Assembly: GCA_036172665.1 (NCBI GenBank)
Contig: CM069874.1
Location: 54,046,707 to 54,110,706 of the forward strand
Source of the DNA: Prosopocoilus inquinatus
Taxonomy: Eukaryota > Arthropoda > Insecta > Coleoptera > Lucanidae
Direction: 5' to 3'
DNA: 64,000 bases
The number at the start of each line of letters is the position of its first letter. The first letter of the stretch is position 1. The notes under the pieces are model-generated. The model was not told where the DNA came from. It made no database searches and was given only the letters and a program-made list of their open reading frames with translations. Below are positions 1 to 64,000 of this stretch, piece after piece. The position numbers were made by a program, and so were the translations under genes.

Positions 1-824
1 ACTATTTCTATTGTAAAAACGGAAAGCAAGAATTGGAATATGACACGAAGAAAAATTTAAATAAATTAGATTGCCTGTACACACAATAAAATATGGGTTC
101 AAAATAAGTGATTGAATAACTTCGCTAGCTCTCAATCAAACTATTTGATTAATTGTATACATTCCAACACAAAACACATGTTTTTATAAGGATAATATTG
201 AATCTGAATTTCTGCGTCGGCTTAAACCATAAAGGCATAAAAGCTCTCGCCTAGTGCAGACGTTTATTTCGTTTTTTATTCGAAGGTTTAATAAAGAAAC
301 AAATTTATTTTTGCTGTACAAACACAATAAACTTCTGCAATCAACATTGTAAGTTGATTATTGGCAATTTACAAATTAATATGATGTAAGAATTTCCACT
401 TTTTCGATCGCCTTTAGATTGAATTTTTTTAATTTAACTGTTAAAGTACGGATTAGCACAAAACTAATCATTAATTAATGCAACACGTACAGAATATTTT
501 AAACTATTAAGAACTTACCTAGTTCCAAAATTTATCTGCTTTTAAAATGAACAAAAAAACACGATACTTGACCTGTCTTAAGTACAATATCTGTGCATTA
601 GGTCATGGTCTGTGTTTTTATGACGTTTTATGGTCCCGAACGTCGGAGAATAGTTGAAAACCAAGCTCCGCCGGAACAATTAAGCTGCATTCGGCGACCC
701 TCAAACAAATTCTACGAAAAAGTAAAATAATTTTTATCTGCGTTATTATTGCTACCTGACCAATAGTTTTATAACAAATTTTGCTTCTTTTCTTGACCAC
801 TATTTGAGGTTTCGATTAAAGACA
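1..824 (-). repeat. Dispersed repeat, copy A (cut by window start)
   Basis: The reverse complement of this stretch matches 38443-39263 over its whole length with scattered substitutions and small indels. The inner boundary is at the shared TGTCTTTAAT start (position 824 here, 38443 in the other copy). Both copies contain the same short open frame (about 60 codons, no recognised domain), which probably reflects shared ancestry rather than a gene. An LTR or a long MITE is possible, but the outer end lies outside the window, so the class is unknown. Confidence 0.7.
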
Positions 825-831
825 TAGGTTT

Positions 832-930
832 AGGAAGCTTTAATTTTAAGTCACTTTAAGAGTAGGGAAACAAATGTATTTTTTTAAAGTTAAAGTAGCT
901 TTAAATTTAAAGTCCTTTTATGAAAACGGC
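832..930. mobile_element. Small palindromic MITE copy
   Basis: A roughly 100-bp element rich in TTTAAA that is homologous, in opposite orientation, to 44468-44596. Shared words include AGGGAAACAAATGTATTTTT and AAAACGGCCAT. The ends resemble those of the palindromic element at 53388-53520, suggesting one family. No coding capacity. Confidence 0.5.
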
Positions 931-1017
931 CATTATTTATTTTAATTTTTAAAAATTATTTAATTTCTCACAGGCTTCACGATAATATGTGTCACATGAA
1001 ACAGTCGATATGACATT

Positions 1018-2985
1018 AAGAATAAACGCGGAGTAAGTAGCCCTTGGCTAACAGATAATATAAAAAGTATGATGAAATGTAAAGACAAGGCATTTTCAAA
1101 ATTTAAACAAACACGAAATTTGCACGATTGGGAAAATTATAAAAATTTAAGAAATTTTACCACTGCCGCTCTGAGACGTGAGAAAAGAGCGTATATTCAA
1201 AGCAATATTTCAGCTAAAGGCGTAAATTCTTTGTGGAAAGATTTAAAAGTTTTAAATATTTTTAACAAACAGTCACTTAATGCGTCTGAACTATTTAAAA
1301 ACTTAGATTTGATTAATACATTTTTTATTGATAGTATCCCTAAATCTGGAATAAACTGTAATACAAATAATACAATGACAAATTTTTATAACTTATTAAT
1401 TAATCCTACTGTTACGTCAGTTTTTACTTTCTCAGAAGTGACAGAATCGGTAATAAGTAAATTTATTTTGTCTCTTAAATCGAATGCAATTGGTTCCGAT
1501 GGTATAAATGCAGAAATGTTAAAAATTTGTGTTCCTCAATTGTCATATGTTTGCACGCATATTATTAATTACTGTATTAAAAATTCTGTATTTCCTGATG
1601 CGTGGAAACATGCCTTTGTGACACCATTGCCGAAAATTAAAAATCCGTTGTCATTTAGTGATTTACGCCCAGTTAGCATTTTGCCAACTTTGTCAAAAGT
1701 TTTAGAAAAAGTTCTTGAATTTCAGCTCCGAGACCACTTGACCACTAATAATATATTACCGGAAACCCAATCCGGATTTAGAAAGGGATATAGCTGCGAG
1801 ACTGCTTTACTGAAAATAACGGATGACATTGTTCGTGCGAATGATGCAGGTCTGGTTACAGTTGTTGTTGCATTGGACTATTCCAAAGCGTTTGATACTA
1901 TGGATCACAAAATATTTTTGTCAATATTACACTACGTTGGCCTTGGTAATTCAGCTTGCAAACTTTTAGCCAGTTTCATAGAAAATCGAAAACAATCAGT
2001 AAAATTTCTATCTAATTTATCATCTGCAGTAAATGTTGAATACGGGGTTCCACAGGGTTCTATATTAGGCCCTATATTGTTTTCTATTTACACATCTTAC
2101 TTTCCTAATTTTATTAAATATTGTTCGACACATTTTTATGCTGACGATTCACAAATTTATTTTTCTTTTGAACCTTCTGACGTAATCAATGCATGTAATA
2201 AGATAAATTTTGATTTGCAAAATCTTTCCATAAAATCACAACATTCACTTTTTCTAAATCCAAACAAAAGCGCGATGATTATTTTTGGGAGTAAAAATAA
2301 TCGTCACAAACTTTTATCTAAGCTCAACATCAAAATTAATTCCCAGTTATTAAAACCACAGGAAACTATTAAAAATTTAGGTGTAATATTAGACTCTTCT
2401 TTATAGTTCAGAGAACATATATCACGCATTATTCAACAATGCTAATCTAATCTAAGAATAATTTATAACAATCGTCATTTATTTACTAAACAAACTAAAA
2501 GTTTACTCTGTAACTCTTTAGTTTTAAGTAAATTTAATTATTGCTGTTCCGTATACGGACCGTTTCTTACTGTAGTGGACAAAAATAGAATACAAAAAGT
2601 GCAAAATTCATGTTTGAGACTGATACATGGTATTAGAAAATATGAAAAGATTAGTTACAAACTTAAAGATTCACATTGGTTAAATATAGAACGACGAAAA
2701 ATATTACACTCATGTTCTCTATTTCATAAAATATTGAATTTGAAACAATCGATTTACTTATATAATAAAATTATTCATCGGACAGATGTGCACACCTTAA
2801 ATTTAAGGTTTCGCGGCCTACTTACACCATCTTCACATAAAACGGAGCAATTTAAAAAAACGTTCAGTTATGTAATTACTAATTATTATAACAGTAATAT
2901 TTCACTATTCTTATTAAAAAATTATCGTAATTTCAAGCAAAATTATTTTAAAAAATTGCAGTTGGAGCAGGACTGTGTGCTTTAG
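1018..2985 (+). pseudogene. LINE (jockey/CR1-like) reverse transcriptase, 5'-truncated pseudogene
   Basis: A reading frame runs from about 1018, reads SSPWLTDNIKSMMK (the linker after the missing endonuclease), and continues through a LINE-type reverse transcriptase. Visible motifs are the DGINAEML region, LRPVSILP, the SGFRKGYSCETAL block, ALDYSKAFDTMDH with its catalytic Asp, GVPQGSILGPILF, and the catalytic FYADDSQIY. An in-frame TAG at 2404-2406 and another stop about 40 nt later split it. The same frame resumes to 2985 with the C-terminal block typical of jockey/CR1 elements (KNRIQKVQNSCLRLI). Two stops and the loss of the endonuclease make it non-autonomous. The exact clade is not certain. 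Confidence 0.85.
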
Positions 2986-3031
2986 GGTGATCGACTTTAT
3001 ACATACATATATATATACACATATATATATA

Positions 3032-4006
3032 CAGGCTGTCATCAAATAAGTTTCACATATTAAAACTGTAAGTTCTTCATGACTTAAGAAAACGAATTCT
3101 GCATATCTTAATTTTTTTGGTGAAAAATGTAAGAAATTCAAGCCCCACAAGAGCCCGGAGTCTTTTTGTTTGAGAACCTCTGACCGATCGTGTGTGGATT
3201 TTCTTAAGCAAAACATTACATTATAAATAAAACATAAAGCAATAAAGCGTCATCGAAATGAAGGGCACTGGGTCAATAAAATCTTCGCTCAGCAATTCCA
3301 TCCAAAAAGAAAATAAACATCCATCACGTTTGTTTCATTACTTACTGGATTAATTAAGTTAATTTTCTGCTGACAAAAGTGTAACAATAAGTAAAAGTTA
3401 CGTCGGTATTCATCGTCCCTTCATTTATGATTTGATTATTTTGTTTTGCTTACACTGTATAAATAATTGACATCGAGGAGTATCTGACAAAGAACTTATC
3501 TTTTACTTAAATTATTGTCGAATGCTTGTTCATTTTACGTATTTATTTATTTAGTCTTGTCGTTATTGAAGACTCTTTAGTTATTCAATAAAGAATAAAG
3601 TTTATGTTTATGTGATTCACACTAAGATCTAATTATTGTCGATTATCTAATAAAACAAATTTAATTCCATATAATCAGTCAGAGTAGATTTAAAATGGTC
3701 TTCTTTAATCAAATTGCAAACGTGGGCAACCACCGGGACACTATGAATTTGATGTTGTGTTTACACAAAACATCACAGCTTTTAAAAATGCGATCAAGCA
3801 CTTGACCTTGACTTTTGCTGGAGTTTTATTTTATGATGTCTTTACGCACGATCGATCAGAAGTTCTCAAACAAATGTACCAACGCTCCTTTAGTAGGTCA
3901 TTTTTTTATTTTTGATTTAGACCATTGATAATTGCGGCATTAATTCTCTTACATGACGAGGAACTTGCAGTATTAATATGTGAAACTAATTTGATTACAC
4001 CCGGTA
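3032..4006. mobile_element. Foldback DNA element with about 180-bp TIRs
   Basis: The left end, CAGGCTGTCATCAAATAAG after a TA, is repeated inverted at the right end as TTTGATTACACCCGG followed by TA. Imperfect inverted similarity continues for about 180 bp (for instance TTTGAGAACCTCTGACCGATCG near 3170 against CGATCGATCAGAAGTTCTCAAA near 3850). It is flanked on both sides by (TA)n microsatellite, so a TA target duplication cannot be separated from the repeat. No transposase is seen inside. Confidence 0.7.
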
Positions 4007-5173
4007 TATACACATATATATATATATATATATATTTTTTTCTCTTAATGTAAATAAAATTTTCTTTATTTTCTTATATTATATGAACATAATAGCATAA
4101 ATATGTTGAATTGATACTTTCCCATTATTTAAAGAAATGTATTTATCTGTTTTTTTTTTCTTTTAATTTCACTGTCATACTTTTAATTTATTTAGTTTTA
4201 AACTATTTCTAACAGGGTTAGTTGGAAGAGCAGTTTCCTACTTTGACGAAGAGACTGAAATACGCCCTGTCTTTAACTTAATGTTATTACATAATGTAAT
4301 ATGCAGTATTAATAAAGACATTATTATTATTAAATCACGTGTGTTATATTGGTTGCCTAGATTTAGAATGCTTTGACACGATTATTATAAAACGCAACAT
4401 AGGGATATGTTGCAGAATAAAATAAAAGCACTGTATGCAAGAGGAGACATTATTTCTTTTATTGATATTTTAGCAATGTGTAGGAATTTTTTTCATTACA
4501 AGTCGTTATGATTTTATACACTTCTTCCTCAGCTGTGTGAAGTTGGCCCCCGACTTACTCCAAAAATATTTTTTTTTTAGCTAAAACGACGCCAAATTGT
4601 AGAGATATGTAGTGAAAGAATTTTCGTTTGTAGTAAAAAAATAAAAAAGTTATGGGAGGGGGAAAAATGGTCAGCCCATCAAATTGGGGGGATAACTTCT
4701 AACCGGTACTAATCAATGCCAAATTGTTTGTGGTTGTTTGTAGTGAAGAAATTTTCGTTTGTAGTTATCCAGAAAAAAAGTTACAATCCCTTGAATGTAA
4801 GGGTGGCACTATTTCCACCCCTGTAGGGGGATGACCCCATATTCGGTTATCCGTCTCCAAATAATGCGTAGATTGTAGTAGACTACACCTGGTATAGATC
4901 AGTTTGAGTTAGTCTTCTTGGATAGCCCACAGGAGTGATTAACATGAAAGGCAACATTTTAAATTAAACACACCGTCCTTTCATCACATAATTAATATCT
5001 ACGTCGCGTAACTTTTTGTAATACTTATGGATTTCTTAAATTTAAAGATGCTAATCTGAAATTTTTAAGTCAGGGTTCCTTATGTTGAAAACTTGAAGAT
5101 TGGTATTTTTTTTGTTTTTTTGTAAAATTAAAAATATTTTTTCCCTCTTGTACTCAGTCAGGTGACATACCTG
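4007..5173. other. Gene-free spacer with (TA)n and local imperfect tandem motifs
   Basis: Starts with a (TA)n run (about 4010-4036). Between about 4590 and 4860 the phrase TTTTCGTTTGTAGT recurs (4621 and 4749), next to G-rich AGTTATGGGAGGGGG and a small CCACCCC/GGGG hairpin near 4810-4835. This looks like degenerate repeat debris. No open frame with protein character. Confidence 0.5.
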
Positions 5174-7000
5174 TACAGGCTGTCCATTTTTCGAGCCCAA
5201 GTATGGGGATCTCACTTATCTTAAGAGATACGAGGTCGGTTAAATTAGGCCAAAGTTGCGTATTTTCATGCTAATTAATAATCTGAAAAGCAATTTAAAT
5301 TATTCCTTTTCGTTTTGAAGATATTGAAAAAAAACTAAAATTTTTTATTTTCGTTTTTATTTTTTAAATCGTAAACTGATAAAGCTACACGTTTATAACT
5401 TACACATAATTAGGGCACTTTTTTATGGAAAATCTAAATCTATCATTACATTTAGCCGAGCTGTCATTGTAGAGATACGACTGTCAACTTTTTTTTTTCT
5501 TATGGGCGCCATATTGAATTTTCATATTTCTAAATAAATTTTTTTTCTATGATTCTAACAATGTATCACACATTATGGTTAATTCGACTTTATGGTCGTA
5601 ATTTCATTTTTTTTTTATTTTTACAAAGAGCGCTGTGGAAACAATCAAGATGTTGACGCTTACATGGCGCTAGCTAGATCAATTGAAAACGCGGAAGAAA
5701 CTCTAAAAGCTCCAAAGTCACAATATTTTAATTGTAAATCACTCTTGCTTTCAGTGCAAAATAATCCTTCTAGCTCAACAAACCAAATTCTTTTAAAGCT
5801 GTCACATTAAGTAGTATGAAGAATGAAAAAAAAAAAATGGAACTTCTTCTGCCCGGCGATAATGAAGGATGAATAAAATTTTGTACATTTATAAGAAGCC
5901 AGTTAGAAGGAAATACAAATTTCCTTCAAATTGTGATATGATCCGATGCCGACGAGCCAAATACAAAGTCACCAATGATGAGTCGCTGTTCAAGCAACAC
6001 AGCGAACATAAAAATCAATCTTCATTATCTGAAAACGGTTGCCTAAATTTTCGCAAAAAAAAACGTTTCTTATGAAATACATTTGATAAACAGTTGATTT
6101 CAATAAGATGGCTCGCTCTCTCATGACGTCTGAGTTGCTGATTGTTTAACTAAAATATTTTCTAAAAAGAAATAACGGAGACATCGGCTGGCCAGCAAAG
6201 GGCCAGATTTATCTCCCACAGACTATTTTCTGATAGGTAGGTACAATGAAACACAAACGCTTTATAATACAAAGAGCTACAAAGTTTAAGCTACTTTTTG
6301 TGGGGTTATGGATATGGATTTTCCAATGACGATTCTTATGTTTCTCTCAGAATTCTCCACCTGGTGTGGTATGTAAAATTGACTGCAGTTTGTCTTGTTA
6401 AACCCGAAGAATTGTTTTGTACTTAAAGTGGGGGTTGTTTGCAATAAGAATATTATAAAATTGAGTGATGAATAAGTGACTTTTAAGAGTGTAGAATTTC
6501 TTCCGCGTTTTTTGACATAAGTGTCAAAACATATATTGTTTCCACAGCGCTCTTCGTAAAAATAAAAAAATAGAAATGTTGATCAAAAACTCAAATCAAC
6601 CGTAATGTGTGATACATTGTTAGAATCGGAGAAAAAATCTTTATTTAGAAATATGAAAATCCAATATAGCGCCCATAAGAAAAATAAAGTTGACCGTCGT
6701 ATCTCTACAATTTTGACATCTCGGCTAAATGCAATGACAGATTTAGATTTTCCATAAAAAAGTGCCTTAACAATGTGTAAGTTATAAATGTCTAGCTTTA
6801 TCGATTTTCGATTTAAAAAATAAAAACGAAAATGAATAATTTTAGTTTTTTCTCAATATCTTCAAAATGAAAAGGAATATTATGGAAAATTGCTTTTCAG
6901 ATTATTAATTAGCATGAAAATACGCAACTTTGGCCTAATTTAACCGACCTCGTATCTCTTAAGATAAGTGAAATCTCAACGCTTGGGCTCGAAAAATGGA
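5174..7000. mobile_element. Large foldback element, about 470-bp inverted arms
   Basis: The arm at 5174-5645, starting TACAGGCTGTCC, reappears inverted at about 6538-7000, including the AGATACGAGGTCGGTTAAAT block and the CAGCGCTCTTCG inner edge. The last few bases of the right terminus are missing. The roughly 890-bp core has short open frames (5592-5810, 5869-6075) without recognisable domains. The outer arm is related to that of the element at 13337-15159, so both belong to one superfamily of about 1.83-kb elements. Confidence 0.8.
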
Positions 7001-7504
7001 TATTGCTTTTTAATTATTTTAGTTTGTTAATTTCTCTTTACTTCCACTGTGTGTATTGGATCATTTCATCATTTCTAACTTAATAATCTGCTTTGAAATA
7101 ATAATTATTATTATTAACACACCGATAACAAACAGCTCGTGATCATGTGGATGTGATTCACAAAAGATATTCAATATGTATTTTTGGGACCTTGGTCTCT
7201 CGATTAATGCGTGTTAATAAACCAATAACCAATTAAAACGATACTATGAAAGTCATGTAGCCGAGATACTAATTTATAACAAACCTAAAAATGAACGAAA
7301 TTTTAATTACTAAATTGAATTGTTTTTGTTAGTGTAAAAAAAATATTAGCCATTGCAGCAGATATTGTACGAACTTTTCTTTTACTATTGCAACATTCAA
7401 AAGTGCAATATCAAATTGTAAATATACATAACGAGTTTAAAAAAATGATCAATCAGGCAGTGGGAAAATTTATAACAAAGGGTAAAAAATTCTCTTTATA
7501 ACGT
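7001..7504. other. Gene-free AT-rich spacer
   Basis: About 0.5 kb of AT-rich DNA between two foldback elements. No coding frame, RNA gene or repeat end is evident. Confidence 0.5.
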
Positions 7505-8112
7505 TAAACTGGGTGTCTCATAACCTACGGAGGAGATTAAAAGGGTAGCTAGGGAAGATCATATTAAAGATTTTTTCTTAATAAATTTTTGGTACAAAAG
7601 CAATAACTAAAAAGTTACAAGAGTTTAAAGTGAAATTAACAAGCAAAAGTTACTCCCTGTAGTATACTCTACGTTTTAAATTCAAATTTGGGGCATTTAT
7701 GAGTTAATTGGACACTTCATTACAATAAACAACAATTAAAAAAAATGTAGTCACGTTAAAGTAAGGGCTATTTCATTTTTTCTTTTAATGCCCAAAAACG
7801 GGTTTTCATCTCGTTGTGCACCACCTACTAATTAAAAACAAAACTAGGAAACAAATTAACACGGACATTTTATGAATGGTAGTTTTGATAAATTTAGAGT
7901 TTATTTAATAATAAAGTTACATTTTGTGAAATAATTTTGATTATTTAAGAAGCTATAGGTATAAATTAAAGAAGAAATTAAGAAAGTTAAACTGCTGTAA
8001 CTTTCTTATTATTGGGTTTTGGTCAAAAGCGAATAAAGAAAAAAAGCTTTATTTTGATGTCCTTTCAGCTGCCCTTTCAATCTCCTTCGTACGTTGTGAG
8101 ACAGCCAGTATA
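7505..8112. mobile_element. MITE with about 45-bp TIRs
   Basis: The left end (ACTGGGTGTCTCATAACCTACGGAGGAGATT) is mirrored at the right end by AATCTCCTTCGTACGTTGTGAGACAGCCAGTATA. It lies directly against the next foldback element and has no coding potential. Confidence 0.65.
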
Positions 8113-9104
8113 ACATGCCATAGTTATCTAATTAAAAACATAAATCTTATAACTAAAAAATGTATGCTTATGTTAATTAGAGCTTTATTCGATAAAGTAC
8201 TCGGTGAAACAAATGAAATTACTTTTCAGCTTCCAATTGTAGAGTACTACTGTCTTGACAACATATACTACTCAACATAATACAACATAAACAAAGTAAC
8301 AATAAACGAATTAAGTAGCACGAAATGGCTGACAATTGCAAAGAGCGGAGGACACTTTAAACAAAAACTCTAAACATTATGAACTGAAATTTCAAACAAT
8401 TTTCGTATTAATTTATTGTTACTTTGTTCAAGTTCTTTCGTTGTATTTACGTTGAATAGCATACGTTGTCAAGACAGTAGTGAGAAAAATTGTTTCTGGA
8501 AGCTGAAAAATAATTTCATTTGTTTCACTGAGTACTTTTTCAAATAAAACTCTAACCTGCGGAAGCACGCATTTGTTACTTAATTATCGATTTATGTTTT
8601 TGATTGGTTAGATAACTATGACATGTGATGTGTCTTTGTAAAGAGAATTTTTTACAGTTTTAGAAAACATAATAAAATTAGGTACGTTCCATTTAAAATT
8701 TTGAATGTATTTGCTGCATCTAACACATTTGAATCGATGAGTACATAATTGTGCTCAGTCCAAATTTACTGTGTTGAGAAAACGACAAATAACTTTATAG
8801 ATTTTTATTTTAAGTAAATTATTCGCTTATAATTCTTTCAGATAAGGACATCTGAAGCCTCCTGAAGCCAATAGTTATTTCAAATAAAAATCTCGAGAAA
8901 GTTATTTGTTATTTTCTCAACACAGTAAATTTAGACTGAACACGATTATGCACTCATCGATTCATTTGATGTTCAATTGTTTTTCCGTCTAAGGCAGACA
9001 ATAGAAAATTTAAAGTAGAACAACTTTCCTTCTATAACATTTTGTATTATCTTTAAAAATACCCGAGATATCTGCTGTGACAGCTAAAATCAAACAGAAT
9101 GTAC
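8113..9104. mobile_element. Foldback element, copy 1, left arm truncated, with nested insertion
   Basis: Homologous to the complete copy at 51936-52912: shared blocks include TTCATTTGTTTCA, the ATTTATTGTTACTTTGTTC centre and the right end CTGCTGTGACAGCTAAAATC. The outer left arm is missing and its place is taken by the neighbouring MITE. A separate palindrome is inserted in the right arm at about 8729-8965, with ATCGATGAGT at one edge and its complement at the other. Confidence 0.7.
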
Positions 9105-10079
9105 AGGGTGACTACGCAAGAATTCCTACCCCCTTTAACTCTTTTATTTTGGATTGCAGGAAAACATGTTTAATACAAAACTTATAGGGACTAATTCAAA
9201 GTTTCTTTGTGTGCTCACAGAAAAACAATTGATGATCGGATAAACGAGATACAAACTAAACTTAAGTTTTTTTTTTAATGGAACACTGTATATTACACGT
9301 TTTTCGATTCTAAATTAAATTCTAATGAGACTACATGTGTAATAAAACTAATAATACGGAAGGTGTCGACAAAATAATTCCTGTTAATTTTTCTTTATTT
9401 CTAATTTTAGAAAGAAAAGAGATAAAAGAAGTTGTAAAATTTGTTTCAGTACTGCTACAGATATTTACAAGAAACAATTGAGAGTCGGATACCCAAAAAA
9501 ATAAACGAAGTTTTGGTTTTAAATAAAAAAAAAACATTAAATAAAATTTTACCATTAACATATTAAATAGATTTAGATGTTTTCTAAAAATTAACTTTTA
9601 AGCTGTAAACGAAAAATATTTTGGAAAAATTGAACTTTAAAAAATAACTGAACTTTAACGTAAAACATATTCAAAGCGTTCTGAATTTCTTTTTATGCAA
9701 AGTGTAAAACTTTTTAACATGTTCTTAATCACATCTCTTAGTATAAAAGGATTATTATTCAAGTTCTTTTATTTCTAAAATTCAAAAATAAAATAAATCG
9801 AAATTATTTTATAGACACCTTCTACATTATTAGTTTTATTATACGCGTAGTCTCATTAGAATTTAATTTATAATCAAAAAGCGTTATAATATACAGGGTG
9901 TTCCATTTAAAAAAAACTTAAGTTTAGTTTATGTCTCGTTTATCCGACCATCAATTGTTTTACTGTGAGCACACAGAAAAAGTTTGAATTAGTCCTTATA
10001 AGTTTTGTATTAAACATTTTTTCCTGAAATCAAAAATAAAAAAGTTAAAGGGGGTAGGAATTCTCGCGTAGTCACCTTG
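9104..10079. mobile_element. Composite foldback: two inverted copies of an about 180-bp MITE around a palindromic core
   Basis: The unit at 9104-9290 begins TACAGGGTGACTACGC and ends GGAACACTGTA. The unit at about 9895-10079 is the same sequence inverted, beginning TACAGGGTGTTCC and ending GTAGTCACCTTGTA. The 600 bp between them is also palindromic near its edges (GGTGTCGACAAAATAATTCC near 9362 against GGAATTATTTTATAGACACC near 9800). No transposase. Confidence 0.7.
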
Positions 10080-13000
10080 TACACTTCTGCTATAAAGTTT
10101 TCGGAGTACGAAGAAAGAAATAAGTAAGTAAGAAATTTTATGCTTTGCAATTATGAACCTTATAGCTTTTACAACCGTACCTGCTACCCCGATAATAAAA
10201 CCGGTCATCGCAAACACAGCGATTTAACACAGATGCGAACTTATTCAACCAACTTGAATAATCTGCTAGAAAGACTTTCATTGTAGTTGGATGGATAAGA
10301 AATTTAACAAAATTTATTTTCTAAATATTATAACATGTGTAGTAAATAATGTGTGCATTATGAAATTAAAATTTCTGAAACTTTGGCAATTGAAATTAAA
10401 TAAGTCAATAAAATAAAATCTGTTATTTTTCGTTAATTAAATTTAACTTTCTAGTTTCATTAAATACACATATGTTTTGCAACTAATTAATAGCTTTGTT
10501 GAGCAGAACTTCTTAGCATTTATATTATTATAATAAGAAACAAATTTAAATAATCTAGCTCATTCTATATATTTTTTCAAATACTCAAAAATCATTCACA
10601 TATTTTCACAAAATAAATGTTATACGATTTAATCATTTTCTCTTAACTTCTAGATTAATGAAAACTTGCCAAACTTTGTGGATGAACTTTTCAACTTATT
10701 TTACTGATGTCAGATTTGAGAAGAAACTAAAAAGAAGAATATTATTTTTTCCTCTGTGGCGTAGAATGAAATATGTATATTATTTTTAACGCAAGTATTG
10801 CAATTTTTAAGTATTACACATATCATTCTATATTCTAGGAGTTTAATACTATATTTGTTAAGTTTCCTAAATTTGTATGATTCTGAATAATTTTAATGAG
10901 TTAATTATTCAATCAATAAGTATCATCAGTAAACTTATTATTTAAATGAAATTAAGTTATTTTAAATTTATTTCACTGTAAATTCTTACAATATTATATG
11001 ATACCGTATAAAAAAGAATAACATACACTGGAAAAAGTATTCAAGACTTTATTATTGAGAACAACGAAAAACTTATTACAAGTAAAAACAAAACTAAAGT
11101 AAAAATTAACAATTTAATCCATTATTTGGAATTCCCTCATACTAAAGCCCTCATCTTAAACAGGGATTTCCGATACATTTATTTTACTTGTTTCCAATAA
11201 TCAACACATAATTTTTGTTTTATGCATACTTGATATATAAAATTGTTTTAGATTTTTTTTTATATATTGTGCATCCTATACCATGAGTTTTTTTTTTACT
11301 CTGAACATGCAATGTGTTATATCCCTATGGTCAATTTTAGAAAAAATAATAACACTTATTTTTAGTAAAAACATTTTAACTGTTTCAGATATCCTTCACG
11401 TTTTAAATACTAATGCCAAACGATTATCAAATTCTTTCATAGTATTTTTTTAAATATTTCAGACATAATTCATGACATTCATAACTGACATTAACATCAT
11501 ATTTGTTTTATTGAAACTTGTTTGCATATTCTGCCATGCATTGACATGTTTTCTTTTATAACTGAACCTGGGAATATTTACCTTTTATGTTTAGAGTTAA
11601 TAAAATAAATCACGGTATGTATAGATGCTTCATTTTAGGATCCGCAGAAACACATAACAGCATAAAAGTCATAGGTTTTTATACGTGACATCTCTTTATC
11701 ACAAAGAAAAAAAGGGTATCATAAAACAGAGGTTCGGTAAAATGAAACATAATTTTTCTTGATGTCGAAAATATTTTACATGAATAGGTTTCTTGACATG
11801 TGAATAAGACGTGTATGATAAAATTGAATTGAAAATATCAATATATTAACATTTATAAAATAAAGATGACGTGAAAAAATGTAAAATATAACGGAAATGC
11901 TTAAATAGCATAATAGAAACCGCTTAAATAGCGACATCCTGCGATCGCTTCTGCTGACGAAGCCCCAAATATGACTGAAACAGCTGTACAGAGGAACGGG
12001 ACAAAATAACTAAAATCAAAATTGTGAGGTCTTCTATTTACTTAAAAATAAATAAAATCGAACATATGTCCTAATTGTTATTATTTTCTTAAAATTATGT
12101 GAGCTTTCCGTATGGCAAAGCTTGTCGGTGAGCTAATAAATCACCCTGTATTTCATATTTACTAAAAATCTATTTATGTATTTCTCGTAATGAAAATTTT
12201 AGAATCCACAGAAAAACATACACAAACTACAAACGAATAAAATTTTTGTGAAGTCAAACAAACCAGAAGTGTATAAAGGCAGAAATTTGGTATAATTATA
12301 ATTTTTCAGATTAATTAACATCGTCGATTCTTTATAGCAATTTAACATTTATATATCTTTATAATATGATCTGAAATCCTGTTATTTAACAATATGAAAT
12401 ATTCTAATTAAAAAAAAAACATTTTTGTTCAATTTTTAAGTTAAAGCAAAAGAGAACAAACAAATTCGCCACCGCGTCCGCGTTCGCAACCGCGCGTCGC
12501 CTCAATAAATACTCGGAACCAAATACTGGCAACGAAATTCAACAAACCATATACAGCTGCACCGGCCGGGGTTTAATAGGACCTAAGTAAACAACCCTCC
12601 TATCGGGGTGCGGAGAAAGTGTCTCTGTTCGTTAAGGTTCGAAATATATTAGGCCCGTTTCAATAAGGTTCAAATTCGAACGATTTTATTGCTTTTCATT
12701 TCGAAACTTTTAAGCATTAGTGTACATGCATTGTAAATGCACCGCGCATTAGTCCTGGCTGGACGCCAAACTAAAAAATAATTATATCAAACTTTATGTT
12801 TTTGAAAACCTCATTAAACAATTTATTTGTGTCATAGTCAACTGCGGTTTCCATTTAAAATTAAAGTTATAGTACAAAAGACAATAACGTCAGTGAAATC
12901 GACGTTAATTTCTGAATAAAATAGTTTTTGAATTTTCAAAATTTCTTGCGAAATATTGCGAAAAATAATTTTTCGGAAAAATTCGTTTTCGGCCGATATT

Positions 13001-13336
13001 TCCCAAACGATATCGAGATAGCTAACTTTTGTTTTCTCCACTGAGTTTTTCTCGAAAAAGCAGCGTCGGGTCGCGAAAACGGTTTTCTTCTATTCGTATA
13101 AATAACCGAAAAACCCTGTAAAACGATTAAAAATGGTCCACTCTGTATAGTTTCAATATGACATATCTGAAAGTCACCTTTGATTATGTGTCTTCCTAGT
13201 ATCATATCTAAAACGTTGGAACACTTAAAGAAACCGCCGCACTGCCTGTTTCAAAGAAAGATGACACTATCACTAAGTTTGTGATTTTTGGAGCTAAGGA
13301 GTTAATCTAATTAGCATTCGTTTTCCACTTATCACA
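10080..13336. other. Intergenic stretch, no gene found
   Basis: Mostly AT-rich. It holds a truncated short dispersed repeat at about 11922-12020 and a distinctly GC-richer patch at about 12470-12760 whose second half (TTTCAATAAGG.TCAAATTC through TTAGTGTAC) is homologous to 45200-45315, so the patch is partly a dispersed repeat rather than a promoter island. Small open frames at 9996-10217 and 12838-13205 show no protein signature. Confidence 0.5.
11922..12020 (-). repeat. Short dispersed repeat, truncated copy
   Basis: Matches the element at 50045-50221: TAGCGACATCCTGCGATCGCTT, then GAAGCCCCAAATATGACTGAAACAGCTGTACAGAGG. It lacks the CTCGAGCAG end. Confidence 0.6.
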
Positions 13337-15159
13337 TACAGGCTGTTTCAAATTCGACCCTCACCATGGGGATCTCGCTTATTTGAAGATATAGAAGGTG
13401 GGTTTAAATTTGGCAAAGTTGCTGAATTTGATGAGCATTAATAATCCGGAGAGAAAAAAATTCTATGTAAACTCTTATTCGGAATAATTGTAAAAAAAAG
13501 AAAAACTGTCATTTTCTTATTTTGCCTCTATCTTCTTTATTTAAAGAGATATAAAAATAATAAAAATACTTTCTTAAGGCACTTTTCAATTCTCTACGCA
13601 GTGGTAAACACTATTTTTCAATAACACATTTCGTCAAGTTGATACCATCATCAAGTTCATTTTTCCTTATGGCGCCCATATTGAAACTTGGTGGCAAAAT
13701 AATCTACTCATTATCCCGATTACGACAACATAGCACAAGTTATAAAAATCCTTTAAAACAAGGCCAGAATAGTTAGAATAGTGTGAAATAAGAAAAATTC
13801 TGGTTAACAGAAGATAGTTGAGGGTTTAAATTAAAAGCAATGTGTTCGTTAGACACTAATTTACCAAATATTGTTTGTGTGTATAATAGAAACACAAAAC
13901 AGTAAGTGAACGGTACTTGAGAACATATCCAGACAACAAACAATAGCTTAGAATAATAATATTACATAATTTTGTTGCAAATCATTTTTTTTTTTGGAGT
14001 GAATCCCTCGAGCAGCCTCTGCAAAGCTGTTCCAGCTCTATTTGGGGCTTCATCAAAAACGATTTGCAAATTTTTTTTTAAAACTTTGATTATGCGTTAA
14101 CAGACATGGACGACCGCGTTGCATGGGATGACTTATTATGTAGCAAACTGGGTTCAACTTGTCGCTCCTAATGCAATGTTGAATCAAAAAGCGTTTGAAG
14201 GATGTCGCTGTTTAAACTATTCAATAATATTACAATTAGACGTAATTTTGAAAAATGAGAATCGATTACAATAATACAGGAACAAAAATGCCTGTTATGT
14301 GTGAAGTTAAATACAGCTTCTCATGAAATTTGGGTAGTACAATCATTTGGCAATAACTCATTACAGATCTGGAGGTTACGTAACACTAAGCTAAGACATG
14401 CCGTCCAAATTCCGTGGCAAGAGTTGATAAAAATTTTTTAAAATTACTCTATAAATAAACCTGAAAATACACCCACTCACATCGGTCATTTTTGCTAGGA
14501 ATTGATTTCCTTTCTTCGTCGAATCAATACATTTCAATAATCAATATTAAGCTGTCGTTTGTTCTCTAAATAGGTTCAAAAGAATCGTTCCTTGTTGTTT
14601 CTGTGTTTCTGTTGTGCAAACAAAAAGTATTTAGTGAATTACTGTCTAACGAACACATTGTTTTTAATTTAAACCCTCAACTATCTTCTGTTAACCAGAA
14701 TTTTTCTTATTTCACACTATTCTAACTATTCTGGCCTTGTTTTAAAGCATTTTTATAACTTGTGCTATGTTGTCGTAATCGGCATAATGAGTAGATTATT
14801 TTGCCACCAAGTTTCAATATGGGCGCCATAAGGAAAAATTAACTTGATGATGGTATCAACTTGACGAAACGTGTTATAGAAAAATAGTATTTACCACTAC
14901 GTAAAGAATTGAAAAGTGCCTTAAGAAAGTATTTTTATTTTTTGATATCTCTTTAAATAAAGAAGATAGAGGTAAAATAAGAAAATGACAGTTTTTCTTT
15001 TTGTACAATTATTTCGAATAAGAGTTAACATAGAAACTTTTTCTTTCCGGATTATTAATACTCATCAAATTTAGCAACTTTGCCAAATTTAAACCTACCT
15101 TATATCTCTTCAAATAAGCGAGATCCCCATAGTGAGGGTTGAATTTGAAACAGCCTGTA
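13337..15159. mobile_element. Large foldback element, about 520-bp inverted arms
   Basis: The left arm starts TACAGGCTGTTTCAAATTCG. The right arm ends with the inverted sequence CAAACAGCCTGTA preceded by TTGAATTTG. Inverted similarity extends to about 13855 on the left and 14645 on the right, where GTTAACAGAAGATAGTTGAG pairs with its complement. The core contains a copy of the short dispersed repeat near 14003-14075. Total length and arm layout match the element at 5174-7000. Confidence 0.8.
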
Positions 15160-16068
15160 TATGGAAATAAAAAAAAAATTGAATGTGAAGTGTTTGAGAC
15201 ATCTTCTGTTAATGTTTTTTTTTTCAAATGGAACATACTGTATGTTACCATCTACTTATTAGAATTCAATTTTCTTTCGTCTACAATAATACAGTGCTGT
15301 TTGAAAAAAAAAACGTGTAATAATTTTTCTACCTTCATATTTGTAATCAGCGGAAAAGGACAAACAGATTCGCTAAATCGATCGACTCTCTGGCTCGAAA
15401 AATAAGAAAGTTAGCAATGGTGCAGATTTATTTTGAAACAGGCTGTATATGTTTCGGTTTTGTTTCCATTTCTAAACGTTTAGAATAAAAGCTTCAAAAA
15501 CTGAAAAGTGAATACACAATCATTGTTAACTATGAAAATTTGCTATTAATACACATTTTGTTAAAGGAAGCTTCTGAAAACTTTTGATAGCATACCTACT
15601 TACTTACTTACAGTTAGTAACAAATATGTACCATGAAACCAAACAACTGATAACAAAATACAAGACAACTGCTACCTATTGTGACAGTCTGTGGTTAACT
15701 TTTTTCTATTATTATTATTATTATAAAGTATATACTAAAATCGTTTGTTATAATCAGATGTACCCTTATTTGATTCCGACAACGGAAATTACAACATTTA
15801 GTCAGCAGGAAATACTTAATAAAGTGTGTGTGTGCAACTTAATAATAATTTAAAATTAAGTGATTTGTTCGTAGAAATTCTTGTTGTGTTAGGTATGCTG
15901 TGTTTTAAAGCTATACAACAGATTGATTTATGTCTTGTTTAACAGCAAAACAGAACATAATCGGCAAGTAGCTATTAAAGTTGCACACCAGTAAACAAAC
16001 TGCTGATAAATAATGATAAGAGTGACATACGCAGCCATGTTAATGATCGGGGCGTTTGTTGTACTTAC

Positions 16069-16155
16069 AGCAGATGCCAGCTGATCGTTCTCTACCAGCG
16101 GTAAAGCCAATTTTTCCGCCTTTTTCTCCGTAATCGGCTTTGTGACGATTGTCAT
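16069..16155 (-). CDS. Possible first coding exon of an unidentified minus-strand gene
   Basis: A 29-codon frame begins with ATG at 16155 in a good context (GTCAAAATG), encodes a charged N-terminus (MTIVTKPITEKKAEKL) and ends at a strong GTAAGT donor in phase 0. The upstream 150 bp is GC-richer than the surroundings and could be a promoter. If the donor is not used, the frame continues through a hydrophobic stretch to about 15928. No matching downstream exon was found, and I do not recognise the protein. Treat it as a weak candidate. Confidence 0.3.
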
Positions 16156-16865
16156 TTTGACGTACTATTTATTTACAAACTCGCTTTCTAAACACCAACA
16201 AATCGATATCGACTGTTTTTAGACGTTGAAAACAAACTTGACAAAGCACAGTTCACAATAATCGAACTGCGCAACGTTAGTTTCTGCGTTTCTGGGCAAG
16301 ACTCCGTAAAGTTACCAGATTACTGATACCAGGGTTGCCAATCTCCTCATGTTTAAAATTCCCGATTTTACCCGCAATCAAGCGGAGAATTTCCCGAACA
16401 GTTAATGTTATTCAATGAAAATCAGTAACCAACAGATGGCGTTATTAATAAGGAAAACAAACAGCTGTAATTAATGTTATTCAATATAACTCGTTATATT
16501 CGATTCATCAATGCTCTTTATTAGTTTTATTAATATGTGAACGTTATACTAAAAGTACGGAAGCGTCACAAAACTCACAAACAAACATTTCAATTTAATG
16601 CTTTTTCTAGGTTAACTAAATGTTTTCCTTGTTATAGGGACCTTCACAAAACTTTCACTAGATGTCAGTCACTTCGTGATTTTCTCGAATGGCGTTTTCG
16701 ACTGACTGCTCTTAGAGTGTCTCCATTTTGTTTTAACCCTATGTAAGAACAGAGAAGATCCTCTCAGAATAGCCCCCAGCATTCATTCAAAAACGCTATT
16801 AGTTACTGTCGAAAGCAAAAAATAGTAGACAAAAACAGTTTCCTGTAATTATTAGTTCTCAAAAT

Positions 16866-17010
16866 GGGAGCTCGTTCGAAAACTGAAAAGTGTGTGCTGT
16901 GCGTAATATTTTTCCTCTTTCGTGTAAGTGACTTTATCAATGATTTTGTATGTTTTGCTTTCCGTATTAAACGCCCAAAATGCTCTCCCGTTAGTTTTCG
17001 AACGCAACTT
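16866..17010. mobile_element. MITE, copy 1 of 3
   Basis: One end is GCTCGTTCGAAAACTGAAAA; the other is TTAGTTTTCGAACGCAAC, its approximate inverse. Copies at 26099-26240 and 56238-56372 share the ends, the CTCTTTCGTGTAAGT-like centre and the AAACGCCCAAA block. Confidence 0.6.
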
Positions 17011-17185
17011 GGGATTGATTAAAAATGCGACGCCTGGTGTTGTCAATTTAAGAGAGCTGCAGACTGATGCGAGTTATGCTGTCTTTCTTTCTTCGCATGT
17101 ACTAAACAAAGCTAGTGCTAGTGCACAACTATGTCGACAGAACCACCTGAATATGAAAATTGCAAGCTTTCAAATTTAACGAGCT

Positions 17186-17327
17186 TTAAGCTACGTTTCC
17201 ATGCATCCGTCGTGTGTTGTTCAATCGTCAATTTGTTATTGGTGGTTGCGAAAAATATTTTAAAATGAACCAATAATAATTGACGATGGAACGAAGCACG
17301 ATAGAAACGTAGTTTGAAGCTGGATTT
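17186..17327. mobile_element. Palindromic MITE, about 140 bp
   Basis: Left TACGTTTCCATGCATCCGTCG and right CGAAGCACGATAGAAACGTA are inverted versions of one another, as are TCAATCGTCAATT and AATTGACGATGGA. Non-coding. Confidence 0.6.
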
Positions 17328-18092
17328 ATTGCTAGGCGATTTTTGATCACCGCGTAACGAGATAGATACTTGCTTGGTTGGTTGGTTTAATTAAACGAAA
17401 TATATACTTTTAAATTGAGCCAATATAATCATGTAGAATTTTAACGCTAACGCAAAACGCCTAGCAATCAATTTGGCTTAAGGCTTTGGTAAAATCTGTG
17501 AATTTGTCTTTAATCAATACAATTTTGAGAAATAATAATTACAGGAAACTGTTTTTTTTCTTTCAAGTCGCGACCTACTAGATTTCACGTGCCGACGTCT
17601 CTATACGGCCTGGGCAATTTACTAGTTCAAGTGTTTCTCCGTTGGCGCCACTTACCCAAAAAACCTGAAACGGAAGTATACCCGCGACGTCATTTTTGAC
17701 TGATATTAGTTTTGCGGTTTTTGACCGTTTCACGTTTATGCTCAGTAAAGTTGTGTTTCTTTGCTCAGATTGACTCAGATATAGTTTTCTGGCGGTATCG
17801 GTAGACTGTACTAATTCTACAAATAATTTAATTACGGTCGAATCTTAATTACCTGAGAAAGTACATAGTTTGAAATTTTATACGGTAGATACAAAAAAAT
17901 TATTTTCTTAACCGTCCTTACTCCAATCGCTTCTTTAGTCTTTTTTCTTCTTTCTTTGTTGCGGCACAAAGAGGAACTCTGTAATGTAACTTAACTCAGT
18001 AATTCTTTAAAAAATTACTTGCCCTGTTTGACAAATATCGCTAAAACACGTTCTTTATTCTTCTGATCCTGGCTTGCGAAGCTATATAATAT

Positions 18093-18417
18093 TGTTACGT
18101 TTCTAGGGTTTGAGTTTATTTATTTAAACGAATAAAACACTCGATAAAAACTTAACCGTAATTTAATAAAGCTTAAAAACTAATTTATTTCTAACAATTT
18201 ATTTTCACACTAAAATCTAACTTCGACTATCGCTGTTCGAATTCGACTGACTGGTGAGTCAACTCCGGGCGATTTTATATCTACTGTTGGCGTCTGGAAG
18301 TCTCGATGCTGGAAGATTCTAGTTTGCTCGATATGGGCCCCGAACGCGTGACGGCCGATGATACATCGAAGCGGCCGACTTCTTGGCGCCTTGCGCTAAG
18401 CCGGTTGGTGCGCCACA
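18093..18417 (-). repeat. 3' LTR of the gypsy element
   Basis: In element orientation it starts TGTGGCGCACC and ends CGTAACA (TG...CA). It has a TATAAAA box (18273-18279), an insect initiator TCAGT about 26 bp downstream (18246-18250) and several AATAAA polyadenylation signals. The last 32 codons and stop of pol (18319-18417) lie inside it, so the U3 part is also coding. Confidence 0.95.
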
Positions 18418-21400
18418 CTGCCCCCTTCTTAAAAACGTTTCGTCTCGAAATGTTCCTGGTGATAGTCTTGAAGGAGGGTGTCGGAATCTACATGCTGGCC
18501 CATTCTTGCAACTTCCCGTCTGGAAGAAGTAACAGTCTACGGTTTTGCTGTTGCTGACTGTTGCCTGTGGGTGGTGGCTGCAGACTAGGACTTCAATTCC
18601 CGTTCTGTGGAAGATGACTTCCAGCATGCTTCGAATTACTCTCCAGTCTAGTCCGTCCAATCCGCAGCCCAATTTGGGGATGGCTAACTTCATCTGATGG
18701 GTCTCTATTAGCTGTGTCCTCAGGCTATATAGGGCTCTCCACATACTTTGATAGTCAGGTTTACCGCTTGATGTCTTCTTAGTGACTAAATAATGCACGT
18801 GGCGCCTCCTATCTGCCGTCGAATCAATGATCTGCAAGCTCTTGCCTACCACGGGATGCTGTCTTCGTAGCTCCTCGATTTGGCCAAATTTCTTCCTAAA
18901 CACCTGAGCGATTCCTTTGGACATTTTCAGGTCTTCTGCTACGCAGTGGGCCAGACTGTACTCCGGTGGCACTTTAAAGAGATCTTGTTGCTTCTCCGTG
19001 GTCACTCCAAACCGTGCCTTGCTTCCTTCGGCGTGATGAGACATGAAGGTTTCGAAGTTCACTTCGGAAACTTGCGCCCTTTGTACTGTCCCTTCATCTG
19101 CTTCTCCATGATAAGGGGCTATCCGGTTGAAGTGGATTACTTTGGGTTTGCCATGGGGGACCTTCTTGATGCGGTAAACGACGTCGTTGATCCGTTTCAT
19201 CACTTTGTAAGGACCTTCCCAAGAGGTCTGTAATTTTGGGGAGAGGCCTCGACGTCTTTGGGGGTTATAAAGCCAGACCAGTGCTCCAGGTTGGTATCCC
19301 CCGTGTTGAGCGTTGATGTCATAGTGCTCCTTCATCCGATCGCTGGCCATCTGTATATTGTGACGCACTTGGTTGTGGATATCATCCATTTTCCTGCGTA
19401 ATTTGCTCACGTAATCTTCGTCGGCAGAGACTTCGCCAGGCTTCACACCAAACTTCAGGTCGCAGGGCAGTCTCGGCTCTCGCCCGAATACCACTTTCGC
19501 GGGAGTCTCCCCTGTTGTCTCATGAACAGATGAGCGGTATGCCATTAGAAACAGGGGGATGTACGTGTCCCAGTCCCTCTGATGATTGGAAACGACCTTG
19601 GACAAATGTCGGTTGATGGTTCTATTGAACCTTTCCACCATTCCGTCCGACTGTGGGTGGAGTGCAGTTGTTCTAGTTTTTCGTACGCCGAGCAGAGTAC
19701 ACACGTTCTTGAACAAGGCCGATTCAAAGTTCCTTCCTTGGTCTGAATGCAGTTCCATAGGTGCACCATACCGACTGATCCATTCCCTGACAAGGACTTC
19801 CGCAATAGTGACCGCCTCTTGGTTAGGTAGGGCGTAAGCTTCAACCCACTTACTAAAGTAGTCCATTACCACGACGATGTACTTGTTTCCACCATTCGTT
19901 TCTGGAAACGGGCCGGCTACATCAATGGCAACTCTCTCAAAAGGACTTCCAACGTTGTACTGTCTCATGGGAGCCTTACCCCGCCTGTGGGGGCCGTTAC
20001 TGGCTGCGCAGACTGCACACTTTCTGCACCAATCCTTCACGTCTTCCTTGCAGTTCACCCAGTAAAATCTTTCGCGCACCTTCTCCATAGTCTTCTTAAC
20101 TCCCAGATGCCCTCCGGAAGTTCCATCGTGAAGTTCCCTCAGAACTTCTGGCACCCTATTCTTGGGGATCAGTAACTGTGTCTTCTGTTCCATGCCTTCC
20201 TGATTCTCTATGCTTCGTCTCAGAAGACCACGATCCAACACTATGGAGTCCCACTGCGCCCAGTATGATTTTACGGACGGTGCACATGGTGCTACCTCTT
20301 CCCAGGTAGGCCTCGCGTCCCTGCTTTTCCACTCTAGCACTAATTTCAAATCCGGGTCGTTCTCCTGGTCTCTTCGCAGTTCTTCGGCTTGCCATTTGTC
20401 GTCAACAAGGGCTGTCCTCGCAGTCGTGGCTACTTTCTCGTCCAAACGACTACAGTGCTTACAGTCTTCGGCACAGGGTCTTCTCGACAAAGCATCGGCA
20501 TTTCGATGGCTAGTTCCTGCCCGATGCTGAATTTCAAAATCGTACTCCTGAAGTCGTTCGATCCATCGTGCAACTTGTCCTTCTGGGTTCTTGAAACGGA
20601 GAAGCCATTTTAGAGCGGCGTGGTCGGTCCTCAGCAGGAAGCGTCTACCATACAAGTACTTGTAGAAGTGTTCTATCGTTTTTACGACGGCTAGCAATTC
20701 CCTTCTTGTGACGCAATAGTTTCGTTCCGGCTTTGATAGGACTTTACTGAAGTAGCCGATCATCTTCTCTTGCCCCTCTTGTATCTGGGAGAGTACGCCA
20801 CCAATCCCAACGTTGCTAGCATCTGTGTCCACGACGAACTTGCCTTCCGGGAGAGGATAACTCAGAATAGGAGCACTAACCAAGTACTGCTTTAGTTGTT
20901 CAAAGCCAATTTGACACTGTTGGTCCCATTCAAATGGACGACCTTCTTCAGTGAGTTTTGTTAACGGCTTAGCAATGTCTGCAAATCCAGGAACGTAGCG
21001 CCGATAGTAAGTGCACAGGCCAAGGAAACTCCTTATTTGGTGTTTATTTCTGGGAGTTGGCCAGTCTTTCACCACCTGAATCTTCACAGGGTCCACGGCG
21101 ATTCCATTTCCATTAACAATGTGCCCCAGGTAATTCACTTCCTTCTGGAACAGGTGACACTTCTTGAGGCTAAGCTTTAGTCCAGCTCCGCGAAGCCGCT
21201 GGAACACTCCTTCCAGGTTCCTTAAGTGGTCGTCGAACGTCTTTCCCACGACAATTATGTCGTCAAGGTACACCATGCACGTTGTCCAGGACAGACCTTT
21301 CAGAACCGTCTCCATTAACCTCTCGAATGTCGCTGGGGCATTACATAACCCGAATGGCATCACTGTGAACTGCCACAGACCCATACCAATGGAAAACGCC

Positions 21401-22662
21401 GTCTTTTCTCGATCTTCGGGCGCCAGCTCCACTTGCCAATATCCACTCTTTAAGTCCAAAGTTGAGAAGATCTTTGAGCCGGCCAGGGTGTCCAGGGTAT
21501 CATCAATCCGGGGCAAGGGGTAGCTGTCCTTCTTGGTGACATTGTTGAGTAACCGGTAGTCTACACAGAATCTGGTGGACCCATCCTTCTTCTTCACAAG
21601 CACTACTGGTGACGCCCACGGGCTGCTTGATGGTTCTATCACATTATCCTTTTCCATCTCGCGAATAATGCGTTCCGCTTCTTCACGCTTTGCCAACGGT
21701 AATCGCCTTGGAGCTTGACGGATAGGTCTTTCTTCTCCAGTCTCTATTTTGTGTTTCACGACATCAGTTCTTCCCTTGGATCCATCTTCTACCTCGAATA
21801 CATCTTGATAACGGCCGATCAGATTCTTTGCTTTTGTCTTCTGGTCTAGAGTCAATTCCTGGGCTGTTGACATAACCATTTCCCATAATTTCTTTGGGAC
21901 TTTCGCTTCTGGCACGTTTGTTTCAAGTTGCCGGGAGATGGAGGACACCATGGTGCAGCTTCCCAAGATTGTTCCTTTCTTGATATTGACAGAGAAACAA
22001 TTGACGTTCATCAGGCGGACAGGTACTTCCTTCTTCGCCGTCAACAACATTTTCCCAACGAGGACTCCTCTTCCAATCCTTTGATCATCAGTATTAGGTT
22101 CAACCATAATGACTTGCCCATCTTGAAAAACACCGTCCAGTTTTGCGTCGACGATAACCTCAGTCCTGCTGGGTAATACAACGTCTTCAGCGAGGACTAC
22201 TCGAGCGGCCACGTCCCCTCGTTGATGTAGAACCAACTCCTCATTATTGACCGCCATCACGCCACGCTTTAAGTCCAATTGGAACCCGTGGGCACACATG
22301 ACGTCCATGCCCAAAATTGCCTCGTCCTCTATATCTGCCACCAGTGCACGGTGTTTAATTGGAGTTGAACCAATGGTGATGATAACCTCTACTTCACCGT
22401 GGACAGTTGCTGATGTTCCAGTTGCAGTTTTCAGTCTCCACTTGGTCGGCTCGGTGCGTCCAGATGACTTAATGACGTCGGGTCTTAGGATGGTCTTCGT
22501 CGCACCCGTATCCAACAACATGGTGTGAGGAATGTCATCAATGGTGACATCCACGAAGACTCTGCTGGTTAACTGCCGTAGGGATATTACTTGCTTGGCT
22601 TTCGTCTTTGGGGGCCTTTGAATACGGGTCGACGTTTGCCCCTCTGCACCGACCCGGCTTAG
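18319..22662 (-). CDS. pol: Pol of gypsy element: PR-RT-RH-IN plus C-terminal macrodomain and CCCH zinc finger
   Basis: There is no ATG of its own. The frame opens just upstream of the gag stop and is probably reached by -1 slippage at 22662-22668. Residues are numbered from the GTG at 22554. Protease has DTGA at 15-18. Reverse transcriptase has D367 in LDLKSGYWQ and YLDD at 429-432. RNase H has D576, E619 and D644. Integrase has the zinc-binding H809, H816, C846 and C849 and the catalytic triad D878, D938, E974 with the canonical 35-residue spacing, followed by a GPY/F-type module (SWEGPYKV, about 1111-1130). After the integrase, where an envelope gene would sit in errantiviruses, residues about 1190-1328 match TARG1/OARD1-type macrodomains and 1341-1359 form a CX7CX5CX3H finger. 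The tail is encoded by the LTR. All catalytic residues I can place are intact. Confidence 0.95.
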   Translation of the reverse strand, partial: LSRVGAEGQTSTRIQRPPKTKAKQVISLRQLTSRVFVDVTIDDIPHTMLLDTGATKTILRPDVIKSSGRTEPTKWRLKTATGTSATVHGEVEVIITIGSTPIKHRALVADIEDEAILGMDVMCAHGFQLDLKRGVMAVNNEELVLHQRGDVAARVVLAEDVVLPSRTEVIVDAKLDGVFQDGQVIMVEPNTDDQRIGRGVLVGKMLLTAKKEVPVRLMNVNCFSVNIKKGTILGSCTMVSSISRQLETNVPEAKVPKKLWEMVMSTAQELTLDQKTKAKNLIGRYQDVFEVEDGSKGRTDVVKHKIETGEERPIRQAPRRLPLAKREEAERIIREMEKDNVIEPSSSPWASPVVLVKKKDGSTRFCVDYRLLNNVTKKDSYPLPRIDDTLDTLAGSKIFSTLDLKSGYWQVELAPEDREKTAFSIGMGLWQFTVMPFGLCNAPATFERLMETVLKGLSWTTCMVYLDDIIVVGKTFDDHLRNLEGVFQRLRGAGLKLSLKKCHLFQKEVNYLGHIVNGNGIAVDPVKIQVVKDWPTPRNKHQIRSFLGLCTYYRRYVPGFADIAKPLTKLTEEGRPFEWDQQCQIGFEQLKQYLVSAPILSYPLPEGKFVVDTDASNVGIGGVLSQIQEGQEKMIGYFSKVLSKPERNYCVTRRELLAVVKTIEHFYKYLYGRRFLLRTDHAALKWLLRFKNPEGQVARWIERLQEYDFEIQHRAGTSHRNADALSRRPCAEDCKHCSRLDEKVATTARTALVDDKWQAEELRRDQENDPDLKLVLEWKSRDARPTWEEVAPCAPSVKSYWAQWDSIVLDRGLLRRSIENQEGMEQKTQLLIPKNRVPEVLRELHDGTSGGHLGVKKTMEKVRERFYWVNCKEDVKDWCRKCAVCAASNGPHRRGKAPMRQYNVGSPFERVAIDVAGPFPETNGGNKYIVVVMDYFSKWVEAYALPNQEAVTIAEVLVREWISRYGAPMELHSDQGRNFESALFKNVCTLLGVRKTRTTALHPQSDGMVERFNRTINRHLSKVVSNHQRDWDTYIPLFLMAYRSSVHETTGETPAKVVFGREPRLPCDLKFGVKPGEVSADEDYVSKLRRKMDDIHNQVRHNIQMASDRMKEHYDINAQHGGYQPGALVWLYNPQRRRGLSPKLQTSWEGPYKVMKRINDVVYRIKKVPHGKPKVIHFNRIAPYHGEADEGTVQRAQVSEVNFETFMSHHAEGSKARFGVTTEKQQDLFKVPPEYSLAHCVAEDLKMSKGIAQVFRKKFGQIEELRRQHPVVGKSLQIIDSTADRRRHVHYLVTKKTSSGKPDYQSMWRALYSLRTQLIETHQMKLAIPKLGCGLDGLDWRVIRSMLEVIFHRTGIEVLVCSHHPQATVSNSKTVDCYFFQTGSCKNGPACRFRHPPSRLSPGTFRDETFLRRGQCGAPTGLAQGAKKSAASMYHRPSRVRGPYRAN
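18418..18430 (-). promoter_or_regulatory. Polypurine tract
   Basis: On the element strand AAGAAGGGGGCAG abuts the start of the 3' LTR, where plus-strand DNA synthesis is primed. It lies within the pol reading frame, encoding residues just upstream of the LTR-encoded tail. Confidence 0.8.
18478..18984 (-). other. TARG1/OARD1-like macrodomain and CCCH zinc finger within Pol
   Basis: The macrodomain begins DLFKVP, then YSLAHCVAEDLKMSKGIA, then FRKKFG, YLVTKK, and PKLGCGLDGLDW. In human TARG1 (established) K84 in the ITKK segment and D125 in GCGLD are the catalytic residues removing ADP-ribose from acidic side chains. The equivalents here are K1259 and D1300 and both are present, so activity is plausible (inference). 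The finger, CYFFQTGSCKNGPACRFRH, is of the RNA-binding CCCH kind. Nothing upstream shows a frame break, so both are part of the Pol polyprotein. Confidence 0.88.
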
Positions 22663-22668
22663 TTTAAC
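22611..22668 (-). promoter_or_regulatory. -1 ribosomal frameshift signal joining gag and pol
   Basis: The element RNA reads G UUA AAC in gag phase (22662-22668) followed at once by the gag stop UAA. Slippage by -1 gives GUU AAA in the pol frame, which opens at 22689. Five nt downstream is a perfect 7-bp stem, CGGGTCG (22650-22656) with CGACCCG (22625-22631). GGGGC in its loop (22638-22642) can pair with GCCCC downstream (22611-22615), giving an H-type pseudoknot. Heptamer, spacer and structure all fit the standard -1 signal. Confidence 0.85.
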
Positions 22669-24185
22669 TGTGGCTTCCTTGGATCCTGTCTAGGCTTTGG
22701 ACATCGCCTGCGAACATGTCCTTCCTCCTGGCAATTCCAACACACCAGCGGCTTCTTCTGCTTGAGAACCTGTTCCACAATGCGGCGAACATCCTCGGCG
22801 GTGGCATATTCCTTGGATTGCCCCTTATTAGCAGATCCCACCTTGGCGTTGGTGGACTCTTCCTCTTCTTCCTCTTGGAAGTCCATAGCCGCTCGAACCT
22901 TGACATGCCCTCTTGAAACTCGTCTCGCCGCTTCAAATTCCAAGGCATAAGCCAATGCGTTCTTGGACGTCTTCGGATGGGTCATTCTCAATGCCTGCTG
23001 GTTGTCTGGGTCACGGATTCCATCTATGAAGGTCTGCACCGTCAAACATTTGAGGAATTCAACAGGAGCTGTGGGATATGCCAACTGGGCCAGACGCGCA
23101 ACGTCTGCTTCGAATTCCTGAAGAGTTTCTCCGGATTTCTGACAGCGATTCCTCAACTGCGCATGGTATACCTCGGTCAGATGGGCCTGTCCGTAACGCA
23201 TTTCCATCCTATTCACCAGCTTGTCGAAGTCTTCTTGTTCCTCTGGCGGCATCGTCTGTAGCACATCGATAGCGTCCCCTCTCAAGGCCACAATTAACGA
23301 AGTGGCTTTTTCGCTGGCCGTCCATCTGTTCGCCTTTGCTGCTGCTTCGAACTGTTTGAAGTAGTTGGGCCAAGAAGACTTTCCATCGAACGTTGGTGGT
23401 TTTATCTTCAGTTTAGAATTTTCTGCTGGTCCTTCCACAATTCGGGTTTCATTATTTTCTAGTACTTCTACTGGTGGCTGATCCCCGAACACTCGCAACC
23501 CCGCCATGATTTGTTCCAGATTTTTGATTTTATTATCCTGCTGGAATATTATTTCTTCCACATTTTCTTGAAGGTTTCTTGTTTCTTCCGATATTTTTAC
23601 CACTAGTTTATCTTCGAGTCCTTTCGTCTGTTCTAGAAATTCACCCTTTAAATTTCCGGACTGTTCTAGAAGTTTCTCGTCGAAATTTCTGGATTGCTCT
23701 AGAAATTTCTCGTCTAAGTCTCTAGATTGTTCCAACAATTTATTTTGTAATTTGTCGAAATTTCCAGATTGTTCTAGAAGCTTCTCCTCTAAATTTCTGG
23801 ATTGTTCTTGAAGCTTCTCTAAATTTCCAGACTGTTCTTGAAACTTCTCGTCCAAATTTCTGGATTGTTCTCGAAGTTCGTCCTTGAAATTTCCAGATTG
23901 TTCTAGAAGTTTCTTCTCTAAATTTCCAGACTGTTCTTGAAACTTCTCGTCCAAATTTCTGGATTGTTCTCGAAATTCATCCTTCAAGATTTTATTAAAA
24001 TCGGCGGGACCACACGAAATTTCGAAAAGGAACGTCTCTGGATCTTCACCAGCTGTCAACAAATCGGATCGGAGACGCTGTTGAAGTGCGCCTTTCAAAC
24101 CACAGGTTTCTAACTCTCGTTCTTCCAATTCGGTTTTTAATTCGGCCACTTTTAAGTCTTTCAACAACACTTTTCTCGTAGCCAT
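22659..24185 (-). CDS. gag: Gag of gypsy element with SAP-like motif and 11-residue repeats
   Basis: Gag is the structural protein that packages element RNA into cytoplasmic particles; here it has 508 residues. Residues about 7-41 (LKVAELKTELEERELETCGL and onward, ending QRLRSDL) fit the SAP DNA-binding motif pattern. Residues 72-195 form about eleven near-tandem 11-residue units of the type [FL]xEQSxNLxEK, one shortened to 10 and one extended to 14, predicting a long hendecad coiled coil. Residues about 268-420 resemble the retrotransposon gag/capsid region (WPNYFKQFEAAA). C482, C485, H490 and C495 form a CX2CX4HX4C zinc knuckle near the C-terminus. The ATG lies 105 nt after the LTR. The stop overlaps the frameshift signal feeding pol. 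Confidence 0.93.
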   Translation of the reverse strand: MATRKVLLKDLKVAELKTELEERELETCGLKGALQQRLRSDLLTAGEDPETFLFEISCGPADFNKILKDEFREQSRNLDEKFQEQSGNLEKKLLEQSGNFKDELREQSRNLDEKFQEQSGNLEKLQEQSRNLEEKLLEQSGNFDKLQNKLLEQSRDLDEKFLEQSRNFDEKLLEQSGNLKGEFLEQTKGLEDKLVVKISEETRNLQENVEEIIFQQDNKIKNLEQIMAGLRVFGDQPPVEVLENNETRIVEGPAENSKLKIKPPTFDGKSSWPNYFKQFEAAAKANRWTASEKATSLIVALRGDAIDVLQTMPPEEQEDFDKLVNRMEMRYGQAHLTEVYHAQLRNRCQKSGETLQEFEADVARLAQLAYPTAPVEFLKCLTVQTFIDGIRDPDNQQALRMTHPKTSKNALAYALEFEAARRVSRGHVKVRAAMDFQEEEEEESTNAKVGSANKGQSKEYATAEDVRRIVEQVLKQKKPLVCWNCQEEGHVRRRCPKPRQDPRKPQLN

Positions 24186-24270
24186 TGTTTTTTTTTTTTT
24201 TTTCTATACTGTACTTATTTAATAATCTGATTAAATTTAATTTACTTTAAATTGTTAATTTATTTGCACA

Positions 24271-24290
24271 AACCCGCACACCGACACCAC
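24271..24290 (-). promoter_or_regulatory. Putative primer-binding site
   Basis: Directly after the 5' LTR, with a one-base offset, the element strand reads TGGTGTCGGTGTGCGGG. The leading TGG would pair with a tRNA CCA end. I could not assign the tRNA. Confidence 0.6.
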
Positions 24291-24615
24291 TGTTACGTTT
24301 CTAGGGTTTGAGTTTATTTATTTAAACGAATAAAACACTCGATAAAAACTTAACCGTAATTTAATAAAGCTTAAAAACTAATTTATTTCTAACAATTTAT
24401 TTTCACACTAAAATCTAACTTCGACTATCGCTGTTCGAATTCGACTGACTGGTGAGTCAACTCCGGGCGATTTTATATCTACTGTTGGCGTCTGGAAGTC
24501 TCGATGCTGGAAGATTCTAGTTTGCTCGATATGGGCCCCGAACGCGTGACGGCCGATGATACATCGAAGCGGCCGACTCCTTGGCGCCTTGCGCTAAGCC
24601 GGTTGGTGCGCCACA
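24291..24615 (-). repeat. 5' LTR of the gypsy element
   Basis: Identical to 18093-18417 except for one transition. Promoter for the element RNA: TATAAAA, then TCAGT at the expected spacing. Confidence 0.95.
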
Positions 24616-25199
24616 ATATAATTTCGTGCTTAATTATGTTATTCTTTTCAAAAATTGTGTAAATCGTTTTTGATTGCAGCGAAAACCTCGAGCAGCCTCT
24701 GTACAGCTATTTCAGGTCTATTTGGGGCTTCTTCTTTCAATAAAAATCATTTCCTAATTATAACAAAGTGGTTTTAATTAATTCGTATAATCGCATTGTC
24801 ATAAATATGCATCATTTGACGTTTATGCCATTTAAGTGCCAGAAAACTTCAATTTGAGTAACTAGCGCCAAAACGAAGAAAATTCGCACTAACTAAATAA
24901 ATTGGGCAGGCCGGATAAGAGAGTCTGTCTTGTGAATCTAGTAGATCGTGTTTCAAGTAGTGTTGTAAAGCTGAAATATTTCACATAAATTTCATTTCAT
25001 TGAAATATTTCGTAACATTCAAAAATTCCATGAAACATATTTCAAATTTGCCGCGCAAAATGGCTAACAAATTCAAAATTAAAGGCAAAATACTCGTACT
25101 ATTAAAACATTCATTTTTCGAAATGTTAACATTCCCTTATACCTCCTGCTGCTTCTTGCAGTTTCTTGGTTGTGTACGTTGTGGTAGGTATATGTAGAT
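24616..25199. other. Gene-free flank of the LTR element
   Basis: Carries a truncated short dispersed repeat at about 24650-24740 (GTTTTTGATTGCAG, CTCGAGCAGCCTCTGTACAG, TATTTGGGGCTTCTTC). The remainder is AT-rich with no supported gene. Confidence 0.5.
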
Positions 25200-25668
25200 T
25201 AGAGATGGGATTCCACCCAGTGCAATCGTTTGCACCGGTGGAATCACGTAATGCACCCACAATGCACCCGGTGCATTGAGTGCATTGCTCGGTTGCCAAC
25301 ATTTACATAAGACATAAAAAAATGCTTCAAAATAACACCAAATATAATATATTTTGTACGGACTATCACTAGACAATTATTTTGTAACGTTAATTTCAAC
25401 TCACTCATTTTGTTCATATTTCAAGCTACAAAGCTTCCGGTTAAACTTAAAAGTTTACTATTCAGCTATTCACCATACACTATGAAACATTGAACCTGTA
25501 AACCACCTGCAAACAATAAAATAACATCAAGAAAAGGTTATTACTCGTTCGATTTGCGCGGGAAATTTAAATTTTAGAATGCACCCGGTACATTCATGTA
25601 TGCACCCTGCTGAATGCAACCATGTGGGTGCTTTCAATGCACCCGTTTCATTCCCTGGCCCATCTCTT
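25200..25668. mobile_element. hAT-type MITE with 8-bp target duplication
   Basis: Flanked by the perfect 8-bp duplication ATGTAGAT (25192-25199 and 25669-25676). The termini are TAGAGATGGG and, inverted, AAGAGATGGG, typical of hAT non-autonomous elements. The interior carries several TGCACCC/GGGTGCA words in both orientations (GCACCCGGTGCATT near 25265, GCACCCGGTACATT near 25581), forming subterminal repeats that a transposase could bind. No coding capacity. Confidence 0.8.
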
Positions 25669-26098
25669 ATGTAGATATTTTCTAAAGTAGAAATTCTATC
25701 CGCATGCAGTTTATTGCAATTTTCTATTTTATTATTATTATTATTATTTAGTAAGTGGCTAGAAATGCGTTCTGCTGACATATTCGAAAACAGAAGTACA
25801 GTGGAACCTCTTTAATCAAATCCAAATTAGCGAATTGTTCGGATTATTCAATAAATCTAAATGAGGTGTTTGGATTTGCAAATATGATGTACGTAAACAT
25901 TTTTTTACTTTAAGTTACGTATTTAATATTTTTTGTTTATTTTTTTTTAAATGTCAGACATATAGCATTTTCCCCTGGCTGTACCAGTATGCACCGAGCA
26001 CTGAGTGTATCTCCATCTCGTTTTATTACATAAAGCGAAATGGAAATACACTCAGTGCACACTAGTGTAGTTAGTGGAAAACGCTATCAGACACCGTA

Positions 26099-26240
26099 GG
26101 GGCTCGTTCAGAAACTGAAATGAGCGCGATCTGGATAACATGCTCTCTTTCAATGTTTCTCTCTCGTGTAAGTAATTTTGTATACTTTTGCTTTTCCTTT
26201 TAAACGCTGATCTTCCGTTACAGTTTTTGAACGCAACCTA
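26099..26240. mobile_element. MITE, copy 2 of 3
   Basis: Ends GGCTCGTTCAGAAACTGAAA and ACAGTTTTTGAACGCAAC. Homologous to 16866-17010 and 56238-56372. Confidence 0.6.
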
Positions 26241-26244
26241 GCTT

Positions 26245-26692
26245 TACCTTGGTTGCGTTAAGTCAACGGTAATTCTGACCAAAGTGGTCGGACTTTACTA
26301 ACCGCTCACTTAACGGCCACAGTTAATGGCTAGGTAGGCACTGTGATTATAAATTATGACAGAAGAGGGCGGGAATGTAACAGGTTTTGAAAGTGTCTCT
26401 AAAGTTTCGAAATTAGTGAAATACGCCACGGGTTTACTTCGTTTAAATCTTTGGATAATAAAAAAAGTAATATATCTAACTCTTAGCTACAATCCTTATT
26501 TCACATCACCTGTATTTGCTATTCTGATCTGTCAAATTGGTCCGACTAATCATTTAACGTTTCAGACCACGCTGGTCACATTTTAAATCGCGACCAATTT
26601 TTCCAATCAGCTGATTGATCACGTGGTACAGTCTGACCGTTGACTTAACGATTTTGTTTAAAATAACCGTTCACTTAACGCAGCCCTTGGCT
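26245..26692. mobile_element. MITE with GCGTTAAGT terminal repeats
   Basis: Left CCTTGGTTGCGTTAAGTCAA and right TTCACTTAACGCAGCCCTTGG are inverted counterparts, and ACCGTTGACTTAACG lies internally on the right. It sits directly against the preceding MITE. The frame at 26356-26586 has no recognisable domain. Confidence 0.6.
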
Positions 26693-26759
26693 TTGGCCAC
26701 GCTTTGGCTTTACCCACCTTAACGACGTCATTTGTACCGACAGTGCAATAGAGAAGTAG

Positions 26760-27051
26760 GACAGTAGAGAATTTCAGAATCAAAAGGTTGGTTACACTGC
26801 GCAGCTGTCATATCGCATATCGAGATGAGTCAGCTGTCAACGGCTGTCAGTTATGTTAATTGTCTGTTTTGATTTCCATAAATTATAAATATTGTATTAA
26901 TTCTTGAATAGTGATAACGTAGCGTGCGTTTGTGTATTTAGATTTTCAACTGCAGGTAGTATGCTTATGAAAATTCCATTCATATTTTTACATCCGGCAT
27001 TTTTCGTTAATTATGTTAACACATCTTATTATTTAATGTAGCACTTTTATA
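26760..27051 (+). promoter_or_regulatory. Probable RSRC1 promoter, 5' UTR exon and leader intron
   Basis: Upstream of the RSRC1 start is a less AT-rich stretch with three CAGCTGTC/GGCTGTCA words (26801-26850). A plausible non-coding exon ends CAACTGCAG at about 26956 before GTAGTA. An acceptor TTTAATGTAG at about 27041 leads into the exon with the ATG. The start site is not determined. Confidence 0.45.
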
Positions 27052-30000
27052 ATGGGTAAGTATTCCAGCGATTCAGATTACGAGAAACGAAGCGGCAAAA
27101 AGCATAAAAGTAGTGGTAGAAGAAGGTAAGTGATTAAATTAAAATAAGGAGGAATATTTAACATAACCTAATTTTTTCTTGTCAAAATATTTTGCAATGA
27201 AAATTGTAACCGATGTTTCATTTATCGCTTTTCTTTTACACATGCTGTTTTTCATATGCGTGTGGTGTTCCTAAGGCACTAGACATCAAGTTTGAATTTA
27301 AGCCGCACAGGCGTTTCATAAGTGGAATGCGTAAGAAAATTTACATTCACAAAATGTTAACGAAGCGAAGTTCAACTAAACCTTTTAAGATTATAAAGTA
27401 ATCAGTAAAACGAAAAGAAAAACTTAAGTTTGAAATGCAGTTGTTAATTATTACCACATCTTTTTTTTTATAACGGCCGTAACCCTTTTCGGCATCGCAT
27501 TAACTAGGTTTTAATAATCTTCTGCAGTAAATATATCCCATTTTCCTTCAAGTTTTTTACTTTAGGTCTGATACTGATCTATACTCTATTTTTTATTGAT
27601 AGGCAGAAATTTACAAATTGTTACAAATAGCAGATGACCAAAAAAAATTCAAAGTTGACTCCAATCGTTACTAAATGGTTGCTGCTTTAATAAAATAAAG
27701 AAAACTACACAATTAACTGATTAATAAGAAAAAATATAGACCGTAGCTAGATTTACATGTAATTATCTTTTTTTAATTTCCTGCCAAAGTGTCTGAATCG
27801 GGAAGAACTTGACAGGACTACTTGAAATCCATTTTAAGAATGAAACTGAAGTGTGGTTTATACAGTCACTAAAACTAATAACTAAACATCAATAACTATC
27901 AACTAAGAAATTAAAAGGCCGTACTGATACGAAGCAGTTTATACAACTTCACTAAAAATTAAGAATTCGTTTATTTCAATTCTTAGTGGAAAAGGCGGGA
28001 TGACCGTAAATTTGACTGTACTTTCTCTTCAGTTAATATTCCCTTCACGGAATTTTCACAGCTAAGTGTGCAACGAGCATGCGTAATTTTTGCTTGTATA
28101 AACGGAAACTTTTGCATAGTTTTAATTTTAGTTCTAGTTAATTTTTAATTTTAGTTTTAGTGACTGTATAAACCAAGTATGAGTTTTAAAGCTTTTGTTG
28201 TCTTGCTGAAAAGTAAAATTCTCTTCAGACACTAAAGCCTTTTCTATTGTTGGCAGCAGAGACTCTTCTAAGGTGTTTAAATATTTTACATTGTTAGAGC
28301 CGTTTTACATCTCTCAAAATTTGTTACAATTTCTTCCGGAAAGTGACAAAGAAGAAGACACTTTGTGTTTTTTGATAGAGGTAACGGCTCTTAACATTGC
28401 CATCAATAACATGCAGTTTCCAATACTGCCCTGTTAAGCATAGAAGTCGTAAATGACAAAATCATTGCTTTGAAATGTTCCTCATTTAGTAAAATTTATT
28501 GTGCCACCTAATTTGAATATTTTATTGAAAATTGAATTTAACATTTGCTAAAAGGTTGCATATCAGAATCTAATAAGCCAGAGCATGTAGGTCTTCATAA
28601 ATCAAGCCCAACCCTTCATCACGACATATGCTGGAAATTTAACTTTTCAAATAAAAGCTTCGTTTTTTTGGCGAATAACTCCTTCGACTTTACCCCTACA
28701 CACATCAAATCTAGCCTCATCACTCCAGTGTATACTATTTCACCGTTCAGAATTCCAATTTTTATGTTTTTGGGCTGGGGGACAAAATTGCTTTTACTTA
28801 AGGTGGGAGTTGGAATATTAAATAAAAAAAAGTCGATGTAGGACTCAAAATAAGGTAGATATGACAAAATTAACATCGATCCTCGATACATTGGGTGGAA
28901 ATTTAAAAAAAAAACACTGGAAAAAATAAAAATATAAATAACTTTATTCTCAAAATTAAAAAAAATAAACTCAGTTCTGCAAAAAAAGCAACTTAAGAAT
29001 ACATAAGTCGTTCTCTTGTAATTTGTCAAGTTGCCTCATTTAAGTTCCACATAAAAAAGTAAGAGTATTAAGAAGAGTTGTTGAAAGATATTAGTGTATT
29101 AAATTTATTTAAGTATTTAATAAATCTCTGAAATAAACGATAGATCCCAAAGATGTCACTTCGCTCCGCTCTATGAAGAGAAAAACGGGGAAAATCTGTT
29201 TTTTCCTGTATGCTTTTTTTATTCAAAAACATTAAAACATTAGCTACTGGTAGTCAGTCAAAAGCTAGCTTGAAAATTTAGGTACATATAAAACGTCGTC
29301 GTGTCACTATCTTTTCAATGATAAATAAATGTTACACTTAAAAATTCATCACTACAATATTGAATCTTTTCTTATATTTAGATACTAAAAAGGGCCTCTC
29401 CGGTGAGGTTTTTTACATTTGTTATCAGTTTACTTTATTGTATTAATTAATGGCATTTATACAGTTATTTGTATCAATTCTATAACTGGGTTGTAGTTAA
29501 AAAAGGTTGATAGTAATACTCTTTTAAAGTTCAACCGAGCTTTCGGAAAATTTATTTCTTTTATCAATGCTTCTACAAAACAAATTTTAAAATTAATAAT
29601 TAACACTAAGAACAACTTCACATGATTACTTACTCCTTAGTGAGTCCACAAGGTTAAACCACTAGTTATCATAATAAACTTCATTAAGTTTTAAGAATAA
29701 ATTTTGAATTTTACAATTTTTTGACAGCTAAATTAATTGCGAAATTTAGAAAATTGAATCATGATAGTAAAATTGTTTATTCATTATTAGGTAATACGAT
29801 GTAAATTTCGATTTCCAACATCTTGATTGTCTTTCTTTTTAGTTTTAAAATTTAATAGGTAAGTATAAAAGCAACTAAGTTTCTCAATATTTTCTTTCTT
29901 TTGTTGATACTTTTTTTATTACAAAAAATATGGCACATTTCAATAAAAAGTCTTTGACTCAAAATTGGTTCAATATCTAAAATTTTTGCATCTTCAAAAT

Positions 30001-33000
30001 TAATCTTATGGTCTTCATTATTGGCATGTTCAGATAAAGCACAAGCATTAGGTTAAGTTTAATATCACTTTTATGAGAAATAATTCTCGAGTGAAGAGTT
30101 CTTGATGTTTGACCAATATAAACAGAATCACAATCATGACAAGGAATTTCATAAATAGAATTAATTTGTTTGAATTTGTCAAGTGGATCTTTAACTTTTG
30201 TAAAAAGAGACTTAATTGTTAATAAATTTTTAGTTGCAATCTGAATATTTTTATTTTTTAATACTTTTATTAGTCGAGATGTAAGATTTGGTATGCATAT
30301 TAAAGATCTAAAAACTTTACCAACATTAATTGTTTGTGAATTATTATTAATTTGAGAAATAGGTTCTACTCTTTGTTGAGTATTGAAAATTAACTTACTT
30401 AGCATTGCACAAGGATAGCTATTTTTTATGAGAATATTTTTTAATTTGTGTAAGTTTTTATTCAACAAAGAAGGATGAGAAATCTTTTCTATACGATTTT
30501 TTAATCTTAAAATCGTGTTAATTTTCATTTTATATGGATGACAAGAATGAAAATTAATATAACGCCCAGAACTAATAGGTTTCGTGTACCAATCAATAAT
30601 GATTGTATTATTTTCTGAACGAATAACTTTCATGTCCAAGAAAGGAACACTCCTTCTGTTTCTTTTTCAATAGTAAATTGAATATTAGGATTATAAATTG
30701 TTAAAATGTCCTTAAAATCTCATCAATACCTTCTTGGGAAGCTACGCAAATAATATTATCAACATAGCCAAGGAATTTCAAATGATAACTTTGGTATGCA
30801 TTCAATTAATAAATCATCCATAACATATTGAACAATAATTGGAGATATATTAGCACCCATAGGTGTTCCAAGAATTTGTTTATAATAAATATTATTGAAT
30901 TTGAAATAAGTGAAATCAAAAAGAAATTTTATTATTATTAATTTTTCTTTTAATAAGTTACTTACCAAAGATATTTGTTCCCAGTTTTTTTCAATACTTT
31001 GTAAGAATAATTCTAAAGGCATGTTGGTAAAAAGTGAAACAAAATCTAGACTAATAATTACATAATTAATTGGGATTAATCTGTTGTTTGCAAATTCAGA
31101 AAATTCGAAAGAATCTTGAACATAAAATTCAAATATGATAGGACGTAGAGCCAACGTTGGTTTATGAATTTTAGATAAGCCATAATATCTTGGACAACAA
31201 GAAGAATAATTCTTTAATGACTTAGCTGTCTCTTCGTCTATCATATTAACAGTCTTTAATTCAGAAATAATTTGATTGGCTTTCTTCTCGAATGAACCAG
31301 TAGGGTCTCTTTTTAAAATCTGATAATAGTTGACATTATTTAATAAATCCAAAGATTTATTAATGTAATCATCTTTGTCTAAAGCAACTGTCACATTACC
31401 TTTATATGATTGTATTAATATTAAATTGATATTTTCTTTTAAGAATTTCTTACAATCATAGTAAACTTGTCTTAAATTAGAATTAATATTTTGATTTTTA
31501 TGTACATAATTAGTGACCTACGATGATTACGATCTTTTTCTTCATGACAGGAAATAATGGATTCCGATTCTGCTAATATTTTCTTTATCTGAACATCAAT
31601 AAGTGAAGGAGTAATGCAAAATTTTGGTCCAAGTGCAAAAAAATTCGAAAATTCAGGTTGAATGTCAGTAGAACTAATATTTTTAAACCAATTAGATTCA
31701 ACCTTTATTTTAAGAATTTGTTCAGATTTCAACTTATTGAATTTTTGAATGTTACTATTCCTAATTTCTTAAAATTTTTTTATTATAAAAAGAATTTTGA
31801 TATCGAGAAAACTCATGATAAGTTTCATTTGGAATTAAATCTTTAACTTCTAAATTTATTATTATGATAAGTAGTGGTTTAACTTTGAGTACTCACTAAG
31901 GAGTAAGTAATCATGTGAAATTGTTCTTAGTGTTAATTATTAATTTTAAAATTTGTTTTGTAGAAACCTTGATAAAGGAAATAAATTTTCCGAAAGCTCG
32001 GTTGAACTTTAAAAGAGTATTACTATCAACTTTTTTGACTGTAGCCCAGTTATAGAATTGATTTCTTAATTGATCAGTCGTGATCATACTTCGCATTTGT
32101 TATTCGTATGTAGCTTTGAAAAAAAAAACAAATATCGAATTCCTATTTTTTTAAGAAATAAATAATTGCTAACCATAGCATTATTTCGCCGTACATCTTG
32201 AAATAAAGCTATATATACATATCGCAAGACTTACTATTTTCATAAACAAGGGTCTTAAAAAAGTAAGTAGACCTATTTTCAAAAACAATTCTCTTTGTCA
32301 GGCTAACATTTTTGTTTAAAAAAAAGCAAAAGTAAAACTTACAATTGGTAAAGTGGTAAAAATAATTAAACAGTTTTATTTATTATTCTCGAGACCCTGT
32401 GATACGGTCGTAAATAATGCATAAAATTTGCAAATAACTGAGACAAGAATCAAATCAACTAATAAATGTTTACAATGGTAACCTATCTCTGTCACTTTAT
32501 AGAAATTTTGCACAAAAAATATCATCCTGTCGTAGTTATTGAAGATTAAACATTATGGTTTCTTTTTATTTGTTTTGTTAATTTTATTAATTTTTTTGTT
32601 TTTTATTTGTACATATTTGCTAATAAATCTTGTAACTCAATAAATATGTTTATTTTGTCGACACTTACTGCGAAAAATTACCAAAATTTTACTAAAATAT
32701 GCCATTATAAGAAACAATAATTGATAACAAGAAAACTAATGGAAATAGGCGTAGGGAATGCTAATACTAATCGATGTAGAATTTGATTCTGCATCTCATG
32801 ATGCAAAAATATACAGGGTGTTTCATTTACGAAAACTGAGTTTGGGGCAGTTGAACAGAGCAAGACACCATATTTTGACCACTCTGTGAATTTGTCAGTG
32901 ATAACTATATATGATTTGAAAGAGTGAATTCGAAGATATCTCAAAAACCGTTACATTTAAGTACGCGGAAGCCTTAACAACTTTTCCTTGGAATAACGTG

Positions 33001-36000
33001 TAGAATCAAAATTTGCAATAAAAAGTATAGCATTCCATTAAAAATAAGAAAGTTAATGGCGACTTCCGGTATAACCGGAAGTGATCTAAAAGTAAAAATA
33101 TTTTATTCTGAAAGATCACTTCTTCCTAGGGTAATGCGTTCATTTTCAGAATGTTTGTATGTTCCTTTCCTCGAGAACTTTTAATAGGCCACTCAACTTG
33201 TCCAAACTTTCCTCTCTTCGCTTGATCAAGGCAACCTCCTAATCACAGTAAAGACTTAATAGGTAGTAACGCGGGCGTTTGAAACGTGCATGCAACTGCG
33301 AGAAAATACTTTAATGTTATCTCATGCTGAAGGACCAAACAACGTTCTCTTTCGCGCATTGATATTTTTGCACCTCTCTTTCAGCTGTCGCTCTCTCAAT
33401 TGATCTCTCGCTTTCATGCACACATCGACGTACGGCAGAGTGTATTTGTTGCGTCACCTAATTTATTGTTCATCGTGATTCTAATACATAATTGAACTTT
33501 TCAACTCTTTTCATATGATGAACATATAAAATAGCGACATCTTACTATCGCTTTTTGACCTAACATTGCAGTAGGATAGACAAATTGAAGCGGGATTTGC
33601 TCCTAATGAGTCCCCCATACAAGGCGGCCATGCTTGCTGTCAAAGCATAATGAAAGATTTTAGAAAAATTTTGTGCAAATCGTTTTTGATTGCAGTGAAA
33701 ACGTCGAGCAGCCTCTGTACAGCTGTTTCAGCCGTGCTTGTCGCTATTTTATCTGTTCAATTTTTAGTCACACTAAAATTTTTTTACCGTAACTGCCCTG
33801 CTTATAAATAAATGGTTGTCGAAGATGCATAAACTGCTGGCCCAAAACTTTTGTTTTTAAGAATCAATCAATACTGCGAACTTTTTCCTTACAAATTTGT
33901 AAAAATGATAATTATCGTTTTGTAATGAGATATTCTTACTGTTTTATTCTTTCTAATCTAGTAACTTACAGCGAAAGTACAGTGACGGCGTTATCTGATT
34001 TTGATTTAGCGCCATCAAAAGCTCTTGGAACATTGTTTTTCATTTTTGAAATCTTGCCTCTTACATTTTCTTTAACTTTACATATAAGTGTGATGTTTTA
34101 AAAGTAATTCAATCATATCAAATTTGCCATTTAAAATGCAGATTCATTAAAATAAAACTTATAACTCATGCCTTTGTGGAGCACTACTGCCAAATTAGAG
34201 ATCCTGTTTCAGTTTCCAGTGCAGTACACGTTCTGAATCAGTTCGAACTCTTCTACTCACGCGCTCTTGCTAATAGGGCGATGTATTCAGCAAGAGCGCA
34301 TGAGCAGTACAGTTCGAACTGATTTAGAACATGCACTTATAATATGTCAGGCAACATGAGTTTGAAAATACTGTCACGCGTCGGTCGTCTCTAGCAGGTT
34401 ACGAGCTGTCGGCGTCCAGACGCGGGGGCTGTGTAGCTTGGGGGTGAAAAGGGAGTAACAGGGAAACTGCAAACTAACTCATTAAAACGATAAGGATTAC
34501 ATTTATTGTTTAAAGGTCAGAAATACAGATAACTGTATCCCACGACGACGATCAGATTAACTGATATCTTTTACAAATTACGCCCATCTTTTATACTGCT
34601 AATGTACGTGACGTCATGACCAAATTCCGCAAAACTTTAATTGAACCCGTACTTTGCTTGGTTGCTGAAAAGGTGATGTCAGGATTTTCATGTTGTGTCC
34701 AATCGTCATTTCTATTAAATCGTGAATTAATTGATTGTATTTAAACACATGCAATGCCCGAGTTATTTGCGTACTTGAAACTTTGCGGATTCACGCTACA
34801 AGTTCATCGTTCATCGAGTCGTTGCACCAGCAAACCGCTTATCATATCGTATTGCATTGGAAAAAATACATTTTAAATTAATTAAATACGATTTTCAAAT
34901 TTCCCGTAATCGTGACAATACCAACAAAAATGATAGTTTCTTTCCAAACCCTTCCCAACAAATTAAACGTCAATTAACTTTAGGGACCCTCTCCATATTG
35001 TTTAAAGTTGATAAAAATTCTAAATTGTTAATCGCTTTGGTGATACATAGAGGAGATTAATTATGGGGAATTTATAAAAAAAATTAAAATAACTGTACTA
35101 CTTCTCTTCTCGTTTCTTTTTGTAAATTTTCAGATAACAAGTAACTAAAAAAATATAATTATAGTTTCTCTTGTAACTTTTAGAGTTAGATTATCAGTTT
35201 TATTTTTCTTAGGTCCAGTTCATCAGATTCGAGCGAAACAAGGCTTCGAAGAAGAAAGAAAATATATTCAGATATATATAGATCCAAGAGCAAAAGCCGA
35301 GACCGCTATTCTAAGTCAAGGTAGAACGAAAATGCTCAAATTTGTTTCAAATTTCCACCTGATGTTTTTAGGAGATCTAGAAGTGAATCTCGCCACCGAT
35401 CCCACAAGCTAAAGCACAGAAGATCAACTTCTCGGGATAGGTCAAGGAGCAGAAGGTCCAACTCCAGAGACCGCTATCGCAGATCCAGATCTCATGACAA
35501 ACACAAATCGCACAGATCACGATCGCGCTCTTACATACGTGAATTTGTTAGTAAACCAAAACGGAGAGGATCCAGTTCCAGTTCGAGTTCAAGCAGATCG
35601 AGTTCTTCAATTGAACGCAGGGCCAAACAGAAGTTAAATGACAGCGTCGGCTCCAACGGTAAGCGAGCTCTGGACCAATCAAGTGAGATGCCTGTAGTCG
35701 ACAGCAAAATACTAGAAGACATTAACAGTGATAGTTTCGTTCCAAAGCAATATTCATCAGCAAATAAGAAAGTACCTGATAACATTGTCATCGACTTAAA
35801 GAAGCAAACCATCAAGGTACCGGAAGTTGAAGCATCAGAGCCTGATAGTATATTTCATCATAATGTAAGAAAATTTCAGATATTAAAGTTTTAACAACTA
35901 GCAACTAACAAACTAACTAACAAATTGATGTCTAATCTAATTAACAGAGTAAAGTCGGCATATATGGAATACCCATTCTTTGGGCCGTCATAAATTCTGA

Positions 36001-39000
36001 ACTAAGATACTAAATACTGAAATATTTTAATTAAAAATACTTTATATTTTTTTCTAGCGGTTACATACAGGGTGTTCTTTTACTGTGTGCAAATATTTAA
36101 ACCTGTAATACGTCACCATAAATGGCAACGATTAAACTTATGTACCCTTAACATGAAGTTAATAGTTTTCGAGAAAAATGCATTGGAAGATTTTCATCAA
36201 ACCGTTTGAGAACTGCTGGCATAGCTAACAACTGGATGGTACGCCGCCTTAGCTGTATCACTCGAATGTAGGTCAGTGGTTTACGATGTCGAAACGAACA
36301 TGTTTCATTCGTATGAGGCCTATTAATAGATCGTAACAGTCGAAACATTTTAAACTCGCTCACAAAGCGCCTGGATTAATTAAAACATGTGCCACTTCGC
36401 TCCAAGTAATTACAATATTTGGTATTTTCAAATTATAAACCGACGATTTAATTACTGAACAAAAAATGCGAATGAGTTAAATAATGACATCACCGTCATT
36501 CATCGTTTTATTTCCGGATATTTACCCTCACAAGTATTAAATTGTCTTTCCATTTCGAATTAAATAGGTTAAGATTTCTTTGGTTTAATAAAGAAACTTT
36601 AAAATAATGTAGTAGTTTATCTACTGTTCGTACAGTTTAAAATCGGCCGCATTACGTAATCACACTAGGGAGTATAAAATAGTAAATAAATCTGATATGT
36701 GCTCACTACCAATATGACTGACATTAAATTTACAATTTCTATTCAATTATGAAATTCGGCGAAGTAAAGCATTTTTAACACGCCTGCATTGCAAATTCCA
36801 AAATTTACAAATTGATTAATATTTTAAAGTATTCTCGCATGCATTCGATAAATTCGCAGTTTCGCATTTCTTTTGGTGGTTTTTATTACGGTAATCTTTT
36901 GTGTTTTTACAACGACGGCCGCTGTAACGCGCTTAATGTAGGGCAGATCGTAATGGCATTTACAAATAACGAAAAAACAGATATGTTACTCTTGTACTGG
37001 GAAGTTCGCGGAAACGCACATAGGGCCCGGGAATTGTAATAAACGATATCAGTGATTTTTATTACGAAACGCTGGAGAATGAGTTTAAAAGCGTGACTCT
37101 TTTTATGATCGGCGCTATGTGTGTGGGCACACCCACTGACTACAGAGGAAGGCGTCAATGACCTTGCTAAATGTTTCTCTCTCGTACATCTCAGCAGTTT
37201 CAAACAAGTGGAACCTCCGAATTTTTTTGGCTATGATTTGGTAGCCACGTGCAGAAGGGAAGCATTTCACGTACTTACACTGAGGTTTTTTTTTATTTGC
37301 ACCAGTAAAAGAACACCCTGTATAATAAAAATTTAAGAAATACATATTTTTTGGGAAAGTTTTTGTAACAAACTGAAAAAACTACACTTTCATGATATGA
37401 TTTAAAATGGTGGGTAATATGGAATAGCCAGTTTGGGTAATATGAAATAAGGAAAAATGTGCAATACTTTGAATTAATAAGATGAAATATCAATAGTTGT
37501 ACTGATTTACACTATAACAAACTTACCTTGGTGTAAAAGACACTTTTATTTAAAAAAAAATCCGCCAAAATACGTTTTTCTAGCACATGTACTGTAAAGT
37601 TATGCAATTTTACCGGCTGAGAACATCTGTAATAGTGATCTTCAATACCGAAACTCATGTTAATACCAGTGTCGTTTAACAGGTGGCGGTTCTTATTTCA
37701 ATATCGGGTTATTACCATGACCATATTAGGCGATCTATTCCATAGGTATACGCCGACTTTACTCAAAGTTAATATATAAGAAGTTATCTCATACACTTGG
37801 ATTTACATGCATAAAGGCGAATGACTGGTCCCGCTGGTGGGGGGTATCCGTGCGGTCTCTCGTGACGTCAGATTAGACCGTGGCGATTTTAATTGGTCGC
37901 GATCCAAGGCGCATGCACAGTCGATGCCGTTACCATAACAACGCAACTATTATGATGATTTTAAATGGAGCTACAGCTTGGACGAGTGACGTAGACCTGA
38001 TACCCATACGAAAAATGTCAACTTCCCATATACTAACTTTGAACTTTACTCTACTTTTTAGTCATAGGCGTAGCCAAGATCTTGTTTAGGGGAGGGCAAA
38101 ATTAGATTAAATCTTGTAAATAAACGATAATTTTTCACGAAACTTTCGAAGAAGTTATTTTCAAATTGTTGATTATACCAAAGTACTCTTTTTTTGTGTA
38201 ATCTGTTTTCTGTCATCATCAGTGATAATAGGAAAGTCCTACAGGAGATAGTGGAAGGGAGCAGTAAGGGTGGGTGGTCACGTCCTTCGTGCGTTTTTGC
38301 ATCCTGCCTTGATTTGAATGTTCAGTCTGCAATTCATCGTAGCATTGGGCAATTCTATTCACTTAATATTTCTTTCTTGAGTATATTTTTTTGATCAGCA
38401 TTGTTTTTATTTAGAATATTATAAAGCGTGTCTCTAAACCCTTGTCTTTAATTGAAACCACAAATAGTGGTCAAGAAAAGAAGCAAAATTTGTTATACAA
38501 CTATTGGTCAAATAGCAATAATAACGCGGATAAAAATTATTTTACCTTTTCGTAGAAATTGTTTGAGGGTCGCTGAATGCAGCTTAAATGTTTCGGCGGA
38601 GTTTGGTTTTCAACTATTCTCTGACGTTCGAGGCCATAAAAAGTCATAAAAACGCAAACCATGACCTAATGCACAGATATTGTACTTAAGGCAGGTCAAG
38701 TATCGTGTTTTTTGTTAATTTTAAAAGCAGATAAATTTTGTAACTAGGTAAGTTCTTAATAGTTTAAAATATTCTGTACGTGTTGCATTCATTTATGATT
38801 AGTTTTGTGCTAATCCGTACTTTAACAGTTAAATTTCAAAAATTCAATCTAAAGGCGATAGAAAAAGTGGAAATTCTTACATCATATTAATTTGTAAATT
38901 GCCAATAATCAACTTACAATGTTGATTACTAAACTTTATTGTTTATTTGTACACCAAAAATAAATTTGTTTATTAAAACTTCGAATAAACGACGAAATAA

Positions 39001-40043
39001 ATGTCTTCACTAGGCGAGAGTTTTCTGTCTTTATCGGTTTAAGCCGACGCAGAAATTCAGGTTCAATATTATCCTTATAAAAACGTATGCTTTGTATTGG
39101 AATGTATACAATTAATAAAATAGTTCGATTGAGAAGTAGCGAAGTTATTCAATCACTTATTTTGAACTCGTAGTTTATTGTGTGTACAGGCAATCTAATT
39201 TATTAAAATTTTTCATCGTATTATATTCCAATTCTAGCTTTCCGTTTTCACAATGGGAATAGTTTCTGCTCTTGCAATACTTATTCTGCAGCTATTAGTG
39301 CGATAATTAAAAAATAATTTCACGCATTTTTTTTTCACGCAGTTACAAAACTAGCGTACGAAGATGTTTAATTACTTCAGCAAAAATCTAACGAAGATAA
39401 GTACTCGTTTTTAACATAATTGTTATTGTCTATTACAAAGAGATGCGTAAACAAAGTTCTTACTTATCGCATGTTGAAAATACAAACATGCTGACGTCAG
39501 CAAATCGGATTCATATTCGTATACAATAAGACCTTGACCGAGTTTGTCTAAACGTAAATAAAAAGTTTTATTGCGGTTTATTGCTTTTATCGGAATAAAT
39601 TGCTGAAACAAGTCGTAAACCAAGCAGAGGTTGCAAAACAAAGGGACTGCGCTCGCTGCTGATAGATCAGCTTTTCATTTTTGAGCAAAAATTTCAGATT
39701 TGGAGAATTAATCTCTTATGTAACAAGGAATTTACTCATTTAAAGATAGAGGTTTTGAGACACCCTGTATACCGGGTGGAATATGAAAAACCTTTCCTGC
39801 TGTAACTTATTTTTCATCCGATTTTAAGAAATGATACATCAAACAAAATCGTTTTAAAAACATTTTAACCTGATCTGCAGTAAATTTCTTTTTAACGTCC
39901 ATTTTTTAACAGATATTTTATTACTAACAGTTTATTCTTTTTAGTTGTTTCAAAACGAGGAAGCTCGAATGGAAAAATGGGTGCGAGAATTGTACACTTA
40001 TAGACAAAAAGCTCTACAGCAAGGATTAAAACGAACTGAATAA
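27052..40043 (+). CDS. RSRC1: RSRC1 orthologue (SR-related protein 53), 4 coding exons, 257 aa
   Basis: Coding exons 27052-27125, 35213-35320, 35372-35864 and 39945-40043 join in phases 2, 2 and 0 at consensus GT-AG borders without any stop. The product is an arginine/serine-rich nuclear splicing regulator. It starts MGKYSSDSDYEKRSGKKHK, then has RS repeats through exons 2 and 3 (KSKSRDRYSKSR, SRDRSRSRRSNSRDRYR, a poly-Ser run), and ends with the family signature: an NSDSFVP block and the C-terminal HHNLFQNEEARMEKWVREL, which corresponds to HPNLF...EEKW in vertebrate RSRC1 (from memory). It is shorter than the vertebrate protein (about 334 aa), lacking the central coiled-coil stretch. Introns 1 (8.1 kb) and 3 (4.1 kb) are full of transposons. 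Its stop is 34 nt from the next gene's ATG. Confidence 0.88.
27762..28700 (-). pseudogene. Tc1/mariner-type transposase fossil
   Basis: On the minus strand, 28187-28300 reads YLNTLEESLLPTIEKALVS then ENFTFQQDN, the second catalytic block of Tc1/mariner transposases (usual FQQDNAP). After a nested MITE, 27762-27831 reads WISSSPVKFFPIQTLWQEIK, matching the WPSSSPDLNPIExLW block. The catalytic Glu is Gln and the DLN is altered. Further upstream (to about 28700) the similarity is broken by stops. It lies in RSRC1 intron 1 and is clearly dead. Confidence 0.6.
27854..28177. mobile_element. MITE nested in the transposase fossil
   Basis: Terminal repeats TGGTTTATACAGTCACTAAAACTA and the inverse TAGTTTTAGTGACTGTATAAACCA bound about 320 bp. 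The flanks on the two sides are consecutive parts of the transposase, so it inserted after the transposase copy was in place. Confidence 0.7.
28701..29489. other. RSRC1 intron 1 spacer
   Basis: AT-rich intronic DNA with homopolymer runs. No coding frame with protein character and no recognised repeat end. Confidence 0.5.
29490..32092 (-). mobile_element. Penelope-like retroelement, copy 1, defective
   Basis: In element orientation it starts near 32092 (GAAGTATGATCACGACTGATC), as does the copy at 54155. A terminal block of about 150 bp (31898-32070) reappears inverted at 29490-29640, the inverted pseudo-LTR arrangement known for Penelope elements. Coding fragments 31732-31472, 31394-30759 and 30639-29977 give a Penelope reverse transcriptase ([23 protein letters not shown]) and a GIY-YIG endonuclease (VYIGQTSR near 30105). 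A deletion after PWL removes residues of the KYVDD motif and the second Asp codon is now Asn; other frameshifts exist. It lies antisense in RSRC1 intron 1. Confidence 0.88.
32093..34218. other. RSRC1 intron 1 spacer with repeat fragments
   Basis: Contains a single TA-CAGGGTGTTTCATT end at 32812 without a found partner, and two inverted fragments of the short dispersed repeat at about 33527-33615 (minus) and 33660-33775 (plus). Otherwise AT-rich with no gene. Confidence 0.5.
34219..34337. mobile_element. Palindromic MITE, about 120 bp
   Basis: TCAGTTCGAACTCTTCTACTC and GAGCAGTACAGTTCGAACTGA pair as inverted arms, as do GCGCTCTTGCT and AGCAAGAGCGC around a short loop. Confidence 0.6.
34372..34800 (-). 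repeat. Solo LTR of a different retrotransposon
   Basis: In minus orientation it begins TGTAGCGTG and ends CGACGCGTGACA. Inside are a TATAAAAG box near 34595 and an AATAAA signal near 34500 in the right order for U3-R-U5. No gag or pol lies beside it. I do not see a clear target duplication, so the left boundary is less certain. Confidence 0.6.
36066..37322. mobile_element. TIR element, copy 1 (GGTGTTCTTTTACTG ends)
   Basis: Starts TACAGGGTGTTCTTTTACTG and ends CCAGTAAAAGAACACCCTGTA. Homologous in inverse orientation to 41198-42323, including the AACCTCAGTGTAAGTACGTGAAATGC block. No transposase remains. It lies in RSRC1 intron 3. Confidence 0.8.
38443..39263 (+). repeat. Dispersed repeat, copy B
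   Basis: Matches 1-824 in inverse orientation from TGTCTTTAATTG to CCGTTTTCACAATGGGAATAGT. It may continue to the right, where the other copy leaves the window. It lies in RSRC1 intron 3. Confidence 0.7.
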
Positions 40044-40077
40044 TCAGCATTCAATTGAACTCTGTGTGTTAAAAAAA

Positions 40078-43000
40078 ATGTGGAAGTGCGTTTTTCTTAG
40101 CCTCATTAAATTAGTAATAATATTCTGTGTATTGTTAGTACTTTTATATGTGAACTGGAGCAATCAAATTTTAAGAAAGGCCGATGTAAGCAAGTGCCCG
40201 TTTTGTTATGGTGAAAACTTTTGCCATGCATTTGTAAATGTAAGTTTGGAAAGGACTGTGTTCGCTGTAATTTTAAATTTGTTTAATACAAAGAATGTAT
40301 TCTATGCGAATTTTAATAATGATAAAGTCATTCTGAAAAAGTTGGGGAGCAATGAAGAACTGCAGGAGTTAGACGAGCAAATTTGTAGTCAACATAATGT
40401 CTCAGGTTGCTGCGATCTTTCAGAACTACCTGATTCTCAAAACTATAAAGAAAAGCTCTGGACACATTTAAATAGTAACAGAGGAACGTTCAAGTCTTTC
40501 AAGCTGTGCACGGGAAGCTCAGCAAATGTAATGTTGGAGTTTTTTTTGAAGCTTAAGGCAGACGATATGGAGGAAAATTATTTTCTTAAAAACCTGTGGA
40601 CTATTATGCAGATTAATGTCGAACCTTTGATTCTTCAAGTAAGTACTTTTGGAGGCTTTAAACTTAAGTAACTTACAGATCGCAGTTGCTTAGATCCGAT
40701 ATGAATTGGCCTGTTCCGAAATATTACGGTTCTTGTGGACGGTTCATTGTGGAGGAGTACTGCGGCACACCTTTGACTTACAAGACTGATCTGAGCTGGA
40801 CGGATCGTGCGTGGCTTGCGTTGCAATTACTGGAAATGGCAGAGAAATTTACCAACGCACACCCTTATTTTCGATTCTATTTAACCGACCTGTCATCAGA
40901 CAATATAGTTGTTAATAATAAATTAAAACTGACGCTTGTTGATCTTGAAAATATTTTAGTTACACTTAAAAATATCTCGGGTAAGTTACCCACAATATTC
41001 TTAAAAAAAAGATTATCAAAGATGTTGCAGGTGTGAGGGCATATCATCAAAGTGAGATACTGCAAGAGGACGGTTTTGCATATTCTGAAGAATCAATTTG
41101 TAACAGTGCTCTCAGTGATCATAATTATTTCGCAGTTTGCAAGGTGATAACTTAAAGATACCTTTTATTAAACGGTGTGGCTAAACCGCTTACATTATAC
41201 AAGGTGTTCTTTTACTGTGTGCAAACAAAAAAAAACCTCAGTATAAGTACATGAAATGCTGCCTTCTGTGCGTATTTTCCGGTGGTTACCGTACTATAGC
41301 CAAAAAATTTCGGAGAGACCACTTGTTTGGAACTGTTGAAATGTGCGAGAAAGAAATACAAGCAGGGTCGTAACGCCTTCCTATAGTCGACACCGACACC
41401 ACGCTGAGTTCCGCATTCAAACCCATTTCGTAGCGTTTCGTAATAATAATCATTAATCACTCATATCGTTTAGTAATTATTTTATATAAAATTTTAATTC
41501 ACTGAGCGAATTAATGTTACATTTATTTAAATACTGCCCTATCTTAAGCGCGTCAATCGAAGAGGTGGTCGGCGTTGTAAACACACATAAGAAATGGAAA
41601 TGCAATTTATTTATTACTTGTGAAAAATAAACCCATGGATGACGATGATGTGATTATTTAACTCATCCGCAATTTTAAGGCGCATTTTTCGTCCGGTAAT
41701 TATAATCGTCGGCTTATAATTTGAAAATACTTAAAAATGTAATTACTTACTTGGAGTGAGGTTACATTGTTTTAAGAAAACCAGGCGGGTTTAAAATGTT
41801 GATTGACCGGAAGATTTCGTAATCGAATTAATTGAATCTGTAATTTGTAAGATCGATTCTTTTTTAAAACTTCGTGAAGATGAATATGAACTCACGTAAA
41901 CCGAAAGTTTTCAAAATTCGTTTCCTTCCGCATGCAGAAATTTACCAAATGGCTGTGAGACTTCCGGCAGGTATTTTTACCTATTTCCAAAAGTCATTAA
42001 GATCTGTTAATATGCGTCATACGAATCAAACATATGTTCGTTCACGACAGGGTTCATCATGCACAAGGTTAAACCACGTTAAACACTGACCGACTGACCT
42101 ATTTTCGGGTCGTCGTTCAAACAGGCAGCTTCGTGCGCGAGAGCTTAGCCATCTACACTCCTTACTTATCCCAGCAGTTCTCAAACGGTTTGGCAAAAAC
42201 TTGCCAAGCATTTTTCTAGAAAATTATTAACTTTCTGTTAAGGATATACGAGTTTAATCGTTGCCATTTATGGTGATGCATTACAGGTTTAAATATTTGC
42301 ACACAGTAAAAGAACAGCCTGTATTTCGAAATTCGAAATCTTAACCCATAATTCCGCCGGAAGTTCAATTGATTTGCGAAAATGGGGCGGAATTTTACTC
42401 CAAAAACTAATAAGACCGCCGATCGGCGGACTTTATCGAATAAAATGCTAAATCCGCCGTTCTATGTTGTGATTGGTTGTGTTGTGGCGTTAAAATAACG
42501 GTGTGGTTAAACGTCCGCCGGCGGACCAAGCCTTAAATTTCGAAATTCCGCTGTTCGGCGGATTTAAATAATCTAATCCACAATTTCGCCGAAAGCTCAA
42601 TTAATACGCGCAAGCACAGCGGCACATTATCCTAAAAACTAAAAAGACCTCCGAATAAAATGCTTAATCCGCCGTTTTGTGTTGTGAGGTTAAAATCGTT
42701 CGCTCTTTTAATTCAATTCTGAAATAAATGCACGCATTGTGTTAGTTTCAATTCTACTGAAGAGTTTAGTGTGTGAAATTAAGTAGTGATGAAAAATGTG
42801 TTTGCTTCTATAAAAGAGAAGCAAGAACCAAAAATAAAACGTCTAGATCTTTAAAGGCAGATCTGAAATATTATCAATTAACGTACGCATGCAACCAGGG
42901 CCGGCGGAAGGCGGTAAGCAAGGCATGAGGCCCCTACTTAGGGCCCCCGTGAGGCCAAAAGCCGCCCGCGTGCCAATCCATATTTTGGCGCCCTCTGACA

Positions 43001-46000
43001 GATGAGTTGGGGCAAACAAAAACGGTCAATTATCAAAATTATTAAAAATTAAAAGAAAAGAAATGGAAAAAAACAGAAAAATGTTTAAACATTCTCCTTC
43101 ACATTTTTTAAACATTCTCCTTCGCTTTTTTATGCATTCTCCTTCGCTTTTATTTAAACATTTTCCTTCATTTTTTAAGTTCCTAGCTGCCGCAGGCCCC
43201 CAAAAACGAAGGGAAGCGCTTTCTTCTCATCTGACCGAGAAGATATCTGTTTAGACGCCCCACCCCCAGAATGCAAGTGGCGAAGCCTGCTAGTTACTAA
43301 TATTAGAAAAAAAGAAACAAAATCACAAAAACAAAAGGAACATAAATTTGTTGTTTGTTGTTAACCAAACCGTAACAGCTTATATAATTTATTTTTTTTA
43401 CCTAATAAAATTATTAAATTTTTATGAAAAAATTAGCAAACGAAAATTACAAAAATTAGACTTTTCTACTTTTAATTGCCGCAGTTAACTGTTCCATTTT
43501 AATCGACGTTTTGCCGTGAGGTTGACGGCTTCATCAAAACTTGTAGCTAGTTTTTCGAACAATTTATACCAGACAAGAAACTGTTTCCCATTATTTTTCT
43601 TTTCTTGGGCGAAAAAAATGACAAAATATGTCCAGTGATCAAGAAGCCAATTGCCGCCCTTTGAACATGGCGCCCGCGTGCACTGCACGCTTTGCATACA
43701 TGGTTACGGGGGCCCTGGCGCTACTACAAGAGGGGGAGCCAAAACGATGAAAAATTAAAAACACATTTCTGTTATATTAGGAATTTCAACTTTCGACTTA
43801 ATTCATTATTTCCATAAAATAAAGGCTTAATACATATAGTGTGTCCGTGGATGTACGGTAATGTCGAAAAGTTTTAAGACGAAATGGTATACCCGTGGCC
43901 GTACAAATATCCATGCTTTGCAATTATGAACCTTAACAACATTTAACCGGCTGACCTGGTATGGTACGGCTGGCGGCAAGCCCAATAAATAAATATTGGT
44001 TACGGTTTCCAGTAATAATAACAGGTATCGTTGGTCCTAAGACAATAAACAATGGAATGATTATCTCTTTCGGTAGTATGTGTTCTGCGTTCCATTTCAC
44101 AACGAAATTAAACAAAACTTTCCGACGCAAGAAATTGTTTAATAGTAAAAGACAATTAGTTCGCAGCTTTTTATATTATACTTACACACTAAATTGGGAT
44201 AATACACGGTATTACCGGAAATATTCCAGAATACCAACATTTTACAAATGCAATAGGATGTAAAGGTATAAAATCATTCCTGCGCAAGATAATTAAACAG
44301 GATTAAATATTAGGGACAATATCCTACTTAGTATTAATTTTCATTTTCTTATTAGAGGCTTAAATTCCTCAATTTGTATTTAAATTCCCGGTTTCATGAA
44401 CAGAAATTTGCATCACTTTTAAGAATATTCTTTATCATACGTTTTCATGAATTAATTAATATAACAGTAAGGTCCGATTTCATAATAGGACTTTAAATTT
44501 AAAGTTATTTTTACCAAAAAAATACATTTGTTTCCCTATTCTTAAATTGACTTAACGCTTCCTTAAAGTCTGATTATGAAAACGGCCATAAGTCTAATTA
44601 AAAATTAATGTGTTGTAAAAAAAGCTTTGTTACTCATTCGATTTATATAGAAAAAATAGGATAATAAAATAAATTTGGTTTATTTAACTCATTTTGTTTG
44701 ACTCTGTATAATAGTTTGATCTAAATTAGTGTTAGAAATTTTTAATTGCAACACATGAAACATAAAAAGTATTTTCCTTTTCTGATCACTTCGTTTATTT
44801 ATTATTCAACAATAATAACACGTTCAAACTTAAATTTAAACTCAATCCGTACTTATGGTAGTTTAAAACATTTTGATTTAAAATCTTTCAATTTTGTTAA
44901 CAATTTAAATATGAAAATCTAAATTGAATCATAAAAAATACAGAATATAACAAAGCCCGGGTAGGTATTATTTTTATTAACATTAAACTAAAAACAATTA
45001 ACAATCTAAATATGACTTCACAAAATATAACTATATACCTGAATTAATTTTATTAATAATTACTGTTATAATACATTACAAATTACGCAGTTCTCATTAC
45101 CTGGAATTTCCTTATTCAATGCTTCACAGATTACCTGCTCTCGTGAATGAATTTTATGACCCTGTTCTTCCCCTGGTCAAGAGAGGGATAGAGAAACGGG
45201 GAGGCTCGAATGCAGAAGGTTCTAAATTCAGACGGACTATTTCAATAAGGCTCAAATTCCAAGAGATTTACTGTTTTTCGTCTTAAAAGTTTTCGACAGT
45301 AGTGTACCTACCTACTGAAGAAGAGGATAAGTTCTTTTGTTTTTAGCGTTAGAGAAAAGCAGAAATTTTTATAAAGAATATTTTTCTCTAAAGTTGAAAA
45401 TTATAAAGTTTTTTTCTCATTTTCAGTTCATGTCGAGCACACGCTGCGAAATTAAAATAACAATAACTTGAAATGTGATTTGTTTTTTTGTAACATATGT
45501 TTTTGAATTTTTTTAGCGTTTTTCAGTTGCCATACCCCCCCCCCCCCCCCACCCTCCCAAAGTTACGACTCATGGTAACAGATGGCGCCGCATTTTTTTC
45601 TTTTTCTAATTCAAACTAGTTTGATGTTCTTGAATGTTCTTAGGTTTTTCAGTCGTTTTCGGGTAAATAAAGAGCACAATGTTATGGCTTAGGGTAATAG
45701 ATGTCGCCACAGGTGCATGTAAATTCTTTCACTTTAACTATTTAAGTATAAAATTTTATTTATTCGAAGTTTGAATTTCAGGATATTGTCTTTGAATGTT
45801 CTTAATATTTGTCAGTTGTTTTGGAGTCTCTACCCAACGAATCACAAATTTACGGCTCGGAAGAACAGAGGGCGCTCTAAACGTCGTTCATTCCAAAACG
45901 ATGCGCTTAAAATGTAGTTCTTTTAATTCTCTTTAATTCTTTTTTAATTAATCCTTTTAGTTTTTCTTTTTTCATATTCCTTTTTTTACTTTATTACTGT

Positions 46001-47826
46001 AATTTGAAAATACAGGGTGGTCCCGAAAAGAGGAGCCAAAAAAGTTAGTTATAGAAGATGAGTAAAACTCATATACAAAAAATTGTTCTAATAAAAGTCT
46101 TTTCATTTTTGAGATAAAAATAATTGAAAATTTATTCAAAATTTGCTGTACGCTCTGAGTTAATCGGGATTGAAAAGGTAATTCTAGTTGCATGGCAACA
46201 ATATTTGGATTTTTTTAGCAACGGTACTTGTAACATCTATATATGTGAAGTTTAATTTTAAATCTGTGAAATGTAATGAAATTCTCAATACAACAGTACA
46301 CCGATAAGTATTGTTTAATTTTAACTTTAAAAAAAATTACAAAATTGATTCACAACAAATGTTCGAAGTGTCATCCGTTCGCATTCAAGCACTTTTGAAT
46401 ACGCCTGTTCCAGTTGTCGTAAATCGACAAGAAATTCTGGATTGTGGCGGATTTGATTAACAGTTCATCAATGCGTTCCCTAAGCTGCATTTCTGTACCT
46501 ATTTCTACTTGGTAAACCAACTGGAGCAGTTAGTTGACGGGTACTTACATCTGGATTTTGATCCACATAGTCCAAAATTATTGGTTCTGTATTCAAAACG
46601 AAATCTGGATGGAAGCGGCTACAATTCGACATTTGGGGTATCACAGAACCTATCTCTCGTAAACGCCGATGCAACTGAATAAATGTTTTGCGTGAAGGTA
46701 TTGGTCTTCCGAGAAAACGTTCCGCGTAAATCTTAACAGCAGCCCTTGCATTGCAACCTAATTCACCAAATACCAAATGCATGTCTACATATTCTTCTTT
46801 GGTAATCTTCATTCTTAATAGTTTGGAACTTAAAAATAAATTTTATTAGATTTAGATGTCACCGATGACAGGTATGTATATGTGCCTAGATATGGTTGCA
46901 TAGATATTGTAATTTTTATAAACACTAACAAATAATTCCTGACTGTGTATTTTTGTGGTCAGTAGCGTCTAATATGTATGGATAAGGGTTAATTTACCTC
47001 CATCATTTCTGACCTACTAAAAAAAGGTTTTTCGGTCTTATTGGTCTTGTCTCCTAATGACAGATTTTTTTGGCACCTTCTTTCGGAACCATCCTGTATA
47101 TGAAACCTTTTAAATACGACTTACAAATAAGCTTTCACTTTCTCGCATTTGTGAATCGTTAGAGAAAAAACTTTTACAAGTTAAACTTGACAATGAGTTG
47201 ATGTCTGTCAGTATGAAATTATTAGATAATATTGTTCATTTACTTTGTTTTGTTGTGTATCTGTTTAAACATAAAATAAGTAAATGAAAATGATGTATTC
47301 TCATTTCGTGTTTTTAAATGAGATAAATCACCCCTGCGCTGCATGATTAAATTAATTTAAAGTTTTCGGCGGATATACGCATTTATCTCTTTTAAATCTT
47401 GATGAGTCTCTCAGAAACTGTACGATTAAGGATTAAAATAATTTTCGGCGGAATAATGCATTAAAATCCGTCACCTGGTGGATTTCCTAATCACAATGTC
47501 TGATTACGCCGGCGGACGTATAGCCACACCGTTTATTAAATCCTTATCTAATTGTTTTTAATTTATAGCTCTTACTTAGTAAAGCAGCAGAATGGCCCAT
47601 GATGAAAAACGGTCTGTTACATAATCCACCGGAATGGGTTGTTAACGAGCATATGGAATTGTTTGAATTAATCGAAAAATGTGCACGACCATCTGAGGGG
47701 GTTCACCGAATAACAGCAAGCCAAAGTATTTTAGCCGAATTAAAAACTATACTGGCGAAAGCGAAAACAAAAAATCTAAATCATAGAAATGAAAACGAAA
47801 TAGACGTGCAGAAAGTAGAATTGTAA
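40078..47826 (+). CDS. DIPK2-like (DIA1/C3orf58 family) divergent kinase-domain protein, 4 exons, 408 aa
   Basis: Exons 40078-40638, 40686-40980, 41031-41143 and 47569-47826 join in phases 0, 1 and 0 (donors GTAAGT, GTAAGT, GTGATA). I chose the ATG at 40078 because it follows AAAAAA and starts a type II signal anchor (residues about 4-24, VFLSLIKLVIIFCVLLVLLY). The lumenal part has a Cys-rich KCPFCYGENFC, a WPVPKYYGSCGRF block, EEYCGTPLTY (hinge-like), FYLTDLSSDNIVVN (catalytic-loop-like) and LVDLENI (DFG-like). This is the pattern of the FAM69/DIPK group of Golgi or secreted kinase-like proteins. Length is near the 430 aa of vertebrate DIPK2A. The last intron is inflated by a 6.4-kb insertion. 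Whether 2A or 2B is the closer relative is not resolved. Confidence 0.85.
41198..42323. mobile_element. TIR element, copy 2, nested in the 6.36-kb element
   Basis: Ends TACAAGGTGTTCTTTTACTG and CAGTAAAAGAACAGCCTGTA. It is the inverted counterpart of 36066-37322, and the pair lies 4-5 kb apart on either side of the RSRC1/DIPK2 junction. Confidence 0.8.
42330..42720. repeat. Two tandem CCGCCG-rich subterminal units
   Basis: Units at about 42345-42495 and 42530-42710 share CCGCCGGAAGTTCAATT/CGCCGAAAGCTCAATT, AAAACTAATAAGACC/AAAACTAAAAAGACC and AATCCGCCGTT. They are separated by an internal copy of the CGGTGTGG terminus and are probably a duplicated end of the host TIR element. Confidence 0.6.
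42893..43725. mobile_element. Possible hAT-like element remnant
   Basis: Left CAGGGCCGGCGGAAGG and right GGGGGCCCTGG resemble inverted hAT ends, and GGCGCCC words recur inside. No 8-bp duplication was seen and no transposase. Low confidence. Confidence 0.3.
44468..44596. mobile_element. Small palindromic MITE copy
   Basis: Inverse homologue of 832-930. It starts TAAGGTCCGATTTCATAAT, similar to the TAAGGTCCAGTTTTACAAA end of 53388-53520. Confidence 0.5.
45500..45885. repeat. Three degenerate tandem units with a poly-C run
   Basis: Units ending GGTAACAGATGGCGCCGC, GGTAATAGATGTCGCCAC and AGAACAGAGGGCGCTCT, each preceded by a TTGAAT.TTCTTA..TTTTTCAGT-like phrase, at spacings of roughly 120-160 bp. 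The first unit contains a run of about 16 C (from about 45535). Confidence 0.5.
46011..47098 (-). mobile_element. Internally deleted DNA transposon carrying DUF4817-type transposase ends
   Basis: Terminal repeats TACAGGGTGGTCCCGAAAAG and, inverted, TACAGGATGGTTCCGAAAGA extend for about 33 bp. TA is the likely target. The minus strand at 46812-46480 encodes a DUF4817-like helix-turn-helix N-terminus (EEYVDMHLVFGE, AAVKIYAERF, IPSRKTFIQLHRRLRE). Immediately after it, 46500-46350 encodes a transposase C-terminus (YDNWNRRIQKCLNANG, stop, HFEHLL). The catalytic middle is missing. Confidence 0.75.
46350..46812 (-). pseudogene. DUF4817-family transposase remnant (N and C termini, core deleted)
   Basis: 110 codons from the ATG at 46812 match the HTH domain widespread in insect genomes. 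The frame then runs into a deletion junction, and the C-terminal IDELL...NWNRRIQKCL block follows in another phase, with TGA in place of the usual GG before HFEHLL. It lies antisense within the last DIPK2 intron. Confidence 0.7.
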
Positions 47827-48004
47827 TTGTTTATTTATTTTTAAATCTGTAAATATTGTATGTATTGATTAGATAATTTAATCAGTAAGACGTAAGTTCA
47901 TTGTCCGGATCAATGCTGTCCTGTTTAAACGCTTCCACATCTGCCTGGCTGTCTGCGTGGATAACTTTCTTTATGGTCCCAGGCTAAACAACCAATGAAA
48001 ATAA
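47827..48004. terminator. Overlapping 3' ends of DIPK2 (+) and Arr1 (-)
   Basis: The DIPK2 stop (47824-47826) and the Arr1 stop (47882-47884) face each other 55 nt apart. The nearest Arr1 polyadenylation signal, AATAAATAAA on the minus strand, is at about 47831-47840, against the DIPK2 stop. The first plus-strand AATAAA is at about 47999, inside Arr1 intron 6. Mature transcripts should therefore overlap. Confidence 0.65.
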
Positions 48005-51000
48005 ATTAAAGAAAAATAACAAGTAAAAAGTTTTAAATCTTAAACCGGATAAAATTAGAAATAGAAAGGCACTCACTATCGATTAACGAAGCTATCAATC
48101 GATAGTGAAACCTTGAGTGCCTTTCCAATAACAAGTAAAAAGTTTTTAATCTTAAACCGGACAAAATTATAAATGGAAAGACACTCAACATTTCACTATC
48201 GTTGATAGCTTTGTCAATTGATAGTGGAACGTTGAGTCCCTTTCCATTTATAATTTTGTCCGGTTTAAGATTAAAAACTTTTTACTCGCAATTTTCATCG
48301 GACAAGAATCAACTTCATTTAAAGAAAAAAAGTTTTTGACACAGTGCATCCGACATACTTTTGGATGCATTAGAATGAAAGGTAATTCCGCTGCAAGTTC
48401 CCCTCCAAGAGCCCCCAGGAATAACTTGACTTTTACGGCGTAGGAAACAATGATTCCAAAGGCGTCTCTTGCTTCAGGATCGGCAAGGCTGGAAAAAATA
48501 ACTGTAAATTAACAAAACAATTGCTCAACAATTATATCATCTTCAGTGTTTCATTTAAATTTGAAATCATCCCGGAATATTACTAACCGATGAAATTGTA
48601 AAATAATTTTGACTTTTATAAATCAACTTACAGAGTTGATGATGCTAAGTTGGTATCTTGTTTCTTCAACTGACCATCTAATGCGATTCCACGCCGTTCT
48701 TTATTAGACGACAGCAATGGTATTAGGTAGACGATTTTTTGAAGACTGGAGCCGGGTTGAATAGGGCAACCTTCCCTAAAATGTTTACGTTTCAGAAACT
48801 TTCGCGGTGCCGATTTTTTTTTTTTTTTTGAAACTTACTGTGTTTCAATGCTTGCAACCGAGTTTCGGTACTGTCCACTTTGAAACAGTATGACATCGAC
48901 TCCCTGTTGCACCATGGCTTTAATTTTCTTGACAATTTTATTGCTGTTGTTACGAATGCAAATGTTTATGCCGATTTTTTCCCCGTGATGGTACAACTGC
49001 AAATTGTACAAAAAAAATAGGGAATATTTGACGTGGGACGGGGAATTCTTTTTTCAGTGCTTGCCTGTTTGTCCAAGGTTACTTCGAGTTCAAGTTCTCC
49101 AGGGCTTAAAAGGAAGTCCTTTCGAACGACGGTGCACGGTTGCCTTCCTTGTTTACTGGGTGCATATTGCACTTTCCTTATTGCCATAATAACTGTACCT
49201 CTTTTATTGGTCCGATCAGTTTCGCAATCGCCAACAAAAAGTTTGATGTAATAGTGCACTCCGCAGGGTTGCCCTTCATCACTAGTTCCTGGTGATATAA
49301 AAATTTCATGAAATGTATTGTAATATCTTTTTTTTTTTATTGTTTTTATTCCTAAAATTTCAAAATGGATATTCTACATTTTTATCAGTGGATCAGGTAG
49401 TGAGCAGATGATATGTTTTATGTCCAGGATTGAAAACACTCTTTCCACAAAAATGTTACAATTTTGTAAAAAGAATATTTACGTTTTTGTGTTTAATTGT
49501 ATTTCACAAGTGCTCAGTACATCAAACTATTAAAACATAGTGTTTAAAACATCGTTTAAAAGAAAAGTGGTTTAAACACATTTTTTAAACTAATACTTTA
49601 AATTCATTTTCTGTCGCTTCAAGCGTAAAATAAACATATCTGATGAGTGCTTATTAAGGCAGAGTTTACATAATGAAATGGAGTGTCCGGATTTTATTCT
49701 CCCCTACTGTACCGTAGTATTTAATTTCTCTTCCTTTTACATTTACTCGTGCGCGATAAAACACAAAAAGTGACGATTTAAAAATTCTCAAGGTGGCATT
49801 TAATAACAAACATTCAAAATGAAATTGATGGATTACGTTACAAGATATAAGAAAAGAAAAACGTCAGAAGTAAGAAAAAAGTGAAAAACTATTTGACAAT
49901 CCAGAGACACAAACAAAACGGGAAAATAATAATTTTCTAAAGAAATTATAATTATTAATTAATTAAAAGCAATTGAAATTAAAAAAAAGTGAACTTTTTA
50001 ACAGCTAAGAAAAAGTAAAATTAAAATTCCTAACAATCTTTACACGCATAGATAAAACAGCGACATCCTATGATCGCTTTTTGACCTGATATTGCAGTGG
50101 GATACACAAATTTCGAGCTACGTTTCTGGTGAAGAAGCCCCAAATAGGGCTGAAACAGCTCTACAGAGGCTGCTCGAGGTTTTCACTGCAATCAAAAACG
50201 ATTTGCAACAAAATTTTTAAGACAATCTTTACATTACAAAAGAAACCGGAAGTCCTTTGACGATTAGCAGTATGTCGAAAAATTCCATTTTTTGTTTAAT
50301 TTATTGTCTCCAAAATTCAGGTTAATCGATTGATAAATAAAGATTCTAGAAGGGTGAGCACATAGCGCGGGACACCCGGTATTTAAATTTTTATTCCTTA
50401 AATAAACCAATTGGTCTATAAAACAAGATCCACAAATTAATACTAACACAGCAATTGAATTATCGAACATGAGCTTAACAAACTTCTACATTATACCTCA
50501 AAATACTGACTGAGCATCCTTTTTTCTAATTGATCTGTTATTTTAACAAGTGTTTCGTTTTTTAGAGGCAGGTCAATCAAAAAGAGAATGAACAATAACG
50601 GTCCGAGAACGCTCCCCTGGGGTACGCCCGTGGAGATTTTTGTTAGCTTGGATTCCTGGCCTCCGTGTTTGTCCATCATAACTACTTCTTGTAATCTGTT
50701 GGAAAGATACGATTTTACCCAATCGAGGGCATTTCCACTGATACCGTAGCGATCCATTTTTGAATACAAGATGTTCTGGTCTAGCGTCTCGAATACCTTC
50801 GTGAAATCCAAGAATAGTGCGCAAGCCAATTTATCATTTTCCCAGTTATGCAGGACGCTTGAAGTGAAATCATGGAGAGCAGTTTCGGTACTTTTTCCCT
50901 TCAAAAAACGGTGTTGGTTCGGATTCAAGAGGTTGTGTCGCAGCACAAAATTCTGTACTCTATTAAGCATAAGATTTTCAAATATTGTGGGGAAGGATGA

Positions 51001-54000
51001 TATCAGACTTGCAGTTGGACATGTCTTCAAGGTCTCCTCTCTTGAACACTGGCTTAACGATTGCAAGTTTGAGGTGTAAGGGGAACTGCCCGGTAGCTAA
51101 GGATCAATTTATGACTTCAACGAAGGGAAATGCTAATTGTTAAAAACTTTTTTTTTAGTAAAAACATTGGGAAGTTGTCCCAACCTGCCCTCCTTTTACT
51201 TTTCAGTTTACTGATAATATCGAGGATGGAAGTGGGATGGAGAAAAATAGGTTTAACATTGGATGGTATGTGACATTCATATTGACTTCCGTATTGTCTT
51301 TTTCCTCGTATTGTCTTCTTCTAGGGATGGTACTTTTCGGTATATCTTCTGCACGAAATGCATGCTTCTGCCGAAGGCTAGTCGGAACATTTTCAGGTGA
51401 TTTCTTTCCTAGACAATCTGAGACATACGCAGGCTATTCAATAGCTGAAATCCATACTAGTTACATTTTTTAAATGGAACATCGAGTAAATTTTTACGTA
51501 TTTTGAAAGCACGCATAACGAATAGGTAATAAAACAGCCAAAAATTACGGAAGTTTTGCTTAAGAGTATGTAAGATATTGACGTTCAAATGTAAAAACAT
51601 GCTTTGTTAAGGATTATGTATTTTGGAGGTAGTTATTACATTATATTTTCTAGAGAAACTAAACTCAAGAACTCAAGAAATCGCGAGACATTTTTTTTTT
51701 CTTTCATTATTTCTTTTCATTATTTCATCATAGCCTTTCCGTTCGGTTGATTTTAAATGTACTAATCGATTTCTATGATGGGTAAATATAGAAGTTTCTT
51801 ATTTTAACCTATTCCGTTAAGAATAAATAAAAATTTGACTGCTCTCAGTTTTTCCCAAATTGTGTGTAGAAACTGTAAAGAATTTTTTAAGCTGATGACA
51901 TATCTTTAACAAAGCCTAATCGAAACTTCTCATTATACAGTCTGTTTGATTTTGGCTGTCACGGCAGATATATCGGCTACTGTTAGGAAAAAATGTTTTA
52001 GAAGGAAAGTTGTTTTACATTTAATTTTCTATTATCTGCCTTAGTCGGAAAACCAATTGAGCAGTAAATGTGTTAGATGTAGCAAGTGCATTCAAAATTT
52101 TAAATGGAATGTACCCTATTTGACTACGTTTTCTAAAACTGCAAAAAATCTCTTTACAACGATGTATCATATGCTATAGTTATCTAATCAATTGAAAACC
52201 TAAATCGATAATTAACAATTGCATGCTTACGCTGATTAGGGCTTTATTCGAAAAGGTAGGCGATGAAACAAATGAAATTATTTTTCAGCTTCCAATTGAA
52301 CCAAATTCCTTATTACTTACTGTCTTGAAAACATGTGCTTTTCAACATAATAAACATATCAACATAAACAAAGTAATAATAAATTAATTGAGTAACGCGA
52401 AATGGCTGATAAATCCAAACAACGGAGGTCACTTTGAACAAGAGCTCTAGATATTATGAACTAAAATTTCAAATGAATTTACATGTTAATTTATTATTAC
52501 TTTGTTCATGTTGTTGGGTTGTATTTATGTTAGTTGTTTATGTTGTCAAGGTTCAAAATTAAGAAACATTTTTATAGGAAGCTGAAAAATAACTTCATTT
52601 GGTAAATAGGTAAAGCTTTTAATATTTAATTATAGATTTACATTTTTAATTGATTAGATAACTAGGACAAGTGATACACCGCTGTAAAGAGATTTTTTTA
52701 CAGTTTTAGAAAACGCAATAAAATTGAGTGCATTCCATTTAAAATTTTGAATACATTTGCTACATCTAACACATTTGATGCTCAATTGATTTTCTAACTA
52801 AGGTCGGTAATAGAAAATTAAATGTAGAATTAATTTCCTTCTATAACATTTTGTAGTATCTTTAACAATAGCCGAGATATCTGCTGTGACAACTAAAATC
52901 AAACGGACTGTATATAAGGTATTTCATTTAGATATTTCTTTTTGCGGCGACAGTTGGTATGTATTGTCGCCGCACAAAAAAATTGACATAAATTTAACAG
53001 TACTTAAACTTTTCATAATAACAGCTACCCAAAAATTTAAATTTAAATAACAAATAGTTTCTATAGATACAAAACTGTCTTTGTATGTACAAAACTTCCT
53101 TTGTACCTACAGCAACGATTTGATATTTAAATTTTAATTTTTGGGTAGCTGTTATTAATATTGATTCATAAATAAGTAAGTACACTTTTGTCGATATTAA
53201 AGTAACAGCCTAAATACTATTTGAGTTTTTCGATGCAATTGTTACTGAAAATGCAATATTTTATGCGAAAAGCGGTATACTTGTCGATTCGTTAGAATCG
53301 CTCGCCAATGAAAATTATTGAATTACTGAGTGATTATTTAAAAATAAGACTTTTAAATATGGAGCAACCTGTCCACCTTTACTACTTAGGCTCAGTTTTA
53401 CAATGACGGTTCAACTTTGAGCCGAAGCTTAAATACTTCACAACAACTGTTGAAATAATCATTGCTAAGGGTTTAAGCTTCAGCTCAAAGTTGAGCCCCA
53501 TTTGTAAAACTGGACCTTAGTAAAACATTATTTGATATACAAAATATATCGTTCACTGTGCAAACCAAAGACCATTTATTAATTGCTTGTTTTATATTTT
53601 TTTGGTGTTCGCATTTTGTATCCTAAATTAAATTTGAAATGCCTAAACTGTTTTAAAAGTGCTCAGTTACATTAATCGTTGATCAAAAAGGAAAAAAAGT
53701 ATCGATCATTTGGATTTGATTCATGGTTCATGTGGAAAAGCTCAGTCAGTATTTTAGAGGACACTAATTTTTTTTGCGTACTGAAATCATAATATTTAGA
53801 TGTCCGATTAAATACCTGCCTTATTATTTTGCGAACCCCAAAGTCGCAACAATAATAAAACTACTGTTTTATGTTAAGTTGGATAAGTATTTGAAGTGTT
53901 TTAAAACGTTATTTTTTTTTTGTTTTAAACATGATTAATTTTACGCATGTTTTTAACAATTTTTTTTTTAATTAAAAAAATGTTTTGTTTTAAAAAAATC

Positions 54001-57000
54001 AGACTTTCTCCAATCCTAGTTCAGCACGTGCAGGAGTGAGAAAAAGAATTAAAAAGAGTAGGTAGGCCGAGTATCATCTCATTGAATCCAGTAAAAGTAA
54101 TAATAAAAGTCATTTTCTGCCGGGGAGTATTTTGAAAAACTAATAATAAATATTGCAAAGTATGATCACGACTGATCAATTAAGGAATCAATTCTATAAC
54201 TGGGCTGTAGTCAAAAAAGGTTGATAGTAATACTCTTTTAAATTCATAAACCAACGTTGGCTCTACGTCCTATCATATCTTCTATTAATTCACCTAATAG
54301 TAATTTATCAAAATTTATTACTGAAATATTAACCAATGCTTATAATAAAAGTAATGAATTTTATGTTCAAGATTCTTTTGAATTTTCTGAACTTGCAAAC
54401 AACAGATTAATCCCAATTAATTATGTAATTATTAGTCTAGTCTAGTTGTTTCACTTTTTACAAACGTACCTTTAATTTATTCTTACAAAGTATTGAAAAC
54501 AACTGGGAACAAATATATTTGGCAAGTAACTTATCAAAAGAAAAATTAATAATAATTAAGAAAAATTTTGTGCAAATCGTTTTTGATTGCAGTGAAAACC
54601 TCGAGCAGCCTCTGTACAGCTGTTTGAGCCCTGCTTGGGGCTTCTTCAGCAGAGACGTAGCTCGACATTCCCACTGCAAACAAAAACGACTTGCCCAATT
54701 TACTCGCAATTGCGATGTAAGAGTGATGAACAGATAAAATAGCGACATCTTACGTCAAAGAAAAAAGTGATCGTAAGATGTCGCTATTTTATCTGTTTAT
54801 AATAATTAAATTTCTTTTTGATTCTTGGAATACCTATGGATGCAAATATATCTCCAATTATTGCTCAATATGTTATGGATGATTTATTAATTGAATGCAT
54901 ACCAAAGTTATCATTTGAAATTCCTTGGCTCAAAAAATATGTTGATGATATTATTTGCTTAGTTCCGCAAGAAGGTATTGATGAGATTTTAACGGTTTTT
55001 AACAATTATAATCCTAATATTCAATTTACTATTGAAAAAGAAACAGACGGGAGTGTTCTTTTCTTGGACACGAAAGTTATTCGTTCAGAAAACAATAAAA
55101 TCATTATTGATAGGTACACGAAACCTATTAGTTCTGGGCGTTATATTAACCTTCATTCTTGTCATCCATATAAAATGAAAATTAACATGATTTTAGGATT
55201 AAAAAATCGTATAGAAAAGATTTCTCGTCCTTCTTTGTTGAATAAAAACTTACAAAAATTAAAAAATATTGTCATAAAAAATAGATATCCTATTGCAATG
55301 CTAAATAAGTTAATTTTCAATACTCAACAAAGAATAGAACCTATTTCTCAAATTAATAATAATTCACAAACAATTAATGTTGGTAAAGTTTTTAGATCTT
55401 TAATATTCGTACCAAATCTTACATCTCGACTAATAAAAGTACTAAAAAACAAAAACATTCAGATTGCAACTAAAAATTTATTAACAATTACAAAAGTTTT
55501 ACAAAAGTTAAAGATCCACTTAACAAATTCAAACAAATTAATTCTATTCATGAAATTCCTTGTCATGATTGTGATTCTGTTTATATTAGCCAAACATCTA
55601 GAAGTCTTCACTCGAGAATTATTTCTCATAAAAGTGATATTAGACTTAGACCTAATGCTTGTGCTTTATCTGAACATGCCAATAATGAAGACCATAAGAT
55701 TAATTTTGAAGATTCAAAAATTTTAGATACTGAAGTGTTATTGAAAAAGTCAATCAAAAACGGAAGTATAGTGTCGAGGTTATCATTGAATTAAATTTAC
55801 GAACGAGTGCGTGCGTGTACATTAAGAGCCCGTTTCAGTCGCCATCATTATGCCACTTTCCTAGTTCAAGAATTACGCTAAAACTACTGATCTGATCATC
55901 GAATAGTTTTAACATTTTCGTTTTGTTTTTTAATAAGGAATTTCGGAAAGTCATTTTTAATATTTTCTAATAATTTTTATTACTTATAGAATTAAATTTT
56001 CAACTTAAAATTAACTTTCCGAGATAAAGCAACTAATTTTATGAAGATCTGCAGCAACAGAAACTTAATCAAGGCCATAATATTTAAATAAAACATGAAT
56101 TACGAAATTTTATAATTAGTAGTTGCAAACTGCCGCCCTCTATCGAAAGCAATCGGAGATGCCACAGAAGGCGGGGCTTATTTTTATTTTACATTTTACG
56201 GCAGGGAATTTCCTGTATGCCTACAATTCTCTGACCTGGGGGCTCGTTCAGAAACTGAAAAAAAGCGCACTTTGGGTAAAATTCTTTCTCTCAATGTGTA
56301 AGTGATTTTGTATATTTTTTTTTTCGTTCTAAACGCCCAAAGTGCTCTTTCGTTACAGTTTTTGAACGCAACAGTATTGTATAAGTAAACTGAGTGGTAC
56401 TTATATTTGAAAGACAATCCTTTGCATGTGATCTCGAGAAAACCGGAAGGCGCGAGCAGTCATATTTACCACGATGTTTACATTTTTACTCTTTTGAAGT
56501 CATGTTAACTTCCAATAAATTAAGGAAACAAACAAATATTCAGTAGCGTTGTTTTCTTTATTTTAATTGTATACAATGAACGGCAACAAGTTACACCATT
56601 TGGGAAAATTTTTTGCAGTTTAAAAAATTTGTGCCAATACTTGTGTTTTGTGTATGTTCGATAACCAAATATAAACAGGACAGAAACAGTGAGCAGTTTT
56701 TAGTGTGGCTCAAAAAGGTACCTATTTAAAATTCGAAAAAAAAAAATAATTATAATATAGTTCCAATACGTTTTTACAAAAGGCGTTTACGATAACTGGA
56801 GCGGTATATACCGGTTAATCTATTGTCTCATGCTTACTTGCATTAAATGCATTAATTTTATCTTACTTTTCTACCCCGATCCATAGAGCTCTCCAATTAT
56901 CCTAAACGCCTAAAATGTGTCGCTCGCTCCTCTGACAAAAGGGACAAGATTTTTAATTTTCTAGTTAGAAGCGGCAATTGGGCGTTTGGTATTTAGCTCT

Positions 57001-59978
57001 TGCAAGTGATTAGTTTATTCATTTATTCAGCTATAAGAGAATGTTTTTTATATCCATAAGAAATATTTAAACAAATAAAATTTGCTCTTGGGTTCTGTTA
57101 CATACACGAGAAAATTTGAGACAATTTTTCACAAGGCGTTTTCTTTATAACATTTTGTCTCATCACTTAATTTCCTGATAACATTTTTCTACTAATCCCA
57201 ATCTGGCATAAGCAGACCGAATTTTTTATTTTGGGCCAGTTTAATATCTGTACAACTTATGAAATCGACATTAGTACAAATAGTGGCTACCACGTATTGC
57301 ACTTACAGTGATCGCCAAAATGTCGGCATCAAATGGGAAAAATCTTTATTTTTGGTTTTTTGAGGAAACTTTTTAAGGCAATAATTTCTACTTGTCTGAA
57401 AACCTTTTTAACTCCTAATAGATATACCGAGTGATTTTATTCGAAATTAATCTATATTTCAACGAGATTTTTCTAACGTAAGTTAGTTTCAACATATTTT
57501 TTTAATATTCCGTTAAAATTGAATTCTTTTCAACTTTTAGAATATTCTAAAAATTTCAGGTACTAAATCTTAATTTCAATATTTAATATTTTTAGGGCGG
57601 AAACTACTACCAAAATTTATAATTTGAAAAAATAAGAAAGATTAAGTATTGCTTCATTATTTACCGAAAAGCATTATTTTTGCATATTTTTTCCGTTTCT
57701 GATGCAAGGTGCCTTTTATAATTATTATAAATAATTAATATATATTTAAATATCTCTCTATTCCCGTTAATGAATTAGTTTCGCAATGGCCTTATAAATG
57801 TTACTTTGCAGAAGATATTTATTTATATGGCTTAGTCCTACTGACTTAAACAGAATTTGAGGGCTTTTTTAATAATAGGATTTGAATTGAATTGTAAAAA
57901 TGTAAAACTACTTTTTTTTCAATAGCAAACGTTAAAGTTTGCTTTGTCCAACTCAAAACAGTCGATAAAACAGAATTTTAACCGCAAAAGTAAATAAAAT
58001 AATAATTTTTAACAATTTAACAACAATCCACACTAATTACTGGGATCATGATCACACAATTGTATCGTCTTGTTTAACAAATAACTACCTACTTATTGTT
58101 TTTTTGTTGTGTATTGTAATGTGGTTTGAAATTAAAGTCGTTTTATGAAAATGCCTCTTAGTAATTTCATTTGAATAATTCATGGCCGTCTTATATTCTC
58201 CCTGATTAATTCACTGAACAGATAAATTAAATATGGAAAAAAAAAACATTTAGGCAGCTATAAAATATTTTTTACAGAATTTTTGTGAAATTCATTCGTT
58301 CAAATGTCATTAACAGGGACAGATTAGAGTTTTTAGATGTCACTTAAATGCATATTAGTTATGAATAAAAATATTTTTCTTAAAGTGTACCTTGCTTCAA
58401 AAACGTAAAAATTATGTAAAAATATATATTGTTTTTGCTGAATAATAAAACATCTGAAGCAACAATTCATATTCTTCGTTATTTAGCAATTGCTCCGCGT
58501 CCCATTACTCTTAATTTCCTTTTAACAAAACTGAAGATAAAAGACCGGATTTAAACATGTTTATTTACCAGATTAACTATTATGTTTCGTTTCATTTTCG
58601 AATACATATTTCTCCCAGTCTGTAATAAATTTTAAATTTTCGCGGTAAAACTCAAGGTAAAGCCGTTGGTAAAACTGCAAAAATTCTGAAAATCGTACGA
58701 TTTTCAACGATAGCACACGATGAATCTATTTCGTTTGATTTGGCTCCACCTTGTAGCCCCGCCTTCTGTGTGTTGCGTTCTGCACCCTTGCCCCGCGAGA
58801 GATGGTTAAGTGATTGTCAAACGGCCCCTTAATAATAAAGTACAGATGAGACAAAAGCCGTAAGATGAACAAAAATATTAACATAACGTCGGGAACTATT
58901 TAAATGACTTATCAATTTTAATAAAGGATCGTTCAAATAAATTCAATATTAAGTGTCAAGACGAATAATAAACACAGCGTATCAGTATTGCAAAAGTAAA
59001 TATCAAACAATTAATAACTCCATTGCAGGAACTTAGTTTGTTATAATCCGTTTAAAATAAAGAAATACATTTCATTTATTGTTGCAAAATCAAAAATTTG
59101 TTAAATAAACCCACAGAAGAAAATAAACGATTTTAATTTGTTCTGAATTTCATTCAAAATTATAACTGAGCTTTTATTTATAACAATTAGAAAAGAACCC
59201 AAAAGATTGTTATATACAATAAACAAAAAGGTCACGAACCTGGACCCATAAGAATTTCATGTTAACAAAAATTTATATGCGTTATTATGAACAAAAATTG
59301 TTGTACGAAAAATAACAATAACGTAGCAATATGTTTTTCCAATAAATTTGTTACTTTACCAGATTCATCGGAAAGAGATCATATTATTTCCTGACTTTTC
59401 TAAGAACATTACCGCTTTAACATTGCCTGCATAGTTAATTCATCATATTTATAATACCTGTATTCATTTTTATTTCATATTTATAGCTTAAGTTTTGTAA
59501 AACTAACAGAGAAAGAGTTTACCAAAATAAAATCTTGCTTACCTACCTGGTTGAATGGTGACAGAAGCAGGTGCACTTGGAGGCAGAATAAATGTGAAAG
59601 GAAATGCATTGGAACCTAGTTTCTTAATCAGCCGGTCCTGTAATTTGCTGGTGTTCTGCTTTTCCGGTGGAGGGTAAACCTGTTCGGAAATTAGATACAA
59701 ATCCTTCTGGAAAGTGAGGCCCATAACTTCGTCCTCTTCCCGACCATACCGGAAACTGCAAACGACTTGTCCGAACACCTTGTGAAATTTATAGTCTTCG
59801 TCGATTACCATCACACCATCTGAAAACAATTTTTTTTTTTTACAACAGTCTATTGCGTAAATCTCTCACCTATTGGTTCCACTCCTGAAATGTGATCGAT
59901 AAAATCTCTTTTGCCCAAGTAGAGAGTAATTTTTCCATTTGGAGAACATTTTTTAAAAACGCGGAAGTTGTAGACCAT
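47882..59978 (-). CDS. Arr1: Visual arrestin Arr1 (phosrestin), 7 coding exons, 379 aa
   Basis: Arr1 binds phosphorylated, light-activated rhodopsin and stops its signalling in photoreceptors. Exons, from the start: 59870-59978, 59547-59819, 49065-49288, 48839-48996, 48632-48775, 48359-48488 and 47882-47983; phases 1, 1, 0, 2, 2, 0 are continuous. Family blocks include [57 protein letters not shown], the C-domain [85 protein letters not shown] and [12 protein letters not shown]. The fly Arr1 hallmark [11 protein letters not shown] is present in the tail. No clathrin-box motif is visible in the short tail, as expected of visual arrestins. Intron 3 uses a GC donor; intron 2 is 10.3 kb. Confidence 0.95.
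48018..48295. repeat. Tandem, partly palindromic repeat in Arr1 intron 6
   Basis: AACAAGTAAAAAGTTT.TAATCTTAAACCGGA recurs at about 48018 and 48130, and its inverse ends at about 48293, so 48132-48292 can fold into a long hairpin (about 50-bp arms plus GGAAAGACACTCAAC with GTTGAGTCCCTTTCC). The loop regions contain smaller palindromes around ATCGATAG. The whole intron is only 375 bp. Confidence 0.75.
50045..50221 (-). mobile_element. Short dispersed element with 12-bp target duplication
   Basis: Flanked by ACAATCTTTACA (50033-50044 and 50222-50233). It contains the core CTCGAGCAGCCTCTGTA.AG and AGCCCTATTTGGGGCTTCTT and ends AGCGACATCC...GATAAAACAG. There is no poly(A) tail and no clear pol III box. 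Relatives lie at 11922, 14003, 24650, 33527, 33660 and 54560. Confidence 0.75.
50491..51130 (-). pseudogene. LINE reverse transcriptase fragment
   Basis: The minus strand encodes a non-LTR reverse transcriptase segment: [18 protein letters not shown], the [14 protein letters not shown] block, [15 protein letters not shown] (first catalytic Asp region) and [15 protein letters not shown]. It stops before the second catalytic (A/Y)DD motif, and the upstream part is out of frame. It is truncated at both ends and different from the element at 1018-2985. Confidence 0.8.
51936..52912. mobile_element. Foldback element, copy 2 (complete), about 480-bp arms
   Basis: Left TACAGTCTGTTTGATTTTGG and right CTAAAATCAAACGGACTGTA, each next to TA. 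Almost the whole 977 bp is an imperfect palindrome. Homologous to 8113-9104. Confidence 0.8.
52930..53160. repeat. Two small palindromes
   Basis: 52931-52970 contains TGCGGCGACA and TGTCGCCGCA as a perfect 10-bp stem. 53022-53158 is a MITE with AACAGCTACCCAAAAATT ends and the inverse AATTTTTGGGTAGCTGTT. Confidence 0.65.
53388..53520. mobile_element. Palindromic MITE, about 130 bp
   Basis: AGTTTTACAATGACGGTTCAACTTTGAG and the inverse CTCAAAGTTGAGCCCCATTTGTAAAACT form the arms, with GAAGCTTAAA/TTTAAGCTTC inside. Confidence 0.65.
54155..55790 (+). mobile_element. Penelope-like retroelement, copy 2, defective
   Basis: Begins with the same GCAAAGTATGATCACGACTG terminus as the copy at 29490-32092. 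An internal deletion then joins position about 54242 straight to the reverse transcriptase (PTLALRPII). It continues with [38 protein letters not shown] (intact YVDD), [14 protein letters not shown], and in a shifted frame the GIY-YIG block (VYISQTSR). A short repeat (54560-54798) is inserted in the reverse transcriptase. It lies antisense in Arr1 intron 2. Confidence 0.88.
54560..54798 (+). mobile_element. Short dispersed element nested in Penelope copy 2
   Basis: Flanked by the perfect 11-bp duplication ATAATAATTAA (54549-54559 and 54799-54809). The intact Penelope sequence at 30900-30960 shows the unoccupied site. The 3' part is a hairpin, AACAGATAAAATAGCGACATC with its inverse. Confidence 0.8.
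56238..56372. mobile_element. MITE, copy 3 of 3
   Basis: Ends GGGCTCGTTCAGAAACTGAA and ACAGTTTTTGAACGCAACAG. See 16866-17010 and 26099-26240. Confidence 0.6.
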
Positions 59979-60100
59979 TTTTGATCAGAATAACTTGGGA
60001 CTCGGGAGGACTTCATTTTATATAACTTGTTCCTACTAAGGATTCTTAATCTTGTTATTCCATCTACGTTTGCGTTCCCCTTACTTAATTGAATTAATTG
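59979..60100 (-). promoter_or_regulatory. Arr1 promoter with TATA box and RCSI-type palindrome
   Basis: On the minus strand TATATAAA (60017-60024) lies 39 nt from the Arr1 ATG, implying a very short 5' UTR. About 60 bp further upstream TAATTGAATTA (60086-60096) fits the 11-bp RCSI consensus TAATYNRATTA found in insect photoreceptor promoters. Position and sequence suggest Pax6/homeodomain control in photoreceptors. Confidence 0.65.
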
Positions 60101-62248
60101 CATGCACTGTGACTCAACGCGCGTTGTAAATAAAATGCATGCGAAAAGGAAACAATCATTTATGGTTTAATATTAAGTATATTGAGAAATATCGACGTAT
60201 TGGCATTCACACATAAATTTTATGTATAATATACACAACTTTTAATATTCTTTTTAAGGACAGAGTTTGTCGAAAGCATTTAAAATAAATGTCAACTATA
60301 CTATGTCACTAACCATTTCCCTAATTAATTAAAAGTGCCTACATATTTCGGAAGCGGCTCATTTCAAGGCATCCAGTGACATGAACGGCTTCGCTAACAC
60401 ACAGCATTATTTTTTTTTTTTTTAATTTTTGGCGCACAATGAAAACGAGATTCGATCGATACGTGAACGCAAATGCTACATTAAATGTGATGATCGAATA
60501 TTCAAATGGAAAAAAAAAATAAAAATTAATTACAGCACTGAATATCTAAATCAATTAATGAGTTCTACTTTTTGTTGTGTTGTCTTACATGTAGAGCATC
60601 ATTTTATTTATTAGTTTGTTGTGCACTGTTTTACAATTCGAATTTCTGTGCTTAAATAAGTACAACAATGTCTACATATGGAGACAATGTCAAAAATTAA
60701 TACAAACATACGTTTTGGAAAATAATATGTTTATATACACACGATTTTATAATGGAAATAAATAATTATAGAGTAGATAGATAATTACAAAAATATTAGA
60801 TTGCACGATAAAAATGCAATTGTTAAAATTTGTGAGTGGAATGTTTAAATAACTCACAAAGTAATGACTTCTTATTAAAACCATGGTTTACTGAAGGAAA
60901 TGTTGATTTTGTTCGAATTTTTGTTTTCGATTTAAGCGTGACTAGAACGTGTAGGCATCTTTTTTTCTTTCTTTGTAATTTTAGGAGCAATTTAAAAATT
61001 CCACATTTCCTCAAAAAATCTGAAAAGTTTTCCTCATCGTTATACTTAAACTAATCACTCGTTTCATTATGTTTAGAAACATACATACCAGTATAAAACA
61101 TCCCTTAACTAACCTTTTTTTTTTTTTAATTTAATTTACTGTATAAAAACATTACGGTTATACAATTAAAGATTCATTAAACATCTCCGAATAATTAACA
61201 GTGACAATTTTGAATATCTAAAGGTATCTTTTTGATATGATGTCGTTTTATCATACACATCAGTGCAACAGCTTTTTCTGGTTATAGTATAGCGCAGCAT
61301 ATCTCGCTTGCAATTTATTCCTCATCATGCCTGTATCCGATCAGAATAAATTGCGGAGAAATATGCATATGTGTTTGCTATTGTGAGACATTTATCGATT
61401 ACAATATTATATACTGCAGGCAGCATACAGGGCGTCGAAATGAAATAAATACACCAGCGACCTGTATAGGACATCCTGTTTAACTTCGTAGTATATATTT
61501 AAAAGCATTTCATTTAAATATACGTTTGATTTACATGTTACATAGCTACTATCAGTATTACCTAAATTTACTTTCTAATTTTCTACAGTTGACAATTTTC
61601 GATGAATTTTGCTTATAAAACAATATCTCCTAAATTAGAAATGGCATCAGCAATTAACTCAATACACGTGGGGGGGATGCTTGTATTAGAAAATAAATAA
61701 TAAAAAAAAAATTACAAAAATATAAGTTGGACAAAGTTAATGAATGAATAAGTTCCACAAAAATAGATTCACTTTATTATTTAATACTTTAGAATTTTCA
61801 TCACTACAGAGGATTTCGAAAAGGTAGAATTTATATTTGAATCCAATTTATTATTTCCAATTAGTTCCAAGTAAAACTATCAATGTGGAAATATTTCTAT
61901 ATTACCAACTGTGATAGGTACAAAAAAAAAGAACTTACGTAAAGCTGCTTATAATATAAAACTGTCCCATATTCACGTCTTCACACACTTATCGAAATCC
62001 ATAAAAAAAAGAGGAAACGCACATTCACTGAACTCACAAAACAATCTCAAATATAATTAAAGTATATGCACAAAAAAAAAATATATAATCTGACCAGAGT
62101 AGCATTCCGAAGTTACACTATGTGCCAAAACTGTTGCACATAAACATGCAAACTTTATTCGAATTTGATCTAAACGAAAACATAGTGAGTAGAGGCAACG
62201 TTTCAGCATATAACATAACCACATTATTGATTTATTCATTTATGGAGG
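60101..62248. other. Intergenic spacer between dock and Arr1
   Basis: 2.1 kb of AT-rich DNA between two minus-strand genes. One TIR-like end, CATACAGGGCGTCG, at about 61425 and a GACCTGTA-type fragment soon after. No gene. Confidence 0.5.
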
Positions 62249-62786
62249 TTATCCGTTTCCTGGTTTAGGTAAAGGCCTAACGAGATACAATTTCTCGCCC
62301 TGCTTGTTCGTGTATATCGGCGCTCTCTGATAGTGATCCACTAACTGGTCCAAAGTGTGAAATTTGCGTTGTCCTATGCAATAAAGGGCCCCTTCCACGT
62401 GCACTCTGAAGTGCTTGTTTCGACCCGGTGCCTTCAAAGACACTGAATAATCACCCACCTAAAAAAAGGAACCACATCAGCGAAGTCTGGAATGAGACAA
62501 ATAATTGTTAGAAAACCATACATTTGTTTCACTGTCTCTAATCAGAAAGTCACCATCGTGACCATGAGTATTTAATAAACTATCGCATTGGTTTCGTGTT
62601 ATGGTTCCGTAATACCAAGGTTTTCCCATCAAGTGAGGCCTATCTAACATTCCGTCGGGTTGTCGTTCAGCTGGTTCCATTCTATCTCTACGTTCTTGGT
62701 ATGGTTGAGTTAAATATTCTGATAACTCTTGAAGATAATTTCGCGGAACTAGGCCGATTTGCCCTTGAGCATTGCGAGCTTTATAC
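62249..62786 (-). CDS. dock: dreadlocks (NCK-type SH3/SH2 adaptor), last two coding exons
   Basis: Exons 62522-62786 and 62249-62458 join in phase 0 (donor GTATGG, acceptor TTTTTAG) and end in TAA. Dock links tyrosine-phosphorylated receptors to Pak and the actin cytoskeleton, notably in axon guidance. Visible are the end of the third SH3 domain ([21 protein letters not shown]), a linker, and the SH2 domain: [25 protein letters not shown] with the phosphotyrosine-binding Arg, [36 protein letters not shown], and the C-terminal EKLYLVRPL. The upstream SH3 exons lie beyond the window or are not recognised before 64000. The first base of 62786 completes a split codon. Confidence 0.92.
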
Positions 62787-64000
62787 CTGTTAAATTAAGA
62801 AAGTTTTCGGAGTTCGATGACAAAAGCACAAATTAGATATGAAAAAAGCAAAATATACCGCAGCACAAAAATGTTTTTTTTTTCCTCTTAGGATGTTGCT
62901 GTTTTATCTGTACAGGGTGGCCCAACAATGCGTATTTCTTCTGTGAGGCTTATGGGAAAAAAAATTAGGAAAAAAATCTATAAAGAATTTTATACTAGAC
63001 AATACGCGGCGTATTGTAAAATTATTTTGAACTATACAGAGTGATCAGAAAAATGGTGGTTCGTGGAAACTTATTTTTTGTTAATGGAACACCCGGTATA
63101 TTTTTAGAGATTTGGATGCGCCACAGTAAGCTGATTACAGCGGTATAAAGATATATTGATTTTATTGAATAACTTTCATAAAATAATTTTTTTTCTTGAA
63201 GAATTTTGCAAAAATTCAGTAAGTTTGAATTTGAATTTCTGATTAATGAGGTAACACAGATGAACGAAAATCCAACCCGATATTTTTAGGACTTTGGCCT
63301 TTATGAAAATGTGAACAAAATTAAGATATCATTTTGCATTATACTGAGCGATCGATACTTACGAAACATTCTGTTCTTATTTTTTTTAATGGAACGGCCT
63401 ACTTTTTATTTCAGAAATGGATAGCACTGAAATGTAGCTTTCTGCTGATATAAGGTTATATACCTTTATTTTTAATAATTTCGTCACTAGAAATTTTCTT
63501 TTTATAAGTATTTCAATGGTCGGCGTTTTAAACTATACACCCAGTATTGCTATTTTCCTACCTAAATTCAATCATTCGAAGTCATTTTTCGATCATTTGA
63601 TTCTACTTTCAAAGATCTCTAACTGAATACCTCCGCGATAAGATTTATTTTACCAAAAATAATTTAAAAACAGGCCATTGAAATACTTGTAAAAAGAAAA
63701 TTTTTAGTGACGAAATTATTAAAAATAAAGGTATATAACCTTATATCAGTAGAAAGCAACATTTAAGTGCTATCTATTTCTGAAATAAAAAGTAGGCCGT
63801 TCTATTTAAAAAAAATAAGATACCAAATGTTTCATAAGTATCGATCGCTCGGTATAATGCAAAAAGGTATGTTAATTTTGTTCACATTTTCATAAAGGCC
63901 AAAGTCCCAAAAATATCGTGTCAGATTTTCGTTCGTCTGTGTTATCTCATTAATCAGAAATTCATATTCAAACTGACTGAATTTTTGCAAAATTCAAGAA
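62787..64000. mobile_element. Upstream dock intron with a large foldback element running off the window
   Basis: 63196-63535 is repeated inverted at 63665-64000, centred near 63598 (GGTATATAACCTTATATCAG in both arms, ACTTTGGCCTTTATGAAAATG against its inverse). TIR-like starts are at 62911 (TACAGGGTGGCCC) and near 63098 (GGAACACCCGGTA). The right end is outside the window. Confidence 0.7.

What the first reader, a model, noticed from the sequence alone, without database searches (positions are those of the whole stretch)
18319..18990. Gypsy Pol fused to a TARG1/OARD1-like ADP-ribose hydrolase domain and a CCCH zinc finger
Seen: the Pol frame continues without a stop past the integrase and GPY/F module into about 140 residues with the TARG1-type blocks (DLF, SLAHCVAEDLKMSKGIA, FRKKFG, YLVTKK, GCGLD), then a CX7CX5CX3H finger. 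Known: TARG1 uses a Lys in ITKK and the Asp of GCGLD to remove ADP-ribose, and viral macrodomains counter host PARP-type defences. Inferred: the element carries its own ADP-ribosylation eraser, possibly targeted to RNA by the finger, occupying the place where other gypsy lineages keep an envelope gene. Both catalytic residues (K1259, D1300) are kept in a young, intact copy, which argues against passive debris.
Basis: partly seen in the sequence, partly recalled or inferred. Interest (0 to 1): 0.95.

Follow-up and report, generated by a model that had tools for sequence, protein, structure and literature searches.

The report
Retrotransposon with built-in ADP-ribose eraser domain
A multi-copy insect-type retrotransposon carries, fused to the end of its integrase, a domain that in human cells strips ADP-ribose tags off proteins and DNA, which suggests that such elements may need to erase a chemical mark that their host puts on them.

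The parts
24291..24615 (-). 5' LTR (325 bp), ATAT flank on the outer side
   Evidence: 325 bp, 1 mismatch to the other LTR
22659..24185 (-). gag ORF, 508 aa: SAP domain near the N-terminus, CCHC zinc knuckle near the C-terminus
   Evidence: SAP PF02037 2.7e-6, zf-CCHC 1.1e-5
22297..22551 (-). pol: aspartic protease
   Evidence: PF13975 2.3e-10
21115..21597 (-). pol: reverse transcriptase
   Evidence: PF00078 7.8e-39
20704..20928 (-). pol: RNase H (start; the domain continues below 20704)
   Evidence: PF17919 1.1e-22 and PF17917 in two adjacent pieces
19663..20169 (-). pol: integrase, H2C2 zinc domain and core
   Evidence: PF17921 8.7e-21; rve matched in two pieces cut by my piece boundary (6e-4, 0.0062, below cut-off)
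19114..19215 (-). pol: GPY/F-type module at the integrase end (Integrase_p58_C)
   Evidence: PF22938 2.9e-12
18991..19113 (-). linker between integrase and macrodomain, partly conserved in relatives
18580..18984 (-). TARG1-type macrodomain (tail residues 3-137)
18778..18780 (-). codon of K71 (TARG1 K84 equivalent)
   Evidence: Alignment; K in 145 of 145 rows with a letter (146 rows)
18655..18657 (-). codon of D112 (TARG1 D125 equivalent; that number is recalled)
   Evidence: Alignment; D in 144 of 146 rows
18472..18546 (-). CX7CX5CX3H zinc finger (tail residues 149-173)
18418..18430 (-). polypurine tract, which codes the conserved RRGQ of LRRGQC
   Evidence: read from the sequence next to the LTR start
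18319..18417 (-). LTR-coded end of the pol frame and its stop
   Evidence: mean identity 0.10 in relatives
18093..18417 (-). 3' LTR (325 bp), ATAT flank on the outer side

Best explanation
The element makes a Pol polyprotein whose integrase ends in a TARG1-type ADP-ribosylhydrolase domain and a CCCH finger. Shown: the domains, their order, the predicted fold, the kept catalytic pair, conservation of both domains across divergent elements, and presence in elements of beetles and a leafhopper. Inferred: the domain is enzymatically active; it travels with integrase, cleaved or uncleaved, in the particle and pre-integration complex; and it removes ADP-ribose that host transferases put on element proteins, RNA or single-stranded cDNA, so that reverse transcription or integration is not blocked. 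The finger would help to hold it to a target. It works like the macrodomains of alphaviruses and coronaviruses, but with the TARG1/DarG type of active site.
Against: No activity, binding or ADP-ribosylated substrate has been shown. The host transferases of this genome could not be listed (PF00644 search unanswered). The within-family copies were picked by similarity to the tail, which lowers omega for the tail. Among variants shared by two or more copies the ratio is 0.51 in the macrodomain (9 nonsynonymous, 5 synonymous) against 0.29 in integrase (11, 11), so on that count the macrodomain is not the more constrained. One lineage (P0016) lacks the Asp, and the finger is missing, cut or altered in 6 of 22 lineages.
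Confidence: 0.55

Rival explanations
1. Reader, not eraser: the macrodomain works like the chromodomain of chromoviruses and steers integrase to ADP-ribosylated chromatin, such as open or damaged sites.
For: Same place in Pol as a chromodomain, after GPY/F. Macrodomains bind ADP-ribose (established). The finger could add chromatin or RNA contacts.
Against: A pure reader does not need the catalytic Lys and Asp, which are kept in 21 of 21 and 21 of 22 lineages. It does not explain the macrodomain next to the protease in families B and C. Insertion sites were not surveyed.
Confidence: 0.2
2. Eraser acting on host signalling: the domain removes ADP-ribose from host repair or stress factors (PARP1 targets) at the integration site, or changes germline signalling in favour of the element, rather than protecting element molecules.
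For: The same catalytic evidence as for the best explanation. It cannot be told apart from it here.
Against: No substrate is known. Fusion to integrase and placement next to protease in other families favour a target near the element's own proteins (inference).
Confidence: 0.18
3. Passive capture: a host OARD1 transcript piece was fused by chance and is carried without function.
For: A host OARD1-like gene exists in this genome (L051, 61% identical to an Aromia protein, with an interruption inside the domain that looks like an intron), so a source is at hand.
Against: Conserved islands in 22 lineages with drifting spacers; omega under 1; 143 of 150 copies without a stop; a clade supported at 99/97 that spans beetles and a leafhopper.
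Confidence: 0.03

Closest known systems
TARG1/OARD1 (C6orf130), terminal ADP-ribose protein glycohydrolase
   Same: Same macrodomain subfamily by sequence (37% identity) and predicted fold, same catalytic Lys and Asp
   Different: Part of a retrotransposon Pol, C-terminal to integrase and followed by a CCCH finger; activity untested
DarG, antitoxin of DarTG
   Different: About 20% identity; bacterial antitoxin, no link to a retroelement
Viral macrodomains (alphaviruses, coronaviruses, rubella)
   Same: Macrodomain in a viral polyprotein; counter-defence role established for several (recalled)
Fish endogenous retroviruses with a macro-domain ORF (Basta et al. 2009)
   Same: A retroelement that took up a macrodomain; known from one sentence of a review (PMC4977317) and the title in a reference list
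   Different: Described there as an additional ORF in epsilon-like vertebrate retroviruses; macrodomain type not seen by me, original paper not read
Chromoviruses (Ty3/gypsy with integrase chromodomain)
   Same: Extra domain at the integrase C-terminus after GPY/F
   Different: No chromodomain match in the tail; macrodomain and CCCH finger instead

Membership tests
TARG1-type macrodomain | Sequence and fold nearest to TARG1 among macrodomains | tested here: met
   TARG1 ranks first in all three
TARG1-type macrodomain | Catalytic Lys (K84) and Asp (D125, number recalled) | tested here: met
   K71 and D112 of the tail align to them; kept in 50 of 50 copies read
TARG1-type macrodomain | ADP-ribosylhydrolase activity | not testable with these tools
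   Needs an assay
Ty3/gypsy (Metaviridae) | LTRs, and pol order protease-RT-RNase H-integrase | tested here: met
Ty3/gypsy (Metaviridae) | H2C2 and GPY/F modules of integrase | tested here: met
   PF17921 8.7e-21, PF22938 2.9e-12
Chromovirus | Chromodomain at the integrase C-terminus | tested here: not met
   Pfam scan of the tail lists no chromodomain at E up to 1
Errantivirus-like gypsy with env | Separate env ORF between pol and the 3' LTR | tested here: not met
   The pol frame itself runs into the 3' LTR and no other minus-strand ORF of 60 aa or more lies beyond integrase; no env profile was searched
CCCH zinc finger | Cys-Cys-Cys-His ligands in CX7-8CX5CX3H spacing | tested here: met
   PF00642 28.1 bits against cut-off 20.5; ligands in 50 of 50 copies, in 16 of 22 divergent lineages
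CPSF30-type finger (Fip1 binding or RNA binding) | Fip1 contact residues of finger 4 (Y127, F131), or absence of the prolines that block RNA binding | tested here: inconclusive
   Y127 aligns with F156 of the tail (Tyr in 125 of 146 rows); F131 with S160 (Arg in 122); a GP before the third Cys as in fingers 4 and 5 (Ser in 106, Pro in 14 of 146). Which prolines the paper means was not verified

The most novel reading that the evidence does not exclude
Gypsy elements of insects took up TARG1-type erasers more than once and put them in two different places of Pol, because ADP-ribosylation of retroelement products is an unrecognised host barrier to transposition in insects, and the elements carry the antidote.
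Probability: 0.3. Interest if true: 0.93.

Novelty: new variant of a known kind. Interest (0 to 1): 0.83.

Why it matters
Macrodomains are a known counter-defence tool of RNA viruses, but an LTR retrotransposon with a catalytically equipped TARG1-type domain built into Pol turned up in none of my literature searches. Its conservation across distant insect elements, and a second placement in other gypsy families of the same genome, point to ADP-ribosylation as something these elements must deal with. That opens a testable question: which ADP-ribosyltransferase of an insect acts on retroelements, and on which molecule?

Tried and rejected
Passive debris: rejected on block conservation, copy integrity and, more weakly, omega. 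Env replacement: rejected, the tail is part of the pol frame. The conserved LRRGQC block as a protein motif: more simply explained by the polypurine tract and LTR start that code it. RNA targeting by the finger: left open (a search of PMC5760199 for recalled residue names found nothing).

One or several captures: the macrodomain tree puts 17 integrase-end rows in one clade (99/97), four host-type rows in another (94/91), B/B2 and C/D in two more, but AU tests reject none of the four groupings tried (p 0.18-0.42), so the number of captures is not settled. Trees of the integrase end and of the tail are poorly resolved and neither prove nor contradict co-inheritance. A single-sequence model of integrase end plus tail failed (mean pLDDT 33). 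IMG/VR: 31 loci at 22-39% identity, seen as a listing only; most are large viral contigs and none was examined for retroelement genes. Literature: macrodomain, TARG1, OARD1 or Appr-1-p combined with retrotransposon, gypsy, LTR retrotransposon, integrase, beetle or transposable element and fish retroviruses; only listings were seen except the passages named; the library holds open-licence papers only.

Not obtained: PARP family search of the genome (PF00644), a copy set chosen by integrase rather than tail, a genome search with P0019, and an alignment-based protein search.

Full report
What is there. On the minus strand the window holds a Ty3/gypsy element: LTRs of 325 bp at 18093-18417 and 24291-24615 with one mismatch, flanked by ATAT on both sides; a gag ORF with SAP domain and CCHC knuckle; and a pol ORF with aspartic protease, RT, RNase H, H2C2 and core integrase, and GPY/F. 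The pol frame does not stop after GPY/F. It runs through a linker (18991-19113), a macrodomain (18580-18984), a CCCH finger (18472-18546) and the polypurine tract, and ends inside the 3' LTR.

Distribution. The tail as query gave 25 proteins; a longer pol piece scored over the tail only gave 221, of which 120 were listed. By my count of those 120 names, 98 are Aromia moschata, 16 Molorchus minor and 6 unnamed. Other named sources are Exocentrus, Brassicogethes, Acanthoscelides, Pyrocoelia and Henosepilachna (beetles; Brassicogethes checked, the others recalled) and the leafhopper Macrosteles quadrilineatus. Some of the 25 are host-type OARD1 proteins or unrelated small macrodomain proteins rather than elements. 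Many entries carry Integrase_p58_C upstream, and three unnamed ones carry the whole protease-RT-RNase H-integrase set. The 146 rows (window included) fall into 28 clusters at 80% identity, one of them with 102 Aromia rows, so I rely on representatives: I dropped the window's own cluster and five host-type or small-protein clusters (P0020, P0021, P0022, P0024, P0025) and kept 22.

Selection. Over these 22 representatives the mean identity to the window tail is 0.57 in the macrodomain (21 of 22 usable), 0.54 in the finger (20 of 22), 0.21 and 0.23 in the two spacers (22 and 13 of 22), 0.65 in the block ending with the polypurine tract (20 of 22) and 0.10 in the LTR-coded end (10 of 22). This island pattern is what selection on two folded domains gives. 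The catalytic Lys is kept in 21 of 21 (one row does not reach it) and the Asp in 21 of 22 (P0016 has Ser). The finger is the less constant part: all four ligands in 16 of 22; absent in P0017 and P0019 (leafhopper-type), altered at the first Cys in P0006 and P0023, cut or broken in P0013 and P0015. Macrodomain identity to the window is 54-61% in 11 of 12 relatives and 45% in P0016; RT-RNase H 77-81% in the three relatives with the full piece; integrase 69-77% in the six with the full piece; protease 46-59% in three. So the macrodomain evolves about as fast as protease and faster than RT and integrase.

Own genome. The window lies in a 650 Mb assembly of 173 contigs. Of 1618 candidate places 150 were scored; all 150 match, 143 without a stop in the match, 45 over the full 223 residues, and most of the others to residue 205-209, so that they part ways in the LTR-coded end. 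In the 50 copies that I read (L001-L050, 33 distinct sequences over the first 195 codons; the first 30 are the best-scoring, 20 more I chose from lower ranks) the catalytic pair and the four zinc ligands are kept in 50 of 50. Codon models within the family give omega 0.50 for the macrodomain (30 distinct sequences), 0.20 for the finger (13) and 0.65 for 300 codons of the integrase end (39), against omega 1 with 2 x delta lnL of 6.4, 9.2 and 4.8 (kappa on a short grid in the fixed model); families B and B2 give 0.136 and 58.6 (11 sequences, largely one long branch). The within-family values carry an ascertainment bias, because copies were ranked by tail score. A simple count is mixed: among variants shared by two or more copies the ratio is 0.51 in the macrodomain (9 nonsynonymous, 5 synonymous) and 0.29 in integrase (11, 11); among singletons 0.22 and 0.61. 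The comparison across families gives 0.03-0.05 but is saturated. I lean on the island pattern, not on omega.

A second architecture. Searching the same genome with a host-type OARD1 protein of Aromia (P0020) found a host-type gene (L051, 61% identity, with an interruption inside the domain that looks like an intron) and, unexpectedly, other retroelement families (118 places scored and matched, most of them the window family). Family B (14 loci: L052-L064 and L075): one locus reads protease, TARG1-type macrodomain and RT in one open frame (L055: RVP_2 5.2e-6, Macro 1.5e-4, RVT_1 2e-31; TARG1 4.1e-31); other copies carry stops in or beside the domain (for example L058, L059, L060, L062). B2 (L066 with L079) has the same order. 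Family C (L065, L068) has protease then macrodomain (TARG1 3.9e-37); no RT was found in the 1.9 kb below, where by eye an integrase-end-like stretch follows, so that copy looks internally deleted. Family D (L069) has the macrodomain with a piece of RNase H downstream (L078) and a broken upstream part. So the order protease-macrodomain-RT is shown for B and B2, half shown for C, and not shown for D. RT-piece identity to the window family is 49% for B and 45% for B2: distinct gypsy lineages. The catalytic pair is kept in the nine B, B2, C and D loci checked.

History. In a tree of 30 macrodomains the 17 integrase-end rows, beetles and leafhopper together, form a clade at 99/97; four host-type rows 94/91; B/B2 98/91; C/D 90/84. 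AU tests do not decide between one and several captures. Either way the domain has been placed at two sites of gypsy Pol.

How it most likely works. I take it as an active eraser that rides with integrase (in B with protease and RT) and clears ADP-ribose from element proteins, RNA or single-stranded cDNA. Shown: predicted fold, catalytic residues, conservation, placement. Inferred: activity, target, counter-defence. TARG1 removes ADP-ribose from Glu/Asp and from thymidine in DNA (passages of PMC8501950), so proteins and cDNA are both possible substrates. The main rival is a chromodomain-like reader that steers integration; it predicts no need for the catalytic pair and does not explain the placement beside protease. 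An eraser of host signalling cannot be told apart from the leading reading here.

The finger. Its best PDB match is finger 4 of CPSF4/CPSF30. In CPSF30 that finger binds Fip1 and is thought not to bind RNA (passages of PMC9512404). The element finger keeps some features of both kinds, so neither RNA nor Fip1 binding is predicted with confidence.

What is known. A review notes macro-domain ORFs in some fish endogenous retroviruses (one passage of PMC4977317; the cited original was not read). Five literature searches listed no gypsy or insect element with a TARG1-type domain. I class it as a new variant of a known kind: macrodomain capture by a retroelement, new in its subfamily, its fusion to integrase, its partner finger and its occurrence at two sites of Pol.

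Noticed in passing
L052-L066, L068, L069, L075, L078, L079 (G000): Other gypsy families of the same genome with a TARG1-type macrodomain beside the protease; in B and B2 the order protease-macrodomain-RT is readable.
   Followed up: partly
L051/L076 (G000:C5:3752700-3753236): Host-type OARD1-like gene, 61% identical to an Aromia protein, with an intron-like interruption inside the macrodomain.
   Followed up: partly
Window-family copies, e.g. L003 against L001: Stop-to-stop frames around the tail of 1456, 1509 or 1947-1996 codons in near-identical copies: gag and pol probably share one frame in some copies and not in others.
   Followed up: no
window 24063-24164 (-): SAP domain near the Gag N-terminus (PF02037 2.7e-6); Aromia relatives with the tail often list the same domain.
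   Followed up: no
window 23629-23977: 33-bp tandem repeat, about 10 copies, inside gag, that is an 11-residue repeat in the protein.
   Followed up: no
window 13333-15163: Large inverted repeat with arms of about 600 bp, 91-93% complementary, 597 bp apart.
   Followed up: no
window 1069-2406 (+), 50491-51066 (-), 30759-31394 (-): Other reverse transcriptase ORFs or fragments (PF00078 1.4e-27, 8.2e-17, 7.8e-5; the last below cut-off).
   Followed up: no
BFVD A0A8E0KJF2 (Kadipiro virus VP8): Closest viral protein model to the tail (41% identity, E 4.4e-15); an RNA virus protein with a TARG1-like domain. Virga-like and negev-like viruses of thrips also appear in the list.
   Followed up: no
L080-L110 (IMG/VR): 31 viral contigs encode TARG1/DarG-like macrodomains at 22-39% identity.
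   Followed up: no
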